A stretch of DNA of 41,007 nt from Bacteroidota bacterium. GTDB lineage: Bacteria; Bacteroidota; Bacteroidia; AKYH767-A; OLB10. Positions 1 through 41,007 of the stretch are shown one piece after another. Every line of letters begins with the position of its first letter. Position 1 is the stretch's first letter. Location of the stretch: positions 1 to 41,007 of the forward strand of contig CANGJU010000010.1 in NCBI GenBank assembly GCA_947453935.1, in the 5' to 3' direction. Made by a program: the position numbers and the translations under genes. The notes below the pieces were generated by a model. It searched no databases and was not told the origin of the DNA. It was given only the letters and a program-made list of their open reading frames with translations.

Positions 1-1479
1 AAAGTTTTTCAAATAGAAATAGTTTTTAGCAGGGTTTGGATAAAGCACAATATTATCGGTTGTGTTGTTTTCAGAAATTCCCGTAGAACAATTTCCAATC
101 GTATAAGAAAAACCAATCTCTCCGTTATGATGTAATCCAGATAAAGTATCTGCAGGCAGATAGGTTCTAACAAAATCAACTTGAATACAATTTGCATTTA
201 CATTCACGCGAAGGTAGCCAGTTCCACCAATCGTATCTTGCATATAGGCATTAGCGTTAGCGAGCATTCCAATCTCATACGTTGAATCTGCCGCCATTGG
301 AACTTCCTGATAAGTCACACCATTTAATTCTTCATGCGCAAATAAGTGATCATGTCCCTGGAAGAAAGCGTTTACTCCATAGGTTGTAAATAAATCGTGA
401 ATAGGCATTGACCAGCCCGGGCGATTTGCTGCGAATGTAGAGGGTCCATTTAAATTATTTCTTCCGCCCCATTCGTATAATGGTGCATTGGTAACTCCTC
501 CTCTTCCTTGTCCTCTGATGTGATGCGCAAATACGAATTTATATTTTGCAGTAGAAGATAGAAGAGTGTTTTCTAACCAAGTAAATTGCGGCGCACCTAA
601 ACTCCAATTCCATCCTTGTGGCTTTGCAGATGTGTCGCATTGGTCGCGGTAAACATCAAGCACAATAAACTGTGCATCGCCCCATTGCCATGAATAATAA
701 TTTTCAGGATTGCCAATTCCATAAGGCTCAACAGTCGTATTTCCAGAGTAAAAAGAATTCGGATAAGGATTCGGATAATACTGTTTTCGATAAGTAGTTC
801 CCCAAACGGCTATATTGTTTGGAGGTGTTTGCGCTAAGTAATAATCATTTTCTCCTTCGTGGTTACCAAGACAAACATAAAAAGGAACAGAGTGACAAAG
901 CTCACCTAAAAAAGGACGATAGTTAGCATGTAAAGTATCTAGTTGTCCTGCTGTGCTCGTTGTAGGTGTATGATCGTCTCCGAAAATATCTCCTAGTGAT
1001 AGCATAAAATCAGCATTATCATTTGCCTGGTTTGCTAACGTTAATGCATAAACACTTTGAACTCCTTTTTTATCATACAAATGTTCATCTGCTTCAACAG
1101 TAAACGTGAATCCATTTCCAACTGCACGTTGCGTATGAAAAGAATATTCACTTGATGATGAATATGATGTTGCAGAACTGTTTTTATACTTTAATACATA
1201 GTAATATTTAGTGTCGCCAATTAAATTGGTCATATCTACTTCAACAGGAATGTTTGAGGTATTCGAAAAAGTATTCGTGCTGTCGGTGTAAGTAGAGGGT
1301 TGTGTTCCGTAACATAAATAAAAAGTGCAGTTTTGGTCAAACATTACGCTGGCTGTTACTGAGTTGTTGGTTGGTCGTCCAAGCACAATATTGAATTGTT
1401 GTGCTACAGATAAATTGGGGGTGAGGAACGGGAAGAGAAGAACGATTAATTTAAGGTAACGTTTTAGGTTAAGAGACAT
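1..1479 (-). CDS. Secreted metallophosphoesterase with type IX sorting domain (3' end cut by window)
   Basis: Read from an ATG at 1479 and open to the window edge (493 codons, no stop), so the C-terminus is missing. A hydrophobic N-terminus ending near VAQQ looks like a signal peptide. A fibronectin-like N-terminal domain as in purple acid phosphatases would fit the first ~120 residues. The calcineurin-type metal-binding motifs follow in order: DEH (131-133), LGD (162-164), GNHE (205-208), FAHH (317-320) and GHDH (375-378). The end carries NIVLYPNPAKN, the start of a type A type IX secretion sorting domain. It is therefore probably an exported phosphoesterase; the substrate cannot be told. 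It lies 41 bases downstream of the ECF-sigma operon on the same strand and could be read through from it. Family assignment is firm, cargo status likely. Confidence 0.88.
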   Translation of the reverse strand, partial: MSLNLKRYLKLIVLLFPFLTPNLSVAQQFNIVLGRPTNNSVTASVMFDQNCTFYLCYGTQPSTYTDSTNTFSNTSNIPVEVDMTNLIGDTKYYYVLKYKNSSATSYSSSSEYSFHTQRAVGNGFTFTVEADEHLYDKKGVQSVYALTLANQANDNADFMLSLGDIFGDDHTPTTSTAGQLDTLHANYRPFLGELCHSVPFYVCLGNHEGENDYYLAQTPPNNIAVWGTTYRKQYYPNPYPNSFYSGNTTVEPYGIGNPENYYSWQWGDAQFIVLDVYRDQCDTSAKPQGWNWSLGAPQFTWLENTLLSSTAKYKFVFAHHIRGQGRGGVTNAPLYEWGGRNNLNGPSTFAANRPGWSMPIHDLFTTYGVNAFFQGHDHLFAHEELNGVTYQEVPMAADSTYEIGMLANANAYMQDTIGGTGYLRVNVNANCIQVDFVRTYLPADTLSGLHHNGEIGFSYTIGNCSTGISENNTTDNIVLYPNPAKNYFYLKNF

Positions 1480-1520
1480 AGATAGTATTTTAGGTTTATC
1501 ACTTAGACGACAATCCTACA

Positions 1521-2012
1521 CTATCTTGGCGGTCTCTGGTCATTTTTTATTGGCTTAAAATAATCTTTAATTTCTCTGTTTAACAAATTGAATTTTTTTC
1601 TTTGTTCTGGGGTACAAATGGTCATAAGTTCTTGTGCTTGACGAATTCTCAACGACTCCATTTCGTACATATAATTGGAAATTCTTATTGCACATTCGTT
1701 AGCTCTGTTGACGTTAACACTATCATTAAAAATAAAACCATTCATAGAATCACGCTCAACTCGAATAATTGTTCTTAATCGTTCTTCATTTTCAAAGAAT
1801 TTATTTCTAATATCTCGCATTTCTTCGCACTGTTCATTGTTTAAAGAAAGTTCTTTTTTTAGTGTAAGAATGAGTCGCTCATTATCATTATATGACCTAT
1901 TCCTTTCGGGTTTCGATGGATTAAATAAGACCATTCCAATAAGTAAAAGATTTAAGGCCACCAGTACAAGAACAACACGTTTTAACAACTGATTTTGTTT
2001 AAATATTTCCAT
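1521..2012 (-). CDS. Membrane-anchored CpxP/CnrX-like (Spy family) sensor protein
   Basis: 163 residues. One N-terminal membrane segment (about residues 11-31) is followed by a soluble, highly charged, predicted all-helical domain. The domain resembles the Spy/CpxP/ZraP/CnrX group: helix starts with LNNEQ near residue 60 and CTPEQRKKF near residue 135 resemble the family's LTxxQ signatures. Such proteins sense metal or envelope stress, or act as periplasmic chaperones. It follows the small TM protein by 2 bases and the ECF sigma gene before that. The arrangement parallels sigma / anti-sigma / periplasmic sensor systems such as CnrYXH. That functional parallel is inference; the sequence match to the family is moderate. 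Two cysteines (in NEQCEEM and MTICTPEQ) could bind metal but do not form a recognisable site. Confidence 0.65.
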   Translation of the reverse strand: MEIFKQNQLLKRVVLVLVALNLLLIGMVLFNPSKPERNRSYNDNERLILTLKKELSLNNEQCEEMRDIRNKFFENEERLRTIIRVERDSMNGFIFNDSVNVNRANECAIRISNYMYEMESLRIRQAQELMTICTPEQRKKFNLLNREIKDYFKPIKNDQRPPR

Positions 2013-2014
2013 GA

Positions 2015-2272
2015 TTAAAAGTTGTTAGATGAAAATAATGTTTCAGAAAGTAATCGGTATTTATCTGCAGCTACGCTTTCTTGCTTATTCTTAAATGAAT
2101 AAACAATAGCAAATAAATTCAGTACTATAAATGAAAAATAAATAAGTTCTTTAGCGCTTATCTTTTTATTGGAGCGACGTTTTTGTTTTTCAAGTCGCTC
2201 GAAAAAACCCTGCTCCCAATCTTTGGAAACCGTATCTGGTTTTAAGTCTTCAAACAAATTATTTGTATCCAT
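2015..2272 (-). CDS. Small single-pass membrane protein, candidate anti-sigma factor
   Basis: 85 residues: a charged cytoplasmic N-terminus (about 1-42, very basic just before the membrane), one predicted transmembrane helix (about 43-61) and a short outer tail. No named family is recognised. It sits 21 bases after the ECF sigma gene and 2 bases before the CpxP/CnrX-like gene on the same strand. Its size and topology (inner sigma-binding segment, one helix) are those of short anti-sigma factors such as CnrY. No zinc-binding HxxxCxxC motif is present, so it is not a ZAS-type anti-sigma. Function is inferred from context only. Confidence 0.6.
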   Translation of the reverse strand: MDTNNLFEDLKPDTVSKDWEQGFFERLEKQKRRSNKKISAKELIYFSFIVLNLFAIVYSFKNKQESVAADKYRLLSETLFSSNNF

Positions 2273-2293
2273 AATGCTTTAATAGACGATGTT

Positions 2294-2872
2294 TTATTTT
2301 ATAATTGGCGATTTATTATCGAAATATTTAATAATATTTTTTTTAGCTCGATAGATTAATGAATCTGCAGCAACAGTAGTAATACCCATAATTTCTGCTA
2401 CCATCGAATTAGAGGCACCTTCAATTTTACTTAGGGTAATGGCTATTCGTTGTTGTTCGGGCAGACTATCAAGTGCTTTTTTAATGATGCGAATATTCTC
2501 TTTGGTTTCAATCAATGTATCAGGTGTCGGATTTTCTGATGCTGTATTAAATAATGAATCAAGTCCGAGACTTTTTTTAATAAGCTGAATTCTTTTCTTA
2601 CGGTTTTGACGCTTAATTTCATCCAGCGATTTTGTTGTAGCAATGCGAAACAACCAAGTGCTAAATGACGACTCACCTCTGAAAGATGAAACCGATCGAT
2701 GTACTTCTAAAAACACATCCTGCATCACTTCTTCGGCATCTTCCTGATTAAGAATAAATCGATAACATATTTGTAATACCTTGTCTTTGTAAACTACAAA
2801 TAACTCTTGAAAAGCAAGATTATCCCCCTCAGAAAGCCTTTTTAAAAAGTCATCTTCGTTTACGCCAGCCAC
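2294..2872 (-). CDS. ECF-family RNA polymerase sigma factor
   Basis: 192 residues, starting at a GTG codon (2870-2872); no ATG is available in frame near the start. Region 2 spans about residues 10-90, with the conserved DAEEVMQDVFLEVHR helix and the FSTWLFRIATTKSLDE region 2.3/2.4. A linker follows, then region 4 (about 130-185), where LDSLPEQQRIAITL precedes a helix-turn-helix. It would direct RNA polymerase to a small regulon, probably including its own operon. The next two genes on the strand look like its membrane regulator and an envelope sensor. The divergent neighbour at 2910 starts 37 bases away. Identification as an ECF sigma is secure; subgroup and signal are unknown. Confidence 0.92.
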   Translation of the reverse strand: MAGVNEDDFLKRLSEGDNLAFQELFVVYKDKVLQICYRFILNQEDAEEVMQDVFLEVHRSVSSFRGESSFSTWLFRIATTKSLDEIKRQNRKKRIQLIKKSLGLDSLFNTASENPTPDTLIETKENIRIIKKALDSLPEQQRIAITLSKIEGASNSMVAEIMGITTVAADSLIYRAKKNIIKYFDNKSPIIK

Positions 2873-2897
2873 CTTGTATTATTTAATTTTTCAATTG

Positions 2898-2905
2898 TAT
2901 TTTTG
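2898..2905 (+). promoter_or_regulatory. -7 promoter element, possibly leaderless
   Basis: TATTTTTG matches the Bacteroidetes -7 consensus TAnnTTTG exactly. A TTG at 2874-2876 lies 21 bases upstream as a possible -33 element. The element ends only 4 bases before the ATG at 2910, so the transcript should have almost no 5' leader. Confidence 0.55.
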
Positions 2906-2909
2906 AGAT

Positions 2910-3392
2910 ATGAAAAGTAACCTCATTCTATTGTTAAGCCTATTTGCAATAATAAGTAATAATTTATTTGCGCAAGAAGACGCCATCCAAACTTTAACAA
3001 ATAATTGGCATCATGATGCGGCAGTAGCAAATGCAGATGCCTACTTTGGCGCTATGACCAACGACGCTATATTTTTAGGAACAGATGCATCAGAACGTTG
3101 GACAAGAAATGAATTTAGAGAATGGTCGAAGAAATATTTTGAGAGTAAAAAGACCTGGGACTTTAAAACAAAAGAGCGACATGTTTATTTTTCTTCGGAT
3201 AAGAAAACCGCGTGGTGGGATGAGAAGCTGGATACATGGATGGGTGTATGTGCAGGCGCAGGAGTTGCTGTATTAACTTCTGAAGGATGGAAGATTGCGC
3301 ACTATCAATTAGCCATGATGATTCCAAATGAAAAAGTAAAATCGGTGCTGGAGGTGTTACAACCTAATTCGAAACCCGAACATAAAGAATAG
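2910..3392 (+). CDS. Exported NTF2/SnoaL-like (DUF4440-type) protein
   Basis: 160 residues with a typical signal peptide (hydrophobic core 4-18, cleavage after NNLFAQ). The mature part matches the nuclear transport factor 2-like fold: an N-terminal helix with NNWHHDAAVANADAYFGAM, then NDAIFLGTDASERW, a helix, and paired strands ending in WKIAHYQLAMMIPN. Proteins of this group occur as small enzymes or binding proteins and the fold does not identify a ligand. The start follows a -7 promoter box by 4 bases. It converges with the GNAT gene; the two stop codons are 12 bases apart. Family call good, function unknown. Confidence 0.75.
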   Translation: MKSNLILLLSLFAIISNNLFAQEDAIQTLTNNWHHDAAVANADAYFGAMTNDAIFLGTDASERWTRNEFREWSKKYFESKKTWDFKTKERHVYFSSDKKTAWWDEKLDTWMGVCAGAGVAVLTSEGWKIAHYQLAMMIPNEKVKSVLEVLQPNSKPEHKE

Positions 3393-3404
3393 TAATAGAT
3401 CGAT

Positions 3405-3935
3405 TTATTCTTTAGTGATAAAATCTAATCGCATCATGTAATCGGTTTGTGCTTCTTCGCCTAACATAAATACATGCGTATCAAAAGTGACAAATCCATT
3501 TTTCTTATAAAAGTTAATAGCCCTTTGATTATTTTCCCATACACCAAGCCATACTGATTGCATGTTCTTTTGTTTCGCGAGTTGTATCGCATAATCTAAC
3601 AACTGTTGACCAACACCTTTACCGTGATAGTTGTTACGCACATAAACGCGTTCTACTTCTAAAGCGCTGTCATCATTTAATTCTGTTTGTGATTCTGATA
3701 AATTGATTTTTAAATACCCGACTACATTGTTTTCTACTAATGCAAAATAAAATTCAGAATAACTATTCTCTATTTCTTTTGTAAGTTGTTCTTTAGAGAA
3801 ATTATTTTCTAAATAAAGTCGCATGTTTTCTTCGGAAGTTGAAGTAACAAACGTTTCATAAAAAGTATCACGACTTATTTTTTGTAATTCGTCGATGTTG
3901 AATGCAGAAACTTTTTCAATTTGAATGGTAATCAT
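3405..3935 (-). CDS. GNAT-family N-acetyltransferase
   Basis: 176 residues, usual length for a stand-alone GNAT enzyme. The acetyl-CoA pyrophosphate-binding motif A is visible as RVYVRNNYHGKGVGQQLLDYA (about residues 94-114), with the Q/RxxGxG/A core HGKGVG. Motif B is SVWLGVWENNQRAINFYKKNGF, the common form in amino-acid or small-molecule N-acetyltransferases. The substrate cannot be predicted. It begins 5 bases after the stop of the small dimeric-barrel gene on the same strand, so the two are probably co-transcribed. Confidence 0.87.
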   Translation of the reverse strand: MITIQIEKVSAFNIDELQKISRDTFYETFVTSTSEENMRLYLENNFSKEQLTKEIENSYSEFYFALVENNVVGYLKINLSESQTELNDDSALEVERVYVRNNYHGKGVGQQLLDYAIQLAKQKNMQSVWLGVWENNQRAINFYKKNGFVTFDTHVFMLGEEAQTDYMMRLDFITKE

Positions 3936-3940
3936 AAAGC

Positions 3941-4261
3941 TTAAGATTTAAACAACGCTTTCGCTTCTTTCCACGATAACATAGTGTTGCTATTTACGCG
4001 CTTTGAAGATAGGTTGTTGGAAAGGTTCGCCGATTGTTTCATAGCTTGTAAATGAGTTCCACTACGATAAAAAGAATTGATATCTTCTTCCTTCTCCCAA
4101 AGTGTCATTGTAAACCAGGTTTTAAATTTCCAGTCGCAAGAAATTTCATATTGCTTACATGCAGTACCTTGAAGCTCTTTTATGATTTGCCCGTTGAAAC
4201 GAAAAAAAGCAAAAAATTTCGAATACGATTTCAATTCTAATTTTGTGATGGAGACAAACAT
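3941..4261 (-). CDS. Small dimeric alpha/beta-barrel protein (ABM/DUF3291-like)
   Basis: 106 residues, no signal peptide or membrane segment. The pattern TWFTMTLWEKEEDINSFYRSG followed by HLQAMKQ (about residues 49-76) is typical of the antibiotic biosynthesis monooxygenase / DUF3291 / spheroidene-monooxygenase-like dimeric barrel group. It is the first gene of a probable two-gene unit with the downstream GNAT enzyme. The fold assignment is by motif only; members range from heme-degrading and monooxygenase enzymes to proteins of unknown role, so no reaction is claimed. Confidence 0.6.
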   Translation of the reverse strand: MFVSITKLELKSYSKFFAFFRFNGQIIKELQGTACKQYEISCDWKFKTWFTMTLWEKEEDINSFYRSGTHLQAMKQSANLSNNLSSKRVNSNTMLSWKEAKALFKS

Positions 4262-4310
4262 TCTTATTCTTTGATAAATTTTAAAGTTTAAGAAGTAAAT
4301 TGTTTTTCGT

Positions 4311-6047
4311 TTAACGCATGCCCTTCATTCGCTTTGGCGAAATCATTTTCAACATTCCTACCTCTGTTTCAGTAAGTGCACGATATCTTCCGCGAGGCAA
4401 ATCTTTTTTCGTTAAGCCAGCAAACATCACACGGTCTAGTTTTACCACTTCATAGCCAAGATGTTCAAAAATACGACGTACAATTCTGTTTTTACCAGAG
4501 TGAATCTGTAAACCTACCATCTTCTTATCAGTACCATCACCATCGTATGCCACCTGATCTACCTGCATAAAACCATCTTCTAGTTCAATACCTTCGGCAA
4601 TTAGTTTTAAGTCGGAAGCCTTTACATTTTTACTCAACTCCACATGATATATTTTACGCACCAACGAACTTGGATGCGTTAACACTTTTGCTAAATCACC
4701 ATCGTTTGTGAATAACAACAAACCTGTTGTTAAACGATCTAAACGACCTACGGGATAAATACGCTCACGACAAGCACCTGAAACCAATTCCATTACCGTT
4801 TTTCTTGCAGTAGGATCTTCCATTGTTGTGATATAATCCTTTGGTTTGTTCAATAAAATATAACGATGCGTTTCATTCTTTAAACGCTCTCCGTTATAAC
4901 GAACATCGTCTCCTGGCTCTACTTTACTTCCTAATTCGGTAACTACTGTTCCATTTACAGATACAACACCTGCAAGAATCATTTCATCTGCCTCACGACG
5001 AGAGCAAATCCCCGCCATCGAGATATAACGATTTAAACGAATAGCACCATTTTCTGTGAAAGTACCTCGTTGCGATTTTTTCGAACGAAACTCTTCACGT
5101 CCTGCTGAATAACCTCTTTTCGATTCGCCCTTATCTGATTTGTTATAGCTTCTCTTCGGGCGGTCATCATCTTTCGAATAACTTCTTTTCGGTTTCTCAT
5201 CATTGTCTCTTGAGAAAGCTCTTTTCGGTTTGTCTTCGTTGTCGCGTGAGTAACTTCTTTTTGGTTTCTCATCATTGTCTCTTGAGAAAGCTCTTTTCGG
5301 TCTGTCTTCGTTGTCGCGAGAGTAACTTCTTTTTGGTTTCTCGTCATTGTCTCTTGAGAATGCTCTTTTCGGTCTGTCTTCGTTGTCACGCGAAAAACTT
5401 CTCTTTGGACGATCATCATTGTCTCTTGAGAAAGCCCTTTTCGGTCTGTCTTCGTTGTCGCGTGAGTAACTTCTTTTTGGTTTCTCGTCATTATCTCGTG
5501 AGAAAGTTCTCTTCGGGCGATCATCATTATCTCTGGAAAAACTTCTTTTCGGTCTGTCGTCGTTATCGCGCGAAGAACTTCTTTTCGGTCTATCGTCGTT
5601 GTCACGCGAAAAACTTCTTTTCGGACGATCATCATTATCTCTAGAAAAACTTCTCTTTGGTCTGTCGTCGTTATCTTTTGAGAAAGCTCTTTTTGGTCTA
5701 TCGTCGTTGTCGCGAGAAAAACTTCTCTTCGGACGATCATCATTGTCTCTCGAAAAACTTCTTTTTGGTCTATCGTTGTTATCTCTCGAAGGACGCTTTC
5801 TGTCGGAAGGAGCATCAAAATCATCCCATCCACCTTGTTTTGAAACACTGTCTTTATCGTTGATAAATCGCGGATTATCGAAATTATTAAAATTAGAACG
5901 GCGCGTTTTGAATGAAGCAGGTTTATCGTCCTGGTTTCTATCGGAACTTCCTCTTCTTCCTGCTGGTTTATCCTGACTGCTTCTTTTTCTTGGTCCTGGT
6001 TTATCGCTGCCCGATTCATTGCGACGTGGCTTAAAAGACTTTTTCAT
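4311..6047 (-). CDS. rluB: RluB/RsuA-family rRNA pseudouridine synthase with long repeat-rich N-terminal extension
   Basis: 578 residues from the ATG at 6047; the frame continues to a TTG at 6068, but the ATG gives the typical basic start MKKSFKPRR. About residues 1-330 are an intrinsically disordered, Arg/Asp/Ser/Lys-rich extension dominated by 12-residue repeats (97-288). An S4 RNA-binding domain follows (about 336-395, IRLNRYISMAGICSRREAD). Then comes the RsuA/RluB/E/F catalytic domain with GRLDRLTTGLLLFTNDGD, in which D437 is the expected catalytic aspartate. The enzyme isomerises a uridine in rRNA; RluB (23S, position 2605 in E. coli) is the likeliest subtype, but RluF or RsuA cannot be excluded. 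The catalytic part alone (~245 residues) is normal length; the extension more than doubles it. It is the last gene after ldcA and yraN. Confidence 0.9.
   Translation of the reverse strand: MKKSFKPRRNESGSDKPGPRKRSSQDKPAGRRGSSDRNQDDKPASFKTRRSNFNNFDNPRFINDKDSVSKQGGWDDFDAPSDRKRPSRDNNDRPKRSFSRDNDDRPKRSFSRDNDDRPKRAFSKDNDDRPKRSFSRDNDDRPKRSFSRDNDDRPKRSSSRDNDDRPKRSFSRDNDDRPKRTFSRDNDEKPKRSYSRDNEDRPKRAFSRDNDDRPKRSFSRDNEDRPKRAFSRDNDEKPKRSYSRDNEDRPKRAFSRDNDEKPKRSYSRDNEDKPKRAFSRDNDEKPKRSYSKDDDRPKRSYNKSDKGESKRGYSAGREEFRSKKSQRGTFTENGAIRLNRYISMAGICSRREADEMILAGVVSVNGTVVTELGSKVEPGDDVRYNGERLKNETHRYILLNKPKDYITTMEDPTARKTVMELVSGACRERIYPVGRLDRLTTGLLLFTNDGDLAKVLTHPSSLVRKIYHVELSKNVKASDLKLIAEGIELEDGFMQVDQVAYDGDGTDKKMVGLQIHSGKNRIVRRIFEHLGYEVVKLDRVMFAGLTKKDLPRGRYRALTETEVGMLKMISPKRMKGMR
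5184..5759 (-). repeat. Tandem array of 36-bp units (16 copies) coding a 12-residue repeat
   Basis: Sixteen in-frame 12-residue units of the form (S/A/T)(F/Y/S)S(R/K)DN(D/E)(D/E)(R/K)PKR fill this interval exactly (576 bp). A degenerate 11-residue unit follows the array and a partial one precedes it. In the downstream half the units alternate between SYSRDNEDRPKR-like and AFSRDNDEKPKR-like forms. That gives a 72-bp higher-order period and near-identical DNA between copies. Such an array is prone to slippage and copy-number change. Confidence 0.93.
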
Positions 6048-6097
6048 GTGGTACTTAATATCCCGCAAAGGTCGGAATAAAAAGCCGATAAAACGAA

Positions 6098-6454
6098 TTA
6101 AGGATGAAAAGCCTCTTTCGTGTGTTCTACCACCACTTCTTCTCCTAAAAGATAAACGGTAACGATATCAAACCGAATGTTTAAATCACGCTTAAAACGT
6201 TCTACATATTTGCAAGCTGCTTCGGCCAAAAAACTAATTTTCTTATAGCTAATAAAATCTTCTGTTTCTCCATGTCTCCTCGACCTACGCGTTTTCACTT
6301 CAACAATCACCAAATCGTTTTTATCCAAGGCAATCAAATCGATTTCTTTATGTTTAAATCGCCAGTTTTGCTCTGATATACTATAGCCTAAGTTTTCGAG
6401 AAAATTACGCGCAATCAACTCTCCTTGCGCCCCGACTTCAAGATGCTGAATCAT
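6098..6454 (-). CDS. yraN: YraN/UPF0102 family nuclease-like protein
   Basis: 118 residues, usual size for UPF0102. The restriction-endonuclease-like core is visible: GAQGELIARNFLE at the N-terminus, then KHKEIDLIA (E37, D39) and IVEVKTR (E52, K54). These form the PD-(D/E)xK-type active-site arrangement. The family is widespread and probably acts on DNA, but its biological role is not established. Its ATG lies inside the end of ldcA (17-base overlap), indicating translational coupling, and rluB follows after about 50 bases. Confidence 0.88.
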   Translation of the reverse strand: MIQHLEVGAQGELIARNFLENLGYSISEQNWRFKHKEIDLIALDKNDLVIVEVKTRRSRRHGETEDFISYKKISFLAEAACKYVERFKRDLNIRFDIVTVYLLGEEVVVEHTKEAFHP

Positions 6455-7361
6455 ATAAAAAAGTTAAATCTACATTTTTCTCTACCTTTAATTTCACGTT
6501 TGCACCGAATACTAATGGCAGATTTCTGTCTATATGTCCCGCAGGAAAATCGAAGCAAACTGGGTAATTGTATTCTGCAACGGCCTCTGAAATTATTTCC
6601 ACTGCCGACTTTCCAAACGGAATTGCATTGTCACGCATATCGCTCATACCACCTATTATTAATCCTTTCAGATTTTTAAGTTTGCCGCTTCTTTTGAGTT
6701 GCATCATCATTCGGTCGATGTGGTACAAATACTCATCAAGATCTTCAATAAAAAGAATTTTGTTTTCTGTTACTAAATCGCTTGGAGTGCCAGCAAGTGC
6801 ATACAACAACGACAAGTTCCCTCCAACTAATTCACCCTCGCAAGAGCCTTCGCGATTTAAATAATTTGTTGTTGCTTCAGTATAGCGTATATTCTTACCC
6901 GTTATAACATCGATTATTTTATTTGCAGCCTCTTCGTTTCTTTTATCAATCATCAGATTAATCATCATTGGCGCATGCAAAGTACAAATGCTATGATGGA
7001 TATTCAGATGAGAATGAAGAACGGTTACATCGCTGAATCCAATTAACCATTTCGGATTTTTTTCCAACGAAGAAAAATCTAGGTGATCAATTATACGAAC
7101 CCATCCATAACCACCTCTGGCAAAAATAATCGCCCTTACCTCGGGATCATTAATCAAGGTTTGTAAATCGTTTGCTCGCTCTTCGTCAGAACCTGAAAAC
7201 TGATTTTGACTGTTATATAAATGCTCGCTTTCCTTTACTTGAAAACCTTTTTGAGTTAACCAAGCAATGCCATCTTTCATTTCTTCGGGAGAAACTTTAC
7301 GTGCAGGAGCGCAGATGCCAATAACATCGCCAGCCTTTAGAAACGGAGGAATTATTTTCAT
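6438..7361 (-). CDS. ldcA: LD-carboxypeptidase (muramoyltetrapeptide carboxypeptidase, S66)
   Basis: 307 residues from the ATG at 7361. A TTG at 7382 extends the frame, but a TACTTTCG promoter-like box lies between the two and would be inside that longer gene. The S66 serine peptidase triad is clear: S110 in IGFSDVT, E206 in LFIEDLDEYL and H276 in PAGHIDRNLP, with the spacing of characterised LdcA proteins. The enzyme removes the terminal D-alanine from murein tetrapeptides in cell-wall recycling and is normally cytoplasmic; no signal peptide is seen. It heads the unit ldcA-yraN-rluB. Confidence 0.92.
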   Translation of the reverse strand: MKIIPPFLKAGDVIGICAPARKVSPEEMKDGIAWLTQKGFQVKESEHLYNSQNQFSGSDEERANDLQTLINDPEVRAIIFARGGYGWVRIIDHLDFSSLEKNPKWLIGFSDVTVLHSHLNIHHSICTLHAPMMINLMIDKRNEEAANKIIDVITGKNIRYTEATTNYLNREGSCEGELVGGNLSLLYALAGTPSDLVTENKILFIEDLDEYLYHIDRMMMQLKRSGKLKNLKGLIIGGMSDMRDNAIPFGKSAVEIISEAVAEYNYPVCFDFPAGHIDRNLPLVFGANVKLKVEKNVDLTFLYDSAS

Positions 7362-7368
7362 ATCGCCA

Positions 7369-7376
7369 CGAAAGTA
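7369..7376 (-). promoter_or_regulatory. -7-like element for ldcA
   Basis: On the minus strand this reads TACTTTCG, one mismatch from TAnnTTTG. It ends 7 bases before the ldcA ATG, so any transcript would be nearly leaderless. It also argues against the upstream TTG start. Confidence 0.4.
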
Positions 7377-7463
7377 AATCAATACTTCAGAAAATTAAAG
7401 AGAAACCCCGATGTGTGAATAAAAATACTCTCTTAACCATCCATAAAAGTGACAGGGAAAAAG

Positions 7464-7471
7464 TAAATTTG
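7464..7471 (+). promoter_or_regulatory. -7 promoter element for metG
   Basis: TAAATTTG matches TAnnTTTG and lies 19 bases before the metG ATG. No convincing -33 TTTG is seen, and no T-box or riboswitch-like structure occurs in the 129-base region upstream of metG. Confidence 0.5.
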
Positions 7472-7490
7472 CAGAGAAAATAAGAGAAGA

Positions 7491-9587
7491 ATGTCAAAAT
7501 ATTTAGTTACAGCAGCCCTGCCCTATGCGAATGGTCCTTTACATATTGGCCATATAGCAGGTTGTTATTTACCTTCTGATATCTACGTGCGCTATCTACG
7601 TTTGATGAATAGAGATGTGAAGTTTATTTGCGGAAGCGATGAACACGGAGTTCCAATTACAATTCGTGCGAAGAAAGACGGAGTATCTCCTCAGCAAGTT
7701 GTCGATAAATACAACGCAATGATGCGCGATGCTTTTAAGGAATTCGGAATTTCTTTCGATATCTATCACCGTACTTCTGATGCTGTACATCATGAAACAG
7801 CTTCTGGCTTTTTCAAAAAGTTATATGATGATGGTGTTTTTACAGAGGAAGAAAGCGAACAGTATTTTGATGAAGAGGCGAATATGTTTTTGGCAGATCG
7901 TTACATTACAGGGACTTGTCCTAAGTGCGCCAACCCAGGTGCCTATGGCGACCAATGTGAAAAGTGCGGAACTAGTTTAAGTCCGAAGGAGTTAATTAAT
8001 CCACACTCCCAACTAAGTGGTAAAGCACCTGTATTAAAGAAAACAAAGCACTGGTATCTTCCTCTCGATAAAATGCAAAACGAGTGGTTGAATGAGTGGT
8101 TGATGAGTAAAGAAGATTCGTGGAAGAAGTCGGTGTTTGGACAATGTAAAAGTTGGTTAGATCAGGGATTGCAGCCAAGAGCAGTGACACGTGATTTAGA
8201 TTGGGGTGTTCCAGTGCCGATTCCGGGTAACGAAGGAAAAGTGTTGTATGTTTGGTTTGATGCACCTATCGGCTATATCTCTGCAACGAAAGCATTGTTG
8301 CCTAATGACTGGGAGAACTACTGGAAAAACAAGGATACGAAGCTGATTCACTTTATTGGAAAAGACAATATTGTTTTTCACTGTATCATTTTCCCTGCGA
8401 TGTTAAAAGCGCATGGTGATTATATCCTTCCTGAAAATGTTCCTGCAAATGAGTTTTTAAATTTAGAAGGAGATAAAATTTCTACCTCTAGAAACTGGGC
8501 AGTTTGGTTGCATGAATACTTACTTGATTTCAAAGACAAGCAAGACGTGCTTCGCTATGTGTTATGTGCAACAGCACCTGAGACCAAAGACAATGATTTT
8601 ACCTGGAAAGATTTTCAAGATAGAAACAACAATGAATTAGTAGCGGTACTTGGAAACTTTGTGAATAGAACATTGGTGTTAACAGGAAAATATTTTGAGA
8701 ATAAAGTTCCTGTAAGAGGTACATTAAATGAAATGGACCAAGCTTGTTTAGCATCGATAGCTACAATTTCAAATCAGGTGAAAGAGAGCTTGGAAAAATA
8801 TCGTTTCCGTGAAGCGCTTGCAAATATGATGGATTTAGCACGCGTAGGAAATAAATATTTAGCTGATACAGAACCTTGGAAGTTGTATAAAACAGATCCT
8901 ACAAGAGTAGAAACGATTTTACATATTTCGTTGGAAATAACAGCTGCGTTATCATGTCTATGTGAACCATTTCTACCTTTCACAGCAGCGAAAATAAGAG
9001 GTATGTTAAACATTCCTCAGTATGATTGGTCGAATGCGTTTACAGGAAGTTTAATGTCAACAGGACATACACTAGGTACTGCAGCTTTATTGTTTGATAA
9101 AATCGAAGATGAAGCAGTGCAACAACAGATTGATAAATTAATGGCTTCTAAAAAAGCGAATGAGGCTTGCTTCGACTCCGCTCAGCAAGCAAGAATCGAC
9201 TCCGCTCAGCAAGCAAGAGTCGACTCCGCAGAAGAGTCTTCAGCATTAAAACCTTTGAAGGAAACCACTACGTATGATGATTTTGCGAAAATGGACTTAC
9301 GCGTTGGGACCATTATCGCTGCAGAAAAAGTAGAGAAGGCCGATAAATTATTAAAGCTTACGATTGATACAGGCATAGATCAACGAACCGTTGTATCGGG
9401 AATTGCTATGCATTTTAAACCTGAAGATATCGTAGGACAACAAGTAACATTGCTTGCAAATTTAGCTCCTCGTAAATTAAGAGGAATCGAATCGAACGGA
9501 ATGATTTTGATGGCAGAAGATGAGAATGGAAAATTGATATTTGTTCAACCTGCTACTAATACAACTAACGGAAGCATTATCGCTTAA
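7491..9587 (+). CDS. metG: Methionyl-tRNA synthetase with C-terminal tRNA-binding domain
   Basis: 698 residues, the long MetRS type. The class I signature is HIGH (18-21). A zinc knuckle with C143, C146, C156 and C159 sits in the connective domain. The second signature is KISTS (329-333) in place of KMSKS. The anticodon-binding helical domain follows, and from about residue 597 an EMAPII/Trbp111-like OB-fold ([23 protein letters not shown]). It charges tRNA-Met in the cytoplasm. Between the catalytic body and the OB-fold is a linker containing an unusual 8-residue tandem repeat (561-584), see the separate entry. The stop overlaps the next gene's ATG by one base (TAATG). Identification is certain. 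Confidence 0.98.
9172..9229 (+). repeat. 24-bp direct repeats (about 2.4 copies) inside the metG linker
   Basis: Two near-identical 24-base units start tcgactccgctcagcaagca (9172-9195 and 9196-9219) and a third is broken off after tcgactccgc (9220-9229). They encode [16 protein letters not shown] and DSAEESS. The left edge also forms an inverted pair, gcttgc (9165-9170) with gcaagc (9185-9190). The insert keeps the frame (24 = 8 codons). Its base composition is GC-richer than the surrounding gene. Confidence 0.85.
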
Positions 9588-11266
9588 TGAAGAAAATAAA
9601 AACATTTTTGTTTGTCCTGTTATTCATGACAAACTTCGTTAAGGCACAAACGTTACAAGTGTCGCCTTCTCAATTAGTTTTTGGAAGTGTTGATGAGTTG
9701 TCGGTGGATAGTCAACAGGTATGGCTAACCAACAACAATGCATACCCAGTTAAAGTATACGATTATCTTTTTACGAAAGTGTATGGTGCAGCAGCCTTTT
9801 CTGTAAACCAACAACAATATACTTTAGCACCAGGTGCTGCTGTTGGAATTTGGGTGCGTTTTTATCCTTCACATAACATCAATCATAATTGTGAAATGAT
9901 TATTAGAACGGACGGACCGAAAGGAGACGCACGTGTTGATTTAAGAGGGCAAGGACATTATTCGAATGCATATTACGATACGACTGAAAATCTTGAAGAA
10001 GAGAGTTTAAAGCAGGCTTTGAAAGTAATTACAGGACAAGGTTATCGTTCACTTGGATATTCTGCTCCATTTCCGGCAACGTCTCCATGTGCCCGGGATA
10101 CCATGTTTATGATTATCGATAATCAGGCAGCTAACGGACAGGGAGCTACGCAAAATACAATCGAGTGCGTTTATACTGGAAGACAAATTGTAGGTTATGT
10201 TGATAGAGTTCAATGTCAGAATACAGCCGATCCTTATTATAACTTTAATACAGAACACACTTTTCCTCAGAGTTTGTTTTCTTCGTTGGAGCCGATGCGC
10301 TCGGACATGTTTCATTTATTTCCAACCGATGAGTCAGCAAATAATAAGCGCTCTAACTATCCTTTTGGAGTTGTAACAAATCCAACATGGAGCGTTGGTG
10401 GAAGTAAGTTTGATCAAAACAATAACACGTTTGAGCCACGCGATGTACACAAAGGAGATGTTGCACGCGCTATGTTTTACTTTGTCACCCGCTATCAGAA
10501 TTACAGTAGTTATTTAGATAGCCAGGAACAAATTTTACGACAGTGGCATAAAACATTTTTACCTTCTCAAGCAGAGCGCAGACGATGCGACGATATTTAT
10601 ACGTATCAGAAAAATAGAAATCCATTTATCGATTATCCGCAATTTTTAGATCGCATTAATTCCATTTCGAATTTTTCTACAGCGCCATCAAACAACACTT
10701 TTCTTTTACCGGAGGACACTATCAATTATGGATTTATCGATGGCAGCGTTCCGAATGTGTACCGTTTCTGGATTGTGAATGATGGTAACCAGGCCATAAC
10801 GGTTTCAGGGCTATCCTTAACGCCTAATAATAAACTAGCATTTGCTAATAACTCAGGAATAAATACGACTATACAACCAGGTGAATCTATTGCAATCGAT
10901 GTTGAACTAAACAACGCAGCGCTAGGTAATTTTTCTGGCAGTTTGAATTTTATCTTAAATGGTAATTCATTAAACGCGACGGTGCAAGTTCCAATCAGAG
11001 CGTATGTATCAGTAACGGGTGTTAACGAAAATCAAGCTGTCGTTAATAGCATTTATCCAAATCCTGTAAATGACGAACTAAATTTTTCATCACCATTACA
11101 TAATGCAACTATTACATTGTTCGATGTGAATGGAAAGCAAATACAGTCGAATGCTTCATTTACCGGAACTACACTAACAGGTTTATCAAAATATCCGAAA
11201 GGAACTTATTTCATTACTGTTACGGAAAACGATAAAACAATAAATTATTCATTCATTAAAAAATAA
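9587..11266 (+). CDS. Secreted endonuclease I (NucM-like) with ASH-type domains and type IX sorting domain
   Basis: 559 residues. There is a signal peptide (1-20, ending VKAQ). An Ig-like ASH/choice-of-anchor-D domain (about 22-120) starts LQVSPSQLVFGSV. The endonuclease I domain (about 130-360) carries TEHTFPQSLF (E223, H224, likely catalytic His) and MFHLFPTDESANNKRSNYPFG. A second Ig-like domain (about 375-475) is followed by a type A sorting domain beginning NSIYPNPVNDELNF and ending YFITVTENDKTINYSFIKK. It should be an exported, non-specific DNA/RNA nuclease delivered by the type IX system, useful for nutrient scavenging. Its ATG overlaps the metG stop, and mazG-like follows 4 bases after its stop. 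Such close packing with a tRNA synthetase gene is unusual. Confidence 0.92.
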   Translation: MKKIKTFLFVLLFMTNFVKAQTLQVSPSQLVFGSVDELSVDSQQVWLTNNNAYPVKVYDYLFTKVYGAAAFSVNQQQYTLAPGAAVGIWVRFYPSHNINHNCEMIIRTDGPKGDARVDLRGQGHYSNAYYDTTENLEEESLKQALKVITGQGYRSLGYSAPFPATSPCARDTMFMIIDNQAANGQGATQNTIECVYTGRQIVGYVDRVQCQNTADPYYNFNTEHTFPQSLFSSLEPMRSDMFHLFPTDESANNKRSNYPFGVVTNPTWSVGGSKFDQNNNTFEPRDVHKGDVARAMFYFVTRYQNYSSYLDSQEQILRQWHKTFLPSQAERRRCDDIYTYQKNRNPFIDYPQFLDRINSISNFSTAPSNNTFLLPEDTINYGFIDGSVPNVYRFWIVNDGNQAITVSGLSLTPNNKLAFANNSGINTTIQPGESIAIDVELNNAALGNFSGSLNFILNGNSLNATVQVPIRAYVSVTGVNENQAVVNSIYPNPVNDELNFSSPLHNATITLFDVNGKQIQSNASFTGTTLTGLSKYPKGTYFITVTENDKTINYSFIKK

Positions 11267-11270
11267 TACT

Positions 11271-11666
11271 ATGTCTGACTTTCATCAAATCATGAATGCA
11301 GTAAAAGAATTTCATACTTCTTTTGGCATTGATCATAAATCGGAGCCTACAGCTGCATTAGACGAGAAAACGATTAATCTTCGCCACCGCCTAATGGCTG
11401 AAGAAAATGATGAATACTTAGAGGCTGCAAAAAATAATGATCTTGTGCAAGTAGCAGATGCATTAGGCGATAAGCTTTACATTTTATGTGGAACTATTAT
11501 TTCTCACGGATTGCAACATAAGATTGTTGAAGTGTTCGAAGAAATACATCGTTCGAATATGAGTAAGCTGGATGCTGATGGAAAACCAATTTACAGAGAA
11601 GACGGAAAAGTAATGAAAAGCGAATTGTATTTTTTACCGGATATTGAAACCATTTTAGAAAAGTAA
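11271..11666 (+). CDS. MazG-like all-alpha NTP pyrophosphohydrolase
   Basis: 131 residues, no signal peptide. The all-alpha NTP-PPase metal-binding motif is present: EExxE in MAEENDEYLEA (E44, E45, E48), then DALGD (D63, D67) on the next helix. A C-terminal segment, NMSKLDADGKPIYREDGKVMK, is typical of the phosphoribosyl-ATP-pyrophosphohydrolase-like branch. It would hydrolyse a nucleoside triphosphate to monophosphate and PPi (house-cleaning), but the substrate is not predictable. It starts 4 bases after the nuclease gene, and the unit ends at a strong hairpin terminator. Confidence 0.85.
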   Translation: MSDFHQIMNAVKEFHTSFGIDHKSEPTAALDEKTINLRHRLMAEENDEYLEAAKNNDLVQVADALGDKLYILCGTIISHGLQHKIVEVFEEIHRSNMSKLDADGKPIYREDGKVMKSELYFLPDIETILEK

Positions 11667-11684
11667 CATCATTATGATATAAAT

Positions 11685-11719
11685 AAAAAGCCCTGTAGTC
11701 ATTACTACAGGGCTTTTTT
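11685..11719. terminator. Bidirectional intrinsic terminator
   Basis: An 11-bp perfect stem agccctgtagt (11689-11699) / actacagggct (11704-11714) with loop CATT is flanked by A-tract and T-tract. It separates the convergent mazG-like and M4 protease genes and can serve both. Confidence 0.92.
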
Positions 11720-11736
11720 ATGAAATAGCCTAACTC

Positions 11737-14337
11737 TTAACGTTCAACCGCGAAACGCATTGTTTTAGGTTGTTCGCCATCAATCTTTAAAATGTAAATT
11801 CCTTTTTCTAATTCAGAAGTATTAAATTCTACATAATTCATACCTTCTGTCAAAGGATAATTTACAGCATATTGTAATTGTCCAATGCTGTTATAAATAC
11901 TAAATAATATACTTTCAGATTTTTCAGCAATCATATTTAAGTGAATAACATCAGATGTAGGATTAGGGAATAATACATAGTTGCTGATATTTTCCGCAAC
12001 TCTATTAAACGCTACGTTACCAACAATATTAACTGTATAGTCTTCCACTTCTCCTGAAGTATAGGTTGTACAAGATGTTGAAGGATATGCATTATATTGC
12101 ATTTGAATACGCATACGTGTTGTTCCATTTAAAGCAGTTGTTGGAACAACGAAAGTTTTTGTTAAAGCACCTGTTGCATTTCCGAAGGTTACTTTTTCTC
12201 CAGCATCCGTAAACAAACCATTCTTATTATAATCAATCCATACATTCCAGTATTCTCTTCTAGAAGTAGAAACATAACCAGGGGTTAAAACAATAGTTAC
12301 GGTACTGCCACCCGTTAGATTGGTGCTTAAGTTAGTGAAGTTACCATACCCTGCATTGCTACCACTTGTATTACTAATAGTACCAATAGCTATTTTATTA
12401 ATGTATTCTCTTGTAACGCTAGTTCCCTTTGATGTACAGTAAGTGACAGGCGCTGTACCTGTAGTTATAAAATTAGTTGCAGCACTATAAAGAGAAGCAC
12501 CACCTGTTGTACATTGTGATTGCACTTGGAAGTTATATAATGTACCTGTTGTTAATCCTGTTAAATTAGCAGATGTATTATTTGTATTGATGGTTGTCCA
12601 TGTTGTTGATGCAATTGTTTTAAACTGTAATGCATACGAAGCAGCTCCTGTTGCTGCAGTCCAGCTTACAGTTGCTGTTGAGTCGGTAATAGAAGATGCC
12701 GCTAATCCTGAAGGAGTGCTGCATGTACCTGTTGCGCCTTGTGCGCCAACACCTACTGCATACCATGCGTTCATTACCTGATTTACTTCGACAGAGCCAG
12801 CACCGTATAAATCAGTAGCTGCATTTATACAAGCAGTTCTCCATGCAGCGTAATTAGAAGTAGGAGTTAAATAAACTGTTTCACTACGGTAAACAATTGC
12901 GTTTGCTTTTGTTAAACCAAGTCCTGTTACCGAGTATGCATTCCCTTTATCGTTAGTTGCGCTTCCACCATTAACCAATAAGTAATAGAAAAAATTTCCT
13001 ACGCCTGAGTTCGTATGTACACCCCCGTTATCAGCAGTTCCTGTATACCAATATGTCCCTTGGTAGCAATTTGGTTGGCTATACGTTTTTGGTGTAGCCA
13101 TATTTCGTATACCCCAATTCATATCGTTGCTTAATAACCAATTGATATCATTTGGCTTCGACCAGAACTGAACAGCCTTTCCAAAAATATCGCTCATACT
13201 TTCATTCATTGCTCCCGACTCGTTGCTATACGTTAAGTTAGAAGTGTATTGCGTTAAACCATGGGTTAATTCATGTGCAGTTACATCAATTGCTGTGATA
13301 CCTGCACCATTGGTAGAACGAACACCATAATGCATAATTGATCCATCCCAATAAGCATTATTTGTTGTTGCAGTTTCGTTTACATAACTTGTTAATGCAA
13401 ATCCTGCATTGTTGATACTATTACGGTTAAAGTTTGTGAAATAGAAATCATAGGTTTGAGATACTCCATAATGTGCATCTAGTGCATACTTATCATTCGT
13501 TGTATATGACCAGTTTGCCGTCGTGCTTGAATAATCACTATGCGTGCTTGTTTCACCATGAAGAGTGATGATACCATTTCCTTTTGTTAAATCACGTAAA
13601 CGGTAAGAGGTTCCGTTTAAATCACTGTGAATATTTTGTGTTCCACTGTAAACTGTTGCAGCCGTTCCAGTTGCATCTACAAAATAGAGCATGTCTTTTT
13701 TACCAAGTAAAGCACCTGAATTAGCATCTAAATAATATGCTGCTCTGCTTAAAGGTTCAGTAGCATAAATAACAACTTTATACGCTAAAACTAGATTTTG
13801 AGGATTTAAATAATTGTCAGAGCAAAACCATACAAGTTCAGCAGATGGTGCATTTGCTTTTCTGATTTCGTCATTACTTTCTTGATCATTTTCCCATGCA
13901 TAATGTTTTGCATGAACAAGACTTGTTGCAATTTGAATAGCGGCATTCGTAGAAATAGTTGCAGTAGTTCTGTTATTGAACGATTCAGTTGATGTTATAA
14001 TATTTCCACTTAGTAAATTTAAAAGACCATTTTGTGTATGAGCAATCAACATACTGTTTTCTACGGGAACATTATTTATTTTTTGCTGATAACGGTAGTA
14101 AACTCCTATTGCATCATCATCTTTCGATAATAATGTAAAGCTTGTGTTGTTGTCTAAACCAAGAGATTCCTCGGCTTTTGTCGGATTAAAGCTTTGTTTT
14201 TCTTCGGATGACAATCTTATGATTAATTGATTGTTTTCATCGGATGAAGTTGCTTGTTTGGAAAGGTTTAACTGACCAAACGAGACTTGAGCGACAAAAG
14301 AAAGCGCCAAAATTGAAAGTAGAGAGTTTTTCTTCAT
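11737..14337 (-). CDS. Secreted thermolysin-like (M4) metalloprotease with FnIII, GEVED and type IX sorting domains
   Basis: 866 residues from the ATG at 14337, chosen because a clean signal peptide (KKNSLLSILALSFVAQVSFG) starts there; an in-frame codon at 14391 adds 18 non-signal residues. Domain order: an FTP propeptide (about 40-110), a PepSY-like region, then the M4 catalytic domain. The zinc site is HELTH (H355, E356, H359) with E379 in GAMNESMSD as third ligand, at thermolysin spacing. A fibronectin III domain (about 540-620), a GEVED domain (about 640-760, ending SGEVEDYTV) and a sorting domain with YVLFPNPTSD follow. It should be a secreted, self-processing endopeptidase anchored or released by the type IX system. 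It is monocistronic and terminated by the shared hairpin. Confidence 0.94.
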   Translation of the reverse strand: MKKNSLLSILALSFVAQVSFGQLNLSKQATSSDENNQLIIRLSSEEKQSFNPTKAEESLGLDNNTSFTLLSKDDDAIGVYYRYQQKINNVPVENSMLIAHTQNGLLNLLSGNIITSTESFNNRTTATISTNAAIQIATSLVHAKHYAWENDQESNDEIRKANAPSAELVWFCSDNYLNPQNLVLAYKVVIYATEPLSRAAYYLDANSGALLGKKDMLYFVDATGTAATVYSGTQNIHSDLNGTSYRLRDLTKGNGIITLHGETSTHSDYSSTTANWSYTTNDKYALDAHYGVSQTYDFYFTNFNRNSINNAGFALTSYVNETATTNNAYWDGSIMHYGVRSTNGAGITAIDVTAHELTHGLTQYTSNLTYSNESGAMNESMSDIFGKAVQFWSKPNDINWLLSNDMNWGIRNMATPKTYSQPNCYQGTYWYTGTADNGGVHTNSGVGNFFYYLLVNGGSATNDKGNAYSVTGLGLTKANAIVYRSETVYLTPTSNYAAWRTACINAATDLYGAGSVEVNQVMNAWYAVGVGAQGATGTCSTPSGLAASSITDSTATVSWTAATGAASYALQFKTIASTTWTTINTNNTSANLTGLTTGTLYNFQVQSQCTTGGASLYSAATNFITTGTAPVTYCTSKGTSVTREYINKIAIGTISNTSGSNAGYGNFTNLSTNLTGGSTVTIVLTPGYVSTSRREYWNVWIDYNKNGLFTDAGEKVTFGNATGALTKTFVVPTTALNGTTRMRIQMQYNAYPSTSCTTYTSGEVEDYTVNIVGNVAFNRVAENISNYVLFPNPTSDVIHLNMIAEKSESILFSIYNSIGQLQYAVNYPLTEGMNYVEFNTSELEKGIYILKIDGEQPKTMRFAVER

Positions 14338-14480
14338 AGTTATTAAGTTGAGGGTTGAAATGTAGGAAAAAGAATTTAAATAAAGAAACATAGTTGTTTG
14401 AACAAGAGTATATTGGCGGTCAGCATAATTGTTTTAGGGCAAAATCCAATGGTAAATAGTGATCAATAAAAAGATTTTAT

Positions 14481-14488
14481 TATTTTCG
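14481..14488 (+). promoter_or_regulatory. -7-like element for the secreted protein at 14544
   Basis: TATTTTCG (one mismatch from TAnnTTTG) lies 55 bases before the ATG. The leader it would produce contains a 6-bp inverted repeat, tccttg (14503-14508) / caagga (14520-14525), which is perfect but short. Confidence 0.35.
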
Positions 14489-14543
14489 AGTTTGCAACAA
14501 TGTCCTTGAAACAGCGTAACAAGGAACCTAAAAAATTCTAAAA

Positions 14544-15029
14544 ATGAAAAAGACAGTATTAATAATTTGCTTAAGTGCAATTACAACATTCGGATTTTCT
14601 CAAATAAATCAAAGTGGAGATCGTGAAGAAATGGTAGCCCCAAAGGCTATTGATGAAAATGCTGATATGGTAAGCGCCAATAATAAATCTAAACTAGCAA
14701 CCATTCAGATTGTAAAAGCAATGTTGAACTCCAATTTTAAAAAACTGGACACCAACTTATTGAAAAATACAGTTGCAATGTTGGGAGATTGTAAAAAGAA
14801 GGGAGAGCTGTTTAATAATATGCGCGTTGTAATTGTTTCAACACCTGTAGAAGCATATAAATCAGAAAACACGGAGGCTGGGAAAAAAATCGCAGCAGCC
14901 CTTAATGATGAGACTGATTTCAAAATGTACAACAGCCTTCTATTAAAATGGCAAATGTTATTAAAGCCAGCCGCTCTAGGAGCCTCTTGGCCAACAATGG
15001 AAGCTGCTTGGAAAAACAATTTAAAATAA
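14544..15029 (+). CDS. Exported protein of unknown function
   Basis: 161 residues with a signal peptide (hydrophobic 3-17, cleavage near FGFSQ). The mature protein is lysine- and asparagine-rich and predicted largely helical, with two tryptophans near the end (SWPTMEAAWKNNLK). I recognise no family. It has no lipobox, no sorting domain and no membrane segment after the signal, so it is probably periplasmic. It is monocistronic, divergent from the M4 protease and followed by an exceptionally strong terminator. Confidence 0.75.
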   Translation: MKKTVLIICLSAITTFGFSQINQSGDREEMVAPKAIDENADMVSANNKSKLATIQIVKAMLNSNFKKLDTNLLKNTVAMLGDCKKKGELFNNMRVVIVSTPVEAYKSENTEAGKKIAAALNDETDFKMYNSLLLKWQMLLKPAALGASWPTMEAAWKNNLK

Positions 15030-15060
15030 ATAAGAATAAGTAAAAGGTAACGGAATAATT

Positions 15061-15102
15061 AAACAATAAAAGCCCTGAATTTTTTCAGGGCTTTTATTGT
15101 TT
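15061..15102. terminator. Bidirectional intrinsic terminator, 18-bp perfect stem
   Basis: aaacaataaaagccctga (15061-15078) pairs perfectly with tcagggcttttattgttt (15085-15102) around a 6-base loop. It separates the convergent secreted-protein gene and the end of the sugar cassette. Confidence 0.95.
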
Positions 15103-15153
15103 TAAACGTTTTTTGAAACAAAGAAAACAGTTTATTCTTCCAGATAAAATCTT

Positions 15154-16080
15154 TTAGATGACCTCTTCCACAATATATGGCGGCCTCTTTCGAGATAAAT
15201 CTAAATTACGCCACAAGTATTCTCCAATGATTCCTAGGGCCATCATTTGAAATGCTGAAACCAATAAAAAAACAACCATCATAGTCGTCCAGCCTTGAAC
15301 AGAAATCAATCCGCTTAGCCTTGCAAAAATAACATAGGCGGCATACACAAATGAAATCAACCCTAAAAACAATCCCGATATTGTTATTAAGCGTAGAGGG
15401 AAATAGGAAAACGAAACAAAGGAGTCAATAAACAATTTGATTTTTTTACTTACTGTCCATCTCGACTTTCCAATCACACGTTTACGCCTAGTATAGGGTA
15501 TAGACACGAAATCATATTTAAGCCAAAGGAGTAAATATAAGCTATTGGTATTTGATTCATTTAATTCTACAACTTCTTCCCTAAGTTTTTTGTCGAACAA
15601 ACAGTAATCGAAACCTCCCTTAGGCATATTAGTAAGCGCAAATCGCTTAATCATTTTTTGAAACATAATAGCAAAGAAACGATTGATAAAAGCATCTTCT
15701 CGTTCATTACGATTTGCAATAACCAACTTAAATCCTTTTTTCCAGTAATCTACCATTTGCAACATTATTTCTGGTGGATCCTGAAGGTCGTCTGTAATTA
15801 CGATATTCATTTCCCCAGTTGCGTGTTTCATTCCTGCCTGAATCGCATTATAAGATCCAAAGTTGCCCGACAACTTTACTATTGTAACTTTATCGGGATG
15901 CGCCTCCTTAAATGATTTTAATAGTTCTAATGTATTGTCTTTTGAACCATCATCAACCATGATATATTCAAATGTTATATCACCAGGAAAGCGACTTTCA
16001 TTTTCTAAAAGCTCTGCCGTTGTAGAGGGCAGATTTTTTTCGCTGTAGTAACAAGGGATAATGATCGATAATTTAGGCAT
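15154..16080 (-). CDS. GT2 glycosyltransferase, DPMS/GtrB-like, membrane-anchored
   Basis: 308 residues. The N-terminal GT-A domain (1-225) carries SIIIPCYYSEKNLP, the nucleotide-binding VDDGSKDNT and the metal-binding DDLQDPPE typical of polyprenyl-phosphate glycosyltransferases. Two transmembrane helices follow (about 232-256 and 268-292), matching the GtrB/ArnC/DPMS architecture. It probably transfers a sugar to undecaprenyl phosphate on the inner face of the cytoplasmic membrane. Its start overlaps the end of the aminotransferase gene by 8 bases. The amino sugar made by the preceding genes is thus a plausible donor, but that is inference. It is the last gene of the cassette. Confidence 0.88.
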   Translation of the reverse strand: MPKLSIIIPCYYSEKNLPSTTAELLENESRFPGDITFEYIMVDDGSKDNTLELLKSFKEAHPDKVTIVKLSGNFGSYNAIQAGMKHATGEMNIVITDDLQDPPEIMLQMVDYWKKGFKLVIANRNEREDAFINRFFAIMFQKMIKRFALTNMPKGGFDYCLFDKKLREEVVELNESNTNSLYLLLWLKYDFVSIPYTRRKRVIGKSRWTVSKKIKLFIDSFVSFSYFPLRLITISGLFLGLISFVYAAYVIFARLSGLISVQGWTTMMVVFLLVSAFQMMALGIIGEYLWRNLDLSRKRPPYIVEEVI

Positions 16081-17179
16081 TGAAGAACTTTTTTATAACA
16101 TCTGTAATATATACAAGTTGTTCGTTTGTTAATCCTGGATAAACTGGAAGACTCAAACAAGTAGAAGCAATTTTTTCTGCAATAGGGAAATCGCCTTTTT
16201 TATAATTTAATTCTGAATAGGCGGTTTGCAAATGAGCAGGAACAGGATAGTGAATAAGTGTTCCGATCGAATTTTGATTTAAAAAGCTTTGAAGTTCATC
16301 GCGCCTTTCTGTTCTAATAACATAAAGGTGATAAACGGATGTAGCATTATTAGCAAGTTGGGGTAATATGATTTCGTCAACATTTTCTAGAAGACTATGG
16401 TAGGTTGCTGCAATTGCTTCGCGCTCGGCATTCCAGCTATTTAACAGCTTTAATTTTAAAGACAGAAACAAAGCTTGCATCTCATCAAGCCTTGAGTTGA
16501 TGCCTTTAATTTCATTATAATATTTTTTTTCAGAACCGTAATTACGATAAATATTTGCAAAGCGATAAAGCTTTTCATCATTGGTCGTAATTGCACCAGC
16601 ATCTCCAAATGCGCCAAGGTTCTTTCCAGGATAAAAGCTGGTTGCATTAATATTTCCGAATGATCCAGTCTTAATGTTATTAAATGTGGCTCCTTGCGCT
16701 TGCGCATTATCTTCAATAACGGTTAATCCATGTTTATTTGCAATAACCATAATATCTTCCATTTCACAAGCCTGCCCATATAAATGCACGGGTAAGATGA
16801 CTTTTGTTTTAGAGGTGATTTTTTTTTCTATTTCTTCAGGATTAATATTATACGTTGTTAGTCTTGGTTCAACAGGAACAGGTGTAGCCCCAACATATGA
16901 AACGGCTAACCATGTTGCGATATAAGTATTCGATGGAACAATTACTTCATCGCCTGGACCTACTCCAAGTGCTTTAAGAGAAATGATTAATGCATCAAGT
17001 CCATTACCAACACCAGAACAAAATTCTGTACCTGAATATGCAGCAAATTCGCTCTCAAAAGTTTTTAGTTTATTTCCAAGCACATACCAACCATCATCAA
17101 TAAAGCGATCAAATTCATTTTTAAGATCTTCCTTAATTGATTTATTAATATCGTTGAAGGATAAAAAAGGAATGTTCAT
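16073..17179 (-). CDS. fdtB: DegT/DnrJ/EryC1/StrS sugar aminotransferase (FdtB/QdtB-like)
   Basis: 368 residues, normal for the family. Features of PLP-dependent nucleotide-sugar aminotransferases are visible. The N-terminus is [31 protein letters not shown] forms the PLP-phosphate loop, [11 protein letters not shown] carries the PLP-binding Asp, and [17 protein letters not shown] contains the Schiff-base lysine K186. It is tightly packed between an N-acetyltransferase (4-base ATGA overlap) and the GT2 gene, and two genes after a sugar 3,4-ketoisomerase. In that context it most likely aminates dTDP-3-keto-6-deoxyhexose at C3. The symbol follows the fdt/qdt pathway; galacto versus gluco product is not decidable here. 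Confidence 0.85.
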
Positions 17180-17736
17180 ATTGCTGTTAGTTGATCAGAA
17201 ATTATTTTATATAATACACCGTTATCATCTGACCAGGTATCATTATTAATTTTTTTTAACTTCTCTCCATTCTTATTAACCCAACCATTTATTCTTGCAG
17301 GGTTGCCATAAACAAGCGCATAGTCAGGAACATCTTTAGTAATTACTGATCCAATCCCAGCCATTGCATATTGGCCAATTTTAACTCCGGCTAAAACAGT
17401 TGAATTTGCACCAATGGAAGCCCCTTTTCCTACGAGCGTTTTAACTGCTGTAATATATTTTTTACTCCGTGGTCGAATATCGTTTGTGAAAACAACATTA
17501 GGTCCTAAAAACACATCATCTTCAATGGTAACACCATCCCAAATATAAATCCCCGATTTAATGGTAACATTATCTCCAATGGTTACATTGCTTTCAATAA
17601 AACAATGATCACAAATATTACAATTTTTTCCAATCGTTACTTTATCTAGGATATGCACAAACGCCCATACACGCGTATGTGTACCAATATTTTGTGTTTC
17701 AACAATTGAATTAGGGTGAATGAATATATCCTCCAT
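17176..17736 (-). CDS. fdtC: Left-handed beta-helix sugar N-acetyltransferase (FdtC/QdtC-like)
   Basis: 186 residues of hexapeptide repeats (e.g. [29 protein letters not shown], split over two coils) forming a left-handed beta-helix. They continue through [42 protein letters not shown], the usual family ending. An extended loop, [13 protein letters not shown], is characteristic of sugar 3-N- or 2-N-acetyltransferases of the WlbB/FdtC type. With the ketoisomerase and aminotransferase on either side, acetylation of a dTDP-3-amino-3,6-dideoxyhexose is the likely reaction. It is separated by 3 bases from the upstream gene and overlaps the next by 4, so the genes are translationally coupled. Confidence 0.85.
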
Positions 17737-17739
17737 GAT

Positions 17740-18153
17740 TTACTGACCCCATGTTTTTTTAAACATCTCGTATTCTCTTATATAGTCTTTTTCATCAAAG
17801 TTTGTAGATGCTAATACTACTTGAATAGATGAATGAGTATACTGCATTGTATGCCACACCGATGGTGGAATATAAACTCCTTTTTCTGGAGAATCTAAAA
17901 TAAAGGTTTCGATTTGTCCAGCACCATTTTCGGTAGTGACAATGATTCTGCCGCTTGCCGCAATAAGTATTTGTTCAGTTTTAAAATGTGCATGTCGTCC
18001 CCTTACTATACTTTCTGGAGTATAATATGTCCAAAAAACCCTTTCCACTTTAAAGGGCAAAGTATTGTTGTCTGCAACTGAAATATAACCAATTGCGCCT
18101 TCTCCATATTTAGGGAAAGTTATTATATGCGGTTGTTTGAAATTCATAGACAT
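17740..18153 (-). CDS. fdtA: dTDP-4-oxo-6-deoxyglucose 3,4-ketoisomerase (FdtA/QdtA, WxcM-like cupin)
   Basis: 137 residues, a single-domain cupin. The family hallmark RGRHAHFKTEQ (R51-Q61, H54 and H56) is in the active site. LDSPEKGVYIPPSVWHTMQY and VLASTNFDEKDYIREYEMF are the other conserved blocks of WxcM-like ketoisomerases. It converts dTDP-4-keto-6-deoxyglucose to the 3-keto sugar, the branch point to Fuc3NAc or Qui3NAc. The supplier enzymes RmlA and RmlB are not in this window. Two ATGs (18153 and 18147) are possible starts. It is the first of the four-gene enzyme block after the large membrane protein. Confidence 0.88.
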   Translation of the reverse strand: MSMNFKQPHIITFPKYGEGAIGYISVADNNTLPFKVERVFWTYYTPESIVRGRHAHFKTEQILIAASGRIIVTTENGAGQIETFILDSPEKGVYIPPSVWHTMQYTHSSIQVVLASTNFDEKDYIREYEMFKKTWGQ

Positions 18154-18242
18154 TTTTCAAAGAATAAAAATAGGTAAATAACTTGGAAATAAACCACGCA
18201 CTGATTTATAACAAGCATTTATGTTTAGTTTGTAATGATGAA

Positions 18243-20105
18243 CTATTGTTTTATTTCGATTAATTGAAAATTATTTATGGAATCATTCATAAGTGTCACA
18301 GCATTTTGCTTAATTAGATTTGGTATAGCGGCCTTGGTTGACACTAATACAAAGCGAATATTATTCTGTTTAATGAATGCAAGTTGAAGTTTTTCTAATG
18401 GTTCATTTTGGTGATTTGCCCATTTTGTAAATGGCGCAGCCTTAATAAAATTGTTTTCCCATTCGGAAAGAATAGCGATTTCTGTACTGTTTATGCATAT
18501 AGGCGCATAGGACTCATTAAAATAAGAAAAATAGCCTCCGATAATTCCAAAACTTACATTCTTTGCGAAAATAGAATTGTATTCAACAGGAGCTTTAATG
18601 AACGCAAATTGATTGTTATTAGAGGATTGAATTTTATCAAGGATTTTCTTCTGTTGATCATTGGCAATAGAATAATTTTTCTTAAAGGGGAAGTGCAGAA
18701 AAATGTTTGCTAGTATTAATATCCACCCTAGTGATTTAACCCAGAATCTTTTATCCCTAATGGCAAAAATCAATGCAAGAAAAATAAGTAGTGAAAAAAC
18801 AGGAAGGTAAATATTAAACCAAAGCTGAACCGAATCCGGCATTCTAAATAATAAACACCATGCTAATAGACCAAACCCTTGAAACAAAATCGAACAGCCA
18901 ATAAAAAATAGTAGCCCCTTGTTTATAATAGACCTTATGGTTAGCACTAATAAAATAGTAAATGGCAAAGTGGAAAGAAAAATCTTACATACACTTGATC
19001 CTGTAATATTGATAATTGTTCGTAGATACTCTGAAATATCGCCAACATATAATTTAATAAAACCAACAGACGAGCCACCTACATCTTTAATTTTAAAGAA
19101 GTATAGCATTAAAGCAAGTAATATAAAAACGAATAATGGACATAGTAAAAATGAAATTGATGCACCCCTTTTTTTAATTAGCTCTAATATAATTAACATT
19201 GCTAATAGTGCAATAACTGCTGGTAAAACTGTTGGATAAACAATGCTTAATGCGAGTAGAATAATTATTCTATATTCAGCATTGTTAATGGTATGATAAA
19301 ATCCTAAAACAAACAAGAGGATAATAGAAAGCTTGTAATAGCTAGAAAAAACAAGATCGTAAATATCTCCTCTTAAATAGTCTTGAAAAGGATAAACCAA
19401 ATCACGAATGGGCGCAATAAAAAAACAACTTGCAGAAATTAGCATTAAATAAAACGAGTTTTTCTTTTCCCAAAAAGGAAGCGCTACTGTATAAAACCCA
19501 TACCAGACTAATGTAAAAAAAATTGGGACGGTGCTGTAAAGATAATTCTGAATAAAAGGGCCGCCATTTAAATAATGTGATAGAATTGTCAAATACATTT
19601 CAGAATAATGATAGAGAAATATTCCAGAAACATTCGAGTTTAAATAATAATTTTCCTGGCCCGTTTGCAGGATATGTGCGGATACATTTGAATAAAAAAT
19701 AAAATCATTGTGAATTTCAGGAATAAAAACTCTTTTTGTGTTAAACCCAGTATAAATAAATAGCTGTACTAATGTTGTAAGAAATGTAAAAAGAGAAAGG
19801 GTGGAAATTACAGATTTTAAATTTTTAATTTCCCATATTATAGGACTATAAGACCGATTCTTTTTTGTTTTGATTAAATAAATTAAAATGGGAATTAAGG
19901 CAACAAAAGAGGTCACTCCCTTGGTAACAAAAATTGCAATTAATGTAATAAGAGAGATATAGCCAACTAAGAGTGATATAAAATTATTCTTGGTATTATT
20001 GTTTGAGCTCAGATGTAAAATATTTAAAAGAAACCCTCCTAAAAAATAGATACAAAAAACAATCAAGAAATTTATCAAAACCAGTAAAACAATCTGATTT
20101 GCCAT
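18243..20105 (-). CDS. Large polytopic membrane protein, GT-C-like or polymerase-like, function unknown
   Basis: 620 residues with about 12 predicted transmembrane helices over residues 1-470. A soluble C-terminal domain of about 150 residues follows (starts around IANDQQKKILDK, ends QLIEIKQ). The first large outer loop (about 125-165) has acidic residues in PEIHNDFIFYSN. That topology, with an acidic loop after the first helices and a soluble tail, is common in GT-C glycosyltransferases and YfhO-like proteins. I do not recognise a specific family, so this is a topology argument only. It precedes the ketoisomerase gene by 89 bases on the same strand and may act on the same glycan, as polymerase or transferase. 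Base composition is noticeably more AT-rich than neighbouring housekeeping genes. Confidence 0.6.
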   Translation of the reverse strand: MANQIVLLVLINFLIVFCIYFLGGFLLNILHLSSNNNTKNNFISLLVGYISLITLIAIFVTKGVTSFVALIPILIYLIKTKKNRSYSPIIWEIKNLKSVISTLSLFTFLTTLVQLFIYTGFNTKRVFIPEIHNDFIFYSNVSAHILQTGQENYYLNSNVSGIFLYHYSEMYLTILSHYLNGGPFIQNYLYSTVPIFFTLVWYGFYTVALPFWEKKNSFYLMLISASCFFIAPIRDLVYPFQDYLRGDIYDLVFSSYYKLSIILLFVLGFYHTINNAEYRIIILLALSIVYPTVLPAVIALLAMLIILELIKKRGASISFLLCPLFVFILLALMLYFFKIKDVGGSSVGFIKLYVGDISEYLRTIINITGSSVCKIFLSTLPFTILLVLTIRSIINKGLLFFIGCSILFQGFGLLAWCLLFRMPDSVQLWFNIYLPVFSLLIFLALIFAIRDKRFWVKSLGWILILANIFLHFPFKKNYSIANDQQKKILDKIQSSNNNQFAFIKAPVEYNSIFAKNVSFGIIGGYFSYFNESYAPICINSTEIAILSEWENNFIKAAPFTKWANHQNEPLEKLQLAFIKQNNIRFVLVSTKAAIPNLIKQNAVTLMNDSINNFQLIEIKQ

Positions 20106-20118
20106 AATATATTATAAT

Positions 20119-20126
20119 CAAAGTTA
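20119..20126 (-). promoter_or_regulatory. -7 promoter element for the sugar cassette
   Basis: On the minus strand this reads TAACTTTG, matching TAnnTTTG, and ends 13 bases before the ATG at 20105. It lies between that gene and the tRNA, so the cassette can be transcribed independently of the tRNA. Confidence 0.5.
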
Positions 20127-20150
20127 AAAAATTCTTTTAAAACCAAAGCG

Positions 20151-20222
20151 TGATCCCGAGCAGAATCGAACTGCTATCTAGAGTTTAGGAAACTCCTATT
20201 CTATCCGTTGAACTACGGGACC
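20151..20222 (-). tRNA. tRNA-Arg (anticodon CCU)
   Basis: 72 nt fold by hand into a complete cloverleaf. The acceptor stem is GGTCCCG/CGGGATC with one G-U and discriminator A. The D arm is GTTC/GAAT. The anticodon stem GGAGT/ACTCT has loop TTCCTAA (anticodon CCT, reading AGG). The T arm is AGCAG/CTGCT with loop TTCGATT. CCA is not encoded. It lies between the sugar cassette (on its 3' side) and xseA. Confidence 0.96.
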
Positions 20223-20236
20223 ATTTGAAGCGGATG

Positions 20237-20244
20237 CAAATATA
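20237..20244 (-). promoter_or_regulatory. -7 promoter element for tRNA-Arg
   Basis: On the minus strand this reads TATATTTG, an exact TAnnTTTG match, 14 bases before the mature tRNA 5' end. Confidence 0.55.
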
Positions 20245-20311
20245 AAAATTAGTGAGAGAAACTTTTAGAAAATACAGGGTTACTAATATGTTTACTGCCA
20301 GTCAATATTTG

Positions 20312-20319
20312 TATTTTCG
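20312..20319 (+). promoter_or_regulatory. -7-like element for xseA
   Basis: TATTTTCG, one mismatch from TAnnTTTG, ends 5 bases before the xseA ATG. If used, the mRNA is leaderless or nearly so. Confidence 0.4.
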
Positions 20320-20324
20320 CAACA

Positions 20325-21701
20325 ATGGAAAAAAACTGTATTCGCCTTTCTGATCTTGCCAAAGAAATTTCAGAAGTTTTTCGAAAGAATTTTTCGATGG
20401 AGCGCTATTGGGTTTCTGCTGAAATTTTAGGATTAAAAATAAATAAAGGCCATTGTTATTTACAATTAGGAGAGAAAGACGATAGAAGCACCCAGCCTAA
20501 GGCAGAATTTAAAGCGATGATATGGGCGAATAATTTTAATCTTATACACTCACGTTTTATTGCCGAAACCGGAAAACAGCTGCAGGAAAATATGGAGATT
20601 TTATGTAAAGTAGAGGTCCAGTTTCATGAGCGATTTGGAATGAGTCTTATTGTTCATGAAGTGGATGCCGCCTATACCCTAGGCAAAATGGCCATCGAAC
20701 GGAAGAAAACGGTCGATAAACTAAAGCTAGAAGGCGTTTACTTTTTAAATAAACAATTACCATTACAATCCGTTATTCAAAACATTGCTGTCATATCTTC
20801 ATCTGATGCAGATGGATTCAAAGATTTTACAACTAAACTAAATGATAATAAATCTGGAATTGTTTTTCATACTAAATTATTTCCTTCTCTCATGCAAGGC
20901 GACAATGCACCAAGAGATATTATAGCAGCGCTTACTATTATTAAAGAACATGCCTGCTTTAAATTTTTAGATGCAGTGGTGATTGTTAGAGGTGGTGGAC
21001 AAACATCGAGTTTGAGTTGTTACAATGATTATTTATTAGCTCACGAAGTAGCTAATTTTCCGCTGCCCGTTTTAACGGGTATAGGCCATACGTCAGATGT
21101 TTCTGTTGTTGATGAAGTGGCAAACCTCAATTTAATAACGCCCACTGCTGTAGCCGATTTTATTATTCAACACGCGAATTCATTTAAAGAGCAAATCGAT
21201 TATCTGCGTGATGGTATTCATGCTTACGCGAATCTTTGTATAGAATCAGAAGAAGAATCGGTTGCTGAACTAATGAACGCTGTTGTATCTCTTGTAAATG
21301 AAACAATGCTAGATGAAAAAATGTTTTTTGATAATCTTGCATCCGTAATTAAACAAACAGTTAATCAAGAGTTAATTAGCGAAAGTGGTAAGCTTGTTTA
21401 TGCAAAAGATAAAACACGTTTTTTATCAGAAAGTATAACTATGAAAGAATTAAACCAACTTACCTTTGATGCAAGTTTGTTAAAGAATAAAGTTGGAAAT
21501 GTAATCAAACAAGAAGAAAACTATTTGAATAATGCACAACAAAAAAGTTTAATCCTCGATCCAATCAATATTTTAAAAAGAGGATTCAGTTATACACTCT
21601 ATAATAACAAACCCGTTTTTGATGCTAATGAAGTACCTTTGGATAGTGAAATAGAAACAGTGGTTTTTAAAGGAACAATAAAAAGTAAAAAAATTAAATA
21701 A
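20325..21701 (+). CDS. xseA: Exodeoxyribonuclease VII large subunit
   Basis: 458 residues, normal length. An N-terminal OB-fold (about 1-105, with MERYWVSAEILGLKINKGHCYLQL) precedes the catalytic domain. There, IAVISSSDADGFKDF, the glycine-rich VVIVRGGGQTSSLSCYND and PVLTGIGHTSDVSVVDEVA are the conserved XseA blocks. The long C-terminal coiled region binds the small subunits. With XseB it degrades single-stranded DNA in both directions to short oligonucleotides. xseB follows after 4 bases, as expected for an operon. Identification is secure. Confidence 0.96.
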   Translation: MEKNCIRLSDLAKEISEVFRKNFSMERYWVSAEILGLKINKGHCYLQLGEKDDRSTQPKAEFKAMIWANNFNLIHSRFIAETGKQLQENMEILCKVEVQFHERFGMSLIVHEVDAAYTLGKMAIERKKTVDKLKLEGVYFLNKQLPLQSVIQNIAVISSSDADGFKDFTTKLNDNKSGIVFHTKLFPSLMQGDNAPRDIIAALTIIKEHACFKFLDAVVIVRGGGQTSSLSCYNDYLLAHEVANFPLPVLTGIGHTSDVSVVDEVANLNLITPTAVADFIIQHANSFKEQIDYLRDGIHAYANLCIESEEESVAELMNAVVSLVNETMLDEKMFFDNLASVIKQTVNQELISESGKLVYAKDKTRFLSESITMKELNQLTFDASLLKNKVGNVIKQEENYLNNAQQKSLILDPINILKRGFSYTLYNNKPVFDANEVPLDSEIETVVFKGTIKSKKIK

Positions 21702-21705
21702 TACG

Positions 21706-21903
21706 ATGGCAGAAAAAATGACTTATGATAAAGCTAAAGAAGAGCTTGAAAATATTTTAGAGGAATTAGAGAGTGGAGAGGTGGGAATCGACCAATTGGC
21801 TAAACTGGTTAAGCGCGCTAATGAACTTATCAAGCTTTGTAAGGACAAACTAAAAGCTACCGATGAAGAAGTAAAAACTATTCTTGAATCATTCGAAGAT
21901 TAA
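21706..21903 (+). CDS. xseB: Exodeoxyribonuclease VII small subunit
   Basis: 65 residues, two helices forming a coiled-coil hairpin. The family pattern is clear: MTYDKAKEELENILEELESG, then LAKLVKRANELIKLCKDKL. It binds the helical stalk of XseA to complete exonuclease VII. It starts 4 bases after xseA, and the lipoprotein gene starts 7 bases after its stop, so all three are likely one transcript. Confidence 0.95.
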   Translation: MAEKMTYDKAKEELENILEELESGEVGIDQLAKLVKRANELIKLCKDKLKATDEEVKTILESFED

Positions 21904-21910
21904 TTTAATT

Positions 21911-22351
21911 ATGAAAAACTATCTAATAATTTTTGCACTTGTTGCGTTAGTAGCTTCCTGTAAATCGCGTAAAGATGAACCATTCGGACGTGTAACAAAA
22001 CTGGAAGACAAGAAATGGTGTTTATCATCATTAAATGGAAAGGAGCTTCTGGTAAAAGACACTTCCAAAATGTTTACACTTGAAATATTTTCTGCTGACA
22101 ATGCTATTTATATGAATTGTGAATGTGATACAACGTATGGATTGTACACTGCACAAAATGATTTCATTTTATTAAATATTCTGGGTCGTACAAATACAAA
22201 TTGTAATCCCGAATTATTTGGCGAATATATTCAGCAGGCAAAAACCGCTAATCGTTTTCAAATAAAAAGCATTAACATTAACGGAAAAAAATCAGAGCAA
22301 CTAACTCTATTTAAAGAGGAAAAAGAACTGATGCGATTTAACAAAAAATAA
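21911..22351 (+). CDS. META/HslJ-like domain lipoprotein
   Basis: 146 residues from the ATG at 21911; a TTG at 21884 extends the frame but overlaps xseB and spoils the signal. The lipoprotein signal MKNYLIIFALVALVASC places the lipidated cysteine at residue 17. The mature part follows the META (DUF306) pattern: KWCLSSLNGKEL, a central strand with MNCECDTTYGLY, a cysteine in NTNCNPELFGEY and a final LTLFKEEKELMRF strand. The family includes HslJ and is found in stress-related outer-membrane lipoproteins; the exact role is unknown. It is third in the xseA-xseB unit. Confidence 0.78.
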   Translation: MKNYLIIFALVALVASCKSRKDEPFGRVTKLEDKKWCLSSLNGKELLVKDTSKMFTLEIFSADNAIYMNCECDTTYGLYTAQNDFILLNILGRTNTNCNPELFGEYIQQAKTANRFQIKSININGKKSEQLTLFKEEKELMRFNKK

Positions 22352-22363
22352 AACACAAATTAA

Positions 22364-22392
22364 AAAAGCCCCGATGCATAATCGGGGCTTTT
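22364..22392. terminator. Bidirectional intrinsic terminator
   Basis: aaaagccccgat (22364-22375) pairs with atcggggctttt (22381-22392) around loop gcata. It lies between the convergent META lipoprotein and collagen-like lipoprotein genes. Confidence 0.92.
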
Positions 22393-22395
22393 GTT

Positions 22396-22923
22396 TTATA
22401 ATTGAAGATTTAAACCTTTAACAATTGATTGAGGATCTTTCCAGTTTATTTCTGGATGGGTTACTCTTAATGAGCCATCAATAGTTACCACTTTAAATTT
22501 AATCTGGCTACTTGCATTAAAGTTAAACGATGTCCAGTCTGTATAATATGCTTCAACAGTTGCAACACCAACAGTAGCATTTGGCTGATAAATAAAAGGC
22601 GTACTTCCTGCTGGATAAACATTTTGATATGGAAGCTGAACATTAATTCCTGTACTTGTTACCCAGTAAACTAAAACAGCACCGTTATCTAAGATGTCTT
22701 GTGTAATGTATGGATCGTTAAGATCAACATATTTTTCATAGTCGATTCCTGATGTTCCATTAGTCTGCCATTGAGTAGCAGAAACAATAAATGTTGATGA
22801 ATTCACATTAGCATTTCCAGATGGGCCTTGAGGACCTTGAGGGCCTGCTACGCCAGGAGCGCCGTCTTTTCCGCATGACGATAACAACAGAATGGCAAAG
22901 CAATAAGCAATTAATTTTTTCAT
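22396..22923 (-). CDS. Lipoprotein with a short collagen-like Gly-X-Y segment
   Basis: 175 residues. The signal MKKLIAYCFAILLLSSC ends in a lipobox with Cys17. Immediately after it come GKDGAPGVAGPQGPQGPSG, six to seven Gly-X-Y triplets. A globular beta-rich domain of about 135 residues follows, with no recognised family. This build (lipidated Cys, Gly-X-Y stalk, globular head) recurs in Bacteroidota surface lipoproteins. The short collagen stretch could trimerise or space the head from the membrane; function is unknown. It is monocistronic and divergent from crtZ. Confidence 0.78.
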   Translation of the reverse strand: MKKLIAYCFAILLLSSCGKDGAPGVAGPQGPQGPSGNANVNSSTFIVSATQWQTNGTSGIDYEKYVDLNDPYITQDILDNGAVLVYWVTSTGINVQLPYQNVYPAGSTPFIYQPNATVGVATVEAYYTDWTSFNFNASSQIKFKVVTIDGSLRVTHPEINWKDPQSIVKGLNLQL

Positions 22924-23025
22924 TTTAAGTTAGTTTATATTGACTAAAAATAAGTGAAAAAACAATAAGTAGGTAGATGATTATAAACAAAATAAAACCA
23001 TCTTTGTTACTTATAAAAAATAATT

Positions 23026-23496
23026 ATGGCAACCAACATATTAGTGTTTTTAGCAACATTTTTCATTATGGAATTTGTAGCCTGGTTTACACACAAATTT
23101 GTGATGCACGGATTTTTATGGATACTGCATAAAGATCATCATCAAACAGAACCAGGAATATTTGAAAAGAATGATGCCTTCTTTTTGATTTTTGCTATTC
23201 CAAGTATGATCTTGATTTTTTTAGGAGTGATGAATGGTTATGATATTCGTATGTATATTGGGTTAGGTATTGCTGCCTATGGACTCGCTTACTTCCTAGT
23301 TCACGATATTTTTATTCATCAGCGCATCGGATTATTTAAACGCTCCAACAATGTTTATTTAAGAGCGATTCGCAAAGCACATAAGGTTCATCATAAGTAT
23401 TTAAATAAAGAACATGGTGAATGTTTTGGAATGTTGTTAGTACCTTTCAAATACTTTTTAGAAGCGAAGAAGTCGGGCCAGTTGATGGATAGATAA
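23026..23496 (+). CDS. crtZ: Beta-carotene hydroxylase (fatty acid hydroxylase superfamily)
   Basis: 156 residues with about four membrane segments and the di-iron histidine motifs of CrtZ: HKFVMHGFLWILHKDHH (HxxxxH and HxxHH), HDIFIHQR and HKVHHKYLNKEHGE. These enzymes add 3-hydroxyl groups to the beta-rings of carotenoids, giving zeaxanthin. No other carotenoid gene (crtB, crtI, crtY) is in the window, so it stands alone. It has a promoter-like CATCTTTG at 22999-23006. The family is clear; ketocarotenoid or related substrates cannot be excluded. Confidence 0.9.
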   Translation: MATNILVFLATFFIMEFVAWFTHKFVMHGFLWILHKDHHQTEPGIFEKNDAFFLIFAIPSMILIFLGVMNGYDIRMYIGLGIAAYGLAYFLVHDIFIHQRIGLFKRSNNVYLRAIRKAHKVHHKYLNKEHGECFGMLLVPFKYFLEAKKSGQLMDR

Positions 23497-23515
23497 ATAA
23501 AAACGTCCTTACAAT

Positions 23516-24409
23516 TTAAGAGGCTTTTGATGTTGCTCTTCCTTTGTTCACGATAAAAACGCCAACAAGCGTAATGGCTATTGCAATTAATGTTTTTGCA
23601 CTAATAGGCTCATTAAGTATTACAAGCCCCAGCCATATAGCAACAATCGGGTTGATGTAAGCATAGACCGAAACAATTGTAGCGGGAAGTCGGTCTATAG
23701 CATATACAAATAAGCTATATCCTAAAATAGATCCTGCAATTACCAGATAAAATAAGGCGTACCATCCTGTAGGGTCAAACGTAATTTTTTTTCCTTCTCC
23801 TATCAATAATCCTATTACTGTTGTTACAGAACCACAAATCATCATTTGTAATCCTGCATTTAACGCAGAGTTAATCTTTACCGGAAACCTTTTCATATAA
23901 ACTGATCCGAGTGCTCCGTTTATTAATCCAACAAAAAGCAAAACAAAGCCTAATAAATAAGCACCATTACTTAGCAAATACAATTGCTCATAAAATATCA
24001 ACCACTGACCAACAAAGCCAATCAGAATGCCGATAATGGATAAATTAGATATACGCTCTTCGGGGTTCCAGATACGTGTAATTAAAACAATCCAGATGGG
24101 AAAAGACGAGTTTACTAAGGCGGCCATACCACTTGTGACAGATTGTTCTGCAAGAACCAGGAACAAATTGCCGCCAACAAAGATGAATAACCCTGTTACA
24201 ACAATGCGTTTTAGTTCTTGAAGCGTGGGCCATATAACCTCTTTTTTGAAGTAAAACCAAAGTAAGATAGCAAGGCCTGATATCATATAACGAATACCAG
24301 AAAATAAAAACGGAGGAAAGCTTTTTACGCCAATTCGTATAGCGAGATAGGTGGTTCCCCAGAGGAAACACAAGGCAAGTAATGCTAAATATGGATTTCG
24401 GTTTTGCAA
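23516..24409 (-). CDS. EamA/DMT-family transporter
   Basis: 297 residues with ten predicted membrane helices in two EamA repeats. The first repeat begins with FLWGTTYLAIRIGVKSFPPF and the second near VGLINGALGSVYMKRF. This is the typical layout of RhaT/YdcZ-like drug/metabolite exporters. The start is a TTG at 24409; it is the only plausible codon, 6 bases after the stop of the ABC exporter gene. The pair is therefore probably co-transcribed. Substrate unknown; amino-acid or metabolite export is common in the family. Confidence 0.88.
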   Translation of the reverse strand: MQNRNPYLALLALCFLWGTTYLAIRIGVKSFPPFLFSGIRYMISGLAILLWFYFKKEVIWPTLQELKRIVVTGLFIFVGGNLFLVLAEQSVTSGMAALVNSSFPIWIVLITRIWNPEERISNLSIIGILIGFVGQWLIFYEQLYLLSNGAYLLGFVLLFVGLINGALGSVYMKRFPVKINSALNAGLQMMICGSVTTVIGLLIGEGKKITFDPTGWYALFYLVIAGSILGYSLFVYAIDRLPATIVSVYAYINPIVAIWLGLVILNEPISAKTLIAIAITLVGVFIVNKGRATSKAS

Positions 24410-24415
24410 AATGTA

Positions 24416-26242
24416 CTATGAAAAGGTTTGCAAATCAAACAGACGTTTGTAATAACCATTCTTGTTTAATAACTCTTGATGTGTACCTCGTTCAACAATT
24501 TCACCACTCTGCATAACAATGATTTCATCAGCATGTACAATCGTCGATAAACGATGTGCAATAACCAATGTTGTTCTTTGTTTCATCAGATTAATCAATG
24601 CTTCTTGTACCAGTCTTTCTGATTCTGTATCTAATGCCGATGTCGCCTCATCAAGAATTAATATCGGTGGGTTTTTTAATACTGCACGAGCAATGCTTAA
24701 TCGCTGTCGCTGACCACCGCTTAATTTGCTTCCTCTATCACCAATGCTTGTCTGATATCCATCGCTCATTGCTGTAATAAAGTCGTTGGCATTTGCAATT
24801 TTAGCAGCAGCAATCACCTCTTCTTCCGTAGCGTTTTCTATCCCGAAGGCAATGTTGTTAAAAACCGTATCGTTAAATAAAATCGATTCCTGCGTAACAA
24901 TTCCCATGAGTCCTCTTAAATCTGAAACGCGCATATCTTTAATGTTCACGCCATCGATCGTAATTTTACCACTATCTACATCGTAATAACGGGGAAGCAT
25001 ATCCGCTAATGTAGTTTTACCACTCCCCGATTGCCCTACAAGTGCCACTGTTTTCCCTTTGGGAATTTCTAGAGAAATATTTTTTAATACCGATCTGCCT
25101 TCTTCCTTTACATACGAAAAGCTAATACCATCAAAGTGTATTTTATTAGAAAAAGGTTTTGCCTCAACAGGATGCTCAGGGTCTTTCACTAATACCTCTG
25201 CATCTAATATTTTATAAATTCTTTCAGAAGAAGCTAATCCTTTTTGAATATTATACCATGCCGTTGTTAAACTCTTAGCAGGAGTAATTACCTGCGAAAA
25301 AATAGCGATGAATGCAATAAACTCACTTGGCTCTAATTTCGACTCGCTACCCAATACAAGCAATCCTCCAAAGTACATCACCACTGTCATCACCACTGTT
25401 CCTAAAAACTCGCTCACCGGCGATGCTAAATCACGGCGGCGTCCAATTTTATTCATTAAACCATAGTGCTGGTTGTTTAGTCCACCAAACTTTTTAGAGG
25501 CTGATTTTTCCGCAGTAAAAGCATGAATAATTCGTAATCCTCCAAGAGTTTCTTCGATGTTACTTAACAGCTCTCCCATTTTTTCTTGGGCCTGCACCGA
25601 TTTCTTCTTTAAGCTTTTTCCAATACGACCTATGATTAATCCAGCAACAGGCAACAATACCAATACAAATGTGGTGAGCTCTGAACTCATCGTAAACATG
25701 GTAATCAAAAACACGATGATATTTAATGGTTCACGAAAGGCTGCTTCTAACGAATTCATAATCCCCCACTCTACCTCTTGTACATCGCTGGTCATACGTG
25801 CCATCATGTCTCCTTTACGCTCATCAGTAAAGTATCCAATTGGAAGACTTAATATTTTCTGATAAACATCTCTGCGAATATCTCTGACCACTCCGTTACG
25901 AATCGGTACTAAAAAATACATCGCCATATAACGAGTCAGGTTCTTTAAAAAAAACATGATAACCACAAGCATGCTGATTAGCATTAATGCATTTAACTGT
26001 CCATGCTCAACTATATAATTTCCGAGGTAATAGTTGAAGTTGTTTAAAAGGCTTTTGGCGCTTACCGACCAGGGCATTAAGGTGTAATTTCTATTCTGAC
26101 TGAAAAGGACGTTCAGAAAAGGGATTATCATCGTGAGTGAAAAAAGCGAAAAGAAAACAGTCATGATATTAAACAAGACTGATAATGATGCTTGCGCTTT
26201 ATAAGGCTTGATAAATCGTAGTAAACGAATATAGTTTTTCAC
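24416..26242 (-). CDS. MsbA-like ABC exporter (fused membrane and ATPase domains)
   Basis: 608 residues, a half-transporter that works as a homodimer. Six membrane helices lie in residues 1-330 and the nucleotide-binding domain in about 365-608. The ATPase motifs are Walker A GQSGSGKTT, signature LSGGQRQR, Walker B ILILDEATSALD and H-loop IAHRLST. MsbA, the lipid A flippase, is the best-known relative, but lipid or drug exporters share the architecture. It starts with GTG (26240-26242), 4 bases after a perfect TATCTTTG promoter box, so it is probably leaderless. The EamA gene follows. Confidence 0.9.
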   Translation of the reverse strand: MKNYIRLLRFIKPYKAQASLSVLFNIMTVFFSLFSLTMIIPFLNVLFSQNRNYTLMPWSVSAKSLLNNFNYYLGNYIVEHGQLNALMLISMLVVIMFFLKNLTRYMAMYFLVPIRNGVVRDIRRDVYQKILSLPIGYFTDERKGDMMARMTSDVQEVEWGIMNSLEAAFREPLNIIVFLITMFTMSSELTTFVLVLLPVAGLIIGRIGKSLKKKSVQAQEKMGELLSNIEETLGGLRIIHAFTAEKSASKKFGGLNNQHYGLMNKIGRRRDLASPVSEFLGTVVMTVVMYFGGLLVLGSESKLEPSEFIAFIAIFSQVITPAKSLTTAWYNIQKGLASSERIYKILDAEVLVKDPEHPVEAKPFSNKIHFDGISFSYVKEEGRSVLKNISLEIPKGKTVALVGQSGSGKTTLADMLPRYYDVDSGKITIDGVNIKDMRVSDLRGLMGIVTQESILFNDTVFNNIAFGIENATEEEVIAAAKIANANDFITAMSDGYQTSIGDRGSKLSGGQRQRLSIARAVLKNPPILILDEATSALDTESERLVQEALINLMKQRTTLVIAHRLSTIVHADEIIVMQSGEIVERGTHQELLNKNGYYKRLFDLQTFS

Positions 26243-26246
26243 CCGC

Positions 26247-26254
26247 CAAAGATA
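26247..26254 (-). promoter_or_regulatory. -7 promoter element for the ABC exporter, leaderless
   Basis: On the minus strand this reads TATCTTTG, a perfect TAnnTTTG, ending 4 bases before the GTG start at 26242. That leaves practically no untranslated leader. Confidence 0.55.
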
Positions 26255-26310
26255 GAGAAGTTAATTTATTTCGCGACAGTAAGCGCCTATAATTACTCAC
26301 GTAATTTATT

Positions 26311-26318
26311 TATCTTCG
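26311..26318 (+). promoter_or_regulatory. -7-like element for the methyltransferase gene
   Basis: TATCTTCG, one mismatch from TAnnTTTG, lies 22 bases before the ATG at 26341. Confidence 0.4.
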
Positions 26319-26340
26319 TCGTCATTAAGCAAAGTACATT

Positions 26341-27150
26341 ATGCAATACGATCCAATAAAAAGAAGCCTGGGGAATGTGTTCAATAAAACACCGTTTTTA
26401 CGTAAGATGTTTTATGGTCTTTTGGACTTATTATTACTCAGGGCGTGGCACGTGCATAAAGAGTTAAAGCAATGGCAACGTGGTGCTAAAGCAGATGCAC
26501 AGATTCTTGACGCAGGTGCAGGATATGGTCAGCATTCGTATTGGCTGAATGCCCGATTACCAAAGTCGACAATTCTGGCTATGGATGTAAAAGAAGAGCA
26601 AGTGGAGGATTGTAATCAGTTTTTCAATTCAATCGGATCGGGAGAACAAGTGAAATTTGTTGTTGGTGATTTAACGCAGTTTGAACATCCAAATAAGTAC
26701 GACCTTGCGATATCTGTTGATGTGATGGAACATATCTTAGAAGATGTTCAGGTATTTAAAAATATTTATGCATCTCTTAAGCAAGGTGGCATGTTGTTAA
26801 TCTCTACTCCGAGTGATCAAGGTGGTTCGGATGTGCATGGCGATGGGGAAGCATCATTTATTGAAGAGCATGTGCGTGATGGATATAACATCAAAGAAAT
26901 TGAAGACAAACTTCGTTCAGCAGGATTTTCAAAAGTAGAAGCAAGGTATCAGTATGGTAATCCCGGAAAAATCAGCTGGCGCCTCTCAATGAAGTATCCT
27001 ATTCTTATGCTTGGAGTAACAAAATTGTTTTTTATCATTCTTCCCGTTTATTACATCATCACGTATCCCATTGCATATGTTTTGAATTGGTGTGATGTAA
27101 TGTTTACTCATAAAACAGGAACAGGTTTGATAGTGAAAGCCTGGAAATAA
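26341..27150 (+). CDS. Class I SAM-dependent methyltransferase with C-terminal hydrophobic segment
   Basis: 269 residues. The Rossmann methyltransferase core holds motif I ILDAGAGYGQHSYWL (about 51-65), an acidic residue after beta-2 in AMDVKEEQ, and DLAISVDVMEHILEDV, the usual post-beta-4 motif. The C-terminal 60 residues contain a long hydrophobic stretch (IILPVYYIITYPIAYVL) that may dip into or cross the membrane. This suggests a lipid- or membrane-linked acceptor, which is inference. The LolC/E-like permease gene starts 9 bases after its stop. Confidence 0.85.
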   Translation: MQYDPIKRSLGNVFNKTPFLRKMFYGLLDLLLLRAWHVHKELKQWQRGAKADAQILDAGAGYGQHSYWLNARLPKSTILAMDVKEEQVEDCNQFFNSIGSGEQVKFVVGDLTQFEHPNKYDLAISVDVMEHILEDVQVFKNIYASLKQGGMLLISTPSDQGGSDVHGDGEASFIEEHVRDGYNIKEIEDKLRSAGFSKVEARYQYGNPGKISWRLSMKYPILMLGVTKLFFIILPVYYIITYPIAYVLNWCDVMFTHKTGTGLIVKAWK

Positions 27151-27159
27151 GCATAAGCA

Positions 27160-28404
27160 ATGAAAGTAGGACTAGCCTGGAAAATCGCTCGACGATATTT
27201 TGCTGCCAAGCGGTCACACCATCTTATCAATATAATTAGTAAAATCAGTGTTGCAGGCGTATGCGTAGGCACTATGGGATTAATCATTGTGCTATCGGTA
27301 TTCAATGGTTTTGGCAATCTGGTTTTAAACATGTACGATAGTTTTGATCCGGACATTGTAATAACTCCTGCAAAAGGAAAGTTTTTTAATCCTGAAGATG
27401 CTCAAATTGAAAAAATAAAGGCGCTCTCTTCGGTTAGCGTTACTACGTACACGTTAGAAGAAAATGTATTGCTGCGTTATAAGGAGCGACAATTCATTGC
27501 TACCATGAAAGGGGTGTCGTCTACCTATTTTCAAAGCAGCGACCTGCAAACAAAAATTATTGATGGTAGCCCGATGTTACGACATGGAGACCTAAACTTT
27601 ATGATTCTAGGGGCGGGCATTGCTTATTCACTCGGATTAAAATTGAATGATCCAGTATCGAGGATAAATGTTTATTTACCGAAGAAAGGAATAGATCCTT
27701 CATCCGCATTGATGAATCCTGATGAAGCTTTTTCTCAACGGACTATCGCAGCCTCTGCAGTGTTTTCGGTGCAGCAGGATTTTGATAATAAGTTTGCAAT
27801 TGTGCCTATTGATTTTATAAGAGAGATGATGGGCGAAGAAAAGAAAATATCATCGATAGAAATAAAACTAAAAAAAGGTATTGACCAGCAAGTTGCAGCA
27901 CAGCAGATTCAGTTATTGACAGGAGCAAACTTCAATGTAAAGGACAGATTTCAGCAACATGATTTTTTGTATAAGATTTTGAAGTCGGAAAAGGCGGGCG
28001 TGTATTTGATACTGTGTTTTATTTTACTCATCGCCACATTTAATGTTTTTGGTTCGTTAACAATGTTAATCATAGATAAAAAGAAAGATATTTTATCGCT
28101 GATAAACATGGGTGCATCGGTGAGTTTTATTAAAAAAGTATTTTTTATTGAAGGATTACTCATTTCTATTTTTGGCGCTGGCATAGGCATGCTGCTGGGT
28201 GGAGGGGTCTGTTATGCGCAACAACGATTTGAAATTATTAAACTCGGCGATGCAGAAAATTTTGTGACAAGCAGTTATCCTGTGGCAATGCAACTTAACG
28301 ATTTCGTTTTGGTAGCCTTCATTGTTTTATCAATTGGAAGTCTTGCAGCATTTGTAACTTCACGTTTGATTATTAAACGACAACTTGAAAATACAATCGT
28401 CTGA
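27160..28404 (+). CDS. LolC/LolE-type ABC transporter permease (MacB-FtsX superfamily)
   Basis: 414 residues. A first membrane helix (about 22-48, just after ARRYFAAKRSHHLINIISK) is followed by a large periplasmic domain (about 50-270) and three C-terminal helices. The C-terminal FtsX domain carries ILLIATFNVFGSLTMLIIDKK and the coupling segment DILSLINMGASVSFIKKVFF. LolCDE extracts lipoproteins from the inner membrane; Bacteroidota homologues are normally annotated as FtsX-like or Lol permeases. No LolD ATPase gene is adjacent. It is probably co-transcribed with the preceding methyltransferase. Confidence 0.85.
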   Translation: MKVGLAWKIARRYFAAKRSHHLINIISKISVAGVCVGTMGLIIVLSVFNGFGNLVLNMYDSFDPDIVITPAKGKFFNPEDAQIEKIKALSSVSVTTYTLEENVLLRYKERQFIATMKGVSSTYFQSSDLQTKIIDGSPMLRHGDLNFMILGAGIAYSLGLKLNDPVSRINVYLPKKGIDPSSALMNPDEAFSQRTIAASAVFSVQQDFDNKFAIVPIDFIREMMGEEKKISSIEIKLKKGIDQQVAAQQIQLLTGANFNVKDRFQQHDFLYKILKSEKAGVYLILCFILLIATFNVFGSLTMLIIDKKKDILSLINMGASVSFIKKVFFIEGLLISIFGAGIGMLLGGGVCYAQQRFEIIKLGDAENFVTSSYPVAMQLNDFVLVAFIVLSIGSLAAFVTSRLIIKRQLENTIV

Positions 28405-28439
28405 TTTAATTCATTAATTTTAACTTTTTCAGAGAACAT

Positions 28440-29342
28440 ATGAACGGAAATATAGCAGCGAAAAATTCACCACCTATTGATCAGATAGGAATAGAAGAAA
28501 GAATAGCTCGTCTAACAAAACGATCAATTAAAAACGAGAGTAAAAAAGACGCTTTGTTAATGGCCATTAGCATGATGGATTTAACAACGCTGGATGCAAA
28601 AGATACTCCTGGAAAAGTAAAACAGCTTTGTGCAAAGGCATTACGTCCGCATGATAAGTTAAGCTATGTCCCTCCTGTTGCTGCTGTTTGCGTGTATCCG
28701 AACATGGTTGCTATAGCGAAAAAAGAATTAGAGGGTTCGAAAGTAAAAGTAGCATCGGTTGCTACAGCTTTTCCAAGCGGCATGAGCACAAAGAAAATCA
28801 AAATAGAAGAAACAAAATTTGCTGTAAATCAGGGTGCAGATGAAATTGATATGGTTATTTCGCGAGGCAAGTTTTTAGCCGGCGAATACAATTTTGTGTT
28901 TGATGAAATAGCTGCGATAAAAGAGGCTTGCGGCGAGGCTCATTTAAAAGTGATTTTAGAAACAGGTGAATTATCTACACTGGATAATGTTCGTAAAGCA
29001 TCAGAAATTGCCATGTATGCCGGAGCTGATTTTATTAAAACATCTACAGGAAAAATTCAACCAGCGGCTACCCTACCCGTTACATTGGTGATGTTTGAAG
29101 CGATTAAAGATTTTTATTTTAATGAAGGAAAAATGATAGGCATGAAGCCCGCTGGTGGAATAGCAACAGCTAAAATTGCGATGCAGTATTTAGTTGTGTT
29201 ACGCGAAACATTAGGCGAAGCATGGATGAATCCTGATTGGTTTCGCTTCGGAGCTAGCTCATTAGCAAACGATGTTCTAATGCAATTAGAAAAATTAGAA
29301 ACGGGAGTTTACCAAGGACCAGAATATTTTTCGAAAGATTAA
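28440..29342 (+). CDS. deoC: Deoxyribose-phosphate aldolase
   Basis: 300 residues, somewhat longer than the 220-260 usual for DeoC because of an N-terminal extension of about 40 residues. The TIM-barrel active site is intact: FIKTSTGKIQPAAT contains the Schiff-base lysine K200, and MKPAGGIATAK the second lysine K236. It cleaves 2-deoxyribose-5-phosphate to glyceraldehyde-3-phosphate and acetaldehyde in nucleoside catabolism. It follows the permease gene by 35 bases on the same strand and ends at a bidirectional terminator. Confidence 0.94.
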   Translation: MNGNIAAKNSPPIDQIGIEERIARLTKRSIKNESKKDALLMAISMMDLTTLDAKDTPGKVKQLCAKALRPHDKLSYVPPVAAVCVYPNMVAIAKKELEGSKVKVASVATAFPSGMSTKKIKIEETKFAVNQGADEIDMVISRGKFLAGEYNFVFDEIAAIKEACGEAHLKVILETGELSTLDNVRKASEIAMYAGADFIKTSTGKIQPAATLPVTLVMFEAIKDFYFNEGKMIGMKPAGGIATAKIAMQYLVVLRETLGEAWMNPDWFRFGASSLANDVLMQLEKLETGVYQGPEYFSKD

Positions 29343-29377
29343 TTTTTAAATAAGAACAAAAAAAGATAAAATAAAAA

Positions 29378-29403
29378 AAGAGGGCTTTTGTAAAAGCCCT
29401 CTT
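29378..29403. terminator. Bidirectional intrinsic terminator
   Basis: aagagggcttt (29378-29388) pairs with aaagccctctt (29393-29403) around a 4-base loop. It lies between the convergent deoC and ctpA genes. Confidence 0.9.
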
Positions 29404-29422
29404 ACTGTTTTTATAAACTTGA

Positions 29423-31027
29423 TTATTTATCGTTTACTTTCATCTTTTTGAAGGTATCATCTTGTAAGCACTGCAGTGCTTTTACCATAAACACATTAAT
29501 ATCGTTAATGATTACATAGTAAGCGTTCGTATCCCAAAGATCGCGGGCGATAAGTGCTTTTAATTGCGTGGTGATTAATTTCTCAGATGTTTTAAACCCT
29601 GCATTATCAGATTTAATGTTCTTCTTTTCGGCATATGCTATAAAATCATCTAGAAAATCTTTCGTGATTTTAAAATCATTTTTAAACTGATAAACATCTT
29701 TGTATTTGCTTAATAACATCGCACGATTAGCATCAACATAGTTTAATGTAAACTCATTTAGAGTTCCATTTCTTCTAAGCTCATCGTAGTATTTACTGCT
29801 CATGCTTGTGTCTAATCCAACAAATACATCAGGCATGATACCACCGCCACCATATACAACACGACCGCCCATTGTTTTGCATTTCAAGCTATCAATAAAC
29901 TTTATGCTGTCTGCATGATAAAGCTCTCCATGCTGATAGCGCATACTTATATCCATATCATAATTTTCATCACCTGGCTCATAATGCTTTTGAATACATC
30001 TTCCAGAAGGCGTATAATAACGCGCAATAGTTAAACGCACAGCCGAACCATCAGGTAGTGGAAAAGGTTTTTGAACCAATCCTTTGGCAAATGTTCTTCT
30101 TCCAACAATAAGTGCGCGATCCCAGTCTTGTAATGCACCAGAAACAATTTCACTTGCAGATGCAGACGATTCATTAACCAATACAACCACTTTTCCTTTT
30201 TCAAATCCGCCAACAGAAGTAGAATAATTATCCTGACGTGGATTATTTCTTCCAATGGTATAAACGACTTCTTTTCCGTTACTTAAAAATTCATCTGCTA
30301 ATTCAATAGCTCTGTTCAGATAGCCACCACCGTTATCAGATAAATCCATAATTAAACTTTCAACGTGTTGCGCTTTTAATTTCTCTAACGCCTGCTTAAA
30401 CTCTTCAACTGTACTATCAGCAAAACGACTAATCTTAATATAACCAATTGTAGGGGTCACCATATAAGCAGCATCAACGCTGTACAATGGAATTTTATCT
30501 CTGGTAATAGTAAACGGAATTAATTCGTTATTGCCTCTTCTGTATACGTCAACCCTTACTTTAGTTCCTTTGTTTCCTCTTAATTTCTTAAGTACATCAT
30601 TATTTTTTATTCCGATATTAGCAACACTGTTTCCGTCAATTTTTACGATTCGATCACCAGCACGCAAGCCAAGTTTTTCTGATGGACCACCAGAGATAGT
30701 TTGCGTAATCATGATGGTGTCTTCCAAAATACTGAACTGAACACCGATTCCTTCGAAGTTTCCTACAAGGGGCTCATTTACTTCTTTTAATTCTTCTGCT
30801 GGAATATAAACGGAGTGTGGATCTAGTTCTTTTAATAAATTGCGGATTGCATCATCAGAAATCTTTTTCTCATCGATACTGTCTACATAGGCATAATTAA
30901 TCATGCTCATTAAGGCATCTAATTTTTCGGCGGTAGGACTAATCTGCGCTGTAGATTTACTAATTGATAGGGAAAGAAAAAGGGCTGTTAAGGATAATAC
31001 AGTGTAAAAACGAGGGGAATTAATCAT
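29423..31027 (-). CDS. ctpA: C-terminal processing peptidase (S41, CtpA/Prc-like)
   Basis: 534 residues with a signal peptide (hydrophobic 8-22, cleavage near STAQ). The domain order is an S41 N-terminal region, a PDZ domain (about 85-165, LGLRAGDRIVKIDGNSV) and the S41 catalytic domain. The nucleophile Ser lies in NESSASASEIVSGALQD and the general-base Lys in TFAKGLVQKPF. An extra ~150 C-terminal residues follow GRCIQKHYEPG, as in Bacteroidota CtpA. It is a periplasmic ATP-independent endoprotease for protein processing and quality control. It diverges from htpG across a 236-base regulatory region. Confidence 0.94.
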   Translation of the reverse strand: MINSPRFYTVLSLTALFLSLSISKSTAQISPTAEKLDALMSMINYAYVDSIDEKKISDDAIRNLLKELDPHSVYIPAEELKEVNEPLVGNFEGIGVQFSILEDTIMITQTISGGPSEKLGLRAGDRIVKIDGNSVANIGIKNNDVLKKLRGNKGTKVRVDVYRRGNNELIPFTITRDKIPLYSVDAAYMVTPTIGYIKISRFADSTVEEFKQALEKLKAQHVESLIMDLSDNGGGYLNRAIELADEFLSNGKEVVYTIGRNNPRQDNYSTSVGGFEKGKVVVLVNESSASASEIVSGALQDWDRALIVGRRTFAKGLVQKPFPLPDGSAVRLTIARYYTPSGRCIQKHYEPGDENYDMDISMRYQHGELYHADSIKFIDSLKCKTMGGRVVYGGGGIMPDVFVGLDTSMSSKYYDELRRNGTLNEFTLNYVDANRAMLLSKYKDVYQFKNDFKITKDFLDDFIAYAEKKNIKSDNAGFKTSEKLITTQLKALIARDLWDTNAYYVIINDINVFMVKALQCLQDDTFKKMKVNDK

Positions 31028-31092
31028 GTGAATTATTTTGAATATGCGAAGTTTAAAAATTTATTAATCGGATTATTTATTGTCAGAATCAT

Positions 31093-31110
31093 TGCTAACA
31101 ATCTTATTAA
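31093..31110. repeat. 18-bp motif shared with the atpB upstream region
   Basis: TGCTAACAATCTTATTAA here and TGCTCACAATCTTATTAA at 40496-40513 agree in 17 of 18 positions. Both copies lie in intergenic regions between divergent genes. Confidence 0.6.
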
Positions 31111-31188
31111 CGAACAAATCTCTAAAATAGTTCGTGACAAAATAAATTATTGATGACAAAACTGCTTTAATTAACGCAATTATAACTG

Positions 31189-31196
31189 TATTTTTG
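31189..31196 (+). promoter_or_regulatory. -7 promoter element for htpG
   Basis: TATTTTTG matches TAnnTTTG and lies 67 bases before the htpG ATG, giving a leader of roughly 60 nt that contains the hairpin and the GC-rich palindrome described next. Confidence 0.5.
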
Positions 31197-31205
31197 AGGT
31201 CAAAT

Positions 31206-31250
31206 TGTCACCTATTTCTGGTGGCATTTTAATTGACAACGGCGCGCGCC
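31206..31250 (+). promoter_or_regulatory. Structured htpG leader: hairpin plus GC palindrome
   Basis: tgtcacc (31206-31212) pairs with ggtggca (31220-31226) over a 7-base loop, with one G-U. Then ggcgcgcgcc (31241-31250) is a perfect 10-base palindrome 13 bases before the ATG, very GC-rich for this AT-rich genome. No CIRCE element is present. A role in heat-dependent translation is possible but unproven. Confidence 0.35.
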
Positions 31251-31263
31251 AAAAAAATTAATT

Positions 31264-33075
31264 ATGACCACAGGAAAAATAAATGTACAAACGGAAAACA
31301 TCTTTCCAATTATTAAAAAGTTTCTTTACAGCGACCACGAAATATTCCTTCGTGAATTAGTAGCCAATGCTGTTGATGCAACAGGAAAAATTAAAACTCT
31401 AACCTCCATAGGAGAAAATAAAACCGAACTAGGTGATTTAGTCGTGGAGGTCATCATCGACAAAGAAAATAAAACACTTACAATTCGCGATCGCGGATTA
31501 GGAATGACAGCAGAAGAAGTTGAAAAATATATTAACCAGATTGCTTTTTCAGGCGCAGAGGAGTTTGTCAATAAATATAAAGACCAGACAGAGGGTAATT
31601 TAATCGGTAAATTTGGATTAGGCTTTTACTCTGGATTTATGGTGTCTGATAAAGTAGAAATTTATTCCCGCTCCTTTAAAGCTACTGAGCAAGAAGCTAT
31701 TCGCTGGACATGTGATGGAAGTCCTGATTATACCATGACTACCGATACAAAAGCAGACCGTGGTACAGATATCATCCTCCACATCAATGAAGAGTCGTTG
31801 GAGTTTTTAGAGGAAGCAAGAATAAAAACAATGCTCGACAAATACTGTCGCTTTTTACCTGTATCGATTAAGTTTAAAGAAGAGCTAATTAATAATACAA
31901 CTCCTGCATGGGTTAAAAAGCCAAGTGAATTAACGCACGAAGATTATTTAGCGTTTTACAAGGAGCTGTATCCGATGGCAGAAGATCCATTGTTTTATAT
32001 TCATCTGAATGTTGATTTTCCATTTAATCTTACGGGAATTCTTTATTTCCCTAAACTGAAAAAAAATCTAGAAGTTCAGAAAAACAAAATTCAGTTGTAT
32101 TGTCGTCAGGTGTTTGTCACTGATTCTGTAGAAGGAATTGTTCCTGAATTTTTAACTTTATTACATGGGGTAATTGACTCACCAGATATTCCATTAAATG
32201 TGAGTCGTTCGTATTTGCAAAGTGATTCAAACGTTAAAAAGATAAGTAATCATATTCTTAAAAAAGTATCGGATAAGCTGGAAGAATTATTCAAGGAAAA
32301 CAGAACTGATTTCGAAGCGAAATGGGACGATATCGGGGTGTTTATCAAATACGGAATGTTAAGCGAAGAGAAGTTTTATGATCGTGCAAAGTCGTTCTGC
32401 TTACTAAAAAATACCGATGCAAAATATTTCACCTTTGATGAGTATAAATTAGCAGTAGAACCAAATCAGACAGACAAGGACAATAAAATTGTTTACACCT
32501 ACACATCAAATCTTGAAGAGCAATATGCATTTGTAGAGGCAGCAAAAAACAAAGGGTATGATGTGTTACAAATGGATGGTGTAATTGATAGTCATTTTGT
32601 TAATTTCCTGGAATATAAACTCGAGAATACATCCTTTATTCGTGTAGATGCCGACACTGCTGATAATCTGATTAAGAAAGAAGATAAGCGTCCGATATTA
32701 TTATCCGAAGAGGAACAAACGGCTATTAAAGAGCTGACTGAAAAAGCAGTTGAAAAGGAAAAATATTTTGTTCAGTTAGAAGGACTTTCGGAAACGGATG
32801 CACCTGCATTAATCACCCGACCTGAGTTTATGCGTCGTATGAAAGAGATGGCAGCATCAGGTGGTGGCTATGAATTTATGACCGGCATGGGTGAGCAGTT
32901 TAATCTGATCATCAATGCAAATCACCCATTAATGAAAAAGGTTATAAGTGCTGCAACAGAGGATGAAAAGCAAAAAATGATTCGTCAGACCGTTGACCTT
33001 GCAATGCTTTCACAGGGATTGTTAAAAGGGGAAGCACTGAGCGGATTTATTCGTCGTTCTGTAGAGCTTATTTAA
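31264..33075 (+). CDS. htpG: Molecular chaperone HtpG (bacterial Hsp90)
   Basis: 603 residues, close to the usual 610-630. The N-terminal GHKL ATPase domain shows ELVANAVDA (E31, N35), DRGLGM, GKFGLGFYSGFMVSDKVE and GTDIILHI. The middle domain includes FPFNLTGILYFP and the RQVFVTDSVEGIVPEFL block followed by GVIDSPDIPLNVSRSYLQ. The C-terminal dimerisation domain is slightly short. It acts as an ATP-driven cytoplasmic chaperone dimer. It diverges from the CtpA protease gene and has a structured leader. The hairpin terminator at 33101 ends the transcript. Confidence 0.96.
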   Translation: MTTGKINVQTENIFPIIKKFLYSDHEIFLRELVANAVDATGKIKTLTSIGENKTELGDLVVEVIIDKENKTLTIRDRGLGMTAEEVEKYINQIAFSGAEEFVNKYKDQTEGNLIGKFGLGFYSGFMVSDKVEIYSRSFKATEQEAIRWTCDGSPDYTMTTDTKADRGTDIILHINEESLEFLEEARIKTMLDKYCRFLPVSIKFKEELINNTTPAWVKKPSELTHEDYLAFYKELYPMAEDPLFYIHLNVDFPFNLTGILYFPKLKKNLEVQKNKIQLYCRQVFVTDSVEGIVPEFLTLLHGVIDSPDIPLNVSRSYLQSDSNVKKISNHILKKVSDKLEELFKENRTDFEAKWDDIGVFIKYGMLSEEKFYDRAKSFCLLKNTDAKYFTFDEYKLAVEPNQTDKDNKIVYTYTSNLEEQYAFVEAAKNKGYDVLQMDGVIDSHFVNFLEYKLENTSFIRVDADTADNLIKKEDKRPILLSEEEQTAIKELTEKAVEKEKYFVQLEGLSETDAPALITRPEFMRRMKEMAASGGGYEFMTGMGEQFNLIINANHPLMKKVISAATEDEKQKMIRQTVDLAMLSQGLLKGEALSGFIRRSVELI

Positions 33076-33100
33076 GACCTCAAAATTTATTCACAAATCA

Positions 33101-33131
33101 GCCTTGGTATTAAAATCACCGAGGCTTTTTT
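33101..33131 (+). terminator. Intrinsic terminator of htpG
   Basis: gccttggt (33101-33108) pairs with accgaggc (33118-33125), one G-U, followed by six T. The T-run is directly followed by the -7 box of the next gene. Confidence 0.8.
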
Positions 33132-33132
33132 G

Positions 33133-33140
33133 TATCTTTG
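33133..33140 (+). promoter_or_regulatory. -7 promoter element for the DUF3127 gene
   Basis: TATCTTTG, a perfect TAnnTTTG, lies 30 bases before the ATG at 33171. It abuts the htpG terminator, so its -33 region would be inside the terminator hairpin. Confidence 0.5.
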
Positions 33141-33170
33141 AAAAAGAAAATAATTAAAATCAATATAACT

Positions 33171-33557
33171 ATGAGTTACGAAGTAAATTGCAAATTAATG
33201 GAAGTGCAATCAGAACAATCTGGCGAAGGGAAAAATGGTCGCTGGGTAAAACAAACTTTTATCGGAGAAACAATGGATCAATATCCTAAAAAGATAGCAT
33301 TCACTGCATTCAACGAACAGCTAATTACCCAACTTAAGGGAATGGCAATTGGTTCAACAATTAAAGTAAATTTCAGAGTAGAGTCAAGAGAGTATAACGG
33401 AAGATGGTACACCGATGTACGTGCATTCGGTTTAACATCAATGTCGGCTCCTGCATCTCAACCAATGTCGTCACAAGGCGATTCTTTCGGAGAGCAAGTG
33501 CTTAACAACACAATGGAAGGTCTTACGCAATCAGACGCTGGTGATCTACCTTTTTAA
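33171..33557 (+). CDS. DUF3127 OB-fold-like protein with SSB-type acidic/DLPF tail
   Basis: 128 residues from the ATG at 33171; a TTG at 33138 lies inside the promoter box and is rejected. The DUF3127 core (about 1-85) reads as a five-strand OB-like domain with KNGRWVKQTFIGE, YPKKIAFTAFNEQLITQL and VESREYNGRWYTDVRAF. This last block resembles the EYNGRWYTD-type strand of small OB-fold proteins. A flexible Ser/Gln/Met-rich linker follows and the protein ends DAGDLPF. That is very like the C-terminal peptide of single-stranded DNA-binding protein SSB (DDDIPF in E. coli), which recruits repair enzymes. DNA binding is inferred, not known. Confidence 0.8.
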   Translation: MSYEVNCKLMEVQSEQSGEGKNGRWVKQTFIGETMDQYPKKIAFTAFNEQLITQLKGMAIGSTIKVNFRVESREYNGRWYTDVRAFGLTSMSAPASQPMSSQGDSFGEQVLNNTMEGLTQSDAGDLPF

Positions 33558-33577
33558 TCAGTAATCAAACTATAATG

Positions 33578-33604
33578 AATCCCGCATCCCGCGGGATTTT
33601 TTAT
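33578..33604 (+). terminator. Intrinsic terminator of the DUF3127 gene
   Basis: aatcccgc (33578-33585) pairs with gcgggatt (33591-33598) around loop atccc and continues into a T-run. Confidence 0.85.
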
Positions 33605-33622
33605 TTATACAAATGATAAAAA

Positions 33623-33630
33623 TATATTTG
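33623..33630 (+). promoter_or_regulatory. -7 promoter element for the S46 peptidase gene
   Basis: TATATTTG matches TAnnTTTG and lies 14 bases before the ATG at 33645. Confidence 0.5.
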
Positions 33631-33644
33631 CAAAAAATCAGAAA

Positions 33645-35801
33645 ATGAAAAAGACCGTTTTAGTTATATCCTTATTGTTTTGTTCTTTCTTTTCGAAAGC
33701 AGATGAAGGAATGTGGTTTCCTCAATTACTTCAGCAGCTAAATATTGCTGATATGCAAATGCGAGGATTAAAAATATCGGCAGAGGATATTTACAGTGTA
33801 AACAATAGCAGTTTAAAAGATGCTATTGTTTTGTTTGGTGGTGGCTGCACAGGAGAAATTATTTCAAAGCAAGGATTGTTGCTAACTAATCACCATTGTG
33901 GTTTTGGTGAAATTCAGTCGCACTCGACTGTTGAGCATAATTATTTGAAAGATGGTTTTTGGGCCTCAACATTGAAAGATGAATTGCCTTGTCCTGGTCT
34001 TACTGTTTCATTTGTTATAAGTATTAATGATGTAACAGCACAGTTTAATGAAGTGTTAAAAGATGGAATGACCGAGCAAGTACGAAATGAAAAAATCAAG
34101 GAGCTTTCTGCACAAATAGAAAAGAAAGCGGTTGAAGGAACACATTACGAAGCAAAGGTTCGTCAGTTTTTTTCTGGTAATGAATTTTATTTAATCATAA
34201 CAGAAACGTTTAAAGATATTCGTATGGTGGGCGCACCTCCTTCATCTATTGGAAAATTTGGTGGTGATACTGATAACTGGATGTGGCCTCGTCATACCGG
34301 CGACTTCTCACTGTTCCGCATATACGCAAATAAGGAAAACAAGCCCGCAGAGTACAACGAGGAGAATATTCCATTTATTCCTCGTGCAGCATTATCAATA
34401 AATATTGGTGGTGTTCAAGAAGGCGATTTTACTATGGTGTATGGTTTTCCTGGTCGTACTCAAGAGTACATTTCTTCTTATCAGGAAGAAATGATTTTAA
34501 AGACAACAAATCCAGAGCGTATTAAAGTAAGAACAGAGAAACTGCGCATTATGGATGATGCAATGCGTAGCAGCGAAAAATTACATATTCAATATGCAGC
34601 AAAACAAAGCAGCGTAAGTAATGGCTGGAAAAAATGGCAAGGCGAATCAAAAGGGTTAACCGAATCAAACGGACTTCAAAAGAAAATCGAATTTGAACAG
34701 TCGTTTAATCAATGGTTAAATAATAATCCGAAACAAATGCAGAAATATGGAGAGGTGTTACCAAAGCTAAAACAAATTTATGCGTCAAACAGACCCTATA
34801 TTTCAGCTAACAATTACTATTCAGAAGCAGCGTATGGTGTTGAACTATTAACTTATTCGTTAAACTTTCAAAGTTTGGTAGATATTCCTCTTGCGAAGCA
34901 AATTGATGAAAATAAATTAGCAACAGAAAAGAATAAACTGTTTAATACTATTTCAGACTTTTATCGTGATTATGATGAAGCTACCGACAAACAATTTTTT
35001 CAATCGTTGTTATTGATGTTTGATAAAAATGTACCCGATAGTTTGAAGCCCGCTTATTTTATAGAGCAACGTAAAAAATATCAAGGCGATTTTGTGAAAT
35101 GGTCAAACGGTGTGTATTCGAAAACAATTTTTAGCGATTCAATTGCAGTAGAAAAATTCTTGTCTTCTTATAAACCAAGTATGGTAAAAAAGATTTTAAA
35201 CGACCCTGCTTATAAATTGATGGAGCCAATCGCGGCTCATTATAAAACGATAATAGCTGCAAAGGTTAACGGTATCACGTTAGAGTTAGGAAGACTAAAT
35301 CGCTTATACATGGCAGCGCAAAGAGAGATGAATACATCCAAAAAATATTATCCCGATGCGAATAGCACGTTACGTGTTGCTTATGGTAATGTGAAGAGTT
35401 ATTTCCCTCGCGACGGAGTAAAATATAATTACTTTACAACGTTGGATGGTATTATGGAAAAGTATAGTAAGGGTCATGAAGAGTTTGATGTGTCGCCTAA
35501 ATTACTCGATTTATATCAACGAAAAGACTTTGGTGCGTATGCGCAAAATGGAACAGTGCCGGTTGCATTTATTGCAACGAATCATACTACGGGAGGTAAT
35601 TCAGGAAGTCCTGTTTTAAATGCGTATGGCCAGTTAATAGGTACTAATTTCGATCGTGTATGGGAAGGTACAATGAGTGACATTTTATTTAATCCGGAAA
35701 TTTGTCGCAATATCACATTAGATATTCGCTACACGTTATTTGTAATTGATAAATACGGTGAAGCAAAACGACTGATTCAGGAAATGGATCTTGTAAAATG
35801 A
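33645..35801 (+). CDS. S46 dipeptidyl-peptidase, DPP11-like
   Basis: 718 residues with a signal peptide (1-18), normal for S46. The chymotrypsin-like half carries LLTNHHCGFGEIQSHS (catalytic His, H83 or H84), HTGDFSLFR (likely catalytic Asp, D220) and TGGNSGSPVLNAYG (catalytic S653). An alpha-helical regulatory domain lies between. The enzyme removes dipeptides from the N-termini of oligopeptides in the periplasm. Residue R671, 18 positions after the nucleophile in NFDRVWEG, corresponds to Arg673 of P. gingivalis DPP11, which selects acidic P1 residues; DPP7 has Gly there. Asp/Glu-specific activity is therefore likely. It is monocistronic, and its terminator begins at the base after the stop codon. 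Confidence 0.93.
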   Translation: MKKTVLVISLLFCSFFSKADEGMWFPQLLQQLNIADMQMRGLKISAEDIYSVNNSSLKDAIVLFGGGCTGEIISKQGLLLTNHHCGFGEIQSHSTVEHNYLKDGFWASTLKDELPCPGLTVSFVISINDVTAQFNEVLKDGMTEQVRNEKIKELSAQIEKKAVEGTHYEAKVRQFFSGNEFYLIITETFKDIRMVGAPPSSIGKFGGDTDNWMWPRHTGDFSLFRIYANKENKPAEYNEENIPFIPRAALSINIGGVQEGDFTMVYGFPGRTQEYISSYQEEMILKTTNPERIKVRTEKLRIMDDAMRSSEKLHIQYAAKQSSVSNGWKKWQGESKGLTESNGLQKKIEFEQSFNQWLNNNPKQMQKYGEVLPKLKQIYASNRPYISANNYYSEAAYGVELLTYSLNFQSLVDIPLAKQIDENKLATEKNKLFNTISDFYRDYDEATDKQFFQSLLLMFDKNVPDSLKPAYFIEQRKKYQGDFVKWSNGVYSKTIFSDSIAVEKFLSSYKPSMVKKILNDPAYKLMEPIAAHYKTIIAAKVNGITLELGRLNRLYMAAQREMNTSKKYYPDANSTLRVAYGNVKSYFPRDGVKYNYFTTLDGIMEKYSKGHEEFDVSPKLLDLYQRKDFGAYAQNGTVPVAFIATNHTTGGNSGSPVLNAYGQLIGTNFDRVWEGTMSDILFNPEICRNITLDIRYTLFVIDKYGEAKRLIQEMDLVK

Positions 35802-35834
35802 AAAAAGGGACGGTTTAATAAGCCGTCCCTTTTT
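35802..35834. terminator. Bidirectional intrinsic terminator
   Basis: The arms 35802-35816 and 35820-35834 (core gggacgg / ccgtccc) are flanked by A5 and T5. It lies between the convergent S46 peptidase and lipoprotein genes and starts directly after the peptidase stop codon. Confidence 0.9.
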
Positions 35835-35850
35835 GTTGAAGTAAAGATTA

Positions 35851-36282
35851 TTAACGTTGTGCGAATTCAATTGAACGAATTACATTTTTATCATCAATTC
35901 CTGATATATACATAACCCCGTTATCTAATTCAACGATTGTCCATTTTCTATTTAGCTCAGAAGCTAACCAATGTGATGCAATTTGATTTGGATAAGTGAA
36001 TCCACTTAACGTAACATAAGCATTATTGATTTTTGCATCAACAGAATAATTTCCAGTAACTGTTTTTTCAGCACCTGTTTCATCTTTGCTTATAATTACA
36101 ACTTTCCCATCACGGAACGACCATATCTCATTATAGTCGGTTGTTGTACTTGCTGAAAGTACTTTCCAGTTGTTTTGAATTTTACTGTTAAGCTTTTTTT
36201 CTGATAACAGTAAATCGTTGTTTTCACATCCGGCTACAGTTAATAGCATAAAACTGAAAGCCAACAATAGTAAATTTTTCAT
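35851..36282 (-). CDS. Lipoprotein of unknown function
   Basis: 143 residues. The signal MKNLLLLAFSFMLLTVAGC ends in a clear lipobox with Cys19. The mature part starts NNDLLLSEKKLN, then NNWKVLSASTTTDYNEIWSFRDGKV. Beta-strands continue to the end, a pattern reminiscent of lipocalin-like lipoproteins of Bacteroidota (NWK...W.F...G). I do not recognise a specific family. Probably anchored in the outer membrane facing the periplasm. It is separated from hldC by 86 bases without visible signals. Confidence 0.7.
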   Translation of the reverse strand: MKNLLLLAFSFMLLTVAGCENNDLLLSEKKLNSKIQNNWKVLSASTTTDYNEIWSFRDGKVVIISKDETGAEKTVTGNYSVDAKINNAYVTLSGFTYPNQIASHWLASELNRKWTIVELDNGVMYISGIDDKNVIRSIEFAQR

Positions 36283-36368
36283 GTCTGTTTAATTTTTTTG
36301 TTTGGCATATATACGCTCACTACCATAAAGGTGCGCATAAAAAACGGCAAAACATTACATTTTTCAAA

Positions 36369-36860
36369 TTATTGCCCTTTAATCTTTTTCTCAATTCTTG
36401 ATGTTGAATATCCGTCCACAAAGGCAATGGTTTTAATTTCTCCTCCACGAGCTAAAACAACATCAGCCCCAACAATTTGATCAATTTGATAATCGGCCCC
36501 CTTTACCAATACATCTGGTTGCAGGGCTTTAATCAACTCATAGGGCGTTTCTTCGTCGAAAAGTACTACGGCACTAACACTCTCTAGGGCGGCGAGTACA
36601 GTTGTTCTCGATGTTTCATCGGTAATAGGTCTTGTTGGTCCTTTGATTCGACTTACCGAAGCATCTGTGTTCACCCCGATAATCAGATAGTCGCCAAGGT
36701 CGGCAGCCTTTGCGAGATAGTCCACATGCCCCATATGCAGTAGGTCAAAGCACCCATTTGTGAACACAATCTTACATTTTTTGCTGCGCCACTCTTCGAT
36801 TTTTTTTATCAAAGCTTCGCGAGAAAGTACTTTATTTTTCAAATTCTGACTAAAACTCAT
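36369..36860 (-). CDS. hldC: D-glycero-beta-D-manno-heptose 1-phosphate adenylyltransferase
   Basis: 163 residues, the stand-alone form of the HldE/RfaE C-terminal domain. The nucleotidyltransferase signature is FTNGCFDLLHMGH (HxGH at 42-45), followed by IIGVNTDASVSRIKGPTRPI and VKGADYQIDQIVGAD. It adds AMP to heptose-1-phosphate to make ADP-heptose for LPS core. Its partner kinase HldA is not in this window. The ATG overlaps the stop of the flippase-like gene by 4 bases, so both are translated from one mRNA with panC-panD upstream. Confidence 0.93.
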   Translation of the reverse strand: MSFSQNLKNKVLSREALIKKIEEWRSKKCKIVFTNGCFDLLHMGHVDYLAKAADLGDYLIIGVNTDASVSRIKGPTRPITDETSRTTVLAALESVSAVVLFDEETPYELIKALQPDVLVKGADYQIDQIVGADVVLARGGEIKTIAFVDGYSTSRIEKKIKGQ

Positions 36861-37858
36861 GACTTCATACTTGAAATGGGTTTGGTAAAGAAAAACAAAT
36901 AAATCATAGAAATACCTCCCAAAAGCACCAAAAGTAAGGTTTGTCCGGAGTGAACCAATGTCGCGAAGGTAATTCCATCATCGGGCGTTAAGCCATAAAG
37001 AATAATTCCTTCTGAAACCAATAAATGATAAACACCAATTCCTCCTTGCACCGGAGCGGTCATACCAATTGCCCCGATAACCATTATAAAGAGTCCCGCC
37101 ATTGGCGATAGTCCGCTTGTTTCAGGTAGTGAAAAAAAGCATACATACGTCATAAGGAAATACATAGTCCATATAAATAACGAATGAAATATAAACAGCC
37201 ATTTATTTTCTAAACGGGTAACCGCAATTAATCCATCGGCCAGCCCTTTTAAAAAGGTTCTTACTTTAACAATGAACGGATGTTGCTGATAATGTTTCAA
37301 TATAAAGCGATACCCAACTATAAAAGCAATAACAAAGACCAATAAGATAATGCCTAATAAATACGAGTTCCCTACGGCATTTATAATAGGATTGAAAATA
37401 TGATTTGATAAAAATCCGCCGAGTAGTTCAAACTCAAATAGCGCCGACAATAAAATACATACCACCAACATAATTACATCGCAGGTTCTTTCGATGATAA
37501 CCGTTCCAATTAACTTTTCGAATGGTATGTCGTCGGACTTACTTAATGCCCCACAGCGACTTACTTCTCCTAATCGAGGAATGGCCATATTGGCTGCATA
37601 TCCGAACATAACAGCATTGAATGCAGAGGATAATCGGGGTTTATAGCCGAGAGGTTCAATTAATTGTTTCCAGCGCATGGCCCTACTGATTAAAGCAGCA
37701 ATAGAAACGAATATCGATAAGGCTACCCATGATAAATCAGCATTCTTGATTCTCGAAAAAATGAGCGATAAATCCTGATTTTTAAACGTATGCCATAACA
37801 ATCCCCCACCAATTAATAAAAATAAAAGGGTTTTAAGGATGGATGTAAGGCTTTTCAA
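36857..37858 (-). CDS. UPF0104/YbhN-family flippase-like membrane protein
   Basis: 333 residues with about eight membrane helices, the lysylphosphatidylglycerol synthase TM-region (AglD/YbhN) family. Conserved family segments include SRAMRWKQLIEPLGY, the MFGYAANMAIPRLGEVSRCGAL block and GIGVYHLLVSEG near the C-terminus. Family members are proposed lipid or lipid-linked transporters. The start is a TTG (37858), 3 bases after the panD stop, the only plausible choice. The panC-panD-flippase order is common in Bacteroidota; the coupling to hldC hints at a role in envelope glycolipids, which is inference. Confidence 0.85.
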   Translation of the reverse strand: MKSLTSILKTLLFLLIGGGLLWHTFKNQDLSLIFSRIKNADLSWVALSIFVSIAALISRAMRWKQLIEPLGYKPRLSSAFNAVMFGYAANMAIPRLGEVSRCGALSKSDDIPFEKLIGTVIIERTCDVIMLVVCILLSALFEFELLGGFLSNHIFNPIINAVGNSYLLGIILLVFVIAFIVGYRFILKHYQQHPFIVKVRTFLKGLADGLIAVTRLENKWLFIFHSLFIWTMYFLMTYVCFFSLPETSGLSPMAGLFIMVIGAIGMTAPVQGGIGVYHLLVSEGIILYGLTPDDGITFATLVHSGQTLLLVLLGGISMIYLFFFTKPISSMKS

Positions 37859-37861
37859 AGC

Positions 37862-38215
37862 TTATGAATTTGTTGGGCGATTATTTTGATCAGGGAAGCA
37901 AAGTGTAGGCTTAAATGATTTAGCCACTTCGAAATCCATGCTGGCATAACTAATTACAATAACGATATCACCCACCTGCATTTTTCTGGCTGCTGGTCCG
38001 TTTATGCAAACCTGACCGGAACCCCTTTCACCTGTAATAACATAGGTTTCAAGTCGTTCTCCGTTATTAATGTTTAAAACATGAACCTTTTCTCCTTCAA
38101 TGAGATTGGCAGCATCCATTAAATCCTGGTCAAGCGTAATGCTACCAACATAATGTAGTTCTGCCTGCGTAATTTTCGCTCTGTGAATTTTCGACTTAAG
38201 TACCTGTATTGTCAT
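37862..38215 (-). CDS. panD: Aspartate 1-decarboxylase proenzyme
   Basis: 117 residues from the ATG at 38215. A GTG at 38224 overlaps the -7 box and is rejected. With this start the self-cleavage site falls at Gly24-Ser25 in [10 protein letters not shown], exactly as in E. coli PanD. Ser25 becomes the catalytic pyruvoyl group. The [21 protein letters not shown] block is also typical. It makes beta-alanine from aspartate for pantothenate synthesis, next to panC. It has its own promoter and is followed after 3 bases by the flippase-like gene. Confidence 0.95.
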
Positions 38216-38223
38216 AACGGCCA

Positions 38224-38231
38224 CAAAGGTA
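38224..38231 (-). promoter_or_regulatory. -7 promoter element for panD
   Basis: On the minus strand this reads TACCTTTG, an exact TAnnTTTG, ending 8 bases before the panD ATG at 38215. It decides against the GTG start and implies a very short leader. Confidence 0.55.
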
Positions 38232-38258
38232 AAGAATCCAAGTTATTAGACGAAACAA

Positions 38259-39113
38259 TTAAACAGTATATCGGATATTATCAATCAAGCGAGGGCCCTC
38301 GGTTAAAACTGCAATGCATCCCTGAACGGCTGTTCCTTCTTCCCAATTGGTAATATCTTCTAAAGTTTCAGGGTTGACTAATTGAAAATACTGAACACTT
38401 AAATACGGGCTTTTTTGGATGTAGCGTTTAACGAGTTCAATTACAGCTGCCGGGCTATGATGTGGGATAAACTCTTTAGCCATTTCCATAGCTTTATAGA
38501 TTAATGGTGCCGCTTTACGTTGTTCAGGTGTAAGCAACAAGTTGCGTGAACTCATGGCAAGTCCATCTGATTCCCGTAAAGTAGGACAACCAACAATAGC
38601 GGTGGAGTGTTTAAGCATTGAAGCCATTTTTCGAATAATGGCTAGCTGCTGAAAATCTTTTTCTCCGAAGTAAGAAGTAGTTGGCTGAACAATTTCAAAA
38701 AGTCGGTTAACAACTGTTGCTACTCCTTTAAAATGACCTGTTCGGAAGGCGCCTTCCATCGTTTCTTCCATAAAACCAAAAGAAATATCCAATAGTTGAG
38801 CTCCATCAGGATAAATTTCAACTGGAGTTGGAAGAAAAACAAGATCGCAGCCGGCAGCTTTTAATAGTGCAATATCTGCATCAGGCATCCGAGGATAATT
38901 CTCTAAATCCTTAGGGTCGTTGAATTGCGTTGGATTAACGAAAATGCTACAAACGACGACATCGTTTTCAGATTTAGCTTTTTCTATTAATGATATATGA
39001 CCAGGATGAAGCGCTCCCATGGTAGGTACAAATCCTATGGACTTATTTTCCGTAAGTTGCCCATTTGAAAAAGCATGCATTTCTTGCGCATGATGAATAA
39101 TTATTATCTCCAA
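38259..39113 (-). CDS. panC: Pantothenate synthetase
   Basis: 284 residues from a TTG at 39113. This start gives LEIIIIHHAQEMHAF, equivalent to the usual M-E-I-I beginning, gives the normal PanC length and leaves 7 bases to the upstream stop. A TTG at 39173 would overlap the LutB-like gene by 53 bases, and the first ATG (39080) would remove the first strand. Motifs are FVPTMGALHPGH, VVCSIFVNPTQFND, GAFRTGHFKGVATVV, YFGEKDFQQLAIIRKM and SRNLLL. The enzyme joins pantoate and beta-alanine using ATP. panD, which makes the beta-alanine, follows. Confidence 0.94.
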   Translation of the reverse strand: MEIIIIHHAQEMHAFSNGQLTENKSIGFVPTMGALHPGHISLIEKAKSENDVVVCSIFVNPTQFNDPKDLENYPRMPDADIALLKAAGCDLVFLPTPVEIYPDGAQLLDISFGFMEETMEGAFRTGHFKGVATVVNRLFEIVQPTTSYFGEKDFQQLAIIRKMASMLKHSTAIVGCPTLRESDGLAMSSRNLLLTPEQRKAAPLIYKAMEMAKEFIPHHSPAAVIELVKRYIQKSPYLSVQYFQLVNPETLEDITNWEEGTAVQGCIAVLTEGPRLIDNIRYTV

Positions 39114-39120
39114 AATCTGA

Positions 39121-40419
39121 TTATTTAATATTGTGTTTCTCTCTCCATTGTTCGTTAAATGATTGCGGAGCAATAGAAGGCGTTTCTCTCAAACCACGGT
39201 CAGATTTGTAAAGGCCTTCCATGATGTATTTACCGGCTTTAATCCCTTTCCAGTTCATAATATCACGGTTAAGCATCGCCTTCTTCCAAAAGAAATAAAA
39301 CAATTTATTGGCTCTTGGCTCGAATCCTTTTTCTACAGACTCTTTCCTGTTTTCAATTAATAATTTTTGAATATCAATTTTCACAGGACAAATGTCCATT
39401 AAATTGCCATCTAAAAGGCTGTTTCTTACTGCTTCCTCTTGTGATTCAAAATTGTCTATTAACGGAGCTGTAACTCCTGATAAAGGAGTTGAAAAATGGC
39501 CATCTTGATTCGACATATATACTGGCCAATTAAACTGACAAGCCCCACATTTTATACAGGTTGAGGCTTGGCGTTGTACCTCATGTTCCAGCACCTTGCT
39601 TCGTCCGTTGTCAATGATTATTACATATAACTCCTCAGGACCATCTAAATCTTCTGGCTGCTTCGGACCAGTAATTATACTATTGTAAGTGGTTATTTTT
39701 TGGCCTGTTCCATAGGTGCTTAACAAAGGAAGAAATAGATCGAGGTAATTTAAACTTGGAAGAATTTTATCAATACCTGTTAAAACAATATGTGTTTTGG
39801 GGATAGAAGCACAAAGTTGAGCGTTCCCTTCATTTTCAGTTATAACTACTGCACCAGGATCTGCAATTAGAAAATTACAGCCGGTAATACCAATAGCCGC
39901 CTGCAAATAAGTTTCTCTCAAACGCTCTCTAATAACACCAACCAATTGGTCGGGCGACAAGTTGTTCAGTCCGAAATGAGAATTAATTTCATCCACCGAT
40001 TTATGAACTGCGGGTAAAACCATATGGCCCGAGTGATCATTCATGCTATCGGCAATATAATCCCCAGCATCGGTTTCAATGATGTCGAATCCTTCAATCC
40101 CAACTCGTTCTTTCAGGAGGATTTCTTCTGCTGTGGAGGATTTCGATTTTATAATTGACTGAGCTCCTGCGTTTTTGCTGATTTTTACAATGGCATCAAT
40201 GGCCTCTAAACTATCCTGAGCCCAGATTACTTTACCCCCACTTTTAATGAAGTTAGCTTCAAATTCAATTAGGTAAGTGTCAAGGTTTTCAATTGCTTTC
40301 CACCTTGCATGGGTCGCCCTTGCTCTTGCCAGCTCTAAGTTTTTAAACTGCTGACAAGCATCTTTAAAAACCACATCGTATTTGGCTTTAACAGAATGCA
40401 GTTCGGAGAATGGATTCAT
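39121..40419 (-). CDS. LutB/LldF-like LUD-domain iron-sulfur protein lacking one cluster
   Basis: 432 residues. The LUD domain (about 55-270) is well preserved, with SIIKSKSSTAEEI, ETDAGDYIADS, HMVLPAVHK, GITGCNFLIADPGAVVITEN and HIVLTGIDKI. It matches the L-lactate-oxidation protein LutB. The ferredoxin part is altered. The first motif, CIKCGACQFNWP, keeps C288, C291 and C294 but has W298 for the fourth Cys. The second motif reads DGNLMDICP, so only C344 remains (D337 and L340 replace two Cys). The four remaining Cys are exactly those that bind cluster I in 2[4Fe-4S] ferredoxin folds. lutA and lutC are not adjacent. panC follows after 7 bases. Confidence 0.88.
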   Translation of the reverse strand: MNPFSELHSVKAKYDVVFKDACQQFKNLELARARATHARWKAIENLDTYLIEFEANFIKSGGKVIWAQDSLEAIDAIVKISKNAGAQSIIKSKSSTAEEILLKERVGIEGFDIIETDAGDYIADSMNDHSGHMVLPAVHKSVDEINSHFGLNNLSPDQLVGVIRERLRETYLQAAIGITGCNFLIADPGAVVITENEGNAQLCASIPKTHIVLTGIDKILPSLNYLDLFLPLLSTYGTGQKITTYNSIITGPKQPEDLDGPEELYVIIIDNGRSKVLEHEVQRQASTCIKCGACQFNWPVYMSNQDGHFSTPLSGVTAPLIDNFESQEEAVRNSLLDGNLMDICPVKIDIQKLLIENRKESVEKGFEPRANKLFYFFWKKAMLNRDIMNWKGIKAGKYIMEGLYKSDRGLRETPSIAPQSFNEQWREKHNIK

Positions 40420-40438
40420 AATTAGCGTGAGGCGACTG

Positions 40439-40446
40439 CAAACCTA
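40439..40446 (-). promoter_or_regulatory. -7 promoter element for the LutB-like gene
   Basis: On the minus strand this reads TAGGTTTG, matching TAnnTTTG, and lies 19 bases before the ATG at 40419. Confidence 0.45.
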
Positions 40447-40495
40447 ACAATTTATTAGCGGATTTTTTATTGAAAAAAGTTTGAATAAGGGATTC

Positions 40496-40513
40496 TGCTC
40501 ACAATCTTATTAA
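40496..40513. repeat. 18-bp motif shared with the htpG/ctpA intergenic region
   Basis: TGCTCACAATCTTATTAA, 17 of 18 identical to 31093-31110. It sits 41 bases upstream of the atpB -7 box, and a TGTCAGA follows directly (40515-40521); at the other locus TGTCAGA lies just before the motif. Confidence 0.6.
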
Positions 40514-40553
40514 TGTCAGATAGTATTTGTGTTGTTAGTGATTTAATTTTCAC

Positions 40554-40561
40554 TACCTTTG
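40554..40561 (+). promoter_or_regulatory. Promoter of atpB
   Basis: TACCTTTG (exact TAnnTTTG) with a TTG at 40532-40534, 19 bases upstream, as possible -33 element. The ATG of atpB is 33 bases downstream. Confidence 0.55.
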
Positions 40562-40594
40562 TGCCCTGAAAACGCAAAACAATCGTTTATCAAA

Positions 40595-41007
40595 ATGAAA
40601 ATCAGCAAGTTAGTAATACTTTCAATAATTTGTTTTTTAACAATTTCTTTCAGCACCGCATCATATGCTGGTGATCATGAAAATGTTTCTGTATCTGAAG
40701 CGCATGGAGCAACTGCGGCTCATGGGGAAGGCGAAGAAAAATTAAATGCAGGGAAATTAATCATGGAGCATATTGCCGATAGTCATGATTGGCATTTATG
40801 GGGGCATACCTCTATTCCTCTTCCGGTGATTGTATATAATGGAGAGAGAGGCTTAACGGTTTTTTCATCAGCACGTTTTGAACATGGACACAAGGCTTAT
40901 CAAGGATACCGTTTAAATGAAAAGGGTAAGATTGAAGCTGTCAATGAAACAACAGAAATGGATGCTCATGCTGCTACAATTAACGAAGCACTAACGGCAG
41001 GCAGCTA
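40595..41007 (+). CDS. atpB: F0F1 ATP synthase subunit a, N-terminal part (cut by window)
   Basis: 137 codons from the ATG at 40595, open to the window end. A signal-like hydrophobic stretch (5-22, ending SYAGD) starts the long Bacteroidota-type N-terminal extension, rich in His and Glu. The family-typical block GKLIMEHIADSHDWHLWGHT followed by SIPLPVIVYN and LTVFSSARFEHGHKAY is then recognisable. The conserved membrane helices that form the proton half-channels are beyond the window. Subunit a conducts protons to the c-ring. It would be the first gene of an atp operon, divergent from the LutB-like gene. Confidence 0.9.
   Translation, partial: MKISKLVILSIICFLTISFSTASYAGDHENVSVSEAHGATAAHGEGEEKLNAGKLIMEHIADSHDWHLWGHTSIPLPVIVYNGERGLTVFSSARFEHGHKAYQGYRLNEKGKIEAVNETTEMDAHAATINEALTAGS

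Follow-up and report, generated by a model that had tools for sequence, protein, structure and literature searches.

A LutB homologue encoded in the window (the whole 41,007-nucleotide stretch of Bacteroidota DNA that was analysed) has kept four cysteines, which by motif topology would be exactly the ligand set of iron-sulfur cluster I, and has lost three, which would be exactly the set of cluster II, as the first-pass annotation had proposed. By descent the protein is a LutB, and it is best named a LutB-derived, single-cluster variant. With a probability of about 55%, we read it from its sequence as a single-cluster LutB that would still work with LutA and LutC, as one subunit of a LutA/LutB/LutC set whose genes are dispersed over the genome.

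The product consists of a LUD domain, a one-cluster ferredoxin domain and a conserved C-terminal tail (Table 1), the last of which persists even in strongly eroded LutB relatives. The LUD domain, described earlier as intact, is so: PF02589 matches the protein with 114.1 bits against a cut-off of 22.6, which gives it the LUD domain of LutB/LldF, and every LUD residue that is invariant among 29 seven-cysteine LutBs is present. The neighbouring panC gene is genomic context outside the Lut system; panC and then panD follow on the same strand as the LutB gene, in an order that matches the other loci of the window's genus (g1) and of g9. The start of panC is apparently the TTG at 39113, and a mechanical open reading frame from 39173 would overlap the LutB gene. 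Divergent ATP synthase genes lie on the other side, and there is no lutABC operon at this locus.

Table 1 Features of the LutB-like gene and its neighbour, in window coordinates
Feature	Position	Strand	Details and basis
LutB-like gene	39121..40419	minus	432 aa, ATG start, TAA stop; ORF list
LUD domain, residues 52-269	39613..40266	minus	PF02589, E 8.7e-33
First cysteine motif CIKCGACQFNWP, residues 288-299	39523..39558	minus	cluster-I Cys 288/291/294 kept
W298 (TGG), in place of the motif-1 cluster-II Cys	39526..39528	minus	same codon in 5/5 congeneric species
Second motif DGNLMDICP, residues 337-345	39385..39411	minus	C344 (last Cys, cluster I) kept
D337 (GAT), in place of a cluster-II Cys	39409..39411	minus	codon comparison and alignment
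L340 (TTA), in place of a cluster-II Cys; Ser in sister lineage G003/G004	39400..39402	minus	codon comparison and alignment
Conserved C-terminal tail, residues 351-432	39124..39369	minus	region identities; dN/dS about 0.02
panC (pantoate-beta-alanine ligase), TTG start	38259..39113	minus	7 nt past the LutB stop

The ORF translation bears out both motifs as first annotated, the one ending in Trp and the other with a single cysteine, and the full series reads C288, C291, C294, W298-P, then D337, L340, C344-P. With Trp, Asp and Leu at the cluster-II positions, the protein does not have the cysteines for both clusters that characterize a dicluster domain and conforms to the single-cluster ferredoxin pattern, that is, CxxCxxC plus a distant CP without cluster-II ligands. 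The Pfam Fer4_8 model scores 16.1 bits in the window protein (cut-off 27) and 44.2 bits in an intact relative. The reference set of 29 seven-cysteine LutBs, drawn from several Bacteroidota families and including both dispersed and operonic types, shares 44 invariant residues. The window protein retains 39 of them, and the five lost are C298, C337, C340, G305 and L330, the last two both located in the loop between the motifs. Random loss of three of seven cysteines gives the cluster-II set in 1 of 35 choices, and naive odds from the invariant-residue counts are about 6e-4 for the window genus and 3e-4 for a second genus, g4, all of these being post hoc figures that assume equal mutability. Just three further cysteines occur in the window protein, all of them in its N-terminal/LUD part. 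Two (C181 and C203) belong to the LUD domain, and the third (C22) is replaced by Ser in three of the five species of the genus. A supply of the missing cysteines by nearby residues, which had been named as a possible refutation, was not borne out, since the protein sequence holds no substitute ligands near the vacated site, C22, C181 and C203 all being distant from it in sequence.

Which motif cysteines belong to cluster I and which to cluster II is settled knowledge for dicluster ferredoxins. In nearly all intact LutBs examined, the cysteines of motif 2 stand at positions -7, -4 and 0, with Ser (occasionally Thr) at -10; Cys was found at -10 in a few cases (L088, L173, L180, L181, G021 and the fused LdhH-type proteins). 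The typical LutB cluster II has three cysteines, two from motif 2 and the fourth of motif 1, and the LutB Ser sits where an eight-cysteine dicluster ferredoxin has its fourth cluster-II cysteine. Because three cysteines and a Ser are the usual complement, cluster II of intact LutB might not be a [4Fe-4S] cluster, and it could be a [3Fe-4S] cluster or a Ser-ligated [4Fe-4S] cluster. The first-pass annotation had started from two [4Fe-4S] clusters, of which one was lost; the loss of one cluster's cysteines stands, and the starting point is better given as a seven-cysteine LutB whose second cluster may be of either of these kinds. Two AlphaFold models built from shallow alignments had a mean pLDDT of 41-42 and were uninformative on the cluster site. 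Searched by itself against the sequences of solved structures, the window protein gave no match, and a profile of intact LutBs matched, over the ferredoxin region, only subunits of F420-dependent formate dehydrogenase and of fumarate reductase.

Four congeneric species also carry W298, D337 and L340 together with all four cluster-I cysteines; their proteins are 84-93% identical to that of the window, and their assemblies come from different sampling projects. Sharing of these residues excludes the sequencing error or frameshift that had been raised against the observation, and although the window genome is a draft in 203 contigs and 79.9% complete, the gene has no stop or frameshift, so that a sequencing or assembly artefact can practically be dismissed. 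The codons at the three positions are fixed across the genus, apart from synonymous Leu changes. Where dS could be estimated, whole-gene dN/dS is about 0.03-0.06 across the genus, and in the ferredoxin region, where the cluster-I cysteines are invariant, it is about 0.04-0.08; several dS values are saturated, making the ratios approximate and their direction clear. LutB of the window genus has been under strong purifying selection since the cluster-II loss. No second, complete LutB was found in the window genome, and the congeners have one LutB each, the absence of a second copy being judged from these congeners, which are 84-99% complete.

In maximum-likelihood trees the window protein is nested, with 100% support, among seven-cysteine LutBs from its family, which indicates common descent with LutB, and trees and alignment agree that W298, D337 and L340 define a clade. 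A clade with 100% support contains the intact LutBs of g8 and g9, the intermediate g1b and the window genus g1. The intermediate (G003, G004), which is the sister of g1, has the second motif LCGSSRDVCP and six of the seven cysteines, one cluster-II cysteine being gone. Genus g4 (G010, G011), which falls outside this clade, has the motifs CIRCGACQYHDP and LSAADTEGCP, with the same three cysteines gone (D/S/D) along with L330, and retains 40 of the 44 invariants. A tree constrained to unite g1 with g4 is worse by 39.7 log-likelihood units, and with a p-AU of 0.0026 a single origin of the two losses is rejected; the same three cysteines were lost independently in g1 and g4. Loss is also seen in g6 and g2 (DP/LDNRAAGICP and LDGRHSSVCP), which may represent a third occurrence, in one or two events, and which are less informative because most LUD invariants are gone as well and the branches are long. 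At the vacated cluster-II positions, g4 (L023/L024) has D, S and D with Ser at -10, and g6 (L031) has D, D and A with His at -10. Speculatively, these oxygen and nitrogen ligands might be able to bind one metal ion.

No lutA or lutC gene is adjacent to the window gene, as had been remarked, but both are present in the same genome as single copies on other contigs, LutA with two CCG domains (C91, L110 5254-5982) and a LutC-type LUD protein (C68, L111 6029-6670). Dispersal of lutA, lutB and lutC is the usual arrangement in the family, intact relatives included, and is not part of the change. The conserved cysteines of LutA are all kept in 11 of 11 genomes aligned, across every genus examined. 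Judged by eye, an MFS transporter gene and an aconitase-like gene are near the LutA gene, and the neighbours of LutA and LutC are similar in most relatives checked. The LutC-type gene directly follows ftsH and precedes cdsA, in the window genome as in most of the family's genera (L111 5021-8748; L114, L116, L118, L120, L122, L124, L128). Other Bacteroidota have a compact lutABC operon, additionally or instead, often beside a rhamnulokinase-type kinase gene (L070-L089; kinase named by eye), and some genomes with the operon also carry a dispersed LutB, so that two Lut sets coexist. In g8 and g9, a pyruvate carboxylase gene (L098 823-4260; L105 13029-16466; named by eye) is found close to LutB, a proximity that possibly reflects a functional link to lactate/pyruvate metabolism. 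The window's family yielded neither an LctP-type lactate permease nor a full-length FMN-dependent lactate dehydrogenase; candidates for the latter were rejected, as the Pfam model gave only partial stretches, probably from other TIM-barrel enzymes. We know of no organism in which lactate oxidation by a dispersed Lut set has been shown.

Erosion of LutB extends well beyond g1 and g4 within this family. The LUD domain is eroded and the cysteines are kept in g3, g5 and G021, and both are eroded in g2, g6 and the rest of g10. In G001, all ligand cysteines but one are lost, and G001 and G002 have no LUD match. In g2, g6 and g10, identities are 0.40-0.54 in the N-terminal part and 0.32-0.40 in the C-terminal tail, compared with 0.23-0.26 in the LUD part. 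Eight LutB homologues of the same family (L026, L028, L029, L030, L031, L032, L034 and L039) are 313-394 aa long with a strongly eroded LUD domain, and in such short homologues the N-terminal helices and the C-terminal tail are still conserved; some of them, as in G021 and G012, keep all Fe-S cysteines and others do not. LutB was undetected in G014 (99% complete), which has LutA-type CCG and LutC-type LUD genes, and LutC was undetected in G001 and G002, which have LutA and a degenerate LutB. Outside the family, all 109 LutB-type sequences examined keep their cysteines (69 non-duplicate rows, 35 assessed by pattern and five fused LdhH-type proteins assessed by eye), indicating that, among the sequences examined, the erosion is special to the window's family.

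A working single-cluster LutB is favoured by the selectivity of the loss, its repetition in g4, the g1b intermediate and the strong constraint, and also by the presence of LutA and LutC, the alignment to LdhH and the lack of a full-length FMN-dependent lactate dehydrogenase. In such a protein the cluster-II half of the ferredoxin domain would be gone, and the four-cysteine site most likely binds one [4Fe-4S] cluster. LutA, LutB and LutC would still form one complex, in which electrons from a 2-hydroxy acid, probably L-lactate, would travel from the LUD side by way of cluster I directly to the cysteine-rich LutA, and cluster II would be bypassed, leaving the electron chain unbroken. The missing LctP permease and the want of a dispersed set with demonstrated lactate oxidation count against this reading. 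Moreover, since relatives in the family show an eroded LUD domain (g2, g5, g6, g10) or have lost LutC (g2) or LutB (G014), the Lut system is possibly dispensable in this family. The strongest competitor, less probable by a good measure and still to be taken seriously, is early decay: the system is being abandoned, cluster II, whose three-cysteine site may be the weaker one, was the first part to go, and LutB is left with residual or no redox function. The loss of LUD residues in g3, g5, g10, g6 and g2, the nearly ligand-free G001, the missing LUD match in G001 and G002, the missing LutB in G014 and the restriction of erosion to this one family all fit early decay. Decay would, however, hardly leave the gene intact in five species, with dS near saturation, a low dN/dS, a constrained ferredoxin domain and 39 of 44 invariants, nor would it be expected to halt two independent lineages at the identical point. 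The first-pass annotation's preference for a coherent adaptation over decay is supported by the constraint, the retained invariants and the recurrence in g4, and is weakened by the family-wide erosion of LutB.

A change of role, in which LutB would serve as a scaffold or as an iron, oxygen or redox sensor through its remaining cluster without transferring electrons, appears rather improbable. The N-terminal helices and C-terminal tail would then be binding surfaces, and it is these parts that are most conserved in the eroded relatives; g2, moreover, retains LutB despite the loss of LutC. An intact LUD domain with intact LutA and LutC, as in the window genus, would nevertheless be needless for a pure scaffold or sensor. 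Completion of a second cluster or of a single-metal site by Asp337, Ser334, C181/C203 or a partner's cysteine seems very improbable. Asp can ligate a [4Fe-4S] cluster in some ferredoxins, Ser334 is conserved in the genus, and g4 (D/S/D) and g6 (D/D with H) have potential ligands at the former cysteine positions; W298 and L340, however, cannot ligate, which leaves at most an Asp and a Ser, and the remaining cysteines are either unconserved (C22) or part of the LUD domain.

More broadly, cluster II of LutB may be a dispensable module that otherwise intact Lut complexes under selection have cleanly shed at least twice, with the vacated site in g4 and g6 perhaps holding a single metal; we offer this generalization tentatively, as a possibility that falls short of even odds. 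If it is true, cluster I alone suffices for substrate oxidation and for passing electrons on to LutA, and the first LutABC lactate-oxidation step has to be placed at the LUD/cluster I/LutA side. In a published domain analysis, LutA, LutB and LutC figure only as putative iron-sulfur components whose roles are unresolved (PMC3924224). LutBs that in nature lost one cluster twice independently while keeping their partners reveal which cluster evolution could discard, and they constitute a natural test of cluster function and ready-made proteins for probing the electron path. The annotation 'LutB' conceals this difference in cofactors. The surprise is moderate, given that small ferredoxins are already known to have lost one cluster of a dicluster domain.

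The window protein shares the order of LUD and then ferredoxin domain with LutB/LldF (YkgF; TIGR00273), intact homologues of the same order included, and differs from them in the W/D/L residues at cluster II, the sub-cut-off Fer4_8 match and the lack of a lutABC operon. Its TIGR00273 score of 304.5 bits is below the equivalog cut-off of 444.8, which is not decisive because intact Bacteroidota LutBs miss this cut-off too, even operonic ones (350, 421 and 430 bits; one passes with 464). A non-exhaustive search found no published case of a LutB that has naturally lost a cluster; in Propionibacterium, L-lactate use is abolished by a LutB variant with an Arg/Cys change at position 417, which is no obvious cluster ligand (PMC12285252). 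LdhH (NF045670) is a fused L-lactate dehydrogenase with LUD, dicluster and CCG parts, and since LutB aligns to its residues 25-437 and LutA to residues 466-706, a shared LutA/LutB complex is supported. Compared with LdhH, the window system is split into separate genes and has lost one cluster, whereas the five LdhH-type proteins inspected by eye have eight cysteines. SdhB/FrdB have a related ferredoxin motif, and the intact-LutB profile weakly matches solved FrdB. SdhB has no cysteine seven residues before the last, and LutB has none ten before the last. The second site of SdhB is a three-cysteine [3Fe-4S] site that resembles intact LutB, whereas the window protein is without a second site entirely. 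Single-cluster ferredoxins derived from 2[4Fe-4S] ferredoxins exist, for example in Desulfovibrio and Thermotoga. Bacterial ferredoxins with a single [3Fe-4S] cluster have also been described (PMC9868604). Single-cluster ferredoxins resemble the window protein in that the cluster-II ligands are gone and the cluster-I site is retained; they are, however, small electron carriers, whereas the loss in the window protein sits within a subunit of a multi-subunit oxidoreductase.
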